Positions 1 to 64,000 of a stretch of DNA of 64,000 nucleotides are shown one piece after another. Positions within the stretch are counted from its first letter, which is position 1, and each line of letters begins with the position of its first letter. The position numbers and the translations under genes were made by a program. Source of the DNA: Hyphomicrobiales bacterium (lineage in GTDB: Bacteria > Pseudomonadota > Alphaproteobacteria > Rhizobiales > Xanthobacteraceae); the NCBI GenBank assembly GCA_017305715.1, contig JAFKKG010000031.1:1-64000 (forward strand). The letters are read 5' to 3'. Under the pieces are notes generated by a model. It ran no database searches and was not told where the DNA came from. It worked only from the letters and a program-made list of their open reading frames with translations.

Positions 1-149
1 CCGACGACAGCCGCGAGGAAAACCCCGTCAACCTCGATCCCCGCATGGCCAAGCTCGCCGGCGGCGTCCACCGCCTCGACGGCCAGCTCATGGTCGTCCT
101 CGACGTCGATCGCGTCCTCGAAATCATGCCGGAGCTGATGGCGGCATAA
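1..149 (+). CDS. cheW: CheW-like chemotaxis adaptor, C-terminal fragment
   Basis: Only the last 48 codons are inside the window (frame starting at base 3, stop TAA at 147-149); the 5' part is cut off by the window edge. The residues read a CheW-type ending: an acidic loop, then a beta strand with the pattern DGQLMVVLDVDRVLE, which matches the last strand and helix of the SH3-like CheW fold (compare ILDIDKVL at the end of classical CheW). CheW links methyl-accepting receptors to the CheA kinase. The next genes are cheY and cheR, which supports the call. It could instead be the CheW-like domain of a larger CheA or CheV protein. Confidence 0.8.
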   Translation, partial: DDSREENPVNLDPRMAKLAGGVHRLDGQLMVVLDVDRVLEIMPELMAA

Positions 150-226
150 GTGGCGAGGTGGTTGGTCGTAAAGAGAACGACAAACGAAAAAGTTCATCGT
201 AGCGATCATGGGAGTAGGAACCCAAA

Positions 227-616
227 ATGAAAACATGCCTCGTTGTCGATGATTCCAGCATCGTGCGCAAAATCGCACGCCGTATTCTGGAAGGGCTCAA
301 TTTTCAGGTCATCGAAGCCGAAGACGGCGTGGACGCCCTCGTCGTCTGCAAAAAGGCCATGCCCGAAGCGGTGCTGCTCGACTGGAATATGCCGGTCATG
401 GACGGCTACCATTTCCTCAGCCATCTGCGCCGCATGCCCGGCGGCGACGAACCCAAAGTCGTATTCTGCACCACCGAGAACGGCATCGATCACATCGAGC
501 GCGCGATGGACGGTGGCGCCAACGAATACATCATGAAGCCGTTCGACAAGGACATCATCGCGGCAAAATTCCAGGAAGTCGGCTTGATCGAACTCCCGGA
601 AGAGAGCCCGGTCTAG
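227..616 (+). CDS. cheY: CheY-like single-domain response regulator
   Basis: 129 residues, a single receiver domain. The acidic pocket is D8-D9, the phosphoacceptor is D52 (LLDWNMPVMDG), the switch Thr is T82/T83, and the conserved Lys is K104 in MKPF. All key residues are intact, so it should accept phosphate from CheA. There is no output domain, as expected for a protein that acts on the flagellar switch or as a phosphate sink. It lies 77 bases after cheW and 34 bases before cheR on the same strand, in a typical rhizobial che gene order. A purine-rich GGAGTAGGAA site precedes the ATG. Confidence 0.93.
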   Translation: MKTCLVVDDSSIVRKIARRILEGLNFQVIEAEDGVDALVVCKKAMPEAVLLDWNMPVMDGYHFLSHLRRMPGGDEPKVVFCTTENGIDHIERAMDGGANEYIMKPFDKDIIAAKFQEVGLIELPEESPV

Positions 617-650
617 ATCATCTTTCCCGCTTGCCCCGAGAGGCCGCCCC

Positions 651-1520
651 GTGACCCCGCCAGACTATGAGTATCTGCGTAAGCTCTTGAAGGATCATTC
701 CGGTCTCGACCTGTCCGCAGACAAGCAATATCTGATCGAAAGCCGCCTGCTGCCGCTGTCCCGCAAATGCGGCCTCGCTGGGATCGGCGAACTCGTGCAG
801 AAAATGAAGAGCGGGACGCCGGCCATTGTCGCCCAGGTGGTCGAAGCGATGACCACCAACGAGACCTTCTTTTTCCGCGACAAGGTGCCGTTCGATCATT
901 TCCGCGATGCGATCATGCCCGAGATGCTGAAGGCCCGCGCGGCCCGCAAGAGCATCCGGATCTGGTGCGCCGCTGGGTCGACCGGTCAGGAGCCGTATTC
1001 GTTGGCCATGTGCCTGAAGGAGATGAGCGCGGCACTTGCGGGGTGGCGCGTCGAAATCATTGCGACCGACCTTTCCCAGGAGGTGCTCGAGAAATCCAAA
1101 TCGGGCATCTACAGCCAGTTCGAGGTCCAGCGCGGCCTGCCGATCCAGCTGCTCGTCAAATATTTCAAGCAGAACGGAGAGCTCTGGCAGATCAACGCCG
1201 ACATCCGCGCCATGGTCCAGCACCGGCAACTCAACCTGCTGCACGATTTTTCGCAGCTCGGGGCGTTCGACGTCGTCTTCTGCCGTAACGTGCTGATCTA
1301 TTTCGACCAGGACACCAAGATCAACATCTTCGGCCGTCTCGCCAGGACGATGGAGGCGGATGGCTTCCTGGTGCTGGGGGCGGCGGAAACCGTGGTCGGC
1401 CTGACGGATGTCTTCAAACCGTTCCCGGACAAGCGCGGGCTGTATCGCCCGAGCGGCGCGCGCGCGACGATTGCACCGGCCGCGATGGCGATGCCAAAAA
1501 TCGCGGCGATGGGACGTTGA
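651..1520 (+). CDS. cheR: CheR chemotaxis protein methyltransferase
   Basis: 289 residues with a GTG start at 651. The N-terminal helical CheR_N domain (about 1-75) is followed by a SAM-dependent methyltransferase domain. Diagnostic motifs are TTNETFFFRD (68-77), WCAAGSTGQEPYSLAM (105-120, the SAM-binding loop) and FCRNVLIYFD late in the domain. CheR methylates glutamates on chemoreceptors with S-adenosylmethionine, setting adaptation in opposition to CheB; no cheB is in the window. The extra C-terminal tail is Ala/Met rich. It is the third che gene in the row and ends 3 bases before the next start. Confidence 0.95.
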   Translation: MTPPDYEYLRKLLKDHSGLDLSADKQYLIESRLLPLSRKCGLAGIGELVQKMKSGTPAIVAQVVEAMTTNETFFFRDKVPFDHFRDAIMPEMLKARAARKSIRIWCAAGSTGQEPYSLAMCLKEMSAALAGWRVEIIATDLSQEVLEKSKSGIYSQFEVQRGLPIQLLVKYFKQNGELWQINADIRAMVQHRQLNLLHDFSQLGAFDVVFCRNVLIYFDQDTKINIFGRLARTMEADGFLVLGAAETVVGLTDVFKPFPDKRGLYRPSGARATIAPAAMAMPKIAAMGR

Positions 1521-1523
1521 TGA

Positions 1524-1844
1524 ATGGCCGAAGAGAACAAGGGAGCGGAACGCGTCACGTTCAGTCGGGGATACGACGTCTGTATCATGGCGATCGACGG
1601 AACTTGGCGCCGGGATTGTCAGCTCAATGCGATCTCCGATGCCGACGCCACGCTGACCGTGGAAGGCTCCATTCAAGGTCTCAACCTCAAGGAATTCTTC
1701 CTGCTGCTGTCGTCGACCGGGCTGGCCTACCGCCGATGTGAACTGGTCCGTGTCAACGGAACGGAGATGGACATTCATTTCCTGCGGGGCAAGCATGCCA
1801 AGAAGCGATCGGGCGCGGCGTCGAAGGCTGACGAAATGTCATGA
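1524..1844 (+). CDS. Degenerate PilZ-like small protein
   Basis: 106 residues, starting 3 bases after the cheR stop, so almost certainly cotranslated. The layout recalls a PilZ domain: an Arg-containing N-terminal segment (RVTFSRGYDV), a beta-rich core (RDCQLNAISDADATLTVEG) and a final strand before a basic tail (HAKKRSGAASK). The exact RxxxR and (D/N)xSxxG c-di-GMP signature is not clean, so binding of c-di-GMP is uncertain. Its place at the end of a che operon would suit a protein coupling second-messenger level or motility control to chemotaxis, but this is inference. Confidence 0.5.
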   Translation: MAEENKGAERVTFSRGYDVCIMAIDGTWRRDCQLNAISDADATLTVEGSIQGLNLKEFFLLLSSTGLAYRRCELVRVNGTEMDIHFLRGKHAKKRSGAASKADEMS

Positions 1845-2027
1845 ACCTCCAGCGCCGCATCTGCGGTCAGCCGGTGCGGTTGGCGTTGCCTAAAGCCGGG
1901 CAGGGTCCCCACGGGTGTCGGCCAGGTGCCGCCGGCAACGGCCGGTCGGGTCGAAAGCGCCAGATGTCCAGATGGTCGTTTCGAGCAGAATGCTGCGGCA
2001 CAGCGCCGCAAGCGTGCCGTTTTCCGT

Positions 2028-2414
2028 TCAGGCGTTGACGATCAAGCGCACCGGCGGGTTCCAGACATGATCGTTGCTGCCGCGCTCCGGCATCTTGGAA
2101 TCGAGCAGCGCGTGAAGGGCGATCGCAAGCGTGGCATTGCAGCTCCTCAACGCCTTGGCCGCCCCGACATAGGGCGGCGTCACGTCATCCAGTTCGATGA
2201 CATGGGAGGAAGTCGCCTGGCCGTCGCACGCGGTTTCGCGGGCGATCTCCCGCTCGATCAGCCGCAGGCTCGCCTGGGCGTGTTCAATCAGCGCGACGAG
2301 GTCCGTCACCACCGAGTGATGGGCGTCGTTCCGGTCCGCGGGTCCGATCGCGATGCCGCGGCCTTGGAGATGGCCTTGGAAATCGGCTTGGAGATCGCCT
2401 TGGGGTTTCTGCAT
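2028..2414 (-). CDS. Uncharacterised 128-residue protein
   Basis: Start chosen at the ATG read from 2414 because a strong AAGGAG site lies 7 bases upstream; the open frame continues further up but without such a signal. The protein begins MQKPQGDLQADFQGHLQG and is mostly predicted helical and polar, with one cysteine-containing loop (ALRSC) and no membrane segment or signal peptide. I do not recognise a family. It is divergent from the FixJ-like regulator at 2569, with about 155 bases between the starts, so the two may share regulation. A PAS-less or HPt-like partner role cannot be claimed: no phosphoacceptor His motif stands out. Confidence 0.55.
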   Translation of the reverse strand: MQKPQGDLQADFQGHLQGRGIAIGPADRNDAHHSVVTDLVALIEHAQASLRLIEREIARETACDGQATSSHVIELDDVTPPYVGAAKALRSCNATLAIALHALLDSKMPERGSNDHVWNPPVRLIVNA

Positions 2415-2568
2415 AGCTGCACTCCTTGGGCAATGTTTTATGGGCTGCGTTGCTACTTGTGCGTTAAGCGATCGTCCCGTACAAATACGGGTGCGTTTCG
2501 ATAGGAGTTTGTGTTGAGTAGCGTTATCGGAGTGCGCGTCACGTTTCACGATGCATGGAAGATGAAAC

Positions 2569-3207
2569 ATGGCTGAGAAAGCCCCTTCCCGCGGGGAGAT
2601 ATTTGTAGTCGATGACGACCCCGCTGTTCGCGACACGCTTTCCATGGTGCTGTCGGCGGGCGGCTACCAGGTCATCTGCTTTGCCGACGGCGCCGCGTTG
2701 CTGGCCGTTGCAAGAACCCGGACGCCGTCCTGCATCCTGCTGGACGTGCATATCCCCGGCAAATCGGGCCTCGACATTCTGAAGGAACTGCACGGGGAGG
2801 ACTATCCCGCGCCGATCTTCATGATCTCCGGCCAGGGCGACATCTCGATGGCCGTCAGCGCCATCAAGAGCGGCGCGCTCGATTTCATTGAAAAGCCGTT
2901 CCGCGGCAGCGAGATCGTCGCGCGGCTCGATGAAGCGATCGCGGCCTATGCGCGCCGGCAAGCGGAGAACAACTCCGCGTCCCGGATCGCGACGTTGCAT
3001 TTCCCGGGACGGGAACCGCTGACGCGCCGTGAACGCGAGGTGCTCGAACAGTTCACCGCCGGTGCGTCCAACAAGGAGGCGGGCAGGCATCTCGGGATCA
3101 GCCCGCGCACCATCGAGGATCATCGCGCCAATATCATGAAGAAGCTCGGCGCGCGCAACGCCGCCGATCTGGTCAGGATCGTGATGACCACGTCGCGTCA
3201 GGCCTGA
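2569..3207 (+). CDS. FixJ/LuxR-type response regulator
   Basis: 212 residues. Receiver domain at about 10-125 with acidic pocket D15-D17, phosphoacceptor D59 (ILLDVHIPG), and K109 in IEKPF. A short linker leads to a GerE/LuxR winged helix-turn-helix at about 147-205 (PLTRREREVL, GISPRTIEDHRANIMKKLGARN). This is the FixJ/NarL layout: phosphorylation frees the DNA-binding domain to activate transcription. The hybrid kinase at 3229-6729 is convergent and ends 21 bases away, making it a candidate partner. Many such FixJ paralogues exist in Bradyrhizobium, so the gene symbol fixJ is not assigned. Confidence 0.92.
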   Translation: MAEKAPSRGEIFVVDDDPAVRDTLSMVLSAGGYQVICFADGAALLAVARTRTPSCILLDVHIPGKSGLDILKELHGEDYPAPIFMISGQGDISMAVSAIKSGALDFIEKPFRGSEIVARLDEAIAAYARRQAENNSASRIATLHFPGREPLTRREREVLEQFTAGASNKEAGRHLGISPRTIEDHRANIMKKLGARNAADLVRIVMTTSRQA

Positions 3208-3228
3208 CATTGCCGCTGGCGGAAGCCG

Positions 3229-6200
3229 TCAGTGGCCGAGTGCCTTGCGGATCATGATGGCCATATCCGATTTGCGGTATGGCTTGGCCAGCAGCAGCAC
3301 GCCTTCGTCGAGCCGGCCGTGATGGATGATCGCATTTTCCGTATAGCCTGACGTGAACAGCACCTTCATCTCGGGCCGGATCTTCAGGATCTCGTTGGCG
3401 AGCTGGCGGCCGTTGAGGCCGGGCATGATCACGTCGGTGAAGAGCAGGTCGAACGGATGGCCGGCTTTGACGATCGCAAGCGCTTCCGTCGCGTTGCCCG
3501 CATCCAGCGTCACGTAGCCGAGCGAATGCAGCTGCGTCAGCACGTAATTGCGCACCAGCGCGTCGTCTTCGACCACCAGGATCGTCTCATTGCCGCCCGC
3601 GACCTTCGGCGCCTGGCCCGGCTCGGCCGCGATCGATGTTCTCACGGCGGGCGGCAGGTACATCTTGATCGTGGTCCCGTGACCCTCTTCGCTGTAGATC
3701 ATGATATGGCCGGCGGATTGCTTGACGAAGCCGTAGACCATGCTGAGTCCGAGGCCGGTGCCCTTTCCGGGTCCCTTCGAAGTGAAGAACGGATTGAACA
3801 CCTTGTCGAGGATACCGGCGGGAATGCCGGTTCCGGTATCGCTGACCGCGATCATGGCGTAGCGGCCCGGGCGGACGTCATTATGCACCCTGGTGTAATG
3901 CTCATCGAGCACGACCATGGCGGTTTCGATGATCAGCTTGCCGCCGTCGGGCATGGCGTCGCGGGCGTTGAGGGCCAGGTTGAGGATGGCGGTGGCCAGT
4001 TGATTGGGGTCGACGATCGCCGGGCATGATTCGTCCTCGAACACCGATTCGATCTCGACATGCTCGCCGAGTGTCCGTTGCAGCAGTCTTGCGGTGTCGA
4101 TGATCAGCGTATTGACGTCGGTCTCCTTGGGTTCGAGCGGCTGTTTGCGGGCGAACGCCAGCAAATGCTGGGTGAGGTCGGCGCCGCGCGACGCGGCCTC
4201 GTCGATCATCCGCGTAATGGCCGCCAGTTGCGGTTCATCCTTGACGGCGTCGGAGAGGATTTCGATCGTTCCGGTGATGACGGTGAGGATATTGTTGAAA
4301 TCATGCGCGATGCCGCCGGTGAGCTGGCCGACGGCTTCCATCTTTTCGGCCTGCCGGATCCGGTCCTCGGTGGCGATCTTGTCGGTGAGGTCGCGCATGA
4401 AGCCGTTGAACACGAAGCCGTTGCGGCGTTTCAGTTCGGTGATGCTGAGCTCGACCCTGATTTCCTTGCCGTCGCGCCGCATCGCCTCGATCTCGAAGCG
4501 GCGGCCGAGGATCGTGCCCTCGCCGGTGCGCAGGAAGCGTTGCAGCCCGGCGGCGTGCGCGTCACGGTGGGCGTGGGGGATGATCAATTCGCTGAGCTTG
4601 GCCCCGATCGCCTCGTCACGCGTCCACCCGAAGATATTCTCGGCTTGCGAATTCCAGTCCGAGATCGTGCCCTGATCGTCCATCTGGACAAAGGCATCGA
4701 GCGCCGTATTGATGATGCCGCGCGCCAGCTGGGCGCTTTCACGCAGCGAGTCCTGCGCCCGCCGGCTCTCGGTCATGTCGCGGCCGACGAAGAAGAACCG
4801 CCTGACCGGCTGGGACCAGGCCCCGAGCCAGGATAGCCACACCTCGCGCCCGTCCTTGTGCAAGTAGCGCGTATCCGCAATCGCCGGACGCTGCCCGTGC
4901 CGCATCGCGCGCATTTCCTGGCGCGCATTCTCGAGATGGTCGGGATGGATGAAGTCTGAGCCAGTGCGGCCGACCATCTCGCCGATCGAATAACCCAGGA
5001 TGACGGCGCAACTCGGGCTGATCTGGACGATGGTCCCCCTCGAATCCATCACCATGATCAGGTCCTGCGACGCCTCGAAGACGTGGCGCAGCTCCTCGGC
5101 CTGCTGCCGCAGCGCCAGCCGCGTCTTGTTGCTGTCGGTGATGTCGCGGGCGACTTTCGAAATGCCGATGGTCGCGCCGGAGGGGGCCTTGATCGGCGAA
5201 ATGCTGAGCGAGACTTCGACCGGGCTGCCGTCCTTGCGCCGGCGCGTGGTTTCGTTGCGTTCGATGCTTTCGCCCCAGCCGATCCGCCGCAAGGTGTCCT
5301 GCACTTCGGACAACCGGCCGCCGGGCATCAGGATCGCGATGTTCCTGCCTGCGACTTCCGACGCGGTGTAGCCGTACAACCGTTCCGCGGCCGAGTTCCA
5401 GCCGGTGATGGTGCCGTCGAGGGATGTCGTGATGATCGCGTCGTTGGATGATTCGACCGCGGCGCTGAAAAGGCTTTCGCGCTCGGCGTGGTGGTCGCGC
5501 GCCGCGATCGTGCGCAGATGCTCCTGCACTTCGCGTTCGAGGGCGACCGTCTTGGCATTCGCCTCCCCCATCACTTGCGCGAACGCGCGCGCCAGCACGC
5601 CGGTCTCGCCGCCGGCGTCGACGGGAATCACGGCCTTGCCGTTACGCGCGGCCCCCTGGACCGCCTCGGTCAGCTGCACGATCGGCCGGGTCAGCGATCG
5701 CGCGATCAGGAGCGCCAATATTGCCGCAACCAGCACCGCGATTATGCCGACGGTGATCGAGCTGTTCTGGATCGTCGCCGCCGGCGCCATGAAGACTTTT
5801 CGCGGCGCCGCCTGGATGAACGCGACCCACTCGCTGCCGGCCAGCACGGCCGGCGCGAACGCGATGGCGTCGGGCTGTCCGGCATTGTCGGGTTGCAGTG
5901 CGAATCCCTTCGTGGCGCCGAGCGAGCTTGCGAAATAGGGCATGTCGCGCCGCCAATCGGTGGGCCTGCCCAGCTGCGAGCCGAATTCGCGCGCACGATC
6001 CGGATGGACCAGATAGTCGCCTTTGCCGTCGACCAGATAGGATTGTTCGCCCGGCCGCACCGAGACCCGGACGCGCTCCAGCGCCGGCCGCATGTCGACA
6101 TCGACGATGACGATGCCATACGGCTGGCCATCGGGCGCCATGACCGGCATGGCGATTTGCATGATGGCGACCGGGGGCGTCTCGACCACTCCGTTCTCTT

Positions 6201-6729
6201 CGAGCAGATGGATCGGCGAGACATAGATTCCGTCCGCGGCCAGCTTGATCGTGTCGCGGAAATAGGGGACGTCGCCGACGCGCTTCAGTTCGGCTTCCGG
6301 CACGATGCGAACGGTGCCGTTCGGTCCGGAACGATCGACACGCAGGATTTCCCGGTGGCCGTCTTCGACGCCGATGAACCGCAGCGAACGGGCTGGCTTG
6401 AGCGTCATCTGCGTGGCCAATCGGCCGCCCAGCCGTTCGCGCCACAGCGCTTCGCTGGTGTTCTCGACCGTATCCATTCCGCCATTGAGCCGGGCGCGCA
6501 TCAATCCGCTGACCGCCGCCAGTCCCCGGAAGGTTGCGATGTCGCCACGGCCGCTGCGGACATGGGATTCCAGATCGGTTGCAATCAACCGCGACTGTGT
6601 CTCGATCCGGTCGAGGACGCGCGGCAGCAGCGCCTGCTCCAGACTGCGATAGCTCAGCCAGCCGACTGCGGAAACCGCGACCGCAACCAGCGCAATCATC
6701 GCGATGGCAAGCCTGGTTGTGAGCGTCAT
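3229..6729 (-). CDS. Hybrid sensor histidine kinase with Cache-like sensor, HAMP and three PAS domains
   Basis: 1166 residues. Order: membrane helix at about 7-28; a periplasmic double-Cache-like sensor region to about 320; second membrane helix (ITVGIIAVLVAAILALLIA) running into HAMP; three PAS domains between about 420 and 790, each closing with a PAC-like segment; HisKA with phospho-acceptor H809 (GGIAHDFNNIL); HATPase with N-box NLALNARDAMPDGG and G-boxes DTGTGIP and GKGTGLGLSMVYG; and a C-terminal receiver with D1099 (LLFTDVIMPG). It should sense a small extracytoplasmic ligand and pass phosphate from His to its own Asp. A single-domain receiver gene lies just upstream on the same strand and a FixJ-like regulator is convergent. 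Confidence 0.93.
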   Translation of the reverse strand: MTLTTRLAIAMIALVAVAVSAVGWLSYRSLEQALLPRVLDRIETQSRLIATDLESHVRSGRGDIATFRGLAAVSGLMRARLNGGMDTVENTSEALWRERLGGRLATQMTLKPARSLRFIGVEDGHREILRVDRSGPNGTVRIVPEAELKRVGDVPYFRDTIKLAADGIYVSPIHLLEENGVVETPPVAIMQIAMPVMAPDGQPYGIVIVDVDMRPALERVRVSVRPGEQSYLVDGKGDYLVHPDRAREFGSQLGRPTDWRRDMPYFASSLGATKGFALQPDNAGQPDAIAFAPAVLAGSEWVAFIQAAPRKVFMAPAATIQNSSITVGIIAVLVAAILALLIARSLTRPIVQLTEAVQGAARNGKAVIPVDAGGETGVLARAFAQVMGEANAKTVALEREVQEHLRTIAARDHHAERESLFSAAVESSNDAIITTSLDGTITGWNSAAERLYGYTASEVAGRNIAILMPGGRLSEVQDTLRRIGWGESIERNETTRRRKDGSPVEVSLSISPIKAPSGATIGISKVARDITDSNKTRLALRQQAEELRHVFEASQDLIMVMDSRGTIVQISPSCAVILGYSIGEMVGRTGSDFIHPDHLENARQEMRAMRHGQRPAIADTRYLHKDGREVWLSWLGAWSQPVRRFFFVGRDMTESRRAQDSLRESAQLARGIINTALDAFVQMDDQGTISDWNSQAENIFGWTRDEAIGAKLSELIIPHAHRDAHAAGLQRFLRTGEGTILGRRFEIEAMRRDGKEIRVELSITELKRRNGFVFNGFMRDLTDKIATEDRIRQAEKMEAVGQLTGGIAHDFNNILTVITGTIEILSDAVKDEPQLAAITRMIDEAASRGADLTQHLLAFARKQPLEPKETDVNTLIIDTARLLQRTLGEHVEIESVFEDESCPAIVDPNQLATAILNLALNARDAMPDGGKLIIETAMVVLDEHYTRVHNDVRPGRYAMIAVSDTGTGIPAGILDKVFNPFFTSKGPGKGTGLGLSMVYGFVKQSAGHIMIYSEEGHGTTIKMYLPPAVRTSIAAEPGQAPKVAGGNETILVVEDDALVRNYVLTQLHSLGYVTLDAGNATEALAIVKAGHPFDLLFTDVIMPGLNGRQLANEILKIRPEMKVLFTSGYTENAIIHHGRLDEGVLLLAKPYRKSDMAIMIRKALGH

Positions 6730-6799
6730 TTTTTGGTTCGTTCGCCCCGCCGTCCGCCCCCTTCAAGCCCCGGAGCGAATCCAGCAATGCTATTTCGCA

Positions 6800-7237
6800 T
6801 TATGGGCAGGACGCAACACCGCCGGGGGCATGGGATGGCGCCGACGACCGGCGGTTGGCGGCTTCCAGGCAGTCGGCGACCGCCGCCAGCAAGGCCGCGG
6901 GCTTGAATGGTTTCTGCAGGCTGGAAACGGCGCCGAGCTTGGTGGCCATGGTCAGGAAGTCGGGGGCGTCGCCTTCGTCGGATGAGATCGGCCGCCCCGA
7001 CATCACGATGATCGGGACCAGCGGCCGCAATTGGTGAACCATTCGCATCGTCTCGAACCCGTCCATGCCCGGCATGAAGATGTCGAGAAACAGCAGATCG
7101 AAATCGCCTGCCTCCAACAGCGCGAGGCCCTTCCGGCCGTCGCCGGCGGTGACAACGCTATGGTCCGCGCGTTCCAGCAACAGGCGCATGGTCGCCTGGA
7201 CTGCCGTGTCGTCATCCACGATCAGTATTCTTGCCAA
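6800..7237 (-). CDS. Single-domain response regulator
   Basis: 145 residues: receiver domain with acidic pocket D8-D10, phosphoacceptor D52 (LLFLDIFMPGMDG), S80 at the switch position and K109 in LQKPF. A short Ser/Pro-rich tail follows and no DNA-binding domain is present. It is transcribed toward the hybrid kinase, with 70 bases between the receiver stop and the kinase start, so the pair probably forms one operon and one phosphorelay. The loop after the switch Ser is longer than in CheY (GRPISSDEGDAPDF), a feature often seen in receivers attached to hybrid kinases. Confidence 0.88.
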   Translation of the reverse strand: MARILIVDDDTAVQATMRLLLERADHSVVTAGDGRKGLALLEAGDFDLLFLDIFMPGMDGFETMRMVHQLRPLVPIIVMSGRPISSDEGDAPDFLTMATKLGAVSSLQKPFKPAALLAAVADCLEAANRRSSAPSHAPGGVASCP

Positions 7238-7372
7238 TTACGGTTCTCCGCCGCAGTTCTCCGGGCCCCGCTGATTCAGGTCAACGGCAGGTTGCGAGTG
7301 TCGCCGAAAGCTCGTCCTCCTGCAATGGTTTCAAGAGCTTGGCTGTTCCCTCAGCGTGTCCAAAAGTTGGAA

Positions 7373-8092
7373 CTAGTCGCTGAGATATTCCGGATAGCGA
7401 GCCCTGATCTGGGCGAGTTCGCTCAGCGTTCCCGACAGATGGGTGCGCAGATGCTGCTGCGCGGCGTCCGGATCGCCGGCATCGATCGCTTTCACGATCA
7501 ATTTGTGGTGGCGCACGATATCCTGCGCCTTGCCGGGGGACGGCAGATGCAGCCGGCGCAACCGCTCGCTATGGCCGCTGCGGCTGCGCACCAGCGTCCA
7601 GATGTCTTGCTTGTCGGCCGCGACGTACAGCTGGCCGTGGAACTCGTTGTCGGCGGCCATGAACTTTTCGAATTCGCCGGCCTTGGCGAATTGCTGCTGG
7701 CGCGCGATCGTCGCGTTCAGCTCGGCGACGAATTTTTCGTCATGCTTGATCGCCAGTCCGCGCACAATCTCCAGTTCGACCGCCTGCCGCAGGAAATGCG
7801 CCTGTTGCGCCAGCCGAACGTCGACGCGGCTGACCACGGTTGCATATTGTGGAAAGACGTCGACCAGACCTTCCTCTTCGAGCCGCATCAGTGCGTCGCG
7901 GATCGGCGTCGAACTGACCCCGAACTGCCCGGCCAAGGCCGCGCGCGACAGCGGCGATCCCGGCGGCAGCTCCAGCGCGATGATCATGCCGCGCAGCCGC
8001 TCGAACACCTGCGGCGCCGCCTGCCGGTCGCGATCGAGCCGGTCCGGGGAATGCGGAGCGGCACGGCGGGCGGCGATTTGCGGTGGACCCAT
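7373..8092 (-). CDS. GntR-family transcriptional regulator, FCD type
   Basis: 239 residues. N-terminal winged helix at about 25-95 with the GntR pattern (LPPGSPLSRAALAGQFGVSSTPIRDALMRLEEEGLV is the family signature region), followed by an all-helical FCD effector domain carrying the metal/ligand-type His and Asp residues (DNEFHGQLY, HHKLIVKAIDAGD). It is divergent from the transporter and catabolic genes at 8248-16179, and a perfect 24-bp palindrome lies between them. The simplest reading is a repressor released by an acidic metabolite of that pathway, which also controls itself. Confidence 0.9.
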   Translation of the reverse strand: MGPPQIAARRAAPHSPDRLDRDRQAAPQVFERLRGMIIALELPPGSPLSRAALAGQFGVSSTPIRDALMRLEEEGLVDVFPQYATVVSRVDVRLAQQAHFLRQAVELEIVRGLAIKHDEKFVAELNATIARQQQFAKAGEFEKFMAADNEFHGQLYVAADKQDIWTLVRSRSGHSERLRRLHLPSPGKAQDIVRHHKLIVKAIDAGDPDAAQQHLRTHLSGTLSELAQIRARYPEYLSD

Positions 8093-8168
8093 CGAATGAC
8101 CGTCGTTTCAGCAGGCGTTTGGCTAAACTGCCCGGGTCCAGCGAGTGGCCCAAAAGGCACTTGCCTCA

Positions 8169-8192
8169 GATGCACTAATACATTAGTGCATC
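8169..8192. promoter_or_regulatory. Perfect 24-bp palindrome, probable GntR operator
   Basis: Arms GATGCACTAA and TTAGTGCATC are exact reverse complements around a TACA centre. It lies 77 bases before the GntR start codon and 55 bases before the binding-protein gene, in the only gap between the divergent units. GntR/FCD regulators bind short symmetric sites of this size. Assignment to this regulator is inferred from position. Confidence 0.7.
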
Positions 8193-8247
8193 TCCAGGGA
8201 GCCTGTCAACCAGGCGTCAATCAAGAGATCGCCGAAGGAAACGCACG

Positions 8248-9267
8248 ATGAAGCATGGGATGTGGCGCGCCGCGGCCGGCGCAATCGCGGTATTGGCCAT
8301 GGCGCTGCCGGGTTCGCCCGCGCTGGCGCAACAGAAGAGCGAGATCGCGCTGTCGCGGCAGCCCGGCATTTTCTACATGCCCTCGCACATCATGGAGAAG
8401 CAGAAGCTGATCGAGAAGCATGCCGCGGCGCTCGGCGTGCCCGGTGTGACCACCAAATGGATCAATCTGAGCGGCGGCGGCGCGCAGACCGACGCGCTGC
8501 TTGCAGGGGGCGTCGACATCCTCAACACCGGAACCGGCAATCTGCTGCTGCTGTGGGACCGCACCCGCGGCGGCGTCAAGGGCATCGTCGCCACCTCGGC
8601 GCAGCCGATGACGCTGATCAGCCGCGACGCCCATATCAAGTCGCTGAAGGATATCGGCCCGAACGACAAGATCGCGGTGCCGACCGTGAAGGTCTCGACC
8701 CAGGCCATCGTGCTGCAGATCGCGGCCGCCGAACTGTTCGGCGCCGACCAATGGGCCAGGCTCGATGCCAACACCGTGCAGCTCGGCCATCCCGATGCCT
8801 ATGTCGCGATGACCAACGCCCAGCACGAGGTGCGTAACCATTTTGCGATCCCGCCATTCACGTTCCTCGAGCTGAAGAACGTGCCCGGCGCGCATGTGGT
8901 GCTGTCGTCGCCCGACGTGATGGGCGGACCGCTGAGCCAGGCGCAGTTCTTCACGACCACTAAATTCGCCGACGCCAATCCGAAAATCATCCAGGCGGTG
9001 CGCGATGCCACCAAGGAAGCGCACGATCTGATCCGCAGCGACACCAAGGCGGCGGTGGAAATCTACAAGGAAGTCACCGGCGACAAGACCAGCATCGAGG
9101 ATCTGCTGGCCTGGCTCAAGGAGCCCGGAATGATGGAGTGGAACTTGCAGCCGCAGGGCACCATGAAATTCGCCAGCCATCTGTTTAAGACCGGCACGCT
9201 GAAGACCCAGCCCAAGGCCTGGACCGACTATTATTTGCCGATGTCGCATGACCTGAAAGGCAATTGA
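8248..9267 (+). CDS. ABC transporter substrate-binding protein, NMT1/SsuA-like
   Basis: 339 residues with a Sec signal peptide (hydrophobic core AAGAIAVLAMALPG, cleavage expected after ALA at about residue 27). The mature part follows the NMT1/taurine-type periplasmic fold, with a GGGAQTDALLAGGVDILNTG segment typical of this family. It delivers a small organic solute to the permease encoded two genes downstream. The next gene starts 4 bases after the stop. NMT1-like proteins usually bind sulfonates, pyrimidine precursors or aromatic acids; the catabolic genes downstream argue for a sugar acid or other hydroxy acid here. Confidence 0.9.
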   Translation: MKHGMWRAAAGAIAVLAMALPGSPALAQQKSEIALSRQPGIFYMPSHIMEKQKLIEKHAAALGVPGVTTKWINLSGGGAQTDALLAGGVDILNTGTGNLLLLWDRTRGGVKGIVATSAQPMTLISRDAHIKSLKDIGPNDKIAVPTVKVSTQAIVLQIAAAELFGADQWARLDANTVQLGHPDAYVAMTNAQHEVRNHFAIPPFTFLELKNVPGAHVVLSSPDVMGGPLSQAQFFTTTKFADANPKIIQAVRDATKEAHDLIRSDTKAAVEIYKEVTGDKTSIEDLLAWLKEPGMMEWNLQPQGTMKFASHLFKTGTLKTQPKAWTDYYLPMSHDLKGN

Positions 9268-9271
9268 CGCG

Positions 9272-10048
9272 ATGACGGCGCTTCTCGATGTCAGTGACGT
9301 GACGCTGCGCTACAAGACGTCGAGCGCGGTCGTGACCGCGACCGAGCGGGTCAGTTTCACGGTCGATCGTTCCGATCGTTTCGTGCTGCTCGGCCCCTCC
9401 GGTTGCGGCAAGTCGACCTTGCTGAAGGCGGTCGGTGGCTACATGTCGCCGAGTGAAGGCAAGATGCGGATCTCGGGCCGCGAGATTACCGAGCCCGGCG
9501 CCGACCGCATGATGATCTTCCAGGAGTTCGATCAGTTGCTGCCGTGGAAGACGGTGCTGGAAAACGTCATGTTCCCGCTGCTGATGACGCGGCGGTTGCC
9601 GCGCAAGGAAGCCGAGGCACGCGCCCGCGCCTATATCGAAAAGGTCAGCCTGACCCGGGTCGTCGATTCCTATCCGCATACGCTGTCCGGCGGCATGAAG
9701 CAGCGCGTCGCGATCGCGCGCGGCATGGCGATGGAGCCGGATATTCTGTTGATGGACGAGCCGTTCGCCGCCCTCGACGCGCTGACGCGGCGGACCTGCC
9801 AGGACGAATTGCTGCAGCTCTGGGCGGAAACCAAATTCACCGTACTGTTCGTCACCCATTCGATCGCCGAAGCGATCAAGATCGGCAACCGCATCCTGTT
9901 GCTGTCGCCGCATCCCGGGCGGGTCAAGGCCGAAATTGTCGACGTCGACCAGGTTTCCAGCGAGGACGGCAGCGCGGCCCGGCTCGAAAAGCAGATTCAC
10001 GATCTGCTGTTTTCGAATGCCGACAACGAAGCCGCAGCGGCACATTAG
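9272..10048 (+). CDS. ABC transporter ATP-binding protein (SsuB/TauB type)
   Basis: 258 residues. Walker A GPSGCGKST at 41-49, Q-loop in MIFQEFDQLLPWKT, signature LSGGMKQR, Walker B LLMDEPFAALD and switch His in FVTHSIAEA are all present. It powers import through the permease encoded immediately downstream. It sits 4 bases after the binding-protein gene and 12 bases before the permease gene, so the three are one transcription unit and presumably one complex. Confidence 0.94.
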   Translation: MTALLDVSDVTLRYKTSSAVVTATERVSFTVDRSDRFVLLGPSGCGKSTLLKAVGGYMSPSEGKMRISGREITEPGADRMMIFQEFDQLLPWKTVLENVMFPLLMTRRLPRKEAEARARAYIEKVSLTRVVDSYPHTLSGGMKQRVAIARGMAMEPDILLMDEPFAALDALTRRTCQDELLQLWAETKFTVLFVTHSIAEAIKIGNRILLLSPHPGRVKAEIVDVDQVSSEDGSAARLEKQIHDLLFSNADNEAAAAH

Positions 10049-10060
10049 AGGGAGCGCGCG

Positions 10061-10924
10061 ATGGGTGAAGCAAGAATCCTGCTGCGTGACACAGCCGCGG
10101 CCGCGGCGATCGCGCCGGGCGAGGTCGAACGCAAGCTTTCGGTGCTGGAGCTGTTGTGGAACGACGGCTTTGTCCGCAAGGCCGTGATTATCCTGTTCCT
10201 TGCGGTGGTGTGGGAAGCCTACGGCACCTACCTCGACAACCCGCTGCTGTTCCCGACCTTTCACGACACCATCGCAACGATGTGGGAGAAAGTGCGCGAC
10301 GGCACCATTCCGCTCCGCGCCTGGGCGTCGCTGAAAGTCCTGTTCATGGGCTATGCGGCCGGCATCATCCTCGCCGCCATCTTCACCATTCTGGCGATCT
10401 CCACCCGCATCGGGACGGATTTTCTCGAAACCATCACGGCGATGTTCAACCCGCTTCCGGCGATCGCGCTGCTGCCGCTGGCGCTGATCTGGTTCGGCCT
10501 CGGCAATGGCAGCCTGGTGTTCGTGCTGATCCATTCGGTGCTGTGGCCGGTCGCGCTCAACACCCATTCCGGCTTCAAGAGCGTGTCGAACACGCTGCGC
10601 ATGGTCGGCCGCAATTACGGCCTGCGCGGGCTGCCTTACGTGGCGCGTATCCTGATCCCGGCGGCGTTCGGTTCGATCCTGACCGGCCTCAAGATAGGCT
10701 GGGCGTTCGCCTGGCGCACGCTGATCGCCGCCGAGCTGGTGTTCGGCGTCTCGTCCGGCCAGGGCGGGCTCGGCTGGTTCATCTTCGAAAACCGCAATCT
10801 GCTTGATATACCTGCGGTCTTCGCCGGCCTGTTGACGGTGATCATCATCGGCTTGATCGTGGAGAACCTGATCTTCCGCACCATCGAGCGCAACACCGTC
10901 CAGAAATGGGGCACGCAGTCATGA
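10061..10924 (+). CDS. ABC transporter permease (SsuC/TauC type)
   Basis: 287 residues with about six membrane helices and the BPD permease EAA-type loop (GLRGLPYVARILIPAAFGSILTGLKIG), where the ATPase docks. The N-terminal 40 residues are polar and cytoplasmic. It ends in an ATGA overlap with the next gene, indicating translational coupling of transport and catabolism. Upstream GGGAGCG serves as ribosome binding site. Confidence 0.93.
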   Translation: MGEARILLRDTAAAAAIAPGEVERKLSVLELLWNDGFVRKAVIILFLAVVWEAYGTYLDNPLLFPTFHDTIATMWEKVRDGTIPLRAWASLKVLFMGYAAGIILAAIFTILAISTRIGTDFLETITAMFNPLPAIALLPLALIWFGLGNGSLVFVLIHSVLWPVALNTHSGFKSVSNTLRMVGRNYGLRGLPYVARILIPAAFGSILTGLKIGWAFAWRTLIAAELVFGVSSGQGGLGWFIFENRNLLDIPAVFAGLLTVIIIGLIVENLIFRTIERNTVQKWGTQS

Positions 10925-12660
10925 CCACCCGGAACAAGACCCCCGACCAACTTCGCAGCGCGCGCTGGTTCGCGCCCGACGATCTCCGCGCCTTCGGCCA
11001 CCGCTCGCGCGCGATGCAGATGGGTTACGCGCCGGAGGAATGGAAGGGGCGCCCGGTCATTGCGATCCTCAACACCTGGTCGGACGCGCAGCCCTGCCAC
11101 ATGCACTTCAAATCCCGCGTCGACGACGTCAAACGCGGCATCCTGATGGCCGGCGGCTTTCCGATGGAACTGCCGGCGCTGTCGCTGTCGGAATCGTTCC
11201 TGAAGCCGACCACCATGCTCTATCGCAACATGCTGGCGATGGATGCCGAGGAGTTGCTGCGCGGCCATCCCGTCGACGGCGTCGTGCTGATGGGCGGCTG
11301 CGACAAGACCACGCCGGGCCTTCTGTTGGGGGCCACCAGCATGGGGCTGCCGACGATCTATCTGCCGGCCGGGCCGATGCTGCGGGGTAACTGGAAGGGC
11401 AAGACGCTGGGCTCCGGCTCGGATGCCTGGAAGTTCTGGGACGAGCGGCGCGCCGGAAAAATCTCCGACAAGGACTGGGTCGATGTCGAGGCCGGGATCG
11501 CCCGCAGCTACGGCACCTGCATGACCATGGGCACCGCCTCGACCATGACGGCGATCGCCGAATCGATCGGCATGACCTTGCCGGGCGCATCCTCGATCCC
11601 TGCCGCCGATGCCGGCCATATCCGCATGGCTTCGGAATGCGGCCGCCGCATCGTCGAGATGGTCTGGGAGGATTTGACGCCAAACAAGATCCAGACCCGC
11701 AAGGCCTTCGAGAACGCCATCACGGTGGCAATGGCGATGGGCTGCTCGACCAACGCGATCATCCATTTGATCGCGCAGGCCCGCCGCGCCGGCCAGGACA
11801 TCGGGCTCGATGATTTCGAGACGGCGAGCCGCAAGGTGCCCGTGATCGCCAATGTGCGTCCGAGCGGCGACAAATATCTGATGGAGGATTTCTTCTATGC
11901 CGGGGGGCTGCCGGGGCTGATGAGCCGCATCAAGGAACATCTTCACCTCGACGTCATGACCGTGACCGGCCGGACGCTGGGCGAGAACATCGCGCGCGCC
12001 GAAGTTTATAATGACGACGTCATCCGCACGGTGAAAGACCCGATCTATGCCGAGGGTGCGCTCGCGGTGCTCAAGGGCAATCTCGCGCCGGATGGCTGCG
12101 TCATCAAACCGTCCGCCTGCGAGCCGCGCTTCCTCAGGCATACCGGGCCAGCGCTGGTGTTCGACGATTACCCGTCGATGAAGAAGGCGATCGACGATCC
12201 CGATCTCGATGTCACCGCGGACCATGTATTGATCCTGCGCAACGCGGGCCCGCAAGGCGGTCCGGGCATGCCGGAGTGGGGCATGCTGCCGATCCCCACA
12301 AAACTCGTTAAACAGGGCGTGCGCGACATGGTGCGGCTGTCGGATGCGCGCATGAGCGGCACCAGCTACGGTGCGTGCATCCTGCATGTGTCGCCGGAAT
12401 CCTACATTGGCGGCCCGCTGGCGCTGGTCCGCAACGGCGACCGCATCACGCTCGACGTCAACGCCCGGACCATCAATCTCGATGTGCCGGAGGCGGAACT
12501 GGCAAAGCGCCGCGCCGAGTGGAAGGCGCCGGAGCGCCGCTTTGAACGTGGCTATGGCTGGATGTTCACCAAACACATCAAGCAGGCCAATGAAGGTTGC
12601 GATTTCGATTTTCTGGAGACCGGTTTTGGCAAGCCGGTGGGAGAACCGTCGATTTACTGA
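10921..12660 (+). CDS. IlvD/Edd-family dehydratase, probably for a sugar acid
   Basis: 579 residues from the ATG at 10921, chosen because it forms a 4-base ATGA overlap with the permease stop; an in-frame ATG 15 bases earlier is less likely. The three iron-sulfur cysteines are C59 (DAQPCH), C127 (GGCDKTTPG) and C200 (YGTCMTMGTAS). The family removes water from dihydroxy acids to give 2-oxo-3-deoxy acids: IlvD in branched amino-acid synthesis, Edd for phosphogluconate, and arabonate, xylonate and galactonate dehydratases. Being next to a transporter, lactonase, aldolase-fold protein and aldehyde dehydrogenase, a pentonate-type substrate is more likely than IlvD itself. Confidence 0.9.
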   Translation: MTTRNKTPDQLRSARWFAPDDLRAFGHRSRAMQMGYAPEEWKGRPVIAILNTWSDAQPCHMHFKSRVDDVKRGILMAGGFPMELPALSLSESFLKPTTMLYRNMLAMDAEELLRGHPVDGVVLMGGCDKTTPGLLLGATSMGLPTIYLPAGPMLRGNWKGKTLGSGSDAWKFWDERRAGKISDKDWVDVEAGIARSYGTCMTMGTASTMTAIAESIGMTLPGASSIPAADAGHIRMASECGRRIVEMVWEDLTPNKIQTRKAFENAITVAMAMGCSTNAIIHLIAQARRAGQDIGLDDFETASRKVPVIANVRPSGDKYLMEDFFYAGGLPGLMSRIKEHLHLDVMTVTGRTLGENIARAEVYNDDVIRTVKDPIYAEGALAVLKGNLAPDGCVIKPSACEPRFLRHTGPALVFDDYPSMKKAIDDPDLDVTADHVLILRNAGPQGGPGMPEWGMLPIPTKLVKQGVRDMVRLSDARMSGTSYGACILHVSPESYIGGPLALVRNGDRITLDVNARTINLDVPEAELAKRRAEWKAPERRFERGYGWMFTKHIKQANEGCDFDFLETGFGKPVGEPSIY

Positions 12661-12662
12661 TG

Positions 12663-12740
12663 CTGTCGTTCCGGGGCGATGCGAAGCATCGAACCCGGAA
12701 CCTCGAGATTCCGGGTTCGCTTCGCGCCCCGGAATGACAG
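12663..12740. repeat. Intergenic palindromic repeat, CCGGGGCGATG family, copy 1
   Basis: A 78-bp inverted repeat: CTGTCGTTCCGGGGCG at one end and CGCCCCGGAATGACAG at the other, with an inner palindrome around a CTCGAG centre. It lies inside the catabolic operon, between the dehydratase stop and the lactonase ribosome binding site. Similar copies are at 13884-13968 and 42779-42850. Elements of this form are common between genes in Bradyrhizobium. Confidence 0.85.
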
Positions 12741-12786
12741 GAGCAAGAGCCGATACCAAACAAAAAACACCCCAGGGAGGACTACG

Positions 12787-13878
12787 ATGAGCATCACACG
12801 CCGCAACATGCTGACCACCGCCGGCGCCGCCGCGGCCACGACGCTGCTTTCGCGCGCCGCCGGCGCGCAGTTGTTCCCGTTCACGATGAACCAGCGCTAT
12901 CCCGACCCGTCCGTTCAAATCCTGGACCCGAGCTTTGCGAAATACCGGATCTATTCGAGCACGATCGAACAGGTCGCGACCGGCATGCGCTGGGCGGAGG
13001 GACCGGTGTATTTTCCGCAAGGCGGCTATCTGCTGTTCTCCGATATCCCCAACAACCGCATCATGAAGTTCGACGAGAAGACCAACCAGACCAGCGTCTT
13101 CCGGGCCAACGCCAATTACGCCAACGGCAATGCGCGCGATCGTCAGGGCCGTCTCGTCACCTGCGAACACTCGGTCACCCGCCGAATCACCCGCACCGAG
13201 AAGGACGGCAAGATCACGGTGCTGGCCGACAAGTTCGAGGGCAAGCGGCTGAATGCCCCGAACGACATCGTGGTGAAATCCGACGACAGCATCTGGTTCA
13301 CTGACCCTCTGTTCGGCATCAATGGCGAATGGGAAGGCAAGAAGGAAAAACCGGAACAGGCGACGACCAACGTCTATCGCATCGCCAAGGACGGCAAGAT
13401 CACGGCCGTCCTCACCGATCTCGTCAATCCCAACGGGCTGGCATTCTCGCCGGACGAAAAGAAGCTCTATGTCGTCGAGTGGAAGGGCACGCCCAACCGC
13501 AGCATCTGGGGCTATGACGTCAAGGATGACGGCACCCTCGGCGCCAAGACCAAGATCATCAGCGCTGATGATCAGGGGGCGCTGGACGGTTTCAGGGTCG
13601 ATCGCGACGGCAATCTGTGGTGCGGTTATGGCAGCAACGGCGCGCTGCAGGGCGAACCCGCCGATGTCGGCGGCCGCAAGGTCTATCAGCTCAAGGGCAA
13701 GTCCGAAGACCTCGATGGCGTGATGGTGTTCAACCCGGAAGGCAAGCCGCTCGCCTTCATCCGGCTGCCGGAACGCTGCGCCAACCTCTGTTTCGGCGGT
13801 CCGAAGAACAACCGCCTCTACATGGCGAGCTGCCATTCCGTGTACGCGTTCTATGTGGAGGCGCACGGCGCGGTGTAA
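12787..13878 (+). CDS. SMP-30/gluconolactonase-family lactonase with Tat signal
   Basis: 363 residues from the ATG at 12787, preceded by an AGGGAGG site; the frame is open further upstream but only through the repeat. The N-terminus MSITRRNMLTTAGAAAATTL is a twin-arginine export signal ending near AGA, so the mature enzyme should fold in the cytoplasm and act in the periplasm. The body is a six-bladed propeller of the SGL type, with metal-site segments around GPVYFPQGG, LNAPNDIVV, NPNGLAFSPDEKKLY and DGFRVDRDGNLW. The family opens sugar lactones. A periplasmic lactonase beside an ABC importer suggests that the lactone is opened outside and the acid is taken in. Confidence 0.88.
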   Translation: MSITRRNMLTTAGAAAATTLLSRAAGAQLFPFTMNQRYPDPSVQILDPSFAKYRIYSSTIEQVATGMRWAEGPVYFPQGGYLLFSDIPNNRIMKFDEKTNQTSVFRANANYANGNARDRQGRLVTCEHSVTRRITRTEKDGKITVLADKFEGKRLNAPNDIVVKSDDSIWFTDPLFGINGEWEGKKEKPEQATTNVYRIAKDGKITAVLTDLVNPNGLAFSPDEKKLYVVEWKGTPNRSIWGYDVKDDGTLGAKTKIISADDQGALDGFRVDRDGNLWCGYGSNGALQGEPADVGGRKVYQLKGKSEDLDGVMVFNPEGKPLAFIRLPERCANLCFGGPKNNRLYMASCHSVYAFYVEAHGAV

Positions 13879-13883
13879 ATAGT

Positions 13884-13968
13884 CCGTCATTCCGGGGTGA
13901 TGCGCAGCATCGAACCCGGAATCTCGAGATTCCGGGTCTGGTGCTAACGCACCATCCCGGAATGACGG
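13884..13968. repeat. Intergenic palindromic repeat, CCGGGGCGATG family, copy 2
   Basis: Same family as 12663-12740: CCGTCATTCCGGGGTGATG at the left, ATCCCGGAATGACGG at the right, and the inner palindrome ATCTCGAGAT. The middle differs from copy 1 (CTGGTGCTAACGCACC hairpin in place of the TTCGCTTCGCG stretch). It starts 6 bases after the lactonase stop and is again inside the operon. Confidence 0.85.
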
Positions 13969-13988
13969 AATAACTGGGATAGAAGAAA

Positions 13989-14708
13989 ATGACAAAACTC
14001 TCCGATGCCACCCGCAACAAGCTGAAGACCGTCTCCACCGCCACCGTCGCCACCGCGCTGTTCAAGCGCGGCTTCCGCATCCAGATGATCCAGGATGTGC
14101 ATCCGCTGGGGCCAAACCAGCCGGTGCTGGTCGGAGAAGCCTTCACCTTGCGTTACATGCCGGCGCGCGAGGACCTCAACAGGATCGAGGTATTTCGCGA
14201 CCGCGCGCATCCGCAGCGCAAGGCGATCGAGGATTGCCCGCCCGGTGCGGTGCTGGTCATGGACAGCCGCAAGGACGCGCGGGCGGCTTCGGCCGGGGCG
14301 ATCCTGGTCACGCGGCTGATGAAGCGCGGCGCGGCCGGCGTCATCACCGACGGCGGCTTTCGCGATTCCGCTGAAATCGCAGCCCTCGGTTTCCCCGCCT
14401 ACCATCAGCGGCCGAGCGCGCCGACCAATCTGACGCTGCACCAGGCGATCGAGATCAACGTGCCGATCGGCTGCGGCGACGCGCCGGTGTTTCCCGGCGA
14501 CGTCATTCTCGGCGACAGCGACGGCGTGATCGTGATCCCCGCGCATCTGGCCGATGAAATCGCCGACGAGGCCGTCGAGATGACCGCCTTCGAGGATTTC
14601 GTCACCGAGGAGGTGCGCAAGGGGCGTTCGATCCTCGGCCTCTATCCCCCGACCGATGAGCAGACGCCTAAGGATTTCGCGGCCTGGCGCAAGGCCAACG
14701 GGCGGTAA
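13989..14708 (+). CDS. RraA/HMG-aldolase-fold protein, probable 2-oxo-3-deoxy acid aldolase or related lyase
   Basis: 239 residues. It carries the class II pyruvate-aldolase signature of the RraA/HMG aldolase fold: GAAGVITDGGFRDSAEIA with the metal-binding DG..RD pattern, then INVPIGCGDAPVFPGDVILGDSDGVIVIP. Relatives are often named regulator of RNase E activity A, but many are metal-dependent aldolases for 4-hydroxy-4-methyl-2-oxoglutarate or related acids. Between a dehydratase and a semialdehyde dehydrogenase, an enzymatic role on the 2-oxo-3-deoxy acid is far more likely than RNase control. The C-terminal 40 residues are longer than in short RraA proteins. Confidence 0.85.
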   Translation: MTKLSDATRNKLKTVSTATVATALFKRGFRIQMIQDVHPLGPNQPVLVGEAFTLRYMPAREDLNRIEVFRDRAHPQRKAIEDCPPGAVLVMDSRKDARAASAGAILVTRLMKRGAAGVITDGGFRDSAEIAALGFPAYHQRPSAPTNLTLHQAIEINVPIGCGDAPVFPGDVILGDSDGVIVIPAHLADEIADEAVEMTAFEDFVTEEVRKGRSILGLYPPTDEQTPKDFAAWRKANGR

Positions 14709-14736
14709 CAGTTCTCTCTAGCAGTGAGGTGCATCC

Positions 14737-16179
14737 ATGTTGATGTTCAACAATCTGATTGACGGCGAATGGTTGTCCGATGGGGCTCGCGCCCCGAACG
14801 TCAATCCATCCGATACCAAGGATATCGTCGGCGAAGCGGTGCGCGGCACGCGGGCGCAGGCCGAAGCTGCGATATCGGCGGCAAAGGCGGCGTTCCCGGC
14901 ATGGTCGCGATCGACGCCGCAGGTGCGCTACGACATCCTGAAGAAAGCGTCGGACGAAATCCTGGCGCGCAAGGACGAACTCGGCCGGCTGTTGTCGCGC
15001 GAAGAAGGCAAGACGCTGCCGGAAGGCATCGGCGAAGTCGCCCGCGCCGGGCAGATCTTTGCGTTCTTCGCCGGCGAGTGCCTGCGGATGGCGGGCGAGA
15101 AGCTGGCTTCGGTACGCCCCGGCATCGACATCGAGATCACGCGCGAAGCGCTCGGCGTCGTCGGCCTGATCACGCCATGGAATTTTCCGATCGCGATCCC
15201 GGCCTGGAAAATCGCGCCGGCGCTGGCCTATGGCAACACGGTGGTGATCAAGCCCGCCGACCTCGTCCCCGGCTCGTCCTGGGCGCTGGTCGATATTTTG
15301 CACCGCGCAGGTTTGCCCAGGGGCGTACTCAACCTCGTGCTCGGGCGCGGTTCGGAAGTCGGAGCTGTCCTGCTGGAGCATCCCGACGTCGCGGCCATCA
15401 GTTTTACGGGCTCGGTTTCCACCGGCCAGAAGGTCGCCGCGGCCTGCATCGCGTCGCGGCCGATGAAGAAGTTTCAGCTTGAGATGGGCGGCAAGAATCC
15501 GCTGGTCGTGCTCGACGACGCCGACCTGAAGGTCGCGGTGGAATGCGCCGCCAACAGCGCGTTCTTCTCCACCGGCCAGCGCTGCACCGCCGCCTCGCGG
15601 CTGATCGTCACAGCAGGCATTCACGACAAGTTCGTCGAGGCGCTCACCGAGCGGATGCGCGGTCTGAAGATCGACGATGCGGTGAAGGCCGGCACGGATA
15701 TCGGCCCGGTGGTCGATCAGAGCCAGCTCGATCAGGACCTCAAATATATCGCGATCGGCAAGGATGAGGGCGCAAAACTCGCCTTCGGTGGCGAGCGTCT
15801 CAACCGAGACGCGCCCGGCTTCTATCTGCAGCCGGCGCTGTTCACCGACGTTAGCAACAAGATGCGGATCGCGCGCGAGGAGATCTTTGGGCCGGTGGCC
15901 GCGGTGATCCGGGTCAAGGATTATGCCGAGGCGCTGGCGACCGCGAACGACACTGATTTCGGCCTGTCCTCCGGCATCTGCACGTCAAGCCTGAAATACG
16001 CCAGCGACTACAAGCGCAATTCCGAAGCCGGCATGGTGATGGTCAATCTGCCGATCGCCGGCGTCGATTACCACGTGCCGTTCGGCGGCCGAAAAGGCTC
16101 CAGCTTCGGCGCCCGCGAACAGGGCCGTTATGCGGCCGAGTTCTATACGACGGTGAAGACGGCGTACACGCTGCCGTAG
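14737..16179 (+). CDS. NAD(P)-dependent aldehyde dehydrogenase, 2-oxoglutarate semialdehyde type
   Basis: 480 residues with the complete aldehyde dehydrogenase active site: N149 (TPWNFP), E249 (LEMGGKNP) and nucleophile C283 (TGQRCTAASR). The cofactor-binding helix region FTGSVSTGQ and the C-terminal EIFGPVAAV and PFGGRKGSS motifs are present. The C-terminal half (SDYKRNSEAGMVMVNLPIAGVDYHVPFGG) resembles 2-oxoglutarate semialdehyde dehydrogenases from pentonate pathways, but glycolaldehyde or succinate-semialdehyde activity is also possible. It is the last gene of the GntR-linked operon, 28 bases after the aldolase-fold gene. Confidence 0.9.
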   Translation: MLMFNNLIDGEWLSDGARAPNVNPSDTKDIVGEAVRGTRAQAEAAISAAKAAFPAWSRSTPQVRYDILKKASDEILARKDELGRLLSREEGKTLPEGIGEVARAGQIFAFFAGECLRMAGEKLASVRPGIDIEITREALGVVGLITPWNFPIAIPAWKIAPALAYGNTVVIKPADLVPGSSWALVDILHRAGLPRGVLNLVLGRGSEVGAVLLEHPDVAAISFTGSVSTGQKVAAACIASRPMKKFQLEMGGKNPLVVLDDADLKVAVECAANSAFFSTGQRCTAASRLIVTAGIHDKFVEALTERMRGLKIDDAVKAGTDIGPVVDQSQLDQDLKYIAIGKDEGAKLAFGGERLNRDAPGFYLQPALFTDVSNKMRIAREEIFGPVAAVIRVKDYAEALATANDTDFGLSSGICTSSLKYASDYKRNSEAGMVMVNLPIAGVDYHVPFGGRKGSSFGAREQGRYAAEFYTTVKTAYTLP

Positions 16180-16202
16180 GGCCGAGGGATGGCCCTTCCT
16201 TA

Positions 16203-16345
16203 CTCTCCCCGCTTGCGGGGAGAGATCGGATTTTCGCGGTAGCGAGAACCCGGGTGAGGGGGTACAGGTCTTTCAACTCGCATCAGTGTGTGTGGAGAGA
16301 GCCCCTCATCCCAACCCTCTCCCGCAAGAGCGGGGCGAGGGAGGA
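16203..16345. repeat. CTCTCCCC inverted-repeat region, copy 1
   Basis: Begins with a perfect hairpin (CTCTCCCCGC, TTGC centre, GGGGAGAG) and contains related GAGAACCCGGGTGAGGGGG and CCCTCATCCCAACCCTCTCCC blocks in opposite orientation. It fills the gap between the convergent aldehyde dehydrogenase and RND genes and may also end transcription from both sides. The same family occurs at 21712-21808 and 31858-31979. Confidence 0.75.
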
Positions 16346-16355
16346 ATTCGCAATC

Positions 16356-19300
16356 TCACTCCGCCGGACCGTGCGCGACATTTCCCACCGTTGCCTCGCC
16401 ATGCTGCGTCAGCGGGCGGTTGCCGGCCAGGGCGCGCAGCAGCACATAGAACATCGGCGTGAAGAAGATCCCGAACGCGGTGACGCCGATCATGCCTGAG
16501 AACACCGCAACGCCCATGGCGTGACGCATCTCGGATCCGGCGCCCGTGGAGATCACCAGCGGCACCACGCCCATGATGAAGGCCAGCGACGTCATCAGGA
16601 TCGGGCGCAGCCGCAAGCGGCTGGCTTCGATCGCGGCCTGCACCGGCGTGCGTCCGGCGAATTCCAGTTCGCGCGCGAATTCCACGATCAGGATGGCGTT
16701 CTTGGCCGACAGTCCTACCAGCACGATCAGGCCGATCTGGGTGAACACGTTGTTGTCGCCTTTGGTCAGCCAGACGCCGAGCATCGCCGCCAGCAATCCC
16801 ATCGGCACGATCATGATGATCGACAGCGGCAGGGTCAGGCTCTCATATTGCGCGGCGAGCACCAGGAAGACCAGCAGCAGCGCCACTGGAAACACGATCA
16901 GCGACGAATTGCCGGCGATGATTTCCTGATAGGTCAGGTCGGTCCACTCGAACGCGATGCCCTTGGGAAAGGTCTCCGCCGCGATCTTCTCCACCGCCGC
17001 CTGGGCCTGTCCGGTCGAATAGCCGGGCGCCGCGCCGCCATTGAGGTCGGCGGTGAGGAAGCCGTTGTAGCGCATGGCGCGCTCCGGCCCGGCGCTTTCC
17101 TTGATCTTCAGCAGCGCTGACAGCGGCACCATCTCGCCGGTGTCGGAACGCACCTTCAACAGCCCGACGTCATCGGCGCGGGCGCGGAACTTCGCGTCCG
17201 CCTGCACCCGCACCGAATAGGTACGGCCGAATTTGTTGAAGTCGTTGACGTAGAGCGAGCCGAGATAGATCTGCATGGTGTCGAACACGCTGGTCACGGG
17301 CACGCTGAGCTGCCGCGCCCGGGTGCGGTCGATATCGGCATAAAGCTGCGGCACGTTGACCTGATAGCTGGAGAACAGCCCGGCCAGTTGCGGCGCCGCG
17401 CTCGCCTTGGCGATGAACGCCTTGGTGGCGTCATTGAGCGCCTCATAGCCGAGCCCGGCGCGGTCCTCGATCTGCAGCTTGAAGCCGCCGATGGTGCCGA
17501 GCCCCGCCACCGGCGGCGGCGGGAACATGGCGATGAAGGCTTCCTGGATCGTGGCGAACCTGCCGTTGAGCTGGCCGGCGATCGCGCCCGCGCTGAGATT
17601 GGCCGCCTTGCGCTCTTCGAAAGGCTTTAGCGTGACGAACACGATTCCCGAATTCGAACTGTTGGTGAAGCCGTTGATCGACAGGCCGGGAAACGCCACG
17701 GCGCTTTCGACGCCCGGCAGTTTTAAGGCGATATCGCCCATGCGGCGGATCACCTCTTCGGTGCGGTCCAGCGTCGCGCCGTCGGGCAGTTGCGCGAAGC
17801 CGACCAGATACTGCTTGTCCTGGCCGGGGACAAAGCCGCCCGGCACCGCCTTGAACAATCCGAAGGTGACGCCGATCAGCGCGACATAGGCGACCATCAC
17901 GATCGCCCGCCGCGAGATCACCCGCTTGACGCCGCCGCCATAGGCTTCGGAGCTGCGGTGAAAGAAGCGGTTGAAACGCTGGAAGAACCAGCCGAGCACG
18001 CGGTCCATGCCGCGCGTCAGCGCGTCCTTTGGCGCGTCGTGGGATTTCAGCAATACCGCCGCCAGCGCCGGCGACAGCGTCAGCGAATTGAACGCGGAAA
18101 TCACCGTCGAGATCGCCACCGTCAGTGCGAACTGCTTGTAGAACTGACCGGTCAGGCCGGTAATGAACGCCAGCGGCACGAACACGGCGATCAGCACCAG
18201 CGCGATCGCGATGATCGGCCCGGTGACTTCCTGCATCGCCTGATACGCCGCCTCCTTGGGCGTCAGCCCCTGCTCGATATTGCGCTCGACGTTCTCGACC
18301 ACGACGATGGCGTCGTCGACCACGATGCCGATCGCCAGCACCAGCCCGAACAGCGTCAGCGCGTTGATCGAGAAACCGAACACATGCATGACGGCAAAGG
18401 TGCCGATGATGGAGACCGGCACCGCGATCAGCGGAATGATCGACGCCCGCCAGGTTTGCAGGAACAGGATGACCACCAGCACCACCAGGGCCACGGCTTC
18501 CAGCAGCGTGTGCACGACGGCCTCGATCGAGGCGCGGACGAATTGGGTGGGGTCATAGACGATGCTGTAATCCATGCCGTCCGGCATGTTCGCCTTCAGC
18601 TCGACCATCATCTTGCGGACGGTGTCGGAAATCTGGATCGCATTGGAGCCTGGCGACTGGAAGATCGGCACCGCGACCGCCGACTTGTTGTCCAGCAGCG
18701 AGCGCAGCGAATAGTCGGCGGCGCCAAGCTCGATCCGGGCGATGTCGCGCAGCCGCGTGACTTCGCCATTGGCGCCGGTCTTGACGATGATCTCGCCGAA
18801 CTCTTCCTCGGTCTGCAACCGTCCCTGCGCGTTGATGGAGAGCTGTAGATCGAGCCCGACCTCGCTCGGCGATGCGCCGACCACGCCGGCCGCCGCCTGC
18901 ACGTTCTGGGCGCGGATCTCGCGCACCACATCGGACGCCGACAGCCTGCGCTCGGCGACCTTCTGCGGATCGAGCCACACCCGCATCGAATAGTCGCCGG
19001 AGCCGAACAACTGCACCTGGCCGACGCCTTCGATGCGCGCCAGCCGGTCCTTGACGTTGAGCACCGCATAGTTGCGCAGATAGGTCATGTCGTAGCGGCC
19101 GTTCGGCGACAGCAGATGCACCACCATGGTCAGGTCAGGCGCGCTCTTGATCGTGGTGATGCCGAGGGTGCGGACTTCGGCCGGCAGCCGCGGCTCGGCC
19201 TGCGCCACCCGGTTTTGCACCAGTTGCTGCGCCTTGTCGGGATCGGTGCCGAGCCGGAACGTGACGTTGAGCGTCATCAATCCGTCGGTGGTGGCCTGGC

Positions 19301-19544
19301 TGCTCATATAGAGCATGCCTTCGACGCCGTTGATCTGCTCCTCGATCGGCGTCGATACCGTCTCGGCGATCACCTTGGGATTGGCGCCCGGATACTGTGC
19401 GCGCACCACCACCGTCGGCGGCGCCACTTCCGGATACTCCGAGATCGGCAGCGCCGGCAGCGACAGCAGTCCCGCGACGAAGATCAGGGTCGACAGAACG
19501 CCCGCGAAGATCGGCCGATCGATGAAAAATCTGGAAAAATTCAT
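16356..19544 (-). CDS. RND multidrug efflux transporter, HAE1 (AcrB/MexB) family
   Basis: 1062 residues, full length for the family. The N-terminus MNFSRFFIDRPIFAGVLSTLI is the classic inner-membrane start. The two halves each hold a large periplasmic loop and membrane helices; the proton-relay helix reads GLVLAIGIVVDDAIVVVENVER with two adjacent Asp residues, and its second-half Lys is in GLSAKNAILIVEFA. It forms the inner-membrane trimer of a tripartite pump that expels drugs, dyes or host compounds. Its adaptor gene is just upstream, but no TolC-type outer-membrane gene is adjacent. A TetR gene is divergent from the pair. Confidence 0.95.
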   Translation of the reverse strand: MNFSRFFIDRPIFAGVLSTLIFVAGLLSLPALPISEYPEVAPPTVVVRAQYPGANPKVIAETVSTPIEEQINGVEGMLYMSSQATTDGLMTLNVTFRLGTDPDKAQQLVQNRVAQAEPRLPAEVRTLGITTIKSAPDLTMVVHLLSPNGRYDMTYLRNYAVLNVKDRLARIEGVGQVQLFGSGDYSMRVWLDPQKVAERRLSASDVVREIRAQNVQAAAGVVGASPSEVGLDLQLSINAQGRLQTEEEFGEIIVKTGANGEVTRLRDIARIELGAADYSLRSLLDNKSAVAVPIFQSPGSNAIQISDTVRKMMVELKANMPDGMDYSIVYDPTQFVRASIEAVVHTLLEAVALVVLVVILFLQTWRASIIPLIAVPVSIIGTFAVMHVFGFSINALTLFGLVLAIGIVVDDAIVVVENVERNIEQGLTPKEAAYQAMQEVTGPIIAIALVLIAVFVPLAFITGLTGQFYKQFALTVAISTVISAFNSLTLSPALAAVLLKSHDAPKDALTRGMDRVLGWFFQRFNRFFHRSSEAYGGGVKRVISRRAIVMVAYVALIGVTFGLFKAVPGGFVPGQDKQYLVGFAQLPDGATLDRTEEVIRRMGDIALKLPGVESAVAFPGLSINGFTNSSNSGIVFVTLKPFEERKAANLSAGAIAGQLNGRFATIQEAFIAMFPPPPVAGLGTIGGFKLQIEDRAGLGYEALNDATKAFIAKASAAPQLAGLFSSYQVNVPQLYADIDRTRARQLSVPVTSVFDTMQIYLGSLYVNDFNKFGRTYSVRVQADAKFRARADDVGLLKVRSDTGEMVPLSALLKIKESAGPERAMRYNGFLTADLNGGAAPGYSTGQAQAAVEKIAAETFPKGIAFEWTDLTYQEIIAGNSSLIVFPVALLLVFLVLAAQYESLTLPLSIIMIVPMGLLAAMLGVWLTKGDNNVFTQIGLIVLVGLSAKNAILIVEFARELEFAGRTPVQAAIEASRLRLRPILMTSLAFIMGVVPLVISTGAGSEMRHAMGVAVFSGMIGVTAFGIFFTPMFYVLLRALAGNRPLTQHGEATVGNVAHGPAE

Positions 19545-19644
19545 GACGCTGTCTCGCTGATATCGGGGCTGCGAAGCGCAAGCCTCCCGGCGCGGCCAAC
19601 CGGGGTCGACCGCACTGATTCAATTCTGTTGTTTTCGATATTTT

Positions 19645-19668
19645 CCCGGTGCCCTTGCGAGTACCGGG
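19645..19668. other. Hairpin between adaptor and RND transporter genes
   Basis: CCCGGT and ACCGGG form a 6-bp stem over a 12-base loop in the 135-base gap between the adaptor stop and the transporter start. In the minus-strand mRNA it could act as an attenuator or mRNA stabiliser within the operon. There is no clean U-run after it, so a strong terminator is unlikely. Confidence 0.35.
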
Positions 19669-19679
19669 ATCAGATCAGA

Positions 19680-20888
19680 TTAGCGTTGCGCGACCTCGGT
19701 TGCGGAGTTGGAAAAACCCATCGCGACCACCTCAGGCGCGACCAGCGCGCCCGGACGCAAGCGCTGCAATCCCTTGACCACGATGCGTTCGCCGGCCTGC
19801 AGGCCGCCGTTCACCACGCGCATGCCGTCGATCGACGCGCCGAGCGCGACTTCGCGATATTCCGCCTTGCTGTCCTTGTCGACGACCATCACGAATTTCT
19901 TGTTCTGGTCGGTGCCGACGGCGCGTTCGCTGATCAACAGCACCGGCTCGGCCTTGGGTTGTCCCATCAACAGCCGTGCGAACTGGCCGGGCATCAGGCG
20001 GCCATCGGCATTGTCGAACACCGCCCGCACCCGCACGGTGCCGCTGCGCGTATCGACCTGATTGTCGATCAGCTGCATTTTTCCCTTGTAGGGCATGCCA
20101 TCGGAGGTACCGGTCCCCATCTGCACGGGGATGCGTCCGATCTCGGACGGCGTCGATTCATCCGCCAGCGTCCGCAACGCCCGCGTCACCACCTGCTCGT
20201 CGGCATTGAAACTGGCGTAGATCGGATTGACCGAGACCAGCGTGGTCAGCACCGGCGTGCCGGGTCCGGCGGCGATCAGATTGCCGACGGTGATCTCGAG
20301 CTTGCCGACCCGTCCGGCGACCGGCGCCCGTATTTCGGTGTAGCCGAGATTGAGTTGTGCCGTTTGCAACGTCGCCTCGGCCGCCTTCAGATTGGCTTCG
20401 GCTTCGCGGTAGGCGTTGACGCGACCGTCAAAATCCCGCTGCGAAATGGTGCGCGAATCCGTCAATTGCTGGCCGCGCTCGAAATCGCTCTTGGTGAGGA
20501 TCAGGCGGGCCTTGGCCGCGGCGACCTGGCCTTCGGCGCGCGCCACATCGGCCGCATATAGCGACGGGTCGATCAGGATCAGCAGGTCGCCCTGCTTGAC
20601 CAGCGCGCCCTCCGTGAAGTGGATTTCCTGGATGGCGCCGGCGACGCGGGAGCGGATTTCGACCCGCTCGACGGCCTCAAGCCGGCCGGAGAATTCGTCC
20701 CAGGGCACGGTCTGCCGGGGCGCGACAACGGACACCGAGACCGGGAGGGCGGCGGGGGCGGCTGTGGCCGTCCCAGCCTGAGCGCTGCCGCCCCGGCCGC
20801 TCAGGAAGGTCGCGCCGGCGGCGATGGCCAGGGCGGTCAGCACCAGCCCAGTCGCAATCAAGCGATTGTTTTTAATGATGTTTTTCAT
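19680..20888 (-). CDS. RND efflux periplasmic adaptor (AcrA/MexE-like)
   Basis: 402 residues from the ATG at 20888 (MKNIIKNNRL...). One N-terminal membrane segment (IATGLVLTALAIAAGATFL) anchors it; there is no lipobox Cys, unlike AcrA. Then come the lipoyl half-motifs (VEIRSRVAGAIQEIHFTEGALVKQGD and GYTEIRAPVAGRVGKLEITVGNL), a coiled-coil hairpin between them, and beta-barrel and membrane-proximal domains to the end. It joins the inner-membrane pump encoded downstream to an outer-membrane channel. The open frame extends 32 codons upstream, but that part lacks a recognisable start signal. Confidence 0.92.
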   Translation of the reverse strand: MKNIIKNNRLIATGLVLTALAIAAGATFLSGRGGSAQAGTATAAPAALPVSVSVVAPRQTVPWDEFSGRLEAVERVEIRSRVAGAIQEIHFTEGALVKQGDLLILIDPSLYAADVARAEGQVAAAKARLILTKSDFERGQQLTDSRTISQRDFDGRVNAYREAEANLKAAEATLQTAQLNLGYTEIRAPVAGRVGKLEITVGNLIAAGPGTPVLTTLVSVNPIYASFNADEQVVTRALRTLADESTPSEIGRIPVQMGTGTSDGMPYKGKMQLIDNQVDTRSGTVRVRAVFDNADGRLMPGQFARLLMGQPKAEPVLLISERAVGTDQNKKFVMVVDKDSKAEYREVALGASIDGMRVVNGGLQAGERIVVKGLQRLRPGALVAPEVVAMGFSNSATEVAQR

Positions 20889-21040
20889 GAAGACCCCAGT
20901 TTGGCAGATGCAGCGCTGTAAACCCCGGTTCGAGCAGACCTGGCGCGGTGACGACACCCGATCCACGTCTACGCTGCAGCGCACACATTCATAACGTCCG
21001 GTATAGATGGGCCATCGACATCCACTGTCAAGTCACTTAT

Positions 21041-21054
21041 CTAACGATCGGTAG
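21041..21054. promoter_or_regulatory. Probable TetR operator
   Basis: CTAACGATCGGTAG is a 14-bp near-palindrome (one mismatched pair) centred on CGATCG. It lies just upstream of the AAAGGAGG ribosome binding site of the TetR gene and in the shared gap with the divergent efflux genes. Position and symmetry are typical of an autoregulatory TetR site; binding is inferred. Confidence 0.5.
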
Positions 21055-21076
21055 GAAATTAAAGGAGGACCCCATC

Positions 21077-21685
21077 ATGGCCATGGGACGGCCCCGCGAA
21101 TTCGATGTCGACAAGGCACTCGACCTGGCGCTCCAGGTGTTCTGGCGCAAAGGCTACGAAGGCGCGTCGATCGCCGATCTCACGGAAACGATGGGGATCA
21201 CCAAGCCCAGCCTCTATTCCGCGTTCGGCAACAAGGAAGAACTGTTTCGAAAAGCGCTCGATAGATATGTCGACGGTCCGGGCGGTTACTTCCAGGTCGC
21301 GCTGGCCAAGCCGAACGTGCGCGCCGTGGCGGAGCATCTGCTGTATGAGAGCGCCGCCGCCGTCACGGATCCCGACCATCCGCCGGGATGTCTGGCGGTG
21401 CAGGGCGCGCTGACCTGCGGCGATGCCGCCGAATCCATCAAGCAGGAATTGGTGTCGCGCCGCGCCAAGGGCGAGCAGGATTTGCGTGAGCGCTTCCAGC
21501 GGGCGATCGCCGAAGGCGATCTGCCGCCGGGATCCGACGCCGCTGATCTCGCGGCCTATCTCTCTGCGATTCTGCAAGGCATGGCAGTGCAGGCCGCCGG
21601 TGGGACGAGCCGGGAGCAATTGCGCAAGATCGCCGAGATGGCACTGCGCACCTGGCCGCCGCTCGTTAAAGCGCGATCGGATTAG
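21077..21685 (+). CDS. TetR-family repressor of the adjacent RND pump
   Basis: 202 residues from the ATG at 21077, set by an excellent AAAGGAGG site 8 bases upstream. N-terminal helix-turn-helix (GRPREFDVDKALDLALQVFWRKGYEGASIADLTETMGITKPSLYSAFGNKEELF region, about 3-55), then a helical ligand-binding domain with a TetR_C-type CLAVQGALTCGD segment. Divergent placement from the adaptor/transporter genes is the standard arrangement for a drug-responsive local repressor. The last codons are encoded inside one arm of a large inverted repeat (21668-21850), so the natural C-terminus may have been altered by that insertion. Confidence 0.9.
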   Translation: MAMGRPREFDVDKALDLALQVFWRKGYEGASIADLTETMGITKPSLYSAFGNKEELFRKALDRYVDGPGGYFQVALAKPNVRAVAEHLLYESAAAVTDPDHPPGCLAVQGALTCGDAAESIKQELVSRRAKGEQDLRERFQRAIAEGDLPPGSDAADLAAYLSAILQGMAVQAAGGTSREQLRKIAEMALRTWPPLVKARSD

Positions 21686-21850
21686 GTTGAGTCGTTCGCT
21701 CTGGACTCTGTCCACCTCTCCCCAGCGGGGAGAGGTCGATTTGCGCAGCAAATCGGGTGAGGGCGCGCTGCTCCAACGCGCCGACCTCTCCCAACGGGAG
21801 AGGCGGGATTCCCGATGCCGGTCCAACTCAACCTAATCTCATCGCGCTTT
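21668..21850. repeat. Nested inverted-repeat element with 25-bp terminal arms
   Basis: Outer arms AAAGCGCGATCGGATTAGG (continuing TTGAGT) at 21668-21692 and its reverse complement at 21826-21850 differ at two positions. Inside are CTCTCCCC/GGGGAGAG hairpins of the family also seen at 16203 and 31858 (21712-21808). The left arm encodes the end of the TetR gene. No transposase is present; it looks like a MITE-like or REP-like unit. Confidence 0.7.
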
Positions 21851-21871
21851 AGTCCGCCAACGATCTGACGG

Positions 21872-23989
21872 TCACACCTCGGCTTGATCGGCCAATCCCA
21901 CCGCCCACAGCGCGAACGCATAGACGATCGCGACCTCATCCAGCCGGTTGAAGCGCCCCGACGCGCCGCCATGGCCGGCGCCCATGTTGGTGCGCAGCAA
22001 CACCGGGCCGCCGCCTTTCATGGTCGCTCGCAACCGCGCGATCCATTTCGCCGGCTCCCAATAGGTGACGCGCGGATCGGTAAGGCCACCCATCGCGAGG
22101 ATCAGCGGATATTCCTTGGCCTCGATATTGTCGTAGGGCGAATAGGACAGGATGGTGCGAAAATCCCTTTCGCTCTCGATCGGGTTGCCCCATTCCGGCC
22201 ATTCCGGCGGCGTCAGCGGCAGGGTGTCGTCGAGCATCGTATTCAGCACGTCGACGAACGGCACCTCGGCGACGATGCCGGCGAACAACTCGCCGGCGCG
22301 GTTGGCGACCGCGCCCATCAGCATGCCGCCGGCGCTGCCGCCATGGCCGACGATGCGTTTTGCGCTGGTGTATTTCGTCTCGATCAGCGCGCGGCCGGCG
22401 GCGGCAAAATCGTCGAACGTGTTGGTCTTCTTCTCGCGCTTGCCGTCGAGATACCAGCCCCAGCCCTTGTCCGCGCCACCTCGGATATGCGCGATCGCAT
22501 AGACAAAGCCGCGGTCGACCAGCGACAGCCGGTTCGCGGCGAATGAAGCCGGCATCGCCATGCCGTAGGAGCCGTAGCCATAGAGCAATAGCGGCGCGTT
22601 GCCGTCGCGCTTGAGGTCCTTGCGATGCAGGATCGAGACCGGCACCTGCGCGCCGTCCTGCGCCGTCGCCATGATACGGGTGGTGACGTAATCGGCCGGG
22701 TCGTGGCCGGACGGAATCTCCTGGCGCTTGCGCAATACCCGCGTTCGCTTCGCCATGTCGTAATCATAGACTTCCGACGGCGTCGTCATCGACGAATAGG
22801 AAAACCGCAAATTGGTGGTTTCGAACTCATAGCCGCCCATGGTGTCGAGCGAATAGGCGGCTTCATCGAAGGCGATGGCGTGTTCTTCGCCCGATGTGAG
22901 ATCGCGGATGATGATCGCGGGCAGCGCGTTGGCGCGCTCCAGCCGCACCATGTGGCCGGCATAGAGTTCGACGTCGAGCACATAGATGCCCGCGCGATGC
23001 GGAATCAAATCGCGCCAGTTGGCGCGTTCGGGCGCAGCCAGCGGCGCGGTCATGACCTTGAAGTCGATCGCGTCATCGGCGTTGGTGAGGATGAACAGCT
23101 CGTCCCCGCGGTCGGCGATCGAATATTGCACGCCTTCCTCGCGAACTGCGACCAGCCGCGGCGGGGCTTCGGGATTGGCCAGATCGATCAGGCGTTGCTC
23201 GGAAGTCTCGTGGTCGCCACCGGCGATCACGCAGAAGCGCCCGCTGGAGCTTTCGTGCAGATGGGTGAACCAGCCGGAATCCGCTTCCTCATAGACCAGC
23301 GTATCGTCCGCCTGCTTCGTGCCGAGCCGATGCCGCCAGACCTGCATCGGCCGGTGGTTGTCGTCCAGCTTGACGTAGAAGAAGCTTTTGGCGTCCGCGC
23401 TCCAGACCACGCCGCCGTCGGTCTCCTCGACGAGGTCATCGGAGTCATTGCCGCTCGCCCAATCGCGCACCCGGATTGAAAAATATTCCGAGCCCTTGGT
23501 GTCGGCGCTCCAGGCCTGCAATCTGTGGTCCGGCGAATGCCGCGCGCCGCCGAACTTGAAATAGCTGTGGGATGACGCCAGCGCGTCGCCGTCGAGCACG
23601 ATCTGCACCTCGCCGCCGTCGCGCGGGGTGCGGCCGAACATCTCGTGCTGGCCGCCCTCGCGAAATTTTCGCAAATAGGCGAACGGGCCATCCGGCGAAG
23701 GCACGCTGGAATCGTCTTCCTTGATGCGTCCGCGCATTTCCGCGACCAGCCTCTTCTGCAGCGGGGTGGTGTGGCCGAGCAGGCTTTCGGTGTAGTCGTT
23801 CTCGGCTTCGAGATATTGCCGGATGTCGGTATCGAGGATCGAGGGGTCGCGCAGCACCTCCTGCCATTTGGCGTCCTTGAGCCATGCATAATCGTCCGTC
23901 ACCGCGATCCCGTGGGTAGTGAAGGAATGCGGGCGGCGCGGCGCCACCGGCGCCTGCAGGAAACGGCCTTTGGTGGTCGGTTGGGTCAA
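21872..23989 (-). CDS. Prolyl oligopeptidase-family serine peptidase (oligopeptidase B type)
   Basis: 705 residues with a TTG start at 23989 preceded by ACGAGGATCGC. N-terminal seven-bladed propeller (about 70-410) with the family-typical YAWLKD opening, then an alpha/beta hydrolase domain with nucleophile S552 in GHGGSAGGML, and the late GAGHGGASGR segment carrying the catalytic His. The length and the sequences around GFVYAIAHIRGG fit oligopeptidase B (PtrB), which cleaves short peptides after basic residues. There is no signal peptide, so it is cytoplasmic. It follows the iron-type transporter operon but is separated from it by a repeat. Confidence 0.92.
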   Translation of the reverse strand: MTQPTTKGRFLQAPVAPRRPHSFTTHGIAVTDDYAWLKDAKWQEVLRDPSILDTDIRQYLEAENDYTESLLGHTTPLQKRLVAEMRGRIKEDDSSVPSPDGPFAYLRKFREGGQHEMFGRTPRDGGEVQIVLDGDALASSHSYFKFGGARHSPDHRLQAWSADTKGSEYFSIRVRDWASGNDSDDLVEETDGGVVWSADAKSFFYVKLDDNHRPMQVWRHRLGTKQADDTLVYEEADSGWFTHLHESSSGRFCVIAGGDHETSEQRLIDLANPEAPPRLVAVREEGVQYSIADRGDELFILTNADDAIDFKVMTAPLAAPERANWRDLIPHRAGIYVLDVELYAGHMVRLERANALPAIIIRDLTSGEEHAIAFDEAAYSLDTMGGYEFETTNLRFSYSSMTTPSEVYDYDMAKRTRVLRKRQEIPSGHDPADYVTTRIMATAQDGAQVPVSILHRKDLKRDGNAPLLLYGYGSYGMAMPASFAANRLSLVDRGFVYAIAHIRGGADKGWGWYLDGKREKKTNTFDDFAAAGRALIETKYTSAKRIVGHGGSAGGMLMGAVANRAGELFAGIVAEVPFVDVLNTMLDDTLPLTPPEWPEWGNPIESERDFRTILSYSPYDNIEAKEYPLILAMGGLTDPRVTYWEPAKWIARLRATMKGGGPVLLRTNMGAGHGGASGRFNRLDEVAIVYAFALWAVGLADQAEV

Positions 23990-24079
23990 GCGATCCTCGT
24001 CTGGTTGCTGAAAACAGCCTGTGCTCGCCCTTATATCGGGTTGAAAGCGTCAAATGCCAGCAGGGATTAGCCTGGGATT

Positions 24080-24173
24080 GTAGGGTGGGCAAAGGCGCGT
24101 TTGTGCCGTGCCCACCATCTATCCGCGCTGTTCATTCTGAATGGTGGGCACGCTTGCGCTTTGCCCACCCTAC
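24080..24173. repeat. GTAGGGTGGGCAAA inverted repeat
   Basis: GTAGGGTGGGCAAAGGCGC at the left and GCGCTTTGCCCACCCTAC at the right are reverse complements, with an inner CGTGCCCACCAT/ATGGTGGGCACG pair, giving a long hairpin. It lies between the peptidase 5' end and the permease 3' end. It is a different family from the other repeats of the window and is seen here once. Confidence 0.8.
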
Positions 24174-24187
24174 GGTCTCACGGAGCG

Positions 24188-25900
24188 CTAACTATTCCGC
24201 AATCTTGCCGCGGCATTGCCGCCGGGGATCCGGTTGACCGCGAGCACCACCGCAAAGGTGATGATCAGCATCGCGATCCCCAGCACGGCAATCGCGGCGA
24301 GGTCGCCGCTTTCGTTGAGGTCGTAGATCAGCACCGACAGCACTTTTGTCTGTGACGTGAACAGCACGATCGCAGCCGACAATTCGCGCATCACGCCGAT
24401 GAAGATGAAGCACCAGGTTGCGATTACGCCGGTGCGCAGCAAGGGTGCCGTGATCTGGCGCAGCGACTGCAACCGCGTCGCGCCGAGAATCCGGCTGGCG
24501 TCTTCCAGCTCGGGATGGATGGTCGCGAACGCTGCCTGCAATTGCTGGTAGGCCGATGGCAGATTGATGGTGAGAAATGCCAGCAGCAGGATCCACAGCG
24601 TGCCGTACAGCACGAAAGGCGGCCGGGTGTAGCTCAGGAACAGGCCGACGCCGAGCACGATGCCGGGCACCGCGATCGGGGCGGTGGCGAGGAAGCCGAG
24701 GAAGCGATGGCCGGAGATCACGCGTCGCGTCGTGACATAGGCGATGACCAGCGCCAGCATCGTTCCGATCGTCGCGGTCGAGGCACCGAGGATCACGGTG
24801 TTCTTGAGCGCGAGCTGGGTCGACGACAATTCGGTGAACACGAACACGATGTTGTGCAGCGTGGCGGTGGCCGGTGTCACCAGCGTGGTCGCGTTCGGCG
24901 AGAACGCCGCGTTGAGCAGCGCGAGATAAGGCAGGAACACCGGGTTGAGCAGCACGATCAGGCAGAACGCCAGCGCCACCCAGCGCCAGCGGCCCATTTC
25001 GACCTGCCGCGGCGCGCCGTATTTGCCTCCGACGACGGAATAGCCGCGCCGGCCCAGCAGGAATTTCTGGCCCTGCAGCAGCAGGATCGTCAGCAGCAGC
25101 AGCGGCACCGCGGCAGCCGCGGCAAGCTCGGGCTTGGGCGGATACTGGAACAGGCTCCAGATTTTCGTGGTCATGGTGTGGAAGCCGGCCGGCAGCGCCA
25201 GGATCGCGGGCGAGCCGAACAGCGTCATCGCCTGCAGGAACGCGATCAGGCTGCCCGCGACCAATGCCGGCAGCGCCAGGGGAATCGTGATGCGCCGCGC
25301 CGTGGTCCATGCCTTGCCGCCGAGAATGGCGGAGGCGTCTTCGAGTTCGCCCGGCATGTTGTCGAGCGCATTGGCGACAAGCACGAACACGAACGGAAAC
25401 GTGTAGCAGGAAATGACGAAGATGATCCCGGTGAGCGAATAGATGTTGAAGATATGCGCATCCGATTCGGCGCCGGCCAAGAATCGATAGAGCTGGTTCA
25501 ACAGCCCGCTGTTGGGCGCGGCCAGCAATTCCCAAGCCACGGCGCCGAGAAACGGCGGCGTCACGAACGAAGCGGTCACCAGCGCGCGGATGGTCTGCCG
25601 CCATGGCATGTCGGTGCGCGACACCAGCCAGCCGATGGGAGCGGCGACAACGCAGCAGATCACCGCCGACGTCGTGGCGATGATCGCGGTCGTCAGCAGC
25701 GGATCGAGGAAATCCGGATCGGTGAACAGTTTGACGAAATTCTGCAGTGTCGGATTTCGCGCCTTGTCGGTGAAGGCATACACCGCCAGCCACGACATCG
25801 GCATCACGATCAGCACGATCATGACGGCCGCAAACAGCCACAGCACCGGCTTGGTCCAGTCGATTTTTGCCTTGGCGGGCGCGGCGTCGGTGATGGTCAT
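24188..25900 (-). CDS. ABC transporter permease, two fused BPD domains (FbpB/SfuB type)
   Basis: 570 residues from ATG at 25900; a TTG 18 bases upstream with a GAGGTGAG site is an alternative. About twelve membrane helices in two BPD_transp_1 domains, each with its EAA loop (ELEDASAILGGKAWTTARRITIPLALPALVAG and ELEDASRILGATRLQSLRQITAPLL). Fused permeases of this form serve ferric iron, and also spermidine-, thiamine- or aminoethylphosphonate-type importers. It is the last gene of the operon ATPase, binding protein, binding protein, permease, and lies downstream of a repeat at 25921-26055. Confidence 0.92.
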   Translation of the reverse strand: MTITDAAPAKAKIDWTKPVLWLFAAVMIVLIVMPMSWLAVYAFTDKARNPTLQNFVKLFTDPDFLDPLLTTAIIATTSAVICCVVAAPIGWLVSRTDMPWRQTIRALVTASFVTPPFLGAVAWELLAAPNSGLLNQLYRFLAGAESDAHIFNIYSLTGIIFVISCYTFPFVFVLVANALDNMPGELEDASAILGGKAWTTARRITIPLALPALVAGSLIAFLQAMTLFGSPAILALPAGFHTMTTKIWSLFQYPPKPELAAAAAVPLLLLTILLLQGQKFLLGRRGYSVVGGKYGAPRQVEMGRWRWVALAFCLIVLLNPVFLPYLALLNAAFSPNATTLVTPATATLHNIVFVFTELSSTQLALKNTVILGASTATIGTMLALVIAYVTTRRVISGHRFLGFLATAPIAVPGIVLGVGLFLSYTRPPFVLYGTLWILLLAFLTINLPSAYQQLQAAFATIHPELEDASRILGATRLQSLRQITAPLLRTGVIATWCFIFIGVMRELSAAIVLFTSQTKVLSVLIYDLNESGDLAAIAVLGIAMLIITFAVVLAVNRIPGGNAAARLRNS

Positions 25901-25920
25901 TTTATCGGCGAATCCCAACT

Positions 25921-26055
25921 CTCACCTCATCCCCGTGCAACGGCTTTGCCGTTGTCGCTGGAGGCGCGGCGTCTTCGCCGCGTCTCGAAGGATGAGCTGG
26001 CACATCGTGGCCTCGTGGTTCGAGACGGCGCAAGGGCGCCTCTCACCATGAGGGT
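25921..26055. repeat. CTCACCTCATCC/ACCATGAGGG intergenic repeat
   Basis: About 135 bases between the second binding protein and the permease, made of two hairpins: AACGGCTTTGCCGTT and GCGGCGTCTTCGCCGC, followed by the CGTCTCGAAGGATGAGCTGGC and CACGAGGCC-type blocks that I know from multicopy Bradyrhizobium intergenic elements. It separates cistrons inside one operon. The family name and copy number were not checked. Confidence 0.7.
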
Positions 26056-26060
26056 CGTCG

Positions 26061-27125
26061 TCAAACCCGAAACAGCTTCGCATATTTCGTCTTGATCTCT
26101 TCCGTCATCGCCTCGACGCCGGCGGCATCCTCCTTCATCAACTTGATGTCGGAAAGCTTGCGGCGGCCGGGCTTGGATTGCACCTGCGCATGCGCGGAAT
26201 ATTGCGCGGTGTAGTCGCAGAAGAACTGCTGGGTTTCCCGGGTGTGCAGCCACGCCTGGAACAGCATGGCCGCGTTCGGATGCGGGGCGGTCTTGAAGAT
26301 GGCCGTCGGCCCCGAGATCGTCGGCGTGCCCTCGGTCGGATAGAGCGGCTCGACCGGCTGGCCGGCTTCCTTCAGCAGCACGACGCCGTATTCATTGCCG
26401 TCGGCCATCACGGCACGTTCGCCGAGCGCCAGCTTCTTCGGTGGATCGGTCGATGATTGCACCTGCATCACGCGCTGCTTCGACAATTTTTCGAGATAGC
26501 CCCAGCCGAGTTCGCGTACCAGCTGGAAGGTTGCGGTCATGATGGTGCCGCTATAGGCGGGATGGCCCTTGACCATCTTGCCCGCCCATTTCGGGTCGAG
26601 CAGGTCGGCATAGCTCTTCGGCGCGTCCTCCGGCTTCACCAGATTCGTGTTGTAGGCGATCGACGACAGATAGAGCCGCGAGGTCGCCGCCATCCCGTCG
26701 GGATCGCGATAAGCTTCCGGAAAATGCTTGGCGACGTCTTCGGGCACGAACGGCATCAGCCAGCCGTTCTTCTTCCAGCTGATGATGTGCGAGGCGTCCG
26801 ACGTGTTGACGATGTCGGCGGCGTGGATGTTGCTGGCAAATTCCTGACCCAGCCGCGTGAACAGCCGCTCCGAGCCGGAGCGCTCGATCTGGACGGAGAT
26901 GCCTGAAAAGGCCGCCTCGAACGCCTTACCGAGCTTTTCGCCGACCGGCAGGTCCATCGAGGAATACAGGACGACCTTCGCCTCTTTCTTGGCGGCCTCG
27001 ATCAGCGCCGGCGTGATCGCGACCGGCGCCGGCGCTTGTGCCCGAACCGGTGAGGCGAACACGGTGCCGAGCGCGAGCGCGGCGGAACCTTTGAGAACGT
27101 GGCGGCGGCTGATGCGTTTGCGCAT
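26061..27125 (-). CDS. ABC transporter substrate-binding protein, Fbp-like (paralogue B)
   Basis: 354 residues from the ATG at 27125, which has an AAGGAGA site; the frame stays open upstream into the preceding gene. The signal MRKRISRRHVLKGSAALAL is Tat-like (SRRHVLK) and ends near VRAQA. The mature protein matches the bacterial extracellular solute-binding fold of ferric-iron binders, beginning ALIEAAKKEAKVVLYSSMDL. It is closely related to the product of the next upstream gene along its whole length, down to an identical LFRV C-terminus, so the pair arose by tandem duplication. Confidence 0.9.
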   Translation of the reverse strand: MRKRISRRHVLKGSAALALGTVFASPVRAQAPAPVAITPALIEAAKKEAKVVLYSSMDLPVGEKLGKAFEAAFSGISVQIERSGSERLFTRLGQEFASNIHAADIVNTSDASHIISWKKNGWLMPFVPEDVAKHFPEAYRDPDGMAATSRLYLSSIAYNTNLVKPEDAPKSYADLLDPKWAGKMVKGHPAYSGTIMTATFQLVRELGWGYLEKLSKQRVMQVQSSTDPPKKLALGERAVMADGNEYGVVLLKEAGQPVEPLYPTEGTPTISGPTAIFKTAPHPNAAMLFQAWLHTRETQQFFCDYTAQYSAHAQVQSKPGRRKLSDIKLMKEDAAGVEAMTEEIKTKYAKLFRV

Positions 27126-27148
27126 GCGCAGGTCTCCTTTTGTCCTCG

Positions 27149-28228
27149 TCAAACCCGGAACAGCTTCTGGTAACGCGCCTTGATCGCTTCGCTCTGGGCT
27201 TCGGCGCCCGCGGCGTCTTCCTTCATCAGCTTGATATCCGCCAGCGGTTTGCGGCCGGCATGTTCCTTGACCTGCGCGTGCAGCGAGCGCAGCCCGCCGG
27301 AATCGATCACGATTCGCTGCGCGTCCGGCGTGAAGCAATAGCTCTGGAACAGCTTTGCCGCGTTCGGATTCGGCGCCGCCTTGAAGATGCCGTTGGGTCC
27401 GACGATGAACGGGGTGCCTTCGGTCGGATACACCGCCTCGACCGGCTGGCCGGCCTCCCTCAGCAGGAAGATGTTGTATTCGGTGCCGTCGGCCATCACG
27501 CTGCGCTCGCCGAGCGAGAGCTTTTTCGGCGGGTCGGTCGCCGATTGCACCTGCATGACGTTCTGCTTGGCAAGGCTCTCGTAATAGGGCCAGCCGATGT
27601 CGCGCACCATTTCGAAGGTCGAGGTCAGGATCGTGCCGCTATAGCCGGGATGCGCCTTGACGATCTTGCCCTTCCATTTGGGATCGAGCAGGTCCTTGAA
27701 GCTGGTCGGCGCGTCTTCGGCCTTCACCAGCTTGGTGTTGTAGGCGATCGGGCTTAGCGTGGCGCGAAAGCCGGCAAAAGTGCCGTCGGGGTCGCGGTGC
27801 TCGGGCTTATAATGCTTGGCGACGTCTTCCGGCACGTAAGGCAGCAATATGCCGTCCCTCTTCCAGGCCAAAAGATGCGCGGCATCGGAGGAGTTGGCGA
27901 TATCGACGGCGTGGACATTGCTGGCATATTCCTGGCCGATGCGCTGGAACACGCGCTCCGCGCCGGTGCGCTCGACACGCACCTCGATGCCGCCGAATTT
28001 CTCCTTGAAGGAGGCCGCGATCTTTTCCGACACCGAAAGATCGATCGAGGTGTACCAGACCACCTTGCCTTCTTTTTTCGCCGCTTCGATCAGTTGCGGC
28101 GTGATCGCTTCCGCCGGCGGGGCCTGCGCGCGCGACGGCTGGGCGTAGACGGTCCCGAAGGCGAGCGCGGCCGAGGCCTTGAGCGAGCCTTGCAGCACGT
28201 CGCGCCGTGAAAGTTTTCGTTTCCTCAT
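27149..28228 (-). CDS. ABC transporter substrate-binding protein, Fbp-like (paralogue A)
   Basis: 359 residues, Tat-like signal with SRRDVLQ and cleavage expected near SRAQA. The body shares long blocks with paralogue B: QVQS.TDPPKKL.LGER.VMADG, AGQPVE..YPTEGTP and DIKLMKEDAAG, but differs in the tail before the end and around the ligand-site region (SGGLRSLHAQVKEHAGRKP). It should bind the solute carried by the downstream permease. It starts 21 bases after the ATPase stop and ends 23 bases before paralogue B, so the operon has two binding proteins for one pump. Confidence 0.91.
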   Translation of the reverse strand: MRKRKLSRRDVLQGSLKASAALAFGTVYAQPSRAQAPPAEAITPQLIEAAKKEGKVVWYTSIDLSVSEKIAASFKEKFGGIEVRVERTGAERVFQRIGQEYASNVHAVDIANSSDAAHLLAWKRDGILLPYVPEDVAKHYKPEHRDPDGTFAGFRATLSPIAYNTKLVKAEDAPTSFKDLLDPKWKGKIVKAHPGYSGTILTSTFEMVRDIGWPYYESLAKQNVMQVQSATDPPKKLSLGERSVMADGTEYNIFLLREAGQPVEAVYPTEGTPFIVGPNGIFKAAPNPNAAKLFQSYCFTPDAQRIVIDSGGLRSLHAQVKEHAGRKPLADIKLMKEDAAGAEAQSEAIKARYQKLFRV

Positions 28229-28249
28229 CGCATTCTCCGCTTCTTGTTT

Positions 28250-29311
28250 TTATCGGCTCAGCGCCCGGCAGCGGTCGGGTGGCAGCGTGAGCCAGACGTC
28301 GCTTCCTTTTGCCACGTTGGTCTCGGTCGGCGTGGTGACGCGCAGCGCCGTGCCATCGGCCACTTCCACCATGTAGTCGCGCGCGACGCCGAGATAGACC
28401 TGCCGCGTCACGACCGCCTTGATCGCATTTTCGGGTGTCGCGGGCGCCTGCGTCGAAAGCTGGATGTCATGCTGGCGGATCGCGACCGGCGCATTCTGGC
28501 CCGAGGTCAGCGGCGCACCGACGACCTGCAGGGTTGCGCCGGAAAAGGACACATGATTGCCATCGCGCGCGGTGCCCTTGATGACATTGCTGGCGCCGAT
28601 GAAGCGCGCGACGAATTCCGATTCGGGTCTCGCGTAAATGTCCTCGGGCGTGCCGAGCTGGTCGATCTTGCCGCCGTTCATGACCGCGATCAGGTCGGCC
28701 GTGGTCATCGCTTCGGATTGATCGTGGGTGACATATACAGTGGTGTAGCGGTATTCGTCGTGCAGACGGCGAATCTCGAACCGCATCTCCTCACGCAGAT
28801 TGGCGTCGAGATTGGACAGGGGTTCGTCGAGCAGCAGCGTTTCCGGTTCCACGATCAGCGCGCGCGCCAGCGCCACGCGCTGCTGCTGGCCGCCGGAGAG
28901 TTCGCCGGGATAACGCAGCGCCAGTGCTTCGAGTTTCGTCGTGGCCAGGATCGCCGCGAGTTTCTTCGCAATGGTGTCGCGGTCCATTTTGCGCAGGCGC
29001 AAGCCGTAGACGATGTTCTCGGTGACCGTCATGTGCGGCCACAGCGCGTAACTCTGGAAGATCATCGACATCTTGCGCTGTTCGGGCGGCAGTGTCCGCG
29101 CCTTCGACGACACCAGCCGGTCGCCGACATGGATCTCGCCGTCGGAAGGTTCCAGAAAGCCCGCGATCAGCCGCAGCGTGGTGGTCTTGCCGCAACCCGA
29201 TGGTCCCAGCAGGCAGACCAGCTGCCCGTGATCGATCCGCAGCGAGACATCGTCGACCACCGCCAGCGATCCAAATCGCTTGGTCAGGCCGCGCAAATCA
29301 ACGGACGCCAA
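28250..29311 (-). CDS. ABC transporter ATP-binding protein (FbpC/PotA type)
   Basis: 353 residues with a TTG start and a GGAGGATT site. Walker A GPSGCGKTT, signature LSGGQQQR, Walker B LLLDEPLSNLD and switch His THDQSEA are intact. A C-terminal TOBE-like domain (about 280-353) is present, as in FbpC, PotA and MalK. First gene of the four-gene importer operon. The GESFVARFIGASN stretch (residues near 235) is typical of the iron and polyamine branch. Confidence 0.93.
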   Translation of the reverse strand: MASVDLRGLTKRFGSLAVVDDVSLRIDHGQLVCLLGPSGCGKTTTLRLIAGFLEPSDGEIHVGDRLVSSKARTLPPEQRKMSMIFQSYALWPHMTVTENIVYGLRLRKMDRDTIAKKLAAILATTKLEALALRYPGELSGGQQQRVALARALIVEPETLLLDEPLSNLDANLREEMRFEIRRLHDEYRYTTVYVTHDQSEAMTTADLIAVMNGGKIDQLGTPEDIYARPESEFVARFIGASNVIKGTARDGNHVSFSGATLQVVGAPLTSGQNAPVAIRQHDIQLSTQAPATPENAIKAVVTRQVYLGVARDYMVEVADGTALRVTTPTETNVAKGSDVWLTLPPDRCRALSR

Positions 29312-29624
29312 TCGGAATCCTCCAACGCTCTATTGCACCGGAGTCTGCGCCCGGCTTTCACTGGCATACAGTATAAGCACTAAATATGAGGCGCGGGAAA
29401 GCCTCGCGCCTGCGACTTTGATCTAATCGAAAAGAATGGCTCGATGCCTCGCTCTCTCACATGGTGAGAGAGCCGCGGCGAGAGCCCGATTGATAAGGCC
29501 CCAAATGGTTTCCGTCATGGCCGGGCTTGACCCGGCCATCCACGTCTTCCTTGCGGCGGTAAAGCAAAGACGTGGATGCCCGGGACAAGCCCGGGCATGA
29601 CGGAGAATTGGAGATTGGTCGGCC
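29312..29624. other. Gene-free stretch of 313 bases: ATPase promoter side, hairpin and repeat
   Basis: Holds the upstream region of the importer operon (reading leftward), a 10-bp perfect hairpin at 29451-29473 (GCTCTCTCAC, loop ATG, GTGAGAGAGC), and the GTCATGGCCGGG repeat at 29512-29603. The hairpin follows the aminotransferase gene in its reading direction and may help end its transcript. No gene-like frame of its own is seen. Confidence 0.6.
29512..29603. repeat. GTCATGGCCGGGCTTGACC palindromic repeat, copy 1
   Basis: About 92 bases: CCGTCATGGCCGGGCTTG at the left and CAAGCCCGGGCATGACGG at the right are reverse complements with one difference, around an inner GACGTGGAT pair. A second copy lies at 37831-37920. 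This type of element is frequent between Bradyrhizobium genes. Confidence 0.85.
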
Positions 29625-30809
29625 TTAAGCGCCCACGCTTTCGCCGAGCCACTCGATCGCGGCTTCGGTTCCGCCCTCGCCGTGGGGGATCTTGAGCGCC
29701 TTCAGGGCGACTTCGATGACGCCGAGCGTGCCGAGGATCATCGGCGCGTTGACATGGCCCATATGCGCGATCCGGAACGCCTGGCCGGAGAGGTCGCCAA
29801 TTCCGGTTCCGAGCACCACGCCGCATTTTTGCTTGCAATAGCGTTGCAGCGCGACGGGGTCGTGGCCGTTCATCAGCACCGTCGTCACCGTGTTGGAGCG
29901 CTCATTGGCCTCGGCGATATTGAAGCCGACGACCTGGCCTTCGGCCCACACCGCCACCGCGCGGCGCACGGCTTCGGCGAGCAGCCGGTGGCGAAGGAAG
30001 GCGTTTTCCAGCCCCTCGGCCTGCAGCAGGTCGATCGCCTTGCGCAGCGCGAACAGCAGATGCACCGGCGCGGTGCCGGCATATTTGCGGTAATGCTCGC
30101 TGCCTTCGCGCTCGGTCCAGTCCCAATAGGGCGTGCGCAGATTTGCCGTCTTGTGCACCGCGCGGGCGCGGTCGTTGGCGGCGACGAAGCCGAGGCCGGG
30201 CGGCGTCATCAGGCCCTTCTGCGATCCGGACATCGCGACGTCGATGCCCCATGCGTCCATCTCGAACGGCATGCAGCCTAGCGAGGCGACGGTATCGACC
30301 ATGAACAAAGCGGGATGGCCCGATGCCTTGATGACCTTGCCGATCGCTTCGATGTCGTTATAGGCGCCCGACGCGGTATCGACCTGCACCGCGACGATCG
30401 CCTTGATCTTGTGCTCCTTGTCCTGGCGCAGCCGCGCTTCGACCTCGGCGGGACGGATCGCGCGGCGCCAGTCGCCTTTCAGCACCTCGACGTCGGCGCC
30501 CATCGCGGAAGCGGCGTTGCCCCAGCCGATCGCGAAGCGGCCGCTTTCCAGCACCAGCACCTTGTCGCCGCGCGACAGCACGTTGGAGAGCGTCGCTTCC
30601 CAGGCGCCATGGCCGTTGGCGATGTAGATGTAGGACTGGCCCTTGGTGGCAAACAGTTTCGACAGATCACCCAGCAGGCCATCCGTCAGTTCGAACATCT
30701 CCCTGGAATAGATGTCGAGCGCCGGACGGTGCATTGCCTGCAGCACTTCGTCGGGCATGGTGGTGGGTCCGGGGATGGCCAGAAATTCCCGGCCCGCGCG
30801 AACGGTCAT
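29625..30809 (-). CDS. Class V aminotransferase, serine-glyoxylate/alanine-glyoxylate type
   Basis: 394 residues. PLP-binding lysine K198 lies in the family motif SGSQKGLMTPPGLGF, preceded by the cofactor Asp in FMVDTVASLG. The N-terminal GPTTMPDEVLQAMHRPALD stretch matches the family. The reaction moves the amino group of serine (or alanine) to glyoxylate, giving glycine and hydroxypyruvate, as in the serine cycle or photorespiratory-type glyoxylate detoxification. A GATAAGGAATAAG region precedes the ATG. It stands alone between repeats, so it is probably its own unit. Confidence 0.92.
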   Translation of the reverse strand: MTVRAGREFLAIPGPTTMPDEVLQAMHRPALDIYSREMFELTDGLLGDLSKLFATKGQSYIYIANGHGAWEATLSNVLSRGDKVLVLESGRFAIGWGNAASAMGADVEVLKGDWRRAIRPAEVEARLRQDKEHKIKAIVAVQVDTASGAYNDIEAIGKVIKASGHPALFMVDTVASLGCMPFEMDAWGIDVAMSGSQKGLMTPPGLGFVAANDRARAVHKTANLRTPYWDWTEREGSEHYRKYAGTAPVHLLFALRKAIDLLQAEGLENAFLRHRLLAEAVRRAVAVWAEGQVVGFNIAEANERSNTVTTVLMNGHDPVALQRYCKQKCGVVLGTGIGDLSGQAFRIAHMGHVNAPMILGTLGVIEVALKALKIPHGEGGTEAAIEWLGESVGA

Positions 30810-30990
30810 TTTCTCTTATTCCTTATCGGTGGAACGCGGAATCGGGGCGTCCGGTTTGGCAGGTCATGGAGCGCGACAATATTCGATTGGAACCTTCATT
30901 GCGAGCGCAGCGACGCATTGCAGAATCACAAAAAAGCAATGGATTGCTCCGAGTTGGCTTTGAGGAAGCCTTGCGGCGCCGTGCAATGTC

Positions 30991-31827
30991 CTATTTTCCC
31001 ATCGCATCGGCGATCGCATGCCAGATCTGATCCTTGAGCTCGGTCGCCGGCGGGCTCGGAATCGTTATCGCTGGGCCGTCGCGCTTCTTGCAGGCTTCGA
31101 CCAGCCGCAGCACCCAGATCTCGCCGTCGGTGTAATAGAGGTCGCCGCCGCCATTATAGCCCGCAAGGGTCGGGCCGATGCCGGTCACCTGATATTTCGC
31201 GGTCACCATGCCGGCCTGTTCGAGGTCCGCCGTGAGGACCGCGCGTTCGGCGTCGAGGTCAGGGCCGATGTGATGCGTCACCGCGGCCGTGTAGTGGCTG
31301 ACGCCGACGCCGCGATCCTGCGTCGCTGCGCCGAGCCACACCGGGCGTTTTTCCTCGCCCTGGTCCAGCACTTTCCAGTAGCGCACGTGGTTGCGGCGGT
31401 CGGCGCTGGCGCCGATCGGCTTTTCATAAGCCAGGTCCTCGCGCCGCCCCTGATAATAGAGGTTGCTGACCGGCGCGTCCTTGTAAGGCCGGTCGAGCAG
31501 CACGCTGCCGACGATCTCGATCGAGGATTTGAGCGTGATCGGATCGGCGGGATACCATCCGGCCTCGTGCATGGCGCAGACCACGTCGCGCTGGTCGCCG
31601 ATCAGGCCGACATTCATGGGATCACCGGGAATGCCCTGCGCCGTGCGCGTCACCATCGGCAAATCAGCAAGGCCCTTCTGGTGCTCATAATGCGTCCACA
31701 GCCCGGGCAGGACGATGTAGGCGAGCAGCCCATAACCGCCGAGCATGATCAGCGTCAGCATCAAGGCGCGACGCAGCCCGCCGCGACGTTTTGGAAGTAT
31801 CGGGCCAAAGGTTTGAGTATCGGGCAC
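30991..31827 (-). CDS. LssY C-terminal-domain membrane protein
   Basis: 278 residues with a GTG start. One membrane helix near the N-terminus (RRALMLTLIMLGGYGLLAYIVLPGL) and an extracytoplasmic LssY_C domain with the signature DPMNVGLIGDQRDVVCAMHEAGWYPADPITLKSSI and LLDRPYKDAPVSNLYYQGRREDLAYEKPIG blocks. The domain occurs in membrane and lipid-phosphatase-type proteins; its activity is unknown, though LssY was named in a Legionella secretion locus. It is alone between a class V aminotransferase and the SNase-like gene, both on the same strand. Confidence 0.85.
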   Translation of the reverse strand: MPDTQTFGPILPKRRGGLRRALMLTLIMLGGYGLLAYIVLPGLWTHYEHQKGLADLPMVTRTAQGIPGDPMNVGLIGDQRDVVCAMHEAGWYPADPITLKSSIEIVGSVLLDRPYKDAPVSNLYYQGRREDLAYEKPIGASADRRNHVRYWKVLDQGEEKRPVWLGAATQDRGVGVSHYTAAVTHHIGPDLDAERAVLTADLEQAGMVTAKYQVTGIGPTLAGYNGGGDLYYTDGEIWVLRLVEACKKRDGPAITIPSPPATELKDQIWHAIADAMGK

Positions 31828-31857
31828 GACGTTGCGCGCTAGTATCCGCCTCTCCCC

Positions 31858-31979
31858 GTTCTGACGGGGAGAGGGGCGGGATGAGGGGCTCTATCCGCGA
31901 ATTCGGTGATCATTCGTAAGACCTGTTTCCCCCCGGATCGCGAAGGGCGATCAGACCTCTCCCCGCACGCGGGGCGAGG
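31858..31979. repeat. CTCTCCCC inverted-repeat region, copy 3
   Basis: CCTCTCCCCGTTCTGACGGGG at the left and CCTCTCCCCGCACGCGGGG at the right each form a hairpin, with a GGATGAGGGGCTC block between. Same family as 16203-16345 and the core of 21668-21850. It lies between the start of the LssY gene and the end of the nuclease gene. Confidence 0.75.
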
Positions 31980-31985
31980 TAAGCC

Positions 31986-32744
31986 CTAGCGCTTGGTCTC
32001 GCGGCAGCCGGCGGCTTCGGCATCTTCGACCGAGCAGAACCAGCGCGTGCCCTTGCTGACATGCATCTCGATCTTGGCGTACCAGCGGCTGGCCGGCGTA
32101 TGATAGATGCATTCGCCGGACCGGTTGACGTTGCCCTTGATGGTGCAGTCGGGTGACGGCGCCGATGAACCGGAGGCCGATGCCTGCAGGATGGTGCTGG
32201 CGTTTTCGGGCGCCTTGGCCGCGCCGAGAATGGCGGTCTTCTTGTTGCGGGTACGCCAATCCCACGGCGCGATGAAGGCGCCCTGCCACATGCCGAGCTT
32301 GGCTTCGCGCGCGGCCTTTTCATCCGCTTCGTAGTCGCGGGAAATCCGCACGAACGCCAGCGCCCAGCCGTTGGAGACCATCCATTTCTGGATATCCTCG
32401 CCGTCGACATCGCAGCGCGCCACGGTGCGGCCGCGGCGATCGACGCTGCGGGCATGGCAAACCCAGCTCTTGTTGCCGACATGCGTGACCAGCGCTTCGC
32501 GCGCGGCAACGCCGCAGGTCCATCGCTCGCCTGAATTGTTGAGGCAGAGCTGGTCCGCCGCCGGCGCGTCGATGCCGCCCAGGCGGATGCGGGTATTGCC
32601 GATCGTGATCTGGTCGCCATCGCGGATTTTCGGGACACCGGTGATGTCGGCGGCCTGCGCCATCGCCGGCAGCAGCAACGCCAGAACGACGCAAAACCAG
32701 ATCTTCGATTTGCAAATCTTGGATTTCCGAATCGTTGATTTCAT
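31986..32744 (-). CDS. SNase-like thermonuclease-family protein, exported
   Basis: 252 residues from the ATG at 32744 (MKSTIRKSKICKSKIW). Signal peptide with core WFCVVLALLLPAMAQA. An OB-fold SNase domain follows with D43, R52/R54, the LGGIDAP loop, and GRTVARCDVDG for the second Arg. The loop that normally reads DAPE has A62 where the general-base Glu (E43 of the staphylococcal enzyme) is expected. Extra cysteines pair in CLNNSGERWTC and a C-terminal cysteine-rich region (FCSVEDAEAAGC). If active it would digest DNA outside the cytoplasm; the Glu change makes this doubtful. Confidence 0.8.
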   Translation of the reverse strand: MKSTIRKSKICKSKIWFCVVLALLLPAMAQAADITGVPKIRDGDQITIGNTRIRLGGIDAPAADQLCLNNSGERWTCGVAAREALVTHVGNKSWVCHARSVDRRGRTVARCDVDGEDIQKWMVSNGWALAFVRISRDYEADEKAAREAKLGMWQGAFIAPWDWRTRNKKTAILGAAKAPENASTILQASASGSSAPSPDCTIKGNVNRSGECIYHTPASRWYAKIEMHVSKGTRWFCSVEDAEAAGCRETKR

Positions 32745-32860
32745 GGAAAATCCCGGCGCGAATATGGGTACGATAATGGCGGTGATTGTGCGGACAATGA
32801 GGCCAGCTTGCCAGTGCTCCGGGGTCGCATCGCTTTCAACTTCCTGCGAGGGGGCAAGGC

Positions 32861-32955
32861 GAATGGCGAATAGGGAGTAGCGAATAGGGGAAGTGAAGGC
32901 GGCCCAACTCGATCCGCGTTTCCCCATTCGCTATTCGCCATTCGCTACTCGCCCC
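32861..32955. repeat. GCGAATAGCGAATGGCGA inverted repeat pair
   Basis: GAATGGCGAATAGGGAGTAG (continuing CGAATAGGGG) at 32861-32890 and the opposite-strand version at 32923-32955 (CATTCGCTATTCGCCATTCG continuing CTACTCGCCCC) form an imperfect hairpin. The right arm encodes the last residues of the 582-residue protein. A third unit lies at 35847-35880. Simple heptamer-like substructure GCGAATR suggests growth by slippage. Confidence 0.75.
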
Positions 32956-34679
32956 CTACCCATCATCACCCCTCTTGCCAGCGCCAGGCCCATCAGCACG
33001 AAGGCCGAGGTCACCTCGGGGCCGCCGACCAGGATGCGGGTCGGGGTCTTCATCTTGTTCCACTCATAGGCCTTGTAGGGACCATGCCGGCCGCCCTCGC
33101 CGAGATGGGCGATGATGCAGTGCAGCGCAGGGGTAAAGCTGGCCGCGTCGGCGCCGAGATGCGCCAGCGCCATCAGCGCCAGCGCGGCGTCGAAGGCATT
33201 CATCTGGTGGGCGATCAGTTCGGTCTGCACATAGGTCAGCACCCGGCCGCGGATGAACTCGAAGCTGTTTTCGGGGTCGATCGCCAGCCTCGCCGCCACC
33301 GGCAGTGCGATGAAGGCCGCATAGCAGCGGCCGAAATAGGCCGAGTACAGTTCCGGCAGATAATAGATGTGCGAGCGCGGATTGCTGAAGGCGCCGCTTT
33401 CGACCAGCCGCTTCTGGAAGCCGATGATGCGATGAACCGTTTCCAGCCGCGCCGGCGTCTCGATGATCTTCCAGCGCGTGAGGTTGCGGAAGCTGACTTC
33501 GAGAATGTCGAGATTGAGCGTGGGATCGAGGTCGTTGCCGTAGGGGCGATCGCCGGCGAGATTGTCGATCCAGGTGACGACGCCGCCTTCATAGTCGACA
33601 TTGTCGTTCAGCGGCACCGTCACGCGCGGCTCGTTGGCGCCCTCGCGCACCTGATAGCCGCGGTAGAAATCCAGCAGCGGCTGATCGAGGATCGGATCGG
33701 TCGAGCCGGCCTGCGTCGCCGCCGAGAACGAACAGGCCGTGGTGTCGCAGTCCGGCACATAGATGCCGAAGCCGAGATCCTGCTTGATCTGGGAAAAGAA
33801 TTTTGAAAAGCGCGGATGCGGCAGCGGCGCCAGCGCGGTTATCACGCGCACCGTCGAGCCGTCATGCGAGGGCACTTCCTCGGCGCTGGTGGTGAGGCAG
33901 AAATCCACCATGTCCGAAATGGCGCGGCGCGAGGCTGCCGTCTGATCCGCGGACGCCAGGCCGGTTTCGACAAAACTCAAGAGCGCCTCGGTGAAGAAGG
34001 CGTCGTAATAGGCCGAGCGGTGGCGGATCTGCATCGGCTCCCACATCGGCTCGGCAATCCCTGTCCAGGGCGGGTTGATCAGTGCGCGGGCCGGTGAATG
34101 CGCGATGAAGATCCGCGCCAGGCTGAACAGCAAGGTCGAGTTCTTGTAGCCGCGCGAATTGAGCCCGGTCAGCGCCATCAGCATTTCGCGCCCGCCCATG
34201 TCGGCATCGCCGAGCAGGTTGAACGCGGCATAGGTCGGGATGAAGCCGTTCCTGGCGAACGAGCGCAACAGATGCGCGCCGCAGGTGCGGATCACGCGCT
34301 CGATATCGGCGAGCTCGGGCGGCTTGGCCGCGGCCTCGGCCGGCGCCGGCTGGGGGTGACGGACGTCGATCGTCGTCATCAGGTCGGCGATGGGTTGGCC
34401 GACCGCCTGCCAGTCCGGCGCGTCTTCGTCGCGGGCGCGCCGCAGCGCCGCGCGCAACGCCTCGAGGCGGCGTTCGTCGCGCAGCTGCGGCAGCCCGGTC
34501 CGGCGCAACAGCGGCCGCAAGGCCGGGTTGCCGAGGGCCGTTCGATAGAATTTTCCGAGATGGGGGTCGCCGCCGCTGTAGTTGAGCAGCAGGGGGTCGC
34601 AGACGTCGTACAGCGACGGTCCGTCCTTGCGGGCGGTCAGCGCGCGGTAGGCGGCGCCGGCGAAATATTGAAAGCCCAT
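32931..34679 (-). CDS. Uncharacterised 582-residue protein with a DxDTTA motif like class II terpene cyclases
   Basis: Start chosen at the ATG at 34679 (MGFQYFAGAAYRAL), with AAGAGA upstream; the frame continues 32 codons higher. The protein is almost all helical with repeated segments, like an alpha/alpha toroid, and carries DCDTTA at residues 310-315 (VPDCDTTACSFSAA). Class II terpene cyclases use DxDDTA there as the proton donor, and some bacterial drimane-type cyclases use DxDTT. No class I DDxxD is obvious and the QW repeats of squalene-hopene cyclase are not seen. It has no signal peptide. A cyclase or a cyclase-derived protein are both possible; neighbours give no pathway. Confidence 0.5.
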   Translation of the reverse strand: MGFQYFAGAAYRALTARKDGPSLYDVCDPLLLNYSGGDPHLGKFYRTALGNPALRPLLRRTGLPQLRDERRLEALRAALRRARDEDAPDWQAVGQPIADLMTTIDVRHPQPAPAEAAAKPPELADIERVIRTCGAHLLRSFARNGFIPTYAAFNLLGDADMGGREMLMALTGLNSRGYKNSTLLFSLARIFIAHSPARALINPPWTGIAEPMWEPMQIRHRSAYYDAFFTEALLSFVETGLASADQTAASRRAISDMVDFCLTTSAEEVPSHDGSTVRVITALAPLPHPRFSKFFSQIKQDLGFGIYVPDCDTTACSFSAATQAGSTDPILDQPLLDFYRGYQVREGANEPRVTVPLNDNVDYEGGVVTWIDNLAGDRPYGNDLDPTLNLDILEVSFRNLTRWKIIETPARLETVHRIIGFQKRLVESGAFSNPRSHIYYLPELYSAYFGRCYAAFIALPVAARLAIDPENSFEFIRGRVLTYVQTELIAHQMNAFDAALALMALAHLGADAASFTPALHCIIAHLGEGGRHGPYKAYEWNKMKTPTRILVGGPEVTSAFVLMGLALARGVMMGRGRVANGE

Positions 34680-35002
34680 GCAGTCTCTTTTCGCCGGAAC
34701 GGTGGATCGAGGGGCGCCGGGTTCGCCGCCGGCCTTCAAGTCATTGAAAATGATACAAATCCGCAAGAAATACAAATGTGATGTACGTCACGGAGATTGT
34801 CCCGATCTGGTACCATAATCCAGGAGCGAGGAACGCTATGCACTCAGGACGGTTGCCCGGAAAGTCGGCGCGGGTTAAGGGTTTCTTTGTTGCGGTGCCG
34901 CAAATTGTGCGCAATTCGTCGGCACACCCTTTGGTAACCCCTCAAACCTAAACGGCACTGGCGCGACTAACTGGCGCGCTTTGGTCAACGATTGGGAATT
35001 GA
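34680..35002. other. Gene-poor 323-base gap between divergent genes, with a possible small ORF
   Basis: Probably holds the promoters of the DxDTTA protein (leftward) and the caspase-fold protein (rightward). The region 34750-34820 is AT-richer than its surroundings. A possible 37-codon frame at 34838-34951 is listed separately. No repeat or RNA gene is recognised. Confidence 0.5.
34838..34951 (+). CDS. Possible 37-residue small protein or leader
   Basis: ATG at 34838 preceded by CAGGAGCGAGGAACGCT, which offers an AGGAG site 13 bases and a GAGGAA site 6 bases upstream. It encodes a basic, amphipathic peptide (MHSGRLPGKSARVKGFFVAV...) ending TAA at 34949-34951, 51 bases before the caspase-fold gene. 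It could be a translated leader, but a chance frame is just as likely. Confidence 0.2.
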   Translation: MHSGRLPGKSARVKGFFVAVPQIVRNSSAHPLVTPQT

Positions 35003-35845
35003 ATGATGGACGGTAAGAAGCTTCGCATCTCCCGCCGCTCGGTCACGGTGGCCGTTGCTTTGGTCGGTCTGGTGTCGCTGGCGATCGGTGCCCATGCGGC
35101 TCTCAACAAGCGTTCGCTCGATGCCGCCAAGGCGATCGCGACCGAACAGAATTCCGAAGTCGCCACCACGGCTTCCCGCGTCGCACTGGTGATCGGCAAT
35201 GGCCATTATCCCGACGCGTCGGCGCCCCTCGCGCAGCCGATCAATGACGCGCGCGGCCTCACCGCGGCGTTGCGCGGCAAGGGCTTTGACGTCGACGTGG
35301 TCGAAGACGCCACCAAGGACGACATGGCCCGCGCGATCGGCCGCCTCAAGGCCAAGATCAAGCGCGACACCGTCGTGATGCTGTTCTTCGGCGGCTACGG
35401 CGTCCAGGTCGGCCGCGAGAGTTTCATGATCCCGATCGATGCTGCGATCTGGAAGGAAGCCGATGTCCGCCGCGACGGCGTCAGCATCGAATCCGTGCTG
35501 GATACGATGAAGGAGCAGGGCGCCAAGGCCAAGCTCGTCGTCGTCGACGCCTCCCGCCGCAATCCCTATGAGCGCCGCTTCCGTTCCTATTCCCACGGGC
35601 TGGCGCCGATCGCGGCACCGGAAAACGCGCTGATCCTGACCTCGGCGACGCCGGGCAAGGTCGCCGACGATTCCCAGGGTCCGTACAGCGTGCTGATGGC
35701 GGAGCTCTTGAACAACCTCGCCGCCCAGGCTGGCGCCGAAACCGCCTTCAACAAGACCCGCGTCGCGATCTCCCGCGCCAGCGAAGGCGAGCAGGTTCCC
35801 TCGGTGTCGTCTTCGCTGCTGGAAGACATCCGCATCGGCGGGTAA
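35003..35845 (+). CDS. Membrane-anchored caspase-fold pseudoenzyme
   Basis: 280 residues. After a positively charged N-terminus, one helix (VTVAVALVGLVSLAIGAHAA, about 14-33) anchors or exports the protein. The rest is a peptidase C14 fold: RVALVIGNGHYP (59-70) and AQPINDARGLTAALRGKGFDV are canonical. The catalytic His motif, normally SGHG, reads GGYG with Tyr at 132, and the catalytic Cys motif, normally DACRNNP, reads DASRRNP with Ser at 184. Both dyad residues are therefore lost while the fold motifs stay. A binding or scaffold role is more likely than proteolysis. Second ATG at 35006 is also possible. Confidence 0.88.
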   Translation: MMDGKKLRISRRSVTVAVALVGLVSLAIGAHAALNKRSLDAAKAIATEQNSEVATTASRVALVIGNGHYPDASAPLAQPINDARGLTAALRGKGFDVDVVEDATKDDMARAIGRLKAKIKRDTVVMLFFGGYGVQVGRESFMIPIDAAIWKEADVRRDGVSIESVLDTMKEQGAKAKLVVVDASRRNPYERRFRSYSHGLAPIAAPENALILTSATPGKVADDSQGPYSVLMAELLNNLAAQAGAETAFNKTRVAISRASEGEQVPSVSSSLLEDIRIGG

Positions 35846-35846
35846 C

Positions 35847-35880
35847 AGGCGAATAGCGAATGGCGAGGAGTGAACAGGGG
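35847..35880. repeat. GCGAATAGCGAATGGCGA repeat, third unit
   Basis: CAGGCGAATAGCGAATGGCG followed by AGGAGTGAACAGGGG, directly after the stop of the caspase-fold gene. Same unit as the pair at 32861-32955. Confidence 0.7.
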
Positions 35881-35921
35881 GCCAAGCGGTCCCCTTTTTC
35901 TTTGCCACGCGCCGCCAACCG

Positions 35922-36812
35922 CTATTTCTGCTCCGAGGCCACCATCACCGGGCGGACCGGATCGCCTTCGCGCAGCAGGGCGCCGGCGCGGGCGACTACG
36001 ATATCGCCTTCGACAATGCCTTCGCGGATCTCGACCTGGCCCTGCTGCATCAAGCCGGTTTCCACCCGCCGCGTCTCGACGCGCTGGCGTTTCACCACCT
36101 GCACCACGGTGCCGGCATTGCCATAGAGGATCGCGGTCAGCGGCACCGAGATGCCGCAGCTCTGGCCGGTCCTGATCCGCGCCCGCCCGGATGAATTCAC
36201 CAGGAGGCGCTGGTTGCCGGTGACGCCGATGAACACCTGCGCAAGCTGGCTGTTGGGCTCGACCGTGGTCGAGAGCCGCCGCACCCTGCCATCGACTTCG
36301 CCGGCGCCGATCACCTTGATCCGGGCGTCCTGGTTGATCTGAAGTTTTGAAATGTCGCGGGTCGGGACCAGGCCGACCAGGTCGAACTCGCTGCGTGCGA
36401 TGATCGAGAACAGCGCCTCGCCCTTGCCCGACGCCATCGCGCCGACGGCGGCGGTCGAGGCCGAGACCACCCCGGCGACCGGGGCCTGCACCAGCACGGT
36501 GCCGCCTTCGGGCAGCGTCAGCCGGGCCAAGGTTTGTCCGGCGGTGACGGTAGCGCCGGGATCGACCAGCACTTCGGCCACCTTCAGCCCCATGCGCTCG
36601 GGCCGCACTGGCGTTTCCTCGCGCGGGATAATGGTGCCGGAGACCTCGACATTGTTGCCGAAGCAGGATTTTGCCGCCTTGAACACCGTGACCGCCGCGC
36701 CCCGCGGCGCGCCTTCCTCGTCGGCGGCGAAGGCGGACGGTGCGGCGAGGCTCAGCGCCCCCAGCAGCAGGAGGGCAGGCAGCCTGACGTCGCGCGCGGT
36801 GTGCATCGGCAT
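35922..36812 (-). CDS. HlyD/RND-type periplasmic adaptor, orphan
   Basis: 296 residues from the ATG at 36812 (MPMHTARDVRLPALLLLGAL); upstream in-frame starts exist but give an unlikely leader. A signal peptide ending near AFAAD, then a biotinyl-lipoyl-like hairpin (MGLKVAEVLVDPGATVTAGQTLARL, LVQAPVAGVVSASTAAVG) and a beta-barrel region (ISKLQINQDARIKVIG). A single cysteine (SCFGNN) lies at the start of the mature protein. It resembles adaptors of RND or MacAB-type pumps but lacks the long coiled coil, and no pump gene is adjacent; the partner must be elsewhere. Confidence 0.8.
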   Translation of the reverse strand: MPMHTARDVRLPALLLLGALSLAAPSAFAADEEGAPRGAAVTVFKAAKSCFGNNVEVSGTIIPREETPVRPERMGLKVAEVLVDPGATVTAGQTLARLTLPEGGTVLVQAPVAGVVSASTAAVGAMASGKGEALFSIIARSEFDLVGLVPTRDISKLQINQDARIKVIGAGEVDGRVRRLSTTVEPNSQLAQVFIGVTGNQRLLVNSSGRARIRTGQSCGISVPLTAILYGNAGTVVQVVKRQRVETRRVETGLMQQGQVEIREGIVEGDIVVARAGALLREGDPVRPVMVASEQK

Positions 36813-36928
36813 CTCATTCCAGTCGTTGCCCGTTTCCGGGTCCATGGATACCAGATGCCCGACCGGCGCGCCAAGAGGCCAGGAGGTCCACCAAGGCAAG
36901 GTCCGACAAGGCGCCCCAAATACCGCTG

Positions 36929-37798
36929 TCAGCCCTTCACCAGCCGCAGGGTTTCAGCAACCGGCTGGCCCGCCGCCAGCGGCACGCCGGCCAGTTCGTC
37001 CGCGCGCGCGATATGCGCCGATATCACAGGGTTGATCAGCTGCGCATGGGTCATCGCCAGCATGTGGCCGGCATCCGGCAGATGGCGCATCCGGGCGCCC
37101 GCCATGATCGCGCCCATCCGGCGCACGATGCGCTGCGTCAAATTCGGCGATTGCCCGCCCGAGACCAACAGCGTCGGCACCCGCAGCGAGGCGGCTTCCA
37201 TGGTGACATTCGCTTCCGAAAACGCCGCCATGAAATCGAATGCCAGCCTTGGCGCATGTTCGATCATGCGGAGGCGCGCGGCGGGCGCCGGCACCTCGCG
37301 CGGGCCGGAGCCGTTCCAGAACCCGGAGAACTTGTCGATCGCCTCCATCGTGGCGCCGTCCCAGAGATCGCGGCTGACTTCCTTCGCAAGCTCCGCGAAC
37401 TGGTCATACAGCCGCCGATCGGCAGCGCTTTCCAGAAGCAGCGTCGGCAGCACCGGTTCGATCAGCGTCAGGCTGCGGACGCGCGGCTCATACGCCGGAT
37501 CGGTCGCGATCTTGAACGCGATGGCGCCGCCATAGGAATGGCCGACCAGATGGATCGGGCCTTCGGCTTCGCGCAGATGTTCGCGCAAGGCGCTCACCTC
37601 CTGCGCCAGCGTCACCGGCAGGTCGAGCAGGCAGGCATTACGGCCATAGCCGACCAGATCCGGCGCGATCAGTCTTGCGCGCGCGCCGAGCTCGGCGCCG
37701 AGCCTGGCCCATTGGCGCCCCGAACCGAGCGAGCAATGCAGCGCGACGACCGAGCTTGCGGCGGTGTTGCGTGAAAATGCTTGAGTCGAAATATTCAT
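36929..37798 (-). CDS. Alpha/beta-hydrolase fold protein
   Basis: 289 residues from the ATG at 37798, which has AAAGGATG 7 bases upstream; an ATG nine bases earlier overlaps that site. Nucleophile S88 in GHSYGG, a catalytic Asp near VPTLLVSGGQSPN, and His in LPDAGHMLAMTH complete a standard triad. The substrate cannot be told from sequence. The C-terminus has a few residues after the final helix and there is no signal peptide. It is followed by the GTCATGG repeat, then the methyltransferase on the same strand. Confidence 0.88.
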   Translation of the reverse strand: MNISTQAFSRNTAASSVVALHCSLGSGRQWARLGAELGARARLIAPDLVGYGRNACLLDLPVTLAQEVSALREHLREAEGPIHLVGHSYGGAIAFKIATDPAYEPRVRSLTLIEPVLPTLLLESAADRRLYDQFAELAKEVSRDLWDGATMEAIDKFSGFWNGSGPREVPAPAARLRMIEHAPRLAFDFMAAFSEANVTMEAASLRVPTLLVSGGQSPNLTQRIVRRMGAIMAGARMRHLPDAGHMLAMTHAQLINPVISAHIARADELAGVPLAAGQPVAETLRLVKG

Positions 37799-37830
37799 CG
37801 AAATCATCCTTTGCGTTCTTCTCTCCTCCC

Positions 37831-37920
37831 GTCATGGCCGGGCTTGAACCCGGCCATCCACCTCGTCCTTGCTTGCGAGAAGCAAAGACGTGGATGCCCG
37901 GGACAAGCCCGGGCATGACG
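37831..37920. repeat. GTCATGGCCGGGCTTGA palindromic repeat, copy 2
   Basis: GTCATGGCCGGGCTTGAACC at the left and GCCCGGGACAAGCCCGGGC (then ATGAC) at the right, with the GACGTGGATGCC inner block shared with 29512-29603. It fills the gap between the hydrolase start and methyltransferase stop. Confidence 0.85.
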
Positions 37921-37947
37921 AAGCGTGAGGTGTGAAGGGATGCAGCG

Positions 37948-38790
37948 TCATCGCTTGGTGACGATCACTTCGAGATATTCGCTGGGCACCACCATGCTGC
38001 CATTGGTCGCGCGGTTCATGCGCACGATCAGCGCGTGCAGATCATTGTGCAGTTCTTCCTGCTTCGCCGGCTCGAGCGCCGCGAACGCCTTCAGCACCGG
38101 GCCGTAGAACGTCTTGAACACATCGAGGAAATGTTCGGCCGAGCGGTAGCGGAAATTGAACATCCGCGACTCCGCCTTGATCGCGCTCGCGCCGGCCTCG
38201 AACATTTCGGTGAGCCGCGCGCGCGTCCCCCACATCGCCGGTGATTTGGCGCCGGCCGGCGGCGGCAGATACTTGCCGAGCGTCTTGAACACCTGGCCGA
38301 TGAAGCCGTCCGGCGTCCAGTTGGCGAGGCCGATCTGGCCCTTCGGCCTGCACACGCGCAGCAATTCGGCGGCCGCCTTGTCCTGGTTCGGCGTGAACAT
38401 CACGCCGAAGGTCGACAGCACCACGTCAAAATGGTCGGCGCCGAACGGCAAATTCTCCGCATCCGCCTCCTGGAATTCCATTGTCATGCCTTCGGCCTTG
38501 GCGCGCGCCTTGCCCCGTTCCAGCAGCGCCGGCACGTAATCGGTCGATGTCACCTCGCACCAGCGCCGTGCGGCGGCGAGCGAGGCCATGCCGTTGCCGG
38601 CGGCGACGTCCAGCACCTTGGAGCCGGCCTTGAGGTCCATCGCCTCGCACAATTGCTCGCCGACGATCTGCAGCGTGGAGCCGACGATGGCGTAATTGCC
38701 CGACGACCACGCCGCCTGCTGCTTGGTCTTCATCGCGGCAAGGTCCGGGGCGATCAGGGTCGGGGCGGCGGCTTGTGCTGACGTGGCCAT
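37948..38790 (-). CDS. SAM-dependent class I methyltransferase
   Basis: 280 residues from the ATG at 38790, preceded by a strong AGGAGGAAACTGC; the frame runs 86 codons higher without such a site. Motif I is LDVAAGNGMAS, followed by TSTDYVPALLERGKARA and the FDVVLSTFGVMFTPNQDKAAAELLRVCRPKG block typical of UbiE/COQ5-like methyltransferases. Substrate unknown. The start is divergent from the winged-helix/TPR gene at 38931, with 140 bases between, so the two may be coregulated. Confidence 0.9.
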   Translation of the reverse strand: MATSAQAAAPTLIAPDLAAMKTKQQAAWSSGNYAIVGSTLQIVGEQLCEAMDLKAGSKVLDVAAGNGMASLAAARRWCEVTSTDYVPALLERGKARAKAEGMTMEFQEADAENLPFGADHFDVVLSTFGVMFTPNQDKAAAELLRVCRPKGQIGLANWTPDGFIGQVFKTLGKYLPPPAGAKSPAMWGTRARLTEMFEAGASAIKAESRMFNFRYRSAEHFLDVFKTFYGPVLKAFAALEPAKQEELHNDLHALIVRMNRATNGSMVVPSEYLEVIVTKR

Positions 38791-38930
38791 GCAGTTTCCT
38801 CCTCTGTGGCATGCGGTCACGGGGGTGACATCGCTGAACCGAACATGCCCCTCGGAGGACCTAAAGACTCTGACAGGGGGCTGATTTTGCCTTGAGACGA
38901 CCCTGATTTTTCTGTGAGATAGGACACGCC

Positions 38931-40646
38931 ATGGCTGATCGGAGCGCGCTAATGCAGCGTCCCCGCGAGCAAAACCCGGTAAAACCGGGCGCTCAGCGGG
39001 ACCGATCGACAGGCCACGGGGATGCCAGCGTGCAATTTTACTTCGCAAACCATGTGCTCGATGCCGGATTACGCGAGCTCACGCGGGACGGCCAAAATGT
39101 CGCAGTCGAGCCGCAGGTGTTCGATCTGCTGCTCTATCTGGTCCAGAACCGCGAGCGCGTCGTCTCCAAGGACGATCTGATCGCGAACATCTGGCACGGC
39201 CGCATCGTCTCCGAATCGACGCTGACCAGCCGCATCAACGCCGCGCGCACCGCGGTCGGCGACACCGGCAAGGACCAGGCGCTGATCCGCACCATCGCGC
39301 GCAAGGGCTTTCGCTTCGTCGGTGAAGTCCGCGGTGCCAGCGGCGCAATTGCGCCGCGACCCGCGCTCAGCGGCGCCCTTGCGCCGCAAAGCGCGAACCC
39401 TGTCGCTTCGCCCCCTCTCGCCGCCACAACGGAATTGCCACGCCAGCCGTTCCCCCAGCTCGATCGCCCCGCGATCGCGGTGCTGCCGTTCACGAATATC
39501 TCCGGCGAGCCCGAGCAGGAATATTTCTCCGAAGGCATCAGCGAAGACATCATCACCGCGCTGTCAAAGCTGCGCTGGTTCTATGTCATCGCCCGCAACT
39601 CCGCCTTCATCTACAAGGGCCGTTCGGTGCATCTGAAGCAGATCGGCGAGGAACTCGGCGTCGGCTATGTCGTCGAGGGTTCGGTGCGCAAGGATGGCGA
39701 CCAGGTGCGCATCACCGCCCAGCTCAATGACGTCGTCACCGGCTCTCATCTCTGGGCCGAGCGCTATGACCGCAACCTCGCCGACGTGTTCGCCGTGCAG
39801 GACGAGATCACGCAGGCCGTGGTCGCCGCCATCGAGCCGCAGCTCTATGCTGCCGAGAACTTCCGCAGCCAGCGCAAGACGCCCGACAACATGGACGCCT
39901 GGGATCTCGTGATGCGCGCGCTGTCGCATTACTGGCGGGTGACCCGGTCGGACAATCTGGTGGCGCAGGCGCTGCTGGAAAAGGCCATTGCGGTCGATCC
40001 CCATTACGGACAGGCGCTCAGCCTGCTGGCGGCCTGCCACACTTTTTCGGCGCACATGGGCTGGGAGGAGATGACGGCGGCGGTGCCGGCGGCGGAACGC
40101 GCCGCGCTGGCGGCGATCCGCGCCGATTCTGAGGATGCCTGGGCGCATTATGCGCTGGCCAGCGTCTATCTGTTCACCCGCCGCTTTGACGATTGCATCG
40201 CCGAGTTCGAGCTGGCGCTGCGGCTCAATCCGAATTTCTCGCCGGCGCGCGGCATCTATGGCGTGGCGCTGTCCTATCGCGGCCGCTGGCAGGAGGGCTA
40301 TGACGCCGCCCGCCAGGCGCTGCGCTTTTCACCGCGCGATCCCTTTGCCGGCATCTATTCGGGCGTCGCCGCCTATTGCCAGTATGTCGGCGGCAATTAC
40401 GAGGAGGCGATCCGGCTCGCCCGCGAAGCGCTGCGCCAGCGCGCCGGCTTCGTCGGCGCCCACCGCGTGCTGACGGCCTCCCTCGGCATGTCCGGCCACA
40501 CCAAAGCCGCCGCCGCGGCGCTGGATGCCCTGCGCGAAGTCCAGCCGAACATCTCGCTGGCCTGGCTCGCGAGCGAAATGCCGTTCGAGCTGGAGGCGGA
40601 CCGGGCGGCGTATCTGGAGGGGTTCAGGCGGGCGGGGTTGGGGTAG
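38931..40646 (+). CDS. Winged-helix, TolB/FlgO-like and TPR regulator (adenylate-cyclase-like family)
   Basis: 571 residues; a GTG at 39030 (residue 34) is an alternative start. Order: OmpR/CadC-type winged helix at about 40-130 (LRELTRDGQNVAVEPQVFDLLLYLVQNRERVVSKDDL, FRFVGEVRG), a Pro/Ala linker, a TolB-like region (PAIAVLPFTNISGEPEQEYFSEGISEDIITALSKL through SHLWAERYDRNLADVFAVQDEI), then TPR helices to the end. Such proteins are often labelled adenylate cyclase, but no cyclase catalytic domain is present. No membrane helix is seen, so unlike CadC it is soluble. It may respond through the TPR part and bind DNA through the N-terminus. Confidence 0.88.
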   Translation: MADRSALMQRPREQNPVKPGAQRDRSTGHGDASVQFYFANHVLDAGLRELTRDGQNVAVEPQVFDLLLYLVQNRERVVSKDDLIANIWHGRIVSESTLTSRINAARTAVGDTGKDQALIRTIARKGFRFVGEVRGASGAIAPRPALSGALAPQSANPVASPPLAATTELPRQPFPQLDRPAIAVLPFTNISGEPEQEYFSEGISEDIITALSKLRWFYVIARNSAFIYKGRSVHLKQIGEELGVGYVVEGSVRKDGDQVRITAQLNDVVTGSHLWAERYDRNLADVFAVQDEITQAVVAAIEPQLYAAENFRSQRKTPDNMDAWDLVMRALSHYWRVTRSDNLVAQALLEKAIAVDPHYGQALSLLAACHTFSAHMGWEEMTAAVPAAERAALAAIRADSEDAWAHYALASVYLFTRRFDDCIAEFELALRLNPNFSPARGIYGVALSYRGRWQEGYDAARQALRFSPRDPFAGIYSGVAAYCQYVGGNYEEAIRLAREALRQRAGFVGAHRVLTASLGMSGHTKAAAAALDALREVQPNISLAWLASEMPFELEADRAAYLEGFRRAGLG

Positions 40647-41002
40647 GGCTTACCACAAGATATCCGTAGCTCACGCCGCTTTCGTCCGAGGTCGCGCCCG
40701 TTCAATCCGTTTACGTTCAGTGGGCGAATGCATTGCTTCCCAAAGATCGCTGCGCCGCTTATTCCGGAAGCGTAGGATCATGCCGCAACTGCGCGACAGC
40801 ATTATTGCCGCTAGGTGGAAAGTCGTTACCCGAGCCGCCATACACCGCGCTTTCGCTTGCGTCATTGCGGGTCCGGCTCATCCGGGATAACGGAGAAGGC
40901 CCATTAGCCCGTCGGGCAAATCACCTTCGGATTTACAGAATCGCTGTCAAGCCCCAAAATAAAAAATATTTCGTCTTTTCAGAATGAAAAATCGCCGCTA
41001 CA
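40647..41002. other. Gene-free stretch, no feature recognised
   Basis: A 64-codon frame on the minus strand at 40671-40865 and an 84-codon frame on the plus strand at 40733-40987 are open, but neither has a good start signal nor a recognisable protein family. Base composition is lower in GC than the flanking genes. It may hold remains of lost sequence. Confidence 0.4.
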
Positions 41003-41490
41003 TTCCACCCCATCCCGCCTCACTCGGAGGGGCGTATCATGATCGCCATGGTCGTTGGGGCGGGGTGCGATGGACGCGGAGGTGTCGATAACGAACGGCA
41101 CGGATGCGTACGGTGAAGTCGTGTGGTCCTGACGCCGCGTTGCTGGCGTCCATGCACCTGGGAGGCGTCTGACTTCCCAGGGCGCAACGGAGGCAAAAGA
41201 GCCGTTCTCCGGGGAGAGCACGTTATAAGCCGTAAAGCCATTGCGCAGGGAATGTCGGATCGCCTCCGCTGCCCTGTATGCTCGTGTGCATTTCTTCTAC
41301 TTCTGGCACACGGGACCGCGGGTGCAGCGCGCATCCGGCATTCCCTGCGCCCTCTGTTTGGAGAGGGCGGAGAATTTCCAGCAAGCCTCGGGCGCAGCGC
41401 GTCGCGAGAAGGTGAAGCTATATCCACGTCGTCCCGGACAAGTGCCGCGCGCTCCAGGACCCCTACGCCGCGGCGGCTATTGCTAGGCAC
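41003..41490. repeat. Multicopy Bradyrhizobium-type intergenic element with a conserved hairpin
   Basis: The stretch reads like an element I recall as repeated many times in Bradyrhizobium genomes, with landmarks GGGGTGCGATGGACGCGGAG, GTACGGTGAAGTCGTGTGGT, GAGAGCACGTTATAAGCCG and AAAGCCATTGCGCAGGGAA. A 12-bp exact inverted repeat, GCGCAGGGAATG (41243-41254) and CATTCCCTGCGC (41339-41350), gives it a strong hairpin. Short frames inside it are often annotated as hypothetical proteins in these genomes, but a non-coding or RNA role is likelier. The multicopy status comes from memory, not a search. Confidence 0.55.
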
Positions 41491-41533
41491 AATGGTCGAC
41501 AGCTTTTTCGATAACAGATCACCGGGGTTAGGG

Positions 41534-41553
41534 GTCCCGGCGTTCGCCGGGAC
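41534..41553. repeat. GTCCCGGC hairpin
   Basis: GTCCCGGC and GCCGGGAC form a perfect 8-bp stem over GTTC. It is a short palindrome of a type that is abundant in Bradyrhizobium intergenic DNA, lying 120 bases before the HD-GYP start. No T-run follows it, so it is not a clear terminator. Confidence 0.6.
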
Positions 41554-41673
41554 GACGATCGCTAAAATTGCACCAATCCCGATCAATCAACGTTCACGAT
41601 ACGTCTTAAGTCACAGGGAACTCCTTGCTGCTATATTCTTAATACGATCACCAGCGCAGGATTCCGGGATCTT

Positions 41674-42771
41674 ATGACAGCTTTAACCAACAAGACTCCG
41701 TCGAAGCGCCGGCTGTTGCTGGCCTCGGACCGGAGCGATCATAGCAGCGAACTGGCCGGCATTCTCCAGACGGTCGGCCAGGTCGACATGATCTCGACGA
41801 TGGAGATTCCCGAGGCGCCGGCGCGCGACCTTTCCGGCATCGTGGTCGATATCAATCTGCGCTCGGCCGAGAGCGTGCAACTGGTGCGCAACAAGCTGCG
41901 CGGCGAGGCGTATCGCGAAATGCCGCGGCTGTTCGTGCTGGCGGATGCGCTGCATCACGGGTCGATGCAGGCCTGGGCGCTCGGCGCCACCGACACCATC
42001 GCGCGGCCGTTCGACGCGCAGGGCATCCTGCAGCGCATCCGCGCCGCCTTTCCCGACGACACCTCCTACAACGAGACCGATCGCGGCAAGGCGCTGAACC
42101 GCGGCGTCGAGGCCGCCCATGGCGTGCTGGTCAAGATCTTCGACCGGATGCGGGCCGGCGAGCCGCTGAAATTCAGCGACATCATGCAGGCCGAAAACAA
42201 GATTCTCAAGGCGATCAAGCATTCCTCGCTGCGCGAATGGCTGACGACCGTCGGCTGCCACCACACCGACACCTATCGGCACTGCCTGTTCGTCACCGGC
42301 TTTGCGGTCTCCTTCGCCCAGCATCTGGGCATGCGCGAGGACGACCAGCGCCGTCTCGCCCGCGCCGCGCTGCTGCACGATGTCGGCAAGGCGTTCGTCC
42401 CGGTCGCGATCCTCGACAAGCTGGATCCGCTGACACCCGATGAAATGCACGAGATACGCCAGCACCCGCGGCGCGGTTACGAGGCGCTGGCGGCGCAGGG
42501 CGGCTTCCCGGCGGAAATGCTGGACGTGGTGCTGCACCACCATGAATTCCTCGACGGCACCGGCTATCCCGACGGTCTCTCCGGCAAGGAGATCAGCGAC
42601 ATCGTGCGCCTGACCACGATCGTGGATATCTATTCGGCGCTGGTCGAGAAGCGCGCCTACAGGCTGCAATTCACCCACGTCAAGGCGTTCGGGATCATGG
42701 AAGAAATGGGCGACAAGCTCGACCAGCATCTGCTGCAGGCGTTCCGCCCGATCGCGTTCGGGTATGGCTAG
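41674..42771 (+). CDS. HD-GYP domain c-di-GMP phosphodiesterase with degenerate receiver
   Basis: 365 residues. An N-terminal receiver-like fold (about 10-130) ends in a degenerate IARPFD where KPF is expected, so it is probably not phosphorylated. The C-terminal HD-GYP domain has H235-D236 (LLHDVGK), HHHEFLDGTGYPDGL with GYP at 297-299, and TTIVDIYSAL; all metal-ligand residues of the family look intact. It should open c-di-GMP to pGpG or GMP, lowering its level. Only a weak ribosome binding site (GGGATC) precedes the ATG. It is monocistronic between two repeats. Confidence 0.9.
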   Translation: MTALTNKTPSKRRLLLASDRSDHSSELAGILQTVGQVDMISTMEIPEAPARDLSGIVVDINLRSAESVQLVRNKLRGEAYREMPRLFVLADALHHGSMQAWALGATDTIARPFDAQGILQRIRAAFPDDTSYNETDRGKALNRGVEAAHGVLVKIFDRMRAGEPLKFSDIMQAENKILKAIKHSSLREWLTTVGCHHTDTYRHCLFVTGFAVSFAQHLGMREDDQRRLARAALLHDVGKAFVPVAILDKLDPLTPDEMHEIRQHPRRGYEALAAQGGFPAEMLDVVLHHHEFLDGTGYPDGLSGKEISDIVRLTTIVDIYSALVEKRAYRLQFTHVKAFGIMEEMGDKLDQHLLQAFRPIAFGYG

Positions 42772-42778
42772 ATCGCGC

Positions 42779-42850
42779 CATTCCGGGGCGATGCGCAGCA
42801 TCGAACCCGGAATCTCGAGATTCCGGGCTCGCTTCGCGCCCCGGAATGAG
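42779..42850. repeat. Intergenic palindromic repeat, CCGGGGCGATG family, copy 3
   Basis: CATTCCGGGGCGATGCGCAG and CGCGCCCCGGAATG are the outer arms, with ATCTCGAGAT in the centre. Same family as 12663 and 13884. It lies between the convergent HD-GYP and acyl-CoA ligase genes. Confidence 0.85.
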
Positions 42851-42867
42851 GGAAGTACCAACCGACC

Positions 42868-44454
42868 TCACCCCAGCATCTTGCGCAATTCCGCCTTCGC
42901 CACTTTCTCCAGCGTCGAGCGCGGCATCTCGTCGACGAAAATGATTTCGCGCGGCACCTTGAAGTCGGCCAGCTGCGCGCGGCAGGCGGCCATCACCTTG
43001 TCCTGCAGGTCGGCGGGCGCGGCGGCGACGCCGGCCAGCGGAATGATGAACACCACCGGCACCTCGTCCAGCATCGGATGTTTTTTCGCCACCACCGCGG
43101 CCTCGCGCACGCCGGGCACCACGGCGACCACCTGTTCGATCTCGGAGGCCGCGACATTCTCGCCGCCGACCTTGAGCATGTCCTTGGCGCGGTCGCCGAA
43201 CCTGATGAAGCCGTTGTCGAGCCGCGTGACGCGGTCGCCGGTGATGAAATAGCCGTGCTCGTCAAAGCTCTCGCGCGTCGCCGTCTCGTTGTGCAGATAT
43301 TCCGCAAACAGCGACAGGCCGGGAATGCCCTTGATCAGCAGATTGCCGGTGTCGCCGACCTCCGTGGGCCGGCCGTCATCGCCGGTGATGCGGATCTGAT
43401 ATTCCGGCGCGGCGCGGCCGATCGACATCGGAATGTTGGGCTGGTCGACCTCGCCGACGATGCCATGCGTGATGGTCTCGGTCATGCCCCACCAGCCGAT
43501 GGTCTTGATTCCGAAGGCGGCGAAGGGCGGCGGATCGTTCACCGCGGTGCCCCAGAGCCGGAACCTGTGGTGCTTCGGAATCTCGTGCTCGAGCAGCGCC
43601 TTCATGCAGAACGGGATCGTCGAGGTCCAGGTGCAGCCATGTTTCAGCGCCACGTTCCAGAACCGGCTCGCGGAAAACCGCGGCTGGATCACGCAAGATC
43701 CGCCGACCCACAGCGACGCCAGCATCGAATAGGCCAGCGCGTTGGTGTGAAACAGCGGCAAGTAAGTCTGGTGCACATCGCGCTCGTGCAGGTCTTCATG
43801 CGCGGCATTGATCTTGGCGCCCCACAGCGCGTTGGCGTGGGTCCACAGCACCGCCTTCGGGCGCGAGGTGGTGCCGGAGGTATATTGAACGCTGCAGGGG
43901 GCGAACGGATCGGTGGCGCGTCGTGGCCGGTCCGCGCTGTCGGCGAACAGGGAATCGAAGCCGTCGCCGCGCGGCGCGCGGTTGCCTTGCGCAGGGGCGG
44001 CGCCCGCATCATGCGAGATCACCGCGATCCAGCGCAGATCGCGGCAATGGGCCGACACCAGTTCGGCGTAAGCGGGCTGGGTGATCGCGGCGACCGCGCC
44101 GCAATGGCCGGCGAAATACGCCATTTCGGCCGCGGCCGAACGGGTATTGGTGGTGACCGCGATGGCGCCGAGCTCGACGCAGGCAAACCAGGCCAGCATG
44201 GCCTCGATGCAATTGTCGAGGTGGATCAGCACATATTCGCCGGGCTTGATGCCGCGTTTGACCAGACCCGCCGCCAGCGCGCCGACGCGCTCGTGAAATT
44301 CGCCGTAGGACCAACTCCGCGCCGGCGCCTCGAACGGCGCCCAGATCAGGAAGGGGTGGTCGCGGCGGCTCTCCGAACGCATCCGCAGCAGCCACGGCAC
44401 ATCGAGGCCTGCGAAAGGACCGACGATGCCTGGCGCTGCCGTTGAAACGGACAT
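42868..44454 (-). CDS. AMP-forming acyl-CoA synthetase/ligase
   Basis: 528 residues with a GGGAGGAATC ribosome binding site. AMP-binding motif VQYTSGTTSRPKAVLW, the A4/A5 segment GWWGMTETI, and the hinge/A8 region GYFITGDRVTRLDNGFIRFGDRAKDMLKVGGENV are all present, with the late catalytic Lys in STLEKVAKAELRK. It activates a carboxylic acid to an acyl-AMP and then an acyl-CoA. The overall form is closest to the CaiC/long-chain and aromatic-acid ligase group; the substrate is not predictable. A VOC-family gene lies on the same strand 92 bases upstream. Confidence 0.92.
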   Translation of the reverse strand: MSVSTAAPGIVGPFAGLDVPWLLRMRSESRRDHPFLIWAPFEAPARSWSYGEFHERVGALAAGLVKRGIKPGEYVLIHLDNCIEAMLAWFACVELGAIAVTTNTRSAAAEMAYFAGHCGAVAAITQPAYAELVSAHCRDLRWIAVISHDAGAAPAQGNRAPRGDGFDSLFADSADRPRRATDPFAPCSVQYTSGTTSRPKAVLWTHANALWGAKINAAHEDLHERDVHQTYLPLFHTNALAYSMLASLWVGGSCVIQPRFSASRFWNVALKHGCTWTSTIPFCMKALLEHEIPKHHRFRLWGTAVNDPPPFAAFGIKTIGWWGMTETITHGIVGEVDQPNIPMSIGRAAPEYQIRITGDDGRPTEVGDTGNLLIKGIPGLSLFAEYLHNETATRESFDEHGYFITGDRVTRLDNGFIRFGDRAKDMLKVGGENVAASEIEQVVAVVPGVREAAVVAKKHPMLDEVPVVFIIPLAGVAAAPADLQDKVMAACRAQLADFKVPREIIFVDEMPRSTLEKVAKAELRKMLG

Positions 44455-44546
44455 GATTCCTCCCGGTGCAGCCTTGAGCCGCTGCCTTGGTTATTGCTTG
44501 GGCGCAGTTGTGCCACCCAATCGCCGGATGATCAAATCGGCGAGGA

Positions 44547-44966
44547 CTACGCCGCATCCCCCTCATACGACGAAATCTCGATCAGGCTGCCGTCGGGATC
44601 GCGGCAATAGACCGAGCGCAGCGTGCCGCGGGCGCCCTGCTTGGCGACCGGGCCTTCCTCGATCGCGACGCCGTTCGCCCTCAGATGCGCGACCACCTGG
44701 TCCGGCGTGCTCGCAGTCAGGAAGCACAGGTCGTCACTCCCGGCGGTTTCATGGTCCGCCGTGAACCATTCGACCTTGTCGGCATCGCGTGGCCGCACAT
44801 TGATTTTCTGGTTGCCGAACACCAGCGATGTCCGCGGCGTCTTGCCCGGACCCGGATCGAAAACCCTGACTTCCATGCCGAGGATGTTGCGGTACCATTC
44901 GGCGGAGCGCGCCACGTCGGCGACATTGATCACAAGATGATCGAGCGCATTCACCTTGACGGACAT
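44547..44966 (-). CDS. VOC/glyoxalase-family protein
   Basis: 139 residues with AAGGATAAGGC before the ATG. Two beta-alpha-beta-beta-beta modules of the vicinal-oxygen-chelate fold: HLVINVADVARSAEWYRNILGMEV and a second VEWFTADHETAGSDDLCFL through RSVYCRDPDGSLIEISSYE. The metal residues H10-like (DHLVINV), the His/Glu of the second module and terminal E (LIEISS) are present. Proteins of this type include glyoxalase I, fosfomycin resistance enzymes and extradiol dioxygenases; the branch cannot be fixed. Confidence 0.88.
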   Translation of the reverse strand: MSVKVNALDHLVINVADVARSAEWYRNILGMEVRVFDPGPGKTPRTSLVFGNQKINVRPRDADKVEWFTADHETAGSDDLCFLTASTPDQVVAHLRANGVAIEEGPVAKQGARGTLRSVYCRDPDGSLIEISSYEGDAA

Positions 44967-45098
44967 GCCTTATCCTTATGTAGCGGTCGAAGGCGCCGGG
45001 TCGCACTGGCCGCATGGGTCATTGTTTGTTACAACGCGGCCCGCATTCAGTTCAATAGAAACGGCCCGGGTGAACCCGGGCCCCCAAGGAGAAACTTC

Positions 45099-46076
45099 AT
45101 GATTTCACGCCGCACCGCGATCGGCCTGACGGCAATCGGCCTCTCGGCAATCGCTTCGATCGGCACCGCCTCGGCGGCGGACTATCCGACCCGGCCGGTG
45201 CGCTGGGTGGTCGGATATCCCCCGGGAGGCGCCACCGACATCATCGCGCGGCTGATCGGCCAGCGGCTATCGGAAAAGCTCGGCCAGCAATTCGTGATCG
45301 AGAACAAGCCCGGCGCCGGCAACAACATCGCCACCGAATCGGTGATCAACGCCGATCCCGATGGCTACACCGTGCTGCTGGTCAATCCGGCGAACTACGT
45401 CAACACCTCGCTGTACGCCAACCTCAAGTTCAATTTTCCGCGCGACATCGCGCCGGTCGCCTCGTTCAACCGCGTGCCGAACGTAATGACCGTCAACAAG
45501 GATGTGACGGCGAAGAATGTCGCGGAGTTCATCGCCAATGCCAAGGCCAATCCGGGCAAGGTGAACATGGCGTCATCGGGCAATGGCACGTCGGTGCATC
45601 TGTCCGGCGAAATGTTCATGGCCATGACCGGGGTCAAGATGCAGCACGTGCCTTACCGTGGCGCGGCACCCGCGATCACCGACATGCTCGGCGGCCAGGT
45701 GCAGGTGATCTTCGACAACATGCCCTCGATCATCCAGCACATCAAATCCGGCTCCCTGCGCGCGCTGGCGGTGACGACGACGACGCGTTCGCCGCTGTTG
45801 CCCGACGTCCCGACGGTGGCGGAAACCGTCCCCGGCTATGAGGCGAGCGCGCTGTTCGGCATGGGGGCACCGAAAAACACGCCGAAGGAGATCATCGCCA
45901 AGCTCAACAGCGAGATCAACGCGATCCTGGCCGAGCCGGACATGAAGAAGCGTCTGGTCGAACTCGGCGGCGAGCCGCTGATCCAGACGCCGGAGAAGTT
46001 CGGCGCCGATATCGTCGCCGAGACCGAGAAGTGGAAGAAAGTGATCGAAAGCGCCAATATCGAGAAGGTGCAGTAA
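45099..46076 (+). CDS. Tripartite tricarboxylate transporter-family (Bug) binding protein
   Basis: 325 residues from the ATG at 45099, with AAGGAGAAACTTC directly upstream. Signal MISRRTAIGLTAIGLSAIAS ends near SAADYPTRP, the standard Bug start. The following PVRWVVGYPPGGATDIIARLIG and ENKPGAGNNIATE are diagnostic. Bug proteins bind carboxylates or nicotinate-type compounds, but most lack a linked TctA/TctB pair and may act in sensing. No transport genes are next to it. The open frame extends upstream through the adjoining VOC promoter region and should not be counted. Confidence 0.93.
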   Translation: MISRRTAIGLTAIGLSAIASIGTASAADYPTRPVRWVVGYPPGGATDIIARLIGQRLSEKLGQQFVIENKPGAGNNIATESVINADPDGYTVLLVNPANYVNTSLYANLKFNFPRDIAPVASFNRVPNVMTVNKDVTAKNVAEFIANAKANPGKVNMASSGNGTSVHLSGEMFMAMTGVKMQHVPYRGAAPAITDMLGGQVQVIFDNMPSIIQHIKSGSLRALAVTTTTRSPLLPDVPTVAETVPGYEASALFGMGAPKNTPKEIIAKLNSEINAILAEPDMKKRLVELGGEPLIQTPEKFGADIVAETEKWKKVIESANIEKVQ

Positions 46077-46158
46077 AGCGTCTCGGGAACATTCTCGAAG
46101 CCGCGGTGTTTTGCAATCGAGCCGCCGCGGCTGTTACGTCAGGCAGAGGAGATCGATC

Positions 46159-46416
46159 ATGCGCAATGCGATGGTAGCCATTTTGGCGCTTTCGGCGGCA
46201 GCGGCCGTTACGGCGGCAAATCCGACGCCCGCTGCGGCATATGATTATCCCTATTGCGCGCAGGGCCGCAGCGTCGGCATTCCCGGTGAATGCGCCTATT
46301 CCAACTATGCCCAGTGCGTGGCTGCGGCTTCAGGACGCGGTCTTTCCTGCAACGTCAATCCGCGCGCGGCCCTGAATCAGTACCCACCACGCCGCCGGGT
46401 CTATCGGGACTACTAG
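46159..46416 (+). CDS. DUF3551 small exported protein
   Basis: 85 residues, GAGGAGATCG before the ATG at 46159. Signal peptide MRNAMVAILALSAAAAVTAA ending at PAAA, then the DUF3551 pattern YDYPYCAQGRSVGIPGECAYSNYAQCVAAASGRGLSCNVNP with four cysteines and a C-terminal PPRRRVYRDY. The family is abundant and largely restricted to Bradyrhizobium-type bacteria; function is unknown. Followed by a hairpin whose loop overlaps the promoter of the next operon. Confidence 0.9.
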   Translation: MRNAMVAILALSAAAAVTAANPTPAAAYDYPYCAQGRSVGIPGECAYSNYAQCVAAASGRGLSCNVNPRAALNQYPPRRRVYRDY

Positions 46417-46430
46417 CCGGAAAATTTCGG

Positions 46431-46449
46431 ACAGGCGCTTGACGCCTGT
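46431..46449. terminator. Hairpin after DUF3551, overlapping the next promoter
   Basis: ACAGGCG and CGCCTGT form a 7-bp stem with loop CTTGA, followed by TCG then T-containing sequence. It is 15 bases after the DUF3551 stop. The loop includes the TTGAC of the next -35 box. Confidence 0.55.
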
Positions 46450-46483
46450 TCGTTTGCGCTTATACTAAACCTTATGGTTAAGT
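46439..46483 (+). promoter_or_regulatory. Compact promoter and operator of the ArsR operon
   Basis: TTGACG (46439-46444), 16 bases, TATACT (46461-46466) make a sigma70-type promoter. ACTAAACC (46464-46471) and GGTTAAGT (46476-46483) form an 8-bp inverted repeat (one mismatch) spaced by TTAT, covering the -10 box and the start codon at 46474. Transcription would begin at or near the ATG, so the ArsR message should be leaderless. An ArsR site of this kind would give tight self-repression. Confidence 0.6.
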
Positions 46484-46941
46484 ATCAGGAAGACGTTCTG
46501 GACCGTACCTTTGCCGCCCTTGCCGATCCCACCAGGCGCGCGCTGGTGGCGCGGCTCGGCGACCGCGAGAGCCTTTCCGTCAGCGAGCTGGCGCAACCCT
46601 TTGCGATGTCGCTGCCCGCGATCATGAAGCATCTCGATGTGCTGTCGGATGCCGGCCTGATCGCGCGCGAGAAGACCGGTCGCACGGTCGCCTGCCGGTT
46701 GACCGCCAGGCCGATGGAGCAGGCGATGGACTGGTTGAACCGCTACCAGCGCTTCTGGTCCGACAATCTCGACCGTCTCGCAGCTTTTGTGGAGGAAGAC
46801 CGATGGCCACCCAGTCCAGCATCCAGTCAGGTTCCCGCCGCGACGCCGGCTTCGCAGCCAAACCAAGCCTCACCATCAAACGTCGTCTCAATGCGGCGCC
46901 GTCGAAAATCTACGCCGCGTGGACCGACCCGGAAAAACTAG
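46474..46941 (+). CDS. ArsR-family transcriptional regulator
   Basis: 155 residues. The winged helix-turn-helix spans about 8-95 (LDRTFAALADPTRRALVARLGDRESLSVSELAQPFAMSLPAIMKHLDVLSDAGLIAREKTGRTVACRLT). The CxxC metal sites of SmtB/ArsR are absent, so it is not a metal sensor of that class. Regulators of this subgroup next to an SRPBCC (AHSA1) gene are common. The last 45 codons, low in complexity (PPSPASSQVPAATPASQPN), overlap the start of the SRPBCC gene by 139 bases in another frame. The start codon lies inside the predicted operator. Confidence 0.9.
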   Translation: MVKYQEDVLDRTFAALADPTRRALVARLGDRESLSVSELAQPFAMSLPAIMKHLDVLSDAGLIAREKTGRTVACRLTARPMEQAMDWLNRYQRFWSDNLDRLAAFVEEDRWPPSPASSQVPAATPASQPNQASPSNVVSMRRRRKSTPRGPTRKN

Positions 46942-47285
46942 CGGCGTGGTTCGGCCCGGCGAAGGTCAGGGAAGGCTCGCTGCAGGCGGAGACCAATCCG
47001 CGCATCGGCGGCCGCTATCGCATCAGCTTCACCAGCACCGACGGCGAGTATTTCCAGGTCGGCGGCATCTATCGCGACATTGTGCCGAACGAGCTCCTGG
47101 TGATGAGCTGGGCCTGGCATTCGACGCCGGAGCGCGAGTCGCTGCTGACGATCTCGCTGAAACCCGATGGCGCCGGCACGCTGCTGACGCTGCAGCACGA
47201 GCAATTCTTCGACGAGGCCGCGCGCGATGGCCACGAGAAGGGCTGGACCGAACTGCTCGGCAAGCTCGAGCACTTCCTGACCTGA
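46803..47285 (+). CDS. SRPBCC/AHSA1-type protein
   Basis: 160 residues from the ATG at 46803; a GGAGGAAG site precedes it within the ArsR gene. After about 20 variable residues comes the AHSA1 fold opening (LTIKRRLNAAPSKIYAAWTDPEKLAAWFGP), then GGRYRISFTS.DGEYFQVGG and the terminal HEKGWTELLGKLEHFL helix. It forms a hydrophobic cavity for a small lipophilic ligand; no enzyme activity is evident. The partner ArsR regulator overlaps it, and DUF899 and DUF1428 genes follow. Confidence 0.9.
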   Translation: MATQSSIQSGSRRDAGFAAKPSLTIKRRLNAAPSKIYAAWTDPEKLAAWFGPAKVREGSLQAETNPRIGGRYRISFTSTDGEYFQVGGIYRDIVPNELLVMSWAWHSTPERESLLTISLKPDGAGTLLTLQHEQFFDEAARDGHEKGWTELLGKLEHFLT

Positions 47286-47319
47286 TTCTTTGGCCTGATC
47301 CTCAGCAAAGGAGTTGCGC

Positions 47320-48057
47320 ATGCAGCCGCATCAGATCGTCTCGCGGGAGGCGTGGGTCGCAGCCCGCAAGGTCCATCTCGCGCATGAGAAGGAACTGACC
47401 CGGGCACGCGAGCGCCTGAACGAGGAACGCCGCGCGCTCCCCTGGGTCAAGGTCGACAAGGACTATGTGTTCGACGGGCCGGCCGGGAAAGTGACACTGG
47501 GCGATCTGTTCGGGGGACGCAGCCAACTCGTGGTGCAGCACTTCATGTTCGCGCCGGAATGGAACGAGGGCTGCAAGAGCTGCTCGTTCTGGGCGGACGG
47601 ATTTGAGCGCCTCATTCCGCACCTGGCCGCGCGCGACACCACGCTGGTGGCGATCTCGCGGGCGCCGATGGAAAAGCTCGCCGCATTCAAGGCGCGGATG
47701 GGGTGGACCTTCGACTGGTTGTCGTCGGGGAACAGCGACTTCAATTACGACCATGCGGTGTCGTTCACGCCGGATGCCGTCAAATCAGGTGAAAATATCT
47801 ATAATTTCGGTACATCCGGTTTTGGCATCGAAGACGCGCCCGGCATCAGCGTATTCATCCGCGGCGAGGACGGAAACATCTTCCATACCTATTCCTGTTT
47901 CGCCCGCGGTCTCGACATGATGAACGCCGCCTACCACTATCTCGACCTGACGCCGCTCGGCCGTCATGAGGACGGCCTGCCATATCCGATGGATTGGGTG
48001 CGGCTACGTGACCAGTACACTCCGGCGCCAGTTCAGGCATCCTGCTGCCATCGTTGA
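47320..48057 (+). CDS. DUF899 thioredoxin-fold protein
   Basis: 245 residues from the ATG at 47320 with an AAAGGAG site 6 bases before it. The pattern LPWVKVDKDYVFDGPAGKVTLGDLFGGRSQLVVQHFMFAP and the WNEGCKSCSFWADGF CxxC stretch mark the DUF899 family, a thioredoxin-like fold. It ends in an unusual CCHR tail. A redox or peroxide-related role is usually guessed. The gene lies 34 bases after the SRPBCC stop and belongs to the same operon. Confidence 0.88.
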   Translation: MQPHQIVSREAWVAARKVHLAHEKELTRARERLNEERRALPWVKVDKDYVFDGPAGKVTLGDLFGGRSQLVVQHFMFAPEWNEGCKSCSFWADGFERLIPHLAARDTTLVAISRAPMEKLAAFKARMGWTFDWLSSGNSDFNYDHAVSFTPDAVKSGENIYNFGTSGFGIEDAPGISVFIRGEDGNIFHTYSCFARGLDMMNAAYHYLDLTPLGRHEDGLPYPMDWVRLRDQYTPAPVQASCCHR

Positions 48058-48087
48058 GGTGCGATGAGCAGAAAAAAGGAAAAGCCC

Positions 48088-48447
48088 ATGGCCTATGTCG
48101 ACGGATTCATCGTCGCGGTTCCAAAGAAAAACATCGCGGCCTATCGCAAGATGTCGACCAGGGCTGGCAAGGTCTGGCGCGAATACGGCGCTCTGGATTA
48201 TCGCGAATGGGTCGCCGACGACGTCAAGGTCGGCAAACTCACCTCGTTCCCGCGCAGCGTCAAACAGAAGCCGGGCGAAACGGTCGTGTTCGCCTGGATC
48301 ACCTACAAGTCGCGCGCGCAGCGCGACAAGATCAATGCCAAGGTGATGGCCGATCCCAGGCTGAAGTCGATGGGCGACGTGAAATCGATGCCGTTCGATC
48401 CCAAGCGGATGATCTATGGCGGGTTCAAGGGCCTGGTAAAGGTCTGA
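48088..48447 (+). CDS. DUF1428 family protein
   Basis: 119 residues from the ATG at 48088 (MAYVDGFIVAVPKKN), chosen over an ATG 24 bases earlier because AAAAAAGGAAAAG stands just before it and family members begin there. The rest (YREWVADDVKVGKLTSFPRSV..., then VVFAWITYKSRAQRDKINAKVMADPRL and PFDPKRMIYGGFKGLV) is diagnostic of DUF1428, a ferredoxin-like dimeric barrel resembling antibiotic-biosynthesis monooxygenase folds. No catalytic role is known. Last gene of the ArsR operon. Confidence 0.9.
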   Translation: MAYVDGFIVAVPKKNIAAYRKMSTRAGKVWREYGALDYREWVADDVKVGKLTSFPRSVKQKPGETVVFAWITYKSRAQRDKINAKVMADPRLKSMGDVKSMPFDPKRMIYGGFKGLVKV

Positions 48448-48522
48448 GGGAAGCGCCCGCCAGCCTTCACGCATGATTAAGCCGTTGAGTTGGCCGCGCA
48501 ATCGCGGCCTCGCGGATCCCGC

Positions 48523-48563
48523 TTGCGTTTGCTTTGCAATCCGGTATACTTTGCATTACAAAG
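48523..48563 (+). promoter_or_regulatory. Promoter and operator 1 (CTTTG-N5-CAAAG) of the membrane-protein/regulator/prenyltransferase operon
   Basis: TTGCGT (48523-48528), 16 bases, TATACT (48545-48550) form a promoter; the inverted repeat CTTTG-CATTA-CAAAG spans 48549-48563, immediately over and after the -10 box. The same repeat recurs at 49588-49602. A local repressor binding here would block initiation. Confidence 0.65.
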
Positions 48564-48572
48564 CTCGGGTGA

Positions 48573-49193
48573 ATGATGCGCGACCTCGATAAGGCGTTGG
48601 CCGATATCCTGGCGATCCGCAGCCAGATTGCGGCGGGCACCGCGTTTCGCGGCTATGGTCCGGCCACGGTTGCCGCCACCAGCGGCATTGCGCTGCTCAC
48701 GGCGGTCCTGCAATTCCTCTGGCTCACGGATCCGACCGGGCAGCCGATCGTGTTCTTCGGCGGCTGGGCGGCCGCCGCGTCGTTGTCCGCCGCCCTGATC
48801 TGGATCGAAATGCTGGCGCGCACGCGCCGGCATCATTCGGGCCTCGCCGACGCCATGCTCCAGCAGGCGATCGGGCAGTTTCTGCCGGCCGGAGTTGCCG
48901 GCCTGCTGCTGGCGATCATGATGTGGAAGTTCGCGCCGGAAACGCTGTGGATGCTGCCGGGCTTGTGGCAGGTACTGGTGAGTCTCGGCGTATTTGCCTC
49001 GGTCCGCTCATTGCCGCGCAGCATCGCCTTCGGCGGCGCGTGGTATTTCGTGTCGGGCTTTACGGTGCTGCTGCTCGCAAGCCAAACCCACCTGCTGTCG
49101 CCCTGGACCATGGGCCTGCCGTTTGCGGCCGGCCAGCTGTTGATGGCCGCACTATTGTATTTTGCGTCGGGAGAAAATGATGACGAAGACTGA
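48573..49193 (+). CDS. Uncharacterised membrane protein, four to six helices
   Basis: 206 residues. A soluble amphipathic N-terminus (MMRDLDKALADILAIRSQIAAG) precedes hydrophobic segments at about 33-51, 58-78, 97-117, 123-141, 153-172 and 175-195. The start matches a short family often fused or adjacent to PF13601-type regulators. The last 17 bases overlap the regulator gene, so translation is coupled. It may be a sensor partner for the regulator; no ligand motif is visible. Confidence 0.8.
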   Translation: MMRDLDKALADILAIRSQIAAGTAFRGYGPATVAATSGIALLTAVLQFLWLTDPTGQPIVFFGGWAAAASLSAALIWIEMLARTRRHHSGLADAMLQQAIGQFLPAGVAGLLLAIMMWKFAPETLWMLPGLWQVLVSLGVFASVRSLPRSIAFGGAWYFVSGFTVLLLASQTHLLSPWTMGLPFAAGQLLMAALLYFASGENDDED

Positions 49194-49560
49194 AGCCGGC
49201 AACGCGCCGTTCTCTTACGACGGGCTCGACCGCGTGATCCACGAGAAGGCGCGGCTCGGCCTGCTGACCTCGTTGATGGCTCATCCCAAGGGATTGGCCT
49301 TCGCCGATCTCAAGCAGCTCTGCGGGCTCACCGACGGCAATCTCAGCCGGCATTTGCAGGTGTTGCAGGAGGCCGGCCTCGTCGAAGTCACCAAGGGCTA
49401 CGAAGGCAACCGTCCCCACACCACCTGCCGCCTGACCAAAAATGGCCGCCGCCGCTTCCTCGATTATCTCGCGGTGCTGGAACGTCTGGTGCGCGATGCC
49501 GCCAAGGCCGCCGGCAGGCAAGACACCGCTCCTACCCGGCTCGGCATCCTGCCGGCCTGA
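49177..49560 (+). CDS. Winged-helix transcriptional regulator (PF13601/HTH_27 type)
   Basis: 127 residues, ATG at 49177 (or 49180) with GGGAGA upstream. Winged helix at about 15-95: [78 protein letters not shown]. No effector domain. It lies between two copies of the same inverted repeat and is the best candidate to bind both, which would make the operon self-regulated. A membrane-protein gene overlaps its start and the prenyltransferase follows 34 bases later. Confidence 0.9.
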
Positions 49561-49594
49561 CCATCACTCCCTTTTTTTGATCGGAGACTTTGTG

Positions 49595-50344
<750 letters not shown>

Positions 50345-50424
50345 AACCACGCCCGGCCGGGGCGCCGGGCTTTCCTCACCACGCGGGGACGAACGATGAC
50401 GCCAACAGAGCGGAGCGACGTCCC

Positions 50425-51951
50425 ATGCGCATACTTCTCGTCAACGTCCCGCATCCTTCGATCGGCAGCCGGATTCCCGATGACCATTTGCCGCCGCTCG
50501 GCTTGCTGTCGATCGGCGGCCCGCTGATCGATGACGGCCATGATGTCAGGTTGGTGGATGGCGAGTTCGGCCCAATGCCGGTGCGATCGATCGTTGCCGA
50601 GGCGCTGGCCTTCGCGCCGCACGCGGTGTTGTTCGGCCATTCCGGATCGACCTCGGGCCATCCGGTGATCGCCGAGATCGCGCAGGCGATCGTGCGCGCG
50701 ATGCCCCAAATTCTGATCGTCTATGGCGGCGTGTTCCCGACCTACCACTGGCGCGAGATACTGAACGAGGAGCCCCATGTCACCGCGATCGTGCGCGGCG
50801 AGGGTGAGGAGACCGTGCGGCAACTGATGCGCGCGCTCGAACATGACGACGCTCTCGGCGAAGTTGCGGGCATCGCCTTCCGCGACGGCCACCAGCCCTG
50901 CGCGACGCGGCCGGCGCCCGTGATTCGCGATCTCGATGCTTACCGGGTCGGTTGGGAGCTGATCGATCACAGCCGCTACAGCTACTGGGGCGGCCTGCGC
51001 GCGGTGGTGGTGCAGTTCTCGCGAGGTTGTCCGCACCTGTGCAATTATTGCGGCCAGCGCGGCTTCTGGACGCGCTGGCGCCACCGCGATCCGGTGCGCT
51101 TCGCCAGGGAACTCGCGCGCTTGCATCGCGAGCATGGCGTCAAGGTGATCAATTTCGCCGATGAGAACCCGACAGTATCGAAGAAAGCGTGGCGCGCCTT
51201 TCTCGAGGCGCTGATCGCCGAGAATGTCGACCTGATCCTGGTCGGTTCCACCCGTGCCGACGACATCGTTCGCGACGCCGATATCCTGCATCTCTACAAG
51301 AAGGCCGGCTGGCAACGCTTCCTGCTCGGCATGGAGAACACCGACGAGAAGACGCTGGAACTGATCCGCAAGGGCGCGACTACCACGACCGATCGGGAAG
51401 CGATCCGCCTGATGCGCCAGCACGGCATTCTGTCGATGGCGACATGGGTGGTCGGCTTCGAGGAAGAAACCGATCGCGATCACTGGCGCGGGCTGCGGCA
51501 GCTTCTGTCCTACGACCCCGACCAGATCCAGATGCTCTACGTTACGCCGCATCGCTGGACGCCGTATTTCCGTCTCGCCGCCGATCGCCGCGTGATCCAG
51601 ACCGATCGCCGCCGCTGGGATTACAAGCATCAGGTGCTGGCGACGCGCCATATGGCGCCCTGGCGCGTGCTGCTCTGGTTCAAGTTCACCGAAATGGTGC
51701 TGCAATGCCGCCCGAAGGCGATCCTGCGCGTGCTGTTCCATCGCGACGCCGGCCTGCGCCACGCGATGCGCTGGTACACACAAATGGGGCGCCGGGTCTG
51801 GCCGCACGAGATTTGGGGATTCCTGCGCGGCGCCAGGCTGAAGGATGGGCCGACGGTGGCGAAATTCTGGGGTGCACCGCAAGACAGCGAGGAGGAGTCG
51901 ATGTCATCGGTGCGGCCCGAGCGCCGCGTCGGTGTGCGCAAGGCCGCGTGA
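50425..51951 (+). CDS. B12-binding-domain radical SAM protein (BchE/HpnJ-like)
   Basis: 508 residues from the ATG at 50425; the frame is open higher but only there does a B12-type N-terminus begin. An N-terminal cobalamin-binding Rossmann domain (about 1-140: MRILLVNVPHPSIGSRIPDD, PHAVLFGHSGSTSGHPVI, TAIVRGEGEE) is followed by the radical SAM core with C202, C206 and C209 (CPHLCNYC) and ADENPTVSKK, GSTRADDIVRD, FLLGMENTDEKT. Total form resembles BchE, the anaerobic Mg-protoporphyrin ester cyclase, but no photosynthesis genes are near; relatives act on hopanoids and other lipids. It is 80 bases downstream of the cis-prenyltransferase. Confidence 0.88.
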   Translation: MRILLVNVPHPSIGSRIPDDHLPPLGLLSIGGPLIDDGHDVRLVDGEFGPMPVRSIVAEALAFAPHAVLFGHSGSTSGHPVIAEIAQAIVRAMPQILIVYGGVFPTYHWREILNEEPHVTAIVRGEGEETVRQLMRALEHDDALGEVAGIAFRDGHQPCATRPAPVIRDLDAYRVGWELIDHSRYSYWGGLRAVVVQFSRGCPHLCNYCGQRGFWTRWRHRDPVRFARELARLHREHGVKVINFADENPTVSKKAWRAFLEALIAENVDLILVGSTRADDIVRDADILHLYKKAGWQRFLLGMENTDEKTLELIRKGATTTTDREAIRLMRQHGILSMATWVVGFEEETDRDHWRGLRQLLSYDPDQIQMLYVTPHRWTPYFRLAADRRVIQTDRRRWDYKHQVLATRHMAPWRVLLWFKFTEMVLQCRPKAILRVLFHRDAGLRHAMRWYTQMGRRVWPHEIWGFLRGARLKDGPTVAKFWGAPQDSEEESMSSVRPERRVGVRKAA

Positions 51952-52125
51952 GCCGTGCATGCCGGCGTGCGGAACTGTGCAGGCCTGCGCTGGAAAGCAG
52001 AGCATAAGCCCTTCTCAAGGCTGCGGATAACTGGCCGCGCCTGCTGGACGGCGGCCCCGCTGACCAAATACTGTCTCCGCCGATCGCACAGAACAAAAAG
52101 AACCGTCGCGGTCCGAGGCGTTGGC

Positions 52126-52545
52126 GTGAGCATACAGGTTACTATTCTGAAGGTCCTGGCCAGTCATGGCAGCGGCCGAGCGACGCTCGCGTCCCTCAAG
52201 CGAGACATTGTCATTCTCACCACGAGCGGCCCGGACTGGAATGCGCGCGTCAGGCGCCTGGCCCGGCGCGTCCCGGCCATCGACATCTTCGGCTCCGGCT
52301 ATGTGTCGCGTGACGACGAGGGTTGGCAAATCACCCCTGAGGGCCGCCAGTTCCTCACTGCGCTCGAAGCCGTGACGCAGGATAATCAGGCCGGCGAATC
52401 GGACCTGCCATCGCGACAGGAGGAGCGTCGCCCAGGTGCTCTGGTCGTTGTCGGTCACCGGTTCAAGAGCCGGAACCGCAGCGATACGGCGTTGGTGCAG
52501 CACCATGGCCCGCGCCGGCGTCCGCGACATGATTCGAACGCGTGA
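52126..52545 (+). CDS. Small winged-helix-like protein
   Basis: 139 residues from a GTG at 52126. The first 85 residues look like a compact winged-helix domain: VTILKVLASHGSGRATLASLKRDIVILTTSGPDWNARVRRLA, then IFGSGYVSRDDEGWQITPEGRQFLTALE. The remaining 50 are basic and of low complexity. Similar short proteins are common in Bradyrhizobium; I know no function. It has no strong ribosome binding site, which lowers confidence in the start. The TPR gene follows after 36 bases. Confidence 0.65.
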   Translation: MSIQVTILKVLASHGSGRATLASLKRDIVILTTSGPDWNARVRRLARRVPAIDIFGSGYVSRDDEGWQITPEGRQFLTALEAVTQDNQAGESDLPSRQEERRPGALVVVGHRFKSRNRSDTALVQHHGPRRRPRHDSNA

Positions 52546-52581
52546 CCCCGTCCGGCCATTTCTGGTACTCTTCCGGAGCCC

Positions 52582-53427
52582 ATGTCGAAATCTCCGCACA
52601 ATCCGTCCCTCGGACGGCGCAATCCCGGTGACGAAGCCCTCGAAAGGGCGGTCGTCGCATTGCAGATGCACAGACCCGGCGAAGCCGAGCGGCTCGCTGC
52701 GGGCGTCTTGCGCGCAAACCGCAACCACCACATGGCGGCGAAAGTGCTGGGCTGGGCGCTGCTGGCGCAGAACCGTGCCGGCGAAGCGATCGCGCCCGTC
52801 GAGCGGGCGGCGCGTCGCAGCAACGATCCAGAGATCGAAACCGTGTTCGCCGTGGCGCTTGCCGCCACCGGACGGCAGCAAGAGGCACTCGACCAATTGC
52901 GGCAAACGACGGCGCGGCGTCCCGCGTTCCCGCCGGCTTTTCGCGAATATGCCGGCCAGTTCGTGAAACTCGATCGGTTCGACGAAGCGATCGCGGTGAT
53001 CGAAAGCGGCATTGCGCTCGCGCCCGATGCAATCGATCTTCAGATCGACCTCGCACGGCTTCATCTCAGCCAGAATGACAGGGCCAAGGCCCGCAAGATT
53101 TTGTCGAAAGCGCTCGAAGCGGCGCCGGGCCGGCCCGACATTCTGGCCTCACTGGCCCGGGTGATGGTGCTGGACGGCGATTATGCCGCCGCGGCAGACA
53201 TGTTTCGGCATCTGCTCGCGCTGCGGCCCGACGATGCGATGACGCGGGCCGATCTGGCGGCCTGCCAGTTCGAGATGGGAGCACGCGAGGCCGGCGAATC
53301 GACGCTGCGTGCGGCGACCCGGGGCAGGCCGGAGATGCTGGGGCGCGCCGTCCATCTGCTGGCGGCGACGTCCCACGGCCGCTTCTTCTTCCGGCCAAGC
53401 GCCGCCGTCAAATTTCTGGGCAGCTAA
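52582..53427 (+). CDS. Tetratricopeptide-repeat protein
   Basis: 281 residues, CGGAG before the ATG. Helical pairs with TPR spacing run from about residue 20 to 235 (ALERAVVALQMHRPGEAERLAAGVLRAN, AKVLGWALLAQNRAGEAIAPVERAARRS, PPAFREYAGQFVKLDRFDEAIAVIESGIALAP, PDILASLARVMVLDGDYAAAADMFRHLLALRP). No signal peptide or catalytic domain. A scaffold or assembly role is expected. It ends just before the convergent uncharacterised gene. Confidence 0.85.
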   Translation: MSKSPHNPSLGRRNPGDEALERAVVALQMHRPGEAERLAAGVLRANRNHHMAAKVLGWALLAQNRAGEAIAPVERAARRSNDPEIETVFAVALAATGRQQEALDQLRQTTARRPAFPPAFREYAGQFVKLDRFDEAIAVIESGIALAPDAIDLQIDLARLHLSQNDRAKARKILSKALEAAPGRPDILASLARVMVLDGDYAAAADMFRHLLALRPDDAMTRADLAACQFEMGAREAGESTLRAATRGRPEMLGRAVHLLAATSHGRFFFRPSAAVKFLGS

Positions 53428-53464
53428 GGCCGGCGGAAGCCGCGCGCGATCCGGGTCGCTGACG

Positions 53465-54178
53465 TCAGCTCCGGAACTGTCGCCGGTAATAGCCGGGTTC
53501 GCGCGTGATCCTCGTCGTCAACTGATGGGCCTGTTGGGCCTCTTCGGCGGTGAACGGCGAAATATGTGCCGACCAGGTCTCGCGCTTGATCGGCATGCAT
53601 TGTGCGATCGGGGTGCCCTTGGGCAGCACGCCGCTGAAATTCGTGTCGTGCCAATGCGCGGGGAAATGGATCCAGTTGTCGTGGTAGCGATCGCAATCGA
53701 CCCAACCGGTCAGTGTTGTGAATGGCAGATCGAAGCGGTTGAAGGGATGGGCGAACAGCACCGAATAGCCGTCAGGCGCCTCGATGGTCCAGAGATTGTG
53801 AAACTTGATCAGGAACCGGTCAGGCTCGAACAGCGGCGTGCCGGTCACCTGGCTGGAATCATGGTAGCCGATCGGCGATCGCACAAAGCTCACCGCGCCC
53901 CCCGGGGGAAGGTCGTTTTCCCAGGTGACCTCGCCGTTCTCGAATTTGACATCGCACATCAGCGGAATCAGGAAGCCCGAGGTCATGGCGTCGATGAAGG
54001 GCGGACAGCGCTTGACGGTGTCCTCCTCGCGGCCGTGCAGGGCATTGAAGGCCTGCGGCGGCATCGCTTTGAGCCATCCCGGCAATCCCTGATTCGCTGG
54101 CACCGGTCGGGGGATCAATCCCTCCAACTCAGCCGGGCAACGAAACTTCAAAATGAAAGATTCGCTTTGATCGGACAC
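53465..54178 (-). CDS. Uncharacterised 237-residue protein
   Basis: GTG start at 54178. Beta-rich, with repeated Trp, Phe and Tyr-containing strands (FENGEVTWENDLPPGGAVSFVRSPIGYHDS, PDGYSVLFAHPFNRFDLPFTTLTGWVDCDRYHDNWIHFPAHWHDTNFSG). The H..D-rich DNWIHFPAHWHDTNF stretch could hold a metal, but the 2-His-1-carboxylate order of dioxygenases is not proven. I do not recognise the family. No signal peptide. It is convergent with the TPR gene and has no clear operon partner. Confidence 0.7.
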   Translation of the reverse strand: MSDQSESFILKFRCPAELEGLIPRPVPANQGLPGWLKAMPPQAFNALHGREEDTVKRCPPFIDAMTSGFLIPLMCDVKFENGEVTWENDLPPGGAVSFVRSPIGYHDSSQVTGTPLFEPDRFLIKFHNLWTIEAPDGYSVLFAHPFNRFDLPFTTLTGWVDCDRYHDNWIHFPAHWHDTNFSGVLPKGTPIAQCMPIKRETWSAHISPFTAEEAQQAHQLTTRITREPGYYRRQFRS

Positions 54179-54342
54179 GCATTATTCTCGCTGGAGGCCT
54201 CGTTGCGCCGCAACCAGTCAACATTCCTGCGTGCCCGATGCAAGTGGAATGCAATTTGGCGCGGAAAATAATTTGGCAACATCTGCTCCGAAGGTCAATT
54301 CGCAGCCGCAGCATCATATCGGGTCGCCTGTTGCTTGCGGCG

Positions 54343-55464
54343 TCATGACGGCCGCGACTGCGCCTCAAGCTGCCGGCTATAGCGTGACATCGCAAAGCAA
54401 AAGGCGAAATAGATCAGGCTGACGAAGATATAGACCTCGACGCTGAAGGATTGCCAGGCGGGATCGATGATCGACGTCTTGGCTGTCGTCAGCAGGTCGA
54501 AGATGCCGATGATCAGGACCAGGCTGGTATCCTTGAAGAAGGCGATGAACGTATTCACCAGCGGCGGGATCACGTGGCTGATCGCCTGCGGCAGGATGAT
54601 CAGGGCATTTTTCTTCCAGTAGGAAAGCCCGAGCGCGTCGGCGGCGTCGTATTGCCCGCGCGGCACCGCCTGCAGGCCGCCGCGGATGACTTCGGCGAGA
54701 TAGGCGCCGGCATACAGCACAAACGCGATCTGGGCCCTGAGCAATTTATCGATGTTGACGCCGTCGGGCATGAACAGCGGAAACATCACGCTCGCCATGA
54801 ACAGCAGGCTGATCAGGGGAGCGCCGCGGATCAGTTCGACATAGAGCACACAAAGCGAGCGGATCGCGGGCAGTTTCGAGCGGCGCCCCAGCGCGACGAG
54901 GATGCCGAGCGGGAAGCCGAAGGCGAGCCCGAAGGTCGCCAGAATCAGCGTCACCGGCAGACCGCCCCAGCGATCCTGCGAAACGTAGGTCAGGTCGAAG
55001 ATGCCGCCCCACATCAGGACGCCGATCAGCACCAGCGCGCCGATCCAGATGGCGATGAGCTTGCGGCCCCACAGGCTGCGGCGGGTCGACAGATAAAACA
55101 GCGCAATGAAGGTCAGCGTCGCCAGCGCCGGCCGCCACTGTTCGTTGAAGGGATAGGTGCCGAACAGGATGAAGCGATACTTTTCGGGGATCACGGCCCA
55201 GCAGGCGCCGATCCCGCGGATCGCCCGGCACGGGCCGGTCTGGTCGCCCGAGAGCATCCAGATCGCGTTGACGTAACCCCATTGCACGAGGCTGATCAGC
55301 GCCTTGCCGAGCACGGCAATCAGCAGCAGCGAGATGATGGAGGAAGTGATCGACGGAAACAAATTGGCGCGCAGCCATCCGATGGCGCGACCGACCCGGC
55401 TCCGGCGGTAGCGCAACCGCGGCGATAGCACTGGATTTTCCGGCGCGGATGTCATCGACGTCAT
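54343..55464 (-). CDS. aapM: Amino-acid ABC transporter permease, AapM-like
   Basis: 373 residues from the ATG at 55464, four bases after the preceding permease gene. Long N-terminal helix region and inserted periplasmic segment, then a HisM/GlnP-type BPD domain with the EAA loop (RGGLQAVPRGQYDAADALGLSYWKKNALIILPQAISHVIPPLVNTFIA). This two-permease form is that of the general L-amino-acid transporter AapQM. The end of the gene is followed by a short gap to a basic tail. No ATPase gene is present in the window. Confidence 0.92.
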   Translation of the reverse strand: MTSMTSAPENPVLSPRLRYRRSRVGRAIGWLRANLFPSITSSIISLLLIAVLGKALISLVQWGYVNAIWMLSGDQTGPCRAIRGIGACWAVIPEKYRFILFGTYPFNEQWRPALATLTFIALFYLSTRRSLWGRKLIAIWIGALVLIGVLMWGGIFDLTYVSQDRWGGLPVTLILATFGLAFGFPLGILVALGRRSKLPAIRSLCVLYVELIRGAPLISLLFMASVMFPLFMPDGVNIDKLLRAQIAFVLYAGAYLAEVIRGGLQAVPRGQYDAADALGLSYWKKNALIILPQAISHVIPPLVNTFIAFFKDTSLVLIIGIFDLLTTAKTSIIDPAWQSFSVEVYIFVSLIYFAFCFAMSRYSRQLEAQSRPS

Positions 55465-55468
55465 GGGA

Positions 55469-56653
55469 TCATCGCTCCACCAGCGCGATGCGCGCATTGT
55501 ACCAGTTCATGAACAGGCTGATGCCGAGGCTGATGGTGAGGAACACCAGCATGATGAGGGCGATGGCCTCGATCGCCTGTCCGGTCTGGTTCAGCGTCGT
55601 GTTCGCAATCGACACGATGTCCTGATAGCCGACCGCGACCGCCAGCGAGGAGTTCTTGGTCAGGTTCAGATACTGGCTGGTCATCGGCGGGATGATGACG
55701 CGCAGCGCCTGCGGCAGCACGATATGCCTCAGTATGAAGCTGCGGCGCAGGCCGAGCGCCTTCGCCGCATCCCATTGGCCCTTGTCGACGGCCTGGATGC
55801 CGCTGCGCACGATCTCGGCGATGAAGGCCGAAGTATAGGTGACGAGCGCGATCAGCAGCGCGAAATACTCCGGCGCCAGCGTCAGCCCGCCGACGAAATT
55901 GAAGCCGCGCAGTTCGGGGATGGTGACGGTCCAGGACGCGCCGAGGATCCATGTCAACGCTGCCGGCAGCGCGACCAGCAAGGCCAGCGCGTAAGGCCAG
56001 GCGTAGCGCGTCCGGCCGTCCGCCATCTGCTGCGCGATCAGCCGCCGGCGGATGAAATACAGCGCGATCAGCCCCAGCACGGCCGCGCCAATGACCCAGA
56101 GATTGGCTTCCCCGATCGGGATCGACGGCAGCACCAGGCCCCGGTTGGAAAGATAGACGCCGTCGATGGGCCTGAAGGCGGCGCGCACCGCCGGCAGTCC
56201 CTGCATCAGCACGTACCAGAACAGCAACTGCAACAGCAGGGGGATGTCGCGGAGGATTTCGACATACACCGCCGATAGCCGTGACAGCAGCCAGTTGCTG
56301 GATAGCCGCGCGATTCCGACCAACGTTCCGAGGATCGTCGCGAGCACGATGCCGATCACGGCGACGCGCAGCGTATTGACGATGCCAACGAGGAATGCGC
56401 GCGCGTAAGGGTCTTTCGGGCTGTAGGCCAGCCAGCTGTCGGCAATCGGCATTCCGGCCTCGCGGCCGAGAAAGGCAAAACCGGTCGAGATGCGGCGGAC
56501 CGAGAGATTGTGCAGCGCGTTCGACCACAGCCAGGCGACGGCGGCGATTGCGATCCCGACCACCAATAACTGCCAGAGCAGGCCGCTGATGCGCTGCCTG
56601 TTCAGGGATGTGCGCCATCGCGCGGGACGAGGGGTGGGCGTCGATACCGTCAC
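55469..56653 (-). CDS. aapQ: Amino-acid ABC transporter permease, AapQ-like
   Basis: 394 residues from a GTG at 56653 with AAGGAA upstream; an ATG at 56713 would add 20 basic residues and overlap the operator region. Membrane helix at about 20-42, a large loop, then the BPD domain with its EAA loop (RSGIQAVDKGQWDAAKALGLRRSFILRHIVLPQALRVIIPPMTSQYLNLTKNSSLAVAVGYQDIV). The Aap-type LFWYVLMQGLPAVRAAF segment is recognisable. Paired with AapM-like for L-amino-acid import. Divergent from the RpiR regulator. Confidence 0.9.
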   Translation of the reverse strand: MTVSTPTPRPARWRTSLNRQRISGLLWQLLVVGIAIAAVAWLWSNALHNLSVRRISTGFAFLGREAGMPIADSWLAYSPKDPYARAFLVGIVNTLRVAVIGIVLATILGTLVGIARLSSNWLLSRLSAVYVEILRDIPLLLQLLFWYVLMQGLPAVRAAFRPIDGVYLSNRGLVLPSIPIGEANLWVIGAAVLGLIALYFIRRRLIAQQMADGRTRYAWPYALALLVALPAALTWILGASWTVTIPELRGFNFVGGLTLAPEYFALLIALVTYTSAFIAEIVRSGIQAVDKGQWDAAKALGLRRSFILRHIVLPQALRVIIPPMTSQYLNLTKNSSLAVAVGYQDIVSIANTTLNQTGQAIEAIALIMLVFLTISLGISLFMNWYNARIALVER

Positions 56654-56710
56654 AGCACAAGGTTCCTTACTGCAGCAGCGATCTTCGGCTAAGCGCCTGG
56701 CGGCGCGTTT

Positions 56711-56747
56711 CATATGTTGCACCAAAACGATAAATATGCAACATATG
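56711..56747. promoter_or_regulatory. Bidirectional operator, CATATGTTGCA inverted repeat
   Basis: CATATGTTGCA (56711-56721) and TGCAACATATG (56737-56747) are exact inverted copies 15 bases apart; the right half sits in a shorter palindrome AACATATGTT (56740-56749) right next to the regulator start codon. It is in the common gap of the permease operon and the RpiR operon and is probably the RpiR target. Confidence 0.65.
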
Positions 56748-56751
56748 TTTC

Positions 56752-57627
56752 ATGGCCCAGCCGCAACCGAAGTCTTCGCCGCTGAACGAGCTGTGCAGCG
56801 CCTTGCCGTCTTTGCCGACGCGGCTGCAGCAGGTCGGGCGGTTCGTCGCTGCCAATGATTATGATGCCACGACGCGTTCGATGCGCGATCTGGCCGCCGC
56901 GGCGGGCGCCGATCCCGCCGCCTTTACCAGGCTGGCGAAAGCGCTCGGCTATTCCGGATGGGACGGGCTGCGGGCCGCCTTGACCGAGGCGCGCCGGCCG
57001 GAAGCGCCGTCGCCGTTTTCGGGCCGCACCAAGGCGCGCCGCCGTGGGCCGAATTCCGACGTCTCGCTGGTTGCCGACAAGCTGGAAGCCGAAGCCGCGG
57101 GCCTTGCGCGCATCGAAGCCGGTTCGATCGCCGACGCGGCGAGGGCGCTCCACCACGCGGAGCGGATCTGGATCGCCGGCTTTCGCAGCTGCCGCAGCGT
57201 GGCGGAACTGCTCAACTACCAGCTTCGCCTGTTCCGGCCCGATGACGTGCAACTGGTCGGCGGCTCCGGCCCCGCGGACCTTGATCTCGGCGCTTTCCAT
57301 AAAGGCGATGCGGTCGTCGTGACGGGCTTTGCGCCTTATTCCACCGACAGCCTGCTGTCGGCGCGCGCGGCGCATCAATCCGGCGCCACACTGATCGCGA
57401 TTGCCGACACCATGACCGCGCCAATGGCGCAAGGTGCCGAGCATCTGCTGTTGTTCGAAGCGGCTTCCTCGCCGGGCTTCTTTCCGAGCCTGACGGGTGC
57501 ATTCGCCATTGCGCAGTCGCTGGCCGCCGTCACATTCGCACTGGGCGGATCAGCCGCCAAGCGTCGCCTCGAGGAAACCGAAATACGCCTCGCCGCGATG
57601 TCACAATATGTTGCCGAGAGAGGTTGA
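56752..57627 (+). CDS. RpiR/MurR-family transcriptional regulator with SIS domain
   Basis: 291 residues. N-terminal HTH_6 domain at about 10-80 (LPTRLQQVGRFVAANDYDATTRSMRDLAAAAGADPAAFTRLAKALGYSGWDGLRAALT), then a SIS sugar-phosphate-type fold at about 115-260 (RIWIAGFRSCRSVAELLNYQLRLF, GDAVVVTGFAPYSTDSLLSARAAHQSGATLIAIADT). No ribosome binding site precedes the ATG, and the operator reaches to within 5 bases, so the message may be leaderless. It is followed at once by the aminotransferase, so it likely controls the transporter and catabolic genes. Confidence 0.9.
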   Translation: MAQPQPKSSPLNELCSALPSLPTRLQQVGRFVAANDYDATTRSMRDLAAAAGADPAAFTRLAKALGYSGWDGLRAALTEARRPEAPSPFSGRTKARRRGPNSDVSLVADKLEAEAAGLARIEAGSIADAARALHHAERIWIAGFRSCRSVAELLNYQLRLFRPDDVQLVGGSGPADLDLGAFHKGDAVVVTGFAPYSTDSLLSARAAHQSGATLIAIADTMTAPMAQGAEHLLLFEAASSPGFFPSLTGAFAIAQSLAAVTFALGGSAAKRRLEETEIRLAAMSQYVAERG

Positions 57628-57632
57628 GAGCC

Positions 57633-58982
57633 ATGGCCGGTCGCAAGAGCCGCGTGCTGCATCGTAGTCTGCGTGAGACGCCGCCCCGGGCCGTCGGCGG
57701 CGAGGGGGTGTGGCTGATTGCCGAGGATGGGCGGCGGGTTCTGGATGCCTCCGGCGGTGCCGCCGTCTCCTGCCTTGGTCACCAGGATCCGCGCGTGCTG
57801 GAAGCGATGTCGCGGCAGGCTTCCAGGCTCGCCTACGCCCATACCGGATTTTTCTCGTCGGAGCCGGCGGAGGCGCTCGCCGAGCATCTGGTCGGCGAGG
57901 AGCCCGGCGGGCTTGCCTATGCCTATTTCGTCAGCGGCGGATCGGAAGCGATCGAAGCAAGCATCAAGCTGGCGCGGCAGTATTTCATCGAGCGCGGCGA
58001 GCCGCAGCGCCAGCGCTTCATCGCCCGCCGCCAGAGCTATCACGGCAACACGCTGGGAGCGCTGGCAGCCGGCGGCAACGCCTGGCGGCGCGAGCCCTAT
58101 GCGCCGCTGTTGTCGGACGCGTTCAGCCATGTGACGCCGGCCTTCGCCTATCATGAAAAGCGCGACCATGAATCCGAGGCGGCGTTCGTGGCGCGGCTGG
58201 CGGCCGAACTGGAGGCCGAATTCCAGCGCCTCGGCCCCGACACGGTGGCCGCCTTCGTCGCCGAGCCGGTGGTGGGCGCCACCGCCGGATGCGTGCCGGC
58301 GCCGGAAGGATATTTCCGCGCCGTGCGCGATATCTGCAATCGTCACGGCGCGCTGCTGATTCTCGACGAGGTGATGTGCGGCATGGGACGTACCGGCACG
58401 TGCCATGCGTGGGAGCAGGAAGGTATCGCGCCCGACATCCAGGCCGTCGCCAAGGGATTGGGCGGTGGCTATCAGCCGATCGGCGCCATGCTCGCGAGCG
58501 GGACGATTATCGACACCATCCGGCAGGGCTCGGGCGCGTTCCAGCACGGCCACACCTATCTTGCGCATCCGATGGCCTGCGCCGCGGCGCTCGGGGTGCA
58601 GCAGGTCATCCGCGAGGAACGCCTGCTCGACAATGTGAAAGCCCTTGGCGTGCATCTCGAGCGGCGGCTGACCGAGCGCTTCGGCAATCACCGGCATGTC
58701 GGCGATATCAGAGGGCGCGGTCTGTTCCAGGCCATCGAACTGGTGGCCGATCGCGCCACCCGGACACCGTTCGACCCCGCGCTGAAACTCAATCAGCGGA
58801 TCAAGGCCGCGGCGTTCGATGGCGGGCTGGCCTGTTACCCGGCCGGCGGAACGGTGGATGGCCGCAGCGGCGACCATGTGCTGCTGGCGCCGCCCTACAT
58901 CGCAACGCCGGAGAATATCGATATGATCGTCGACAGATTGGGCCACGCCGTCGACGCCGCATTGAAATCCGTTGGTCATTAG
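57633..58982 (+). CDS. Class III (omega) aminotransferase
   Basis: 449 residues from the ATG at 57633. PLP lysine K274 in VAKGLGGGYQPIGAMLAS, cofactor-binding DEVMCGMGRTGTCHAW, HTYLAHPMACAAAL, and an N-terminal GGEGVWLIAEDGRRVLDASGG are all typical of fold-type I class III enzymes such as beta-alanine-pyruvate, 4-aminobutyrate and omega-amino-acid aminotransferases. It starts 5 bases after the regulator stop and is followed by an Aap-type binding protein 11 bases later, so the imported compound is probably an amine or non-standard amino acid. Confidence 0.92.
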   Translation: MAGRKSRVLHRSLRETPPRAVGGEGVWLIAEDGRRVLDASGGAAVSCLGHQDPRVLEAMSRQASRLAYAHTGFFSSEPAEALAEHLVGEEPGGLAYAYFVSGGSEAIEASIKLARQYFIERGEPQRQRFIARRQSYHGNTLGALAAGGNAWRREPYAPLLSDAFSHVTPAFAYHEKRDHESEAAFVARLAAELEAEFQRLGPDTVAAFVAEPVVGATAGCVPAPEGYFRAVRDICNRHGALLILDEVMCGMGRTGTCHAWEQEGIAPDIQAVAKGLGGGYQPIGAMLASGTIIDTIRQGSGAFQHGHTYLAHPMACAAALGVQQVIREERLLDNVKALGVHLERRLTERFGNHRHVGDIRGRGLFQAIELVADRATRTPFDPALKLNQRIKAAAFDGGLACYPAGGTVDGRSGDHVLLAPPYIATPENIDMIVDRLGHAVDAALKSVGH

Positions 58983-58993
58983 GAGGAGCAGAA

Positions 58994-60004
58994 ATGAAGA
59001 GAATAGTCGTCGCTACAGGTTTGCTCGCGCTTTCGTTCTCGGCGGCGTCAGCGGTAACGCTCGACACGGTCAAGCAACGCGGTACGCTGATCTGCGGCGT
59101 CAGCGCCGGCTTCGCCGGCTTTTCCACGCCGGACTCCCAGGGCAACTACAAGGGTCTCGATGTCGACTATTGCCGCGCGCTGGCAGCCGGCGTGCTCGGG
59201 GATCCGAGCAAGGTGCGTTACGTCGCGCTGACGGCGCAGAACCGCTTCACGGCGTTGCAGTCCGGCGAAATCGATGTGCTCTATCGCAACTCCACGCAGA
59301 CCTATCTGCGCGGCGTGACGCTCGGCCTGCGGCAGGGTCCGGTCAATTTCTACGACGGGCAGGGCTTTGTGGTGAAGCGCGATGCCGGCGTCAAGGAGCT
59401 GAAGGATTTGAAGGGGGCGACGGTCTGCGTCGCGCAGGGTACGACCCATGAGGTGACGCTCGGCGACTACGGCCGCGCCAACGGGATCGACTGGAAGCCG
59501 CTGGTGTTCGATCGGGTCGATACGATGTACCAGACCTTCTTCGGCGGCCGCTGCGATGCCATGACCCAGGACGCTTCCGCGCTGGCGGGTGCGGTGACGA
59601 CGGCGGCGCCGAACCCCGCCGACTACGTCGTGCTGCCGCAGACCATCAGCAAGGAGCCGCTCGGGCCGTTCACGCGCAACGGCGATGAAGTCTGGTCCGA
59701 CATCGTCACCTGGCTGCATTACGGCCTCGTCGAGGCCGAAGAACTCGGCGTGACCGCGGCCAATGCCGACGAAATGGCGAAGTCCAGCACGCCCGCCATT
59801 CAGCGTCTGCTCGGTGCCGCCGGCGACCTCGGATCCCGGCTCGGGCTCGACAACAAATGGATGCTGCAGGTGGTCAAGGCAGGCGGCAATTACGGTGAAA
59901 TCTTCGAGCGCAATGTCGGCAAGGCGAGCCCGTTGAAGCTCGAGCGCGGCCTCAATGCAACGTGGAGCAAGGGCGGCTTGATGTACGCTCTTCCGTTCAA
60001 GTAA
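58994..60004 (+). CDS. aapJ: Amino-acid ABC transporter substrate-binding protein, AapJ-like
   Basis: 336 residues from the ATG at 58994, with AGGAGGAGC 4 bases upstream. Signal MKRIVVATGLLALSFSAASA, then the AapJ opening TLDTVKQRGTLICGVSAGFAGFSTPDSQGNYKGLDVDYCRALAAGVLGD and RFTALQSGEIDVLYRNSTQTYLRG. The mature end (ERGLNATWSKGGLMYALPFK) is also Aap-like. It supplies the AapQ/AapM pair on the other strand. The stop codon lies in the first unit of an 18-bp direct repeat. Confidence 0.93.
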   Translation: MKRIVVATGLLALSFSAASAVTLDTVKQRGTLICGVSAGFAGFSTPDSQGNYKGLDVDYCRALAAGVLGDPSKVRYVALTAQNRFTALQSGEIDVLYRNSTQTYLRGVTLGLRQGPVNFYDGQGFVVKRDAGVKELKDLKGATVCVAQGTTHEVTLGDYGRANGIDWKPLVFDRVDTMYQTFFGGRCDAMTQDASALAGAVTTAAPNPADYVVLPQTISKEPLGPFTRNGDEVWSDIVTWLHYGLVEAEELGVTAANADEMAKSSTPAIQRLLGAAGDLGSRLGLDNKWMLQVVKAGGNYGEIFERNVGKASPLKLERGLNATWSKGGLMYALPFK

Positions 60005-60037
60005 GCTTTGCCGTTCAAGTAAGGATCACCGTTCAAG
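59993..60037. repeat. Three direct repeats of CCGTTCAAG, 18-bp period
   Basis: CCGTTCAAG starts at 59993, 60011 and 60029, with units CCGTTCAAGTAAGCTTTG, CCGTTCAAGTAAGGATCA and CCGTTCAAGCAAATATTG. The stop TAA of the binding protein is in unit 1 and recurs in frame in unit 2. Slippage-type expansion of a coding end. Confidence 0.8.
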
Positions 60038-60115
60038 CAAATATTGTCCTTTGAATGAGGCATGGCGGCGGCGCACCGGGTTGACACGGATCGCGTCGCC
60101 GTCACATTGACGTCC

Positions 60116-60748
60116 ATGCGCATTACCCTCGTCCACGCCCTGAAACATTCAATTGTGCCGATCGAGGCCTCGTTCGCAAAACTCTGGCCCGACGCGCAAT
60201 TGATGAATCTGCTCGACGACAGCCTGTCGGCCGATCTGGCCCGCGATGGCGGATTGTCCGAGGCCATGACCGAGCGTTTCCTGAAACTCGGGCGCTACGC
60301 GGCGGGCACCGGTTCGGACGCGATCCTGTTCACCTGTTCCGCCTTCGGTCCATGCATTGAAGCCGTTGCGCGCGCCCACGCGCCGATGCCGGTGCTCAAG
60401 CCCAACGAGGCAATGATCGAGGAGGCCGCCAGCAAGGGCCGCAGGATCGGCCTGCTGTCATCGTTTCCGCCGACGCTGGCGTCGATGCCACGGGAATTTC
60501 CCGCATCGATCGAGCTCGTGCCGAAACTCGCGGAAGGCGCCATGGCCGCGCTCGACCGTGGCGACCGCGCGACGCATGATCGTCTGGTGGTGGAGGCGTC
60601 AAAAGACCTGCGCGATTGCGACCTGATCGCGCTCGCCCAATACAGCATGGCGCCCGCGGCCGAGCTGGTGGCCGAAGCGTCCGGCCGGCCGGTCGTCACC
60701 ACGCCCGACAGTGCGGTGCTGAAGCTGAAGGCCATGCTGCGCGGCTAG
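60116..60748 (+). CDS. Asp/Glu-racemase-fold protein
   Basis: 210 residues from the ATG at 60116, where homologous proteins start; a longer start at 60062 has no good signal. The Asp/Glu racemase fold is seen in MRITLVHALKHSIVPIEASF, LFTCSAFGPCIEAVA with C74 (and C80), and LVAEASGRPVVTTPDSAVLK. The second catalytic Cys of racemases, expected near DLIALAQYSMAPA, is not there, as in arylmalonate decarboxylase-type members that work with one Cys. Its location suggests handling of an amino acid or its product from the adjacent transporter cluster. Confidence 0.85.
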   Translation: MRITLVHALKHSIVPIEASFAKLWPDAQLMNLLDDSLSADLARDGGLSEAMTERFLKLGRYAAGTGSDAILFTCSAFGPCIEAVARAHAPMPVLKPNEAMIEEAASKGRRIGLLSSFPPTLASMPREFPASIELVPKLAEGAMAALDRGDRATHDRLVVEASKDLRDCDLIALAQYSMAPAAELVAEASGRPVVTTPDSAVLKLKAMLRG

Positions 60749-60832
60749 CGGCCGGCCACGCCGATAGTCCCTTGCGCTGCCAAGGGTCGCGATGCTAGCC
60801 GATGGCCTTGACCAAAGCGGGTTGGAGCGAAT

Positions 60833-62242
60833 TTGTCGGATTTGCTGGGATCGCCGACGCGCGGCCGGGATGCGGTTTTCGGCGCTGCCTTCGCGGCGTT
60901 CATCTCGCCGCACGCCGCTATCGTGCTGTTGCTGGGCCTTGCCGGGTCGCTCGGCAACACGGTTTTCACCAGCCTGTTTCTGTCCGGCACGACGGCGCTG
61001 GTTTGGTTCCTGACCTTTCGATCTGACATCGTCGTCTCAGTCGTGGATTACATGTTTGCCGGGTTCGTGGCGATGGTCGTCTGTTCCGTTCTGTCCAACG
61101 GCTTGACCGCGGAACCGAAGGAATATGCGCTGCTGACACTGACGCTGTCGGCCTACCCGGCCTGCCGGTTCATCCGCGCCAGCGATCTGGCCCGCGGCCG
61201 CGATGGCTTCGTTGGTCTGCTGGCGATCGTGGCCATCCTTGGGGCAGCGGTGACGCTTGTCGCGCTCACGGAGGAATGGGGCGGCCCGCGCAGCAAGCCG
61301 CTCATTTTTGGCTTTTCCGCGCTTCCGATCTTCGCCCTTCAATCGCTGAGTTATCTGGTCTTTGCAGTCCTGATGATGCGGCAGTTGACCGTCCGCAGAA
61401 CGCTCTTGTTCTCGCTTCTGCTATTCATCCCGCTGGCCATATTCGCTTCGGCTCTCGTCCGCTTCACTTTCGTCGCGCTCATCGCTGCCCTTGTCGTCGG
61501 CGCCTGTTCGAGCAGCACATGGCGGCGAAAGAACGTGCTGATCGTGATCGCCGCCATCGTCTTGAGTGCGGCCGCCGGATTTGTATCCCGCCCGCAGCAT
61601 ATCGCCCGGTATGCGAGCTACGCGATTGGCGGTGGCCAGACCGATCCGCAAGCGCCGGCACCCGCGGCAATCGAGGCCCCCGCCACGTCAAACGCCGGCC
61701 AGGCTCCCGCCGCGTCGCCGGCCGATTCCGCCGGCGTATCGGCGCAGAAGCCGCAACAGCCGGTGGAGCTGCAAAAGCGCGCTCCGAGCTGCACCACCGA
61801 GACCAACGTCAATTTGCAGAATTCCATCGCAATCAGGAAAGTTCTGCTGCTGGACGCCGCATTCATGCTGCCGGGCGCCGGACTGTTCGGGTATGGCCTG
61901 GATGGCTTCATGAAGGTATCATGCATGGCGGGTCATCAGATGCACAATTCGGTGCTGCAGGCGTTTGTCGAGTTCGGCTGGCTGGGCGGGATGCTTCTCA
62001 GCGCGCTCATCGTGACGAGCCTGTGGTCGATCATGCGGATGGCGAAGGGCGATGCCGCGAGCAGGTTCGTGTCCTGCTGCCTGGCGTTCGTGGTTCTGCT
62101 GTGCCTCGTTCACGGCCGCCTCAGCCGGGAAGCCGCTGTGTTCGCATGGATCGGCACGGTCGCCGGCATGACGCAATCCGCGCGAAGCCGGACGCCCGTC
62201 GCGCAGCCGGCCAGCTCGCCCGCCAGATCATCCGTGTCATGA
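60833..62242 (+). CDS. Polytopic membrane protein, Wzy_C/O-antigen-ligase-like, gene 1
   Basis: 469 residues with TTG start and GGAGCG site. About ten membrane helices, a periplasmic Ala/Pro-rich loop (TDPQAPAPAAIEAPATSNAG...) and the ligase-type motif GYGLDGFMKVSCMAGHQMHNSVLQAFVEFGWLGG. The HN pair in the last motif is the family signature. It probably joins or polymerises a polysaccharide on a lipid carrier at the outer leaflet. The stop overlaps the next gene start by ATGA. Confidence 0.8.
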   Translation: MSDLLGSPTRGRDAVFGAAFAAFISPHAAIVLLLGLAGSLGNTVFTSLFLSGTTALVWFLTFRSDIVVSVVDYMFAGFVAMVVCSVLSNGLTAEPKEYALLTLTLSAYPACRFIRASDLARGRDGFVGLLAIVAILGAAVTLVALTEEWGGPRSKPLIFGFSALPIFALQSLSYLVFAVLMMRQLTVRRTLLFSLLLFIPLAIFASALVRFTFVALIAALVVGACSSSTWRRKNVLIVIAAIVLSAAAGFVSRPQHIARYASYAIGGGQTDPQAPAPAAIEAPATSNAGQAPAASPADSAGVSAQKPQQPVELQKRAPSCTTETNVNLQNSIAIRKVLLLDAAFMLPGAGLFGYGLDGFMKVSCMAGHQMHNSVLQAFVEFGWLGGMLLSALIVTSLWSIMRMAKGDAASRFVSCCLAFVVLLCLVHGRLSREAAVFAWIGTVAGMTQSARSRTPVAQPASSPARSSVS

Positions 62243-63552
62243 TGATGTCAGAAAGGCCCGGATTTGCCGCTCGTGCAAGTGACCTGTTCCGGGCGAGAAT
62301 CCGATCCCCGTCCTGGCGAACCTCTCTCGACGTCTACCCCTGCCTGATCGCTGCATCGATTCCGTGGTCCACGACGGCGGTCATCGTTTTCTTGCTCATC
62401 TGGCTCATCGTACTGCTTCCGACCATCGAGCCGGTTCAATTTGGCCGGGTGGCGCGGCATCCGGCGGCGTTGGCGCCGATCGCGCTGGTCGCGCTGGCGG
62501 TGGTGGGAATCCTGTGGGCAGAGGGGCCCTGGCTGAACCGATGGCAGGGGATCGGACCGGCGGCGAAACTCCTGATGGTGCCGCTCCTGCTCTATCACTT
62601 CGCGCGATCGGAGCGCGCCGACTGGGTTTACAAGGCGTTTTTCGCCTCGTGCACATTGTTGCTGGCGTATTCGTGGACGATCTATCTCGCGCCGGGGTGG
62701 CAATTCACGAAGGCTCACGGATGGGATACGACCGGCGTTCCCGTCAGGAATACGATCGATCAAAATCAGGAATTCGTGCTTTGCCTGTTTGGTCTGGCGG
62801 GGGCGTCGCTGCAAGCATTCCGGCAGGGACGAACGCTGGTGGCGGCGCTGCTCGCCGCGCTTGCGGCCGCGTTTCTCGTCAATGTGCTTTTCGTCGCGCT
62901 GGCGCGAACGTCGCTGGTCTATCTTGGCGTCATCGCGATCATGTTTGCGGTTCGCCATTTCGAGCGGCGCACGACATTGTTGACGCTGCTGGGCCTCGCG
63001 GCATTGGTGCCGGCGCTTTGGCTCGCATCGCCGAATCTGCGCAACCGGATCGCGCACATTGCGGTCGAGTATCAGGAGTATCGCGAAACCAACCGGCCGA
63101 CTTCAACAGGACAAAGGCTTACCTACTGGTCCCAGTCGATTGACTGGATCCGCGAGGCGCCCGTGATCGGCCACGGAACCGGATCGGTCAAGCAGCTATT
63201 CAACGCCGCGGCGGTCGGCAAACAGGGCGCATGGGCCGACAAGATCGCCAATCCCCATAACCAGACGCTCTTTGTCGCCATCCAGTGGGGACTGCTGGGA
63301 TGCGTGGTTCTGTTCGCGATGTGGTTCTGCCATGCGCGCTTGTTCCTGACGCATGCCGGGTTCGCGGCGTGGGTTGGCGCCGTGGTCGTGATTCAGAACG
63401 TCACGAGTTCGCTGTTCAATTCGCACCTGTTCGACTTTGCCGAGGGGTGGCTGTATGTCGTCGGCGTCGGTGTTGCCGGAGGCGCCTTTCTCAGGCGCTC
63501 CGGGGCATTGTCGTCCGGCCGCGCGGCACCGCAAGAAGCGCTTCGCAGTTAG
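62239..63552 (+). CDS. Polytopic membrane protein, Wzy_C/O-antigen-ligase-like, gene 2
   Basis: 437 residues from the ATG at 62239 (further ATGs at 62242-62247 in other frames or in frame). About ten membrane helices. Family motifs: STGQRLTYWSQSIDWIREAPVIGHGTGS and ANPHNQTLFVAIQWGLLGCVVLFAMW. It is the second of a coupled pair with the same fold but little sequence identity, suggesting a heteromeric ligase/polymerase or two activities of one surface-glycan pathway. No glycosyltransferase is adjacent in the window. Confidence 0.82.
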   Translation: MMMSERPGFAARASDLFRARIRSPSWRTSLDVYPCLIAASIPWSTTAVIVFLLIWLIVLLPTIEPVQFGRVARHPAALAPIALVALAVVGILWAEGPWLNRWQGIGPAAKLLMVPLLLYHFARSERADWVYKAFFASCTLLLAYSWTIYLAPGWQFTKAHGWDTTGVPVRNTIDQNQEFVLCLFGLAGASLQAFRQGRTLVAALLAALAAAFLVNVLFVALARTSLVYLGVIAIMFAVRHFERRTTLLTLLGLAALVPALWLASPNLRNRIAHIAVEYQEYRETNRPTSTGQRLTYWSQSIDWIREAPVIGHGTGSVKQLFNAAAVGKQGAWADKIANPHNQTLFVAIQWGLLGCVVLFAMWFCHARLFLTHAGFAAWVGAVVVIQNVTSSLFNSHLFDFAEGWLYVVGVGVAGGAFLRRSGALSSGRAAPQEALRS

Positions 63553-63571
63553 GCGCCTTGCGCAGGAGCGC

Positions 63572-63934
63572 TCAAGCCGCTTTCTTGCCGGCTTTTTTCG
63601 CGGCTTTCTTCCCGGGCTTTTTCTCAGCCTTCTCAGCCTTCTCAACTTTCTTGGCGGGCTTCATCGCCGCGATTTCTTCCGCCGCGTATTTGATCGCCCG
63701 CGCGTAGCTGTCGGCGGTATTGTCGGCGGAATTCTGCAGCCGCTTGGCGGCTGCCAGGCCATGCTCCATCGCGCTCTTGGCCATCAGTTTGAGCCGGCTC
63801 TTGGCATCCTTGTCCTTGGCCGAGGCCGCCTTGGCCATGTAGTAGCCCTGCCGCTTCCTGGCGGCAGCCATCAGGCTCTTGTTCTGTGCCTTGGCGAGTT
63901 GTCTGATAACTGCGTCTAGATCGGCTTCGGCCAT
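63572..63934 (-). CDS. Lysine/alanine-rich histone-H1-like protein
   Basis: 120 residues. A charged helical region (residues 1-90: AEADLDAVIRQLAKAQNKSLMAAARKRQGYYMAKAASAKDKD...) is followed by a PAKKVEKAEKAEKKPGKKAAKKAGKKAA tail of KxxA/KKA repeats, as in bacterial H1-like DNA-binding proteins (Hc1, AlgP-type). It should bind nucleic acids nonspecifically. It is convergent with the second Wzy-like gene, 19 bases away, and its promoter lies beyond 63934. Confidence 0.75.
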   Translation of the reverse strand: MAEADLDAVIRQLAKAQNKSLMAAARKRQGYYMAKAASAKDKDAKSRLKLMAKSAMEHGLAAAKRLQNSADNTADSYARAIKYAAEEIAAMKPAKKVEKAEKAEKKPGKKAAKKAGKKAA

Positions 63935-64000
63935 TCCTGCTCACTCACTGACTGGATATCTGCAAACGTGATTTAAGCGTCAATCACGCGAAAGGGAAGT

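Follow-up and report, generated by a model that had tools for sequence, protein, structure and literature searches.

A dyad-less caspase-fold protein of Hyphomicrobiales that co-occurs with one RND exporter

Pseudo-orthocaspases are p20 proteins whose catalytic dyad is replaced, and according to PMC6426788 561 of the 582 proteins of this kind in Alphaproteobacteria are found in Rhizobiales. Forms with a YS, YA, or FS pair are described there for Rhizobiales and cyanobacteria, with TPRs following the FS domains, and the cyanobacterial forms are reported to have a signal-like N-terminus and a retained acidic pocket. Functions that have been put forward for pseudo-caspases include photosynthesis (PMC6426788, which ties the alphaproteobacterial proteins to phototrophy on an order-by-order basis) and a part in oxidative stress or in cell death (PMC7889975). 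No published link between a pseudo-caspase and an RND exporter was found in the open-access literature. Here, we describe a pseudo-orthocaspase encoded in a 64,000-nucleotide stretch of a Hyphomicrobiales genome (hereafter the window); its kind is already described, namely as the YS/FS pseudo-orthocaspases of Rhizobiales (PMC6426788). The names used are coined here: psiOC1 for this protein, psiOC2 for a TPR-bearing paralogue of about 510 aa, DUF614 for the head-to-head neighbor gene, and MFP1 and MFP2 for the two RND adaptors. The coordinates of the features are collected in Table 1.

psiOC1 is assigned to the Peptidase C14 superfamily by its match to Pfam PF00656 (E 4.8e-35, 121.8 bits, the curated cut-off being 21.4), which covers profile positions 2–230 of 233. 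Its signature segments read FFGGYGVQ, containing Tyr132, and VVDASRRNP, containing Ser184, and Tyr132 aligns onto the histidine of MALT1. Judged by its sequence, psiOC1 lacks the His-Cys dyad that marks an active orthocaspase or metacaspase and corresponds to a p20 domain with a substituted dyad, in this respect matching the pseudo-orthocaspase as described in PMC6426788. The description there also has the p10 domain missing, and the PF00656 match of psiOC1 extends to position 230 of the 233-position profile. The first-pass annotation of this DNA had claimed a caspase fold with both catalytic residues replaced, which is borne out by the profile score and by the presence of Tyr132 and Ser184 where the dyad would be expected. 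Against NCBIfam NF047832 (EACC1-associated caspase), psiOC1 scores 40.5 bits, below the cut-off of 140, and its match to PADLOC PDLC02987 (anti-phage defense caspase) is weak (26.7 bits, E 7.6e-7, profile positions 5–157 of 453); PHROGs gave zero matches. The Ig-like domain next to p20, a trait of paracaspases, is absent from psiOC1, with PF00656 alone being found in its 280 aa.

The highest 19-residue Kyte-Doolittle window of psiOC1 scores 2.24 and starts at residue 16, compared to a maximum of 0.94 beyond residue 60, and residues 29–37 have a mean conservation of 95% in the 56-row alignment A3. An N-terminal membrane segment had been annotated before; the hydrophobic segment stands, but its sequence fits a cleavable signal peptide as well as a signal anchor. 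As regards a possible Tat (twin-arginine) signal, SRR is found in 55 of the 56 A3 rows, yet L095 has RH and L093 has HR. The gene had also been credited with its own promoter region, for which a scan of positions 34,600–36,000 for the sigma-70-like type found no candidate; terminator-like sites number four in the same region vs. a mean of 1.7 in shuffled sequences.

Table 1. Features of the psiOC1 locus (positions in the window)
Feature	Position	Strand	Basis or remark
SNase, staphylococcal-nuclease-like protein, conserved next neighbor	31986..32927	-	
DUF614, 582 aa from probable start, head-to-head with psiOC1	32931..34679	-	predicted fold nearest drimenol synthase
Divergent intergenic region psiOC1/DUF614, 323 bp if the DUF614 start is 34679	34680..35002	.	
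psiOC1 pseudo-orthocaspase, 280 aa, ATG start	35003..35845 (stop included)	+	genuine ORF
psiOC1 N-terminal hydrophobic segment, residues about 13–34, running into conserved AHAALNKR	35039..35104	+	hydropathy
psiOC1 C14 (caspase) domain, residues 59–274	35177..35824	+	PF00656 match
psiOC1 codon of Asp82, corresponding to MALT1 S1-pocket residue Asp365	35246..35248	+	alignment
psiOC1 codon of Tyr132, catalytic-His position; Y or F among orthologues	35396..35398	+	
psiOC1 codon of Asp182, corresponding to MALT1 S1-pocket residue Asp462	35546..35548	+	alignment
psiOC1 codon of Ser184, catalytic-Cys position; Ser in 56/56 rows of alignment A3	35552..35554	+	
Terminator-like hairpin and T tail downstream of psiOC1	35876..35895	+	terminator scan
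MFP2, RND periplasmic adaptor, convergent neighbor of psiOC1	35922..36899	-	

The named relatives of the window are nearly all Bradyrhizobium, and we take its source for a soil bacterium of that genus. A genome-contig scan gave 246 confirmed relatives, the best 80 of which form a Bradyrhizobium-centered set, hereafter the named loci. The first-pass annotation had proposed checking whether the YS pair is conserved among orthologues and had taken orthologues with His and Cys as the observation that would speak against it; among these best 80 of 246, 74 have Y-S, 6 have F-S, and none has H-C. The psiOC1 proteins fetched from other genera have Y-S or F-S likewise. A sequence error or recent mutation behind the Y-S pair is rejected on the same zero of 80. 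Near-full-length psiOC1 orthologues of at least 69% identity and without internal stops are present in 96 of 98 genomes of the same genus (the own genome included), the exceptions being G006 (93% complete) and G035 (80% complete). The median dN/dS, a simple Nei-Gojobori estimate uncorrected for codon bias, is 0.33 for the whole gene and 0.235 for residues 58–200, and psiOC1 is, by this estimate, under purifying selection. Together with the stop-free matches throughout the genus, these values led us to reject the view of psiOC1 as a decaying pseudogene. Residues 182–200 (DASRRNPYERRFRSYSHGL) are on average 97% conserved vs. 88% for residues 58–200, and selection therefore appears to guard that surface despite the loss of the dyad. 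Since the C14 domain, the hydrophobic N-terminus, and purifying selection are found together, a non-catalytic role is likely.

The best solved relative of psiOC1, by sequence and by fold, is MALT1 (structure search E 1.0e-9). The residues of its P1-arginine pocket are D365, D462, and E500 (PMC4357240); D365 aligns with D82 of psiOC1 and D462 with D182, and E500 is unplaced. Both psiOC1 positions hold Asp in all 56 rows of A3. As D82 and D182 are kept, it is plausible from the alignment that psiOC1 binds the side chain of Arg or Lys and does not cleave. For pocket geometry, the AlphaFold model (mean pLDDT 60.6) is too poor.

The own genome encodes 15 C14 domains, 11 with H-C and 4 without, the latter being the YS protein of the window, an FS protein on contig C41, another FS protein at C18:105046, and a YA protein on C36. 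In a 68-row tree of C14 domains, a DASRRNP-type clade (49 rows) is split with support of 100/99 from the 19 rows that hold every H-C protein, and psiOC1 (28 rows) and psiOC2 (18 rows) are supported at 100/100 and 98/96, respectively. As far as the sequences tell, the DASRRNP-type pseudo-caspase clade has a single origin in this sampled tree. The Tyr-Ala pseudo-caspase of the own genome (C36:147496-148137, L045) is placed among the H-C proteins, which therefore represents a second, independent loss of the dyad; the inner order of the H-C part is unsure because of long branches there, one of them at the junction with the pseudo-caspase clade. The psiOC2-type proteins carry Y-S as well as F-S, and Ala is found at the Ser position in the related pseudo-caspases L196, L197, L203, and L205. 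Some genomes of the same genus contain, off the locus, a second, diverged psiOC1-like YS protein (L048, L051, L052, L057; L046, L047) of 49–54% or about 62% identity. A record titled Croceibacterium sp. MAG (L135) holds a psiOC1 that is 78% identical and perhaps represents a mis-binned Bradyrhizobium-type contig.

psiOC1 had been annotated as standing alone, and this no longer holds: it lies in a conserved neighborhood of DUF614, SNase, and MFP2 and co-occurs with one RND exporter. Among the named loci (best 80 of 246), DUF614 is found in 71 of the 72 with room upstream and is divergent in 75/75, and MFP2 lies less than 1 kb from psiOC1 in 70 of the 73 with room downstream. L153 is the sole named locus with upstream room in which DUF614 was not found. 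As a control, we considered those 57 of the named loci (best 80 of 246) that extend about 10 kb to each side. DUF614, SNase, and MFP2 are each present in all 57; six more distant genes were compared with them, of which a 394-aa gene also reaches 57/57 and the other five range from 11 to 33. Constant order within the genus is thus not special to DUF614, SNase, and MFP2, because the 394-aa gene (29628–30809, minus strand) is as constant as these near neighbors. An LssY_C-domain protein (30994–31827, minus strand) is seen in 33/57 of the full loci. Across genera, the DUF614/SNase/MFP2 order stands out more. In 22 other loci, taken from seven genera and 14 to 20 kb long, DUF614 is next to psiOC1 in 22/22, MFP2 in 18/22, and SNase in 16/22, and genes further out that pass the display cut occur in 4 to 12, all counts except that of DUF614 being lower bounds because these loci are off-center from psiOC1.

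In other genera, the psiOC1 stretch continues with an RND pump, MFP1, an OmpA-family protein, and psiOC2. In the own genome, these form a compact psiOC2-OmpA-MFP1-RND run on contig C41 (L204), where the associated pump gene occupies C41:262004-265090, and psiOC1 is located on C18. The closest PDB chain of the associated pump is MdtB. The window itself contains a different RND pump gene about 15 kb from psiOC1 (16437–19547, minus strand), with 30% identity to the associated one. psiOC1 has a terminator-like hairpin of its own, and in none of the loci examined does psiOC1 lie within the pump run. In three loci without psiOC1, DUF614 adjoins MFP2 (L194, L200) or lies 5 kb off (L198), followed by RND and MFP1. 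psiOC1 therefore possibly arose by a duplication of psiOC2 into the DUF614/MFP2 site, as these gene orders suggest. The psiOC2-OmpA-MFP1-RND run was also found in two genomes from another family of the order (G502 and G460), with pumps 72 and 74% identical and pseudo-caspase dyads Y-A and F-S; psiOC1 was not among the matches listed for them.

The co-occurrence was counted in a family sample of 198 genomes, 11 of which belong to the own genus. Matches with E <1e-100 and at least 60% identity define 51/198 genomes as psiOC1 carriers, and psiOC2-like proteins are matches of E 1e-57 or better. DUF614 was found in 62 of the 198 genomes and the PF00124 reaction center in 25. A pump of at least 85% identity is present in 50/198 (partial in G167, G244, and G271), and 16 more have one of 65–80%. 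By the former cut, 50/51 psiOC1 carriers vs. 0/147 non-carriers have the pump; the carrier without a pump match is G267 (86% complete). By a wider cut, 69/198 genomes have psiOC1 or a psiOC2-like protein, 66 have an RND pump of at least 59% identity, and 66 have both, where the identity cuts were set after seeing a gap from 65 to 58% in the match list and all co-occurrence counts ignore ancestry. The association between psiOC1 and the pump is accordingly confounded by shared ancestry, and a p-value computed for it has no meaning as a probability. A pseudo-caspase without the pump occurs in G176 and G189 (psiOC2-like) and in G267 (psiOC1). Among the 18 genomes with a psiOC2-like protein only, the dyad was read in five and is FS (L198), YS (L200), or YA (L196, L197, L203). 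Homologous pumps of 55–58% identity are also found where the clade gives no match at E 1e-57, and the wider pump group therefore does not need a pseudo-caspase.

A related genus (g28) is informative on this point. Eight of its 10 sampled genomes have psiOC1 along with DUF614 and, elsewhere, psiOC2, MFP1, RND, and MFP2; in G202, for example, psiOC1 is located at 5.23 Mb and the pump at 1.03 Mb of a 5.3-Mb contig. In the remaining two, G183 and G284, psiOC1, psiOC2, RND, and both adaptors were not found (MFP1 was judged via the MFP2 query, which gave 34–37% matches in the other eight genomes, and OmpA was outside the search), and DUF614 and SNase are kept. Because the genes are jointly absent from two separate places, this argues for a shared function, and the joint absence may be a single event. 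These two genomes are smaller than the others (4.1 vs. 5.0–5.6 Mb).

The co-occurrence with one envelope export pump points to a job in the envelope and not in cell death or photosynthesis. We consider it moderately probable that psiOC1 is an envelope pseudo-orthocaspase that has lost its dyad and serves one RND exporter as a non-cleaving scaffold or peptide-binder. psiOC1, which keeps its C14 domain along with the acidic pocket residues that bind Arg or Lys in its relatives, would be located in the envelope, either signal-anchored or periplasmic and most likely at the periplasmic face of the inner membrane. The exporter would be built from the pump, two adaptors, the OmpA-family protein, and, in most cases, another pseudo-caspase that bears TPRs, and psiOC1 may grip or recognize a basic stretch in a partner within this exporter, leaving it uncut. 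The dyad loss, its conservation, the single origin in the sampled tree, the pocket residues, the run of psiOC2 with the pump, and the shared presence and absence with the pump are observed in the sequences; the periplasmic side, the physical contact with the exporter, and the binding of a peptide are what we infer in this proposal. The separate contigs of psiOC1 and the pump in the own genome, the hairpin of psiOC1, and the genomes with a pseudo-caspase but no pump (G176, G189, G267) speak against it.

The constant company of DUF614 suggests another partner. DUF614 is without a match in Pfam, NCBIfam, PHROGs, and PADLOC, and has no relative in the PDB by sequence. Its AlphaFold model (mean pLDDT 78.0, pTM 0.83) is matched best by a bacterial drimenol synthase in Foldseek (E 6.0e-5, probability 1.00, TM 0.38–0.49), followed by the type II cyclase MstE (E 3.7e-3) and, more weakly, by complement C3/C4 fragments. 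The segment PDCDTTA (D310-C-D312-T-T) is invariant in 44 rows, and DxDTT is the protonation motif in the terpene synthase beta domain of drimenol synthase (PMC9128629, PMC12365925). Going by the predicted fold, DUF614 is likely a class II cyclase-like protein and possibly an uncharacterized cyclase. psiOC1 could then be a partner of DUF614 with the pump tie being secondary, for example if both handled the DUF614 product. The divergent arrangement in the named loci (best 80 of 246) and the presence of DUF614 in all 22 other loci of seven genera agree with such a pairing, as does its presence in 50/51 carriers of the family sample. However, G234 has psiOC1, a psiOC2-like protein, and the RND pump and lacks DUF614, and 12 genomes have DUF614 without psiOC1, including the pump-less G183 and G284. 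Moreover, DUF614 was found in 10 of the 297 genomes of an order-wide sample, all from two genera of the own family, and those 10 include neither G460 nor G502, in both of which the psiOC2 run and its pump are present. We regard this pairing as an unlikely main role.

psiOC1 could also act as a decoy or an allosteric regulator of active H-C orthocaspases, in analogy to cFLIP, which is a decoy and regulator for caspase-8. The own genome would offer targets, as it has 11 H-C paralogues beside its four pseudo ones. An H-C orthocaspase is also found in at least 6/22 tabulated psiOC2 loci and directly adjoins psiOC2 in at least 4 (L095, L097, L198, L200), these counts being lower bounds because several stretches end near psiOC2. 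On the other hand, psiOC1 is the only C14 domain found in G048, a genome of the same genus that is 99% complete, and therefore regulates no other C14 protein there and manages without psiOC2; this weakens the decoy role as a general function. In that genome, psiOC1, RND, MFP1, and MFP2 lie together with DUF614 and SNase on one 20-kb stretch (L107). The converse is seen in the g28 genomes without psiOC1, G183 and G284, which have one C14 protein each, that of G284 being an H-C orthocaspase. In the own genome, the contig that carries psiOC1 has zero H-C genes, and a single C14 gene, a pseudo one, lies less than 10 kb from an RND gene. Based on these comparisons, we judge the decoy role improbable. 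The first-pass annotation had suggested a regulatory, decoy, or scaffold role; a non-catalytic role is likely in view of the selection on the gene, but acting on active caspases, as their decoy or regulator, does not fit as a general function, given G048 and G284.

A photosynthesis-linked function, as PMC6426788 proposes, gains some appeal from the family sample, in which psiOC1 is carried by 12/25 genomes with a reaction center vs. 39/173 others (Fisher p 0.012, uncorrected for ancestry). Yet PF00124 is absent in 39/51 psiOC1 carriers, the own genome included, and 13/25 phototrophs lack psiOC1. Since most carriers are without PF00124, the function of psiOC1 cannot depend on photosynthesis, and we consider the link unsupported and, at genome level, largely refuted for the psiOC1 clade, which makes it a very remote explanation. 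In a quickly built tree of psiOC1 with 68 rows (59 with Y and 9 with F), residue 132 has changed between Tyr and Phe at least eight times, and its hydroxyl group is dispensable because the two interchange so often. It is just as improbable that the Tyr/Ser pair forms a new catalytic arrangement (a serine peptidase or other hydrolase): in its favor, Ser184 is invariant in 56/56 A3 rows and encoded by TCN codons, but Tyr132 has repeatedly become Phe and the related L196, L197, L203, and L205 have Ala at the Ser position.

The envelope reading, in which psiOC1 serves one RND exporter, can be extended, although we consider the extension unlikely. A class of Hyphomicrobiales RND exporters might have recruited dead caspases as fixed subunits of the envelope, with a TPR-bearing one encoded in the pump run and a shorter, anchored one reading a basic peptide within the assembly. 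Such a system might, in Bradyrhizobium and related bacteria, export the DUF614 product or respond to it, and the caspase fold would be structural in transport and unrelated to cell death. If the envelope reading itself is right, the caspase fold would serve in an envelope complex without acting as an enzyme. Why bacteria keep many dyad-less caspase-fold proteins is a question that the tight link to one pump, together with G048, makes testable.

Several known systems resemble parts of this locus. By gene content, the exporter can be likened to TriABC-OpmH (PMC6394551), in which one RND pump is accompanied by two different adaptor genes, but the available text of PMC6394551 does not mention caspase-fold subunits for this type. 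psiOC1 matches two of the three S1-pocket acids of the paracaspase MALT1, which differs in being an animal protease that is active, has the H-C dyad, and carries additional domains. The pseudo-metacaspase TbMC4 of Trypanosoma brucei has the same YS double replacement as psiOC1; unlike psiOC1, it is a eukaryotic metacaspase that is processed by an active metacaspase as part of a cascade (PMC6426788). SyOC of Synechocystis sp. PCC 6803 is a pseudo-orthocaspase too, whose deletion leads to a higher tolerance of H2O2 (PMC7889975), but it has a Tyr-Gly dyad (PMC6426788, Table 1), comes from another lineage, and is not linked to a pump in the accessible part of PMC7889975. The pseudo-orthocaspases of PMC6426788 share with psiOC1 a p20 domain whose His is replaced by Tyr or Phe and whose Cys is replaced by Ser or Ala; for them, photosynthesis is proposed and an export pump is not mentioned in the available sections, whereas 39/51 carriers here are without PF00124.
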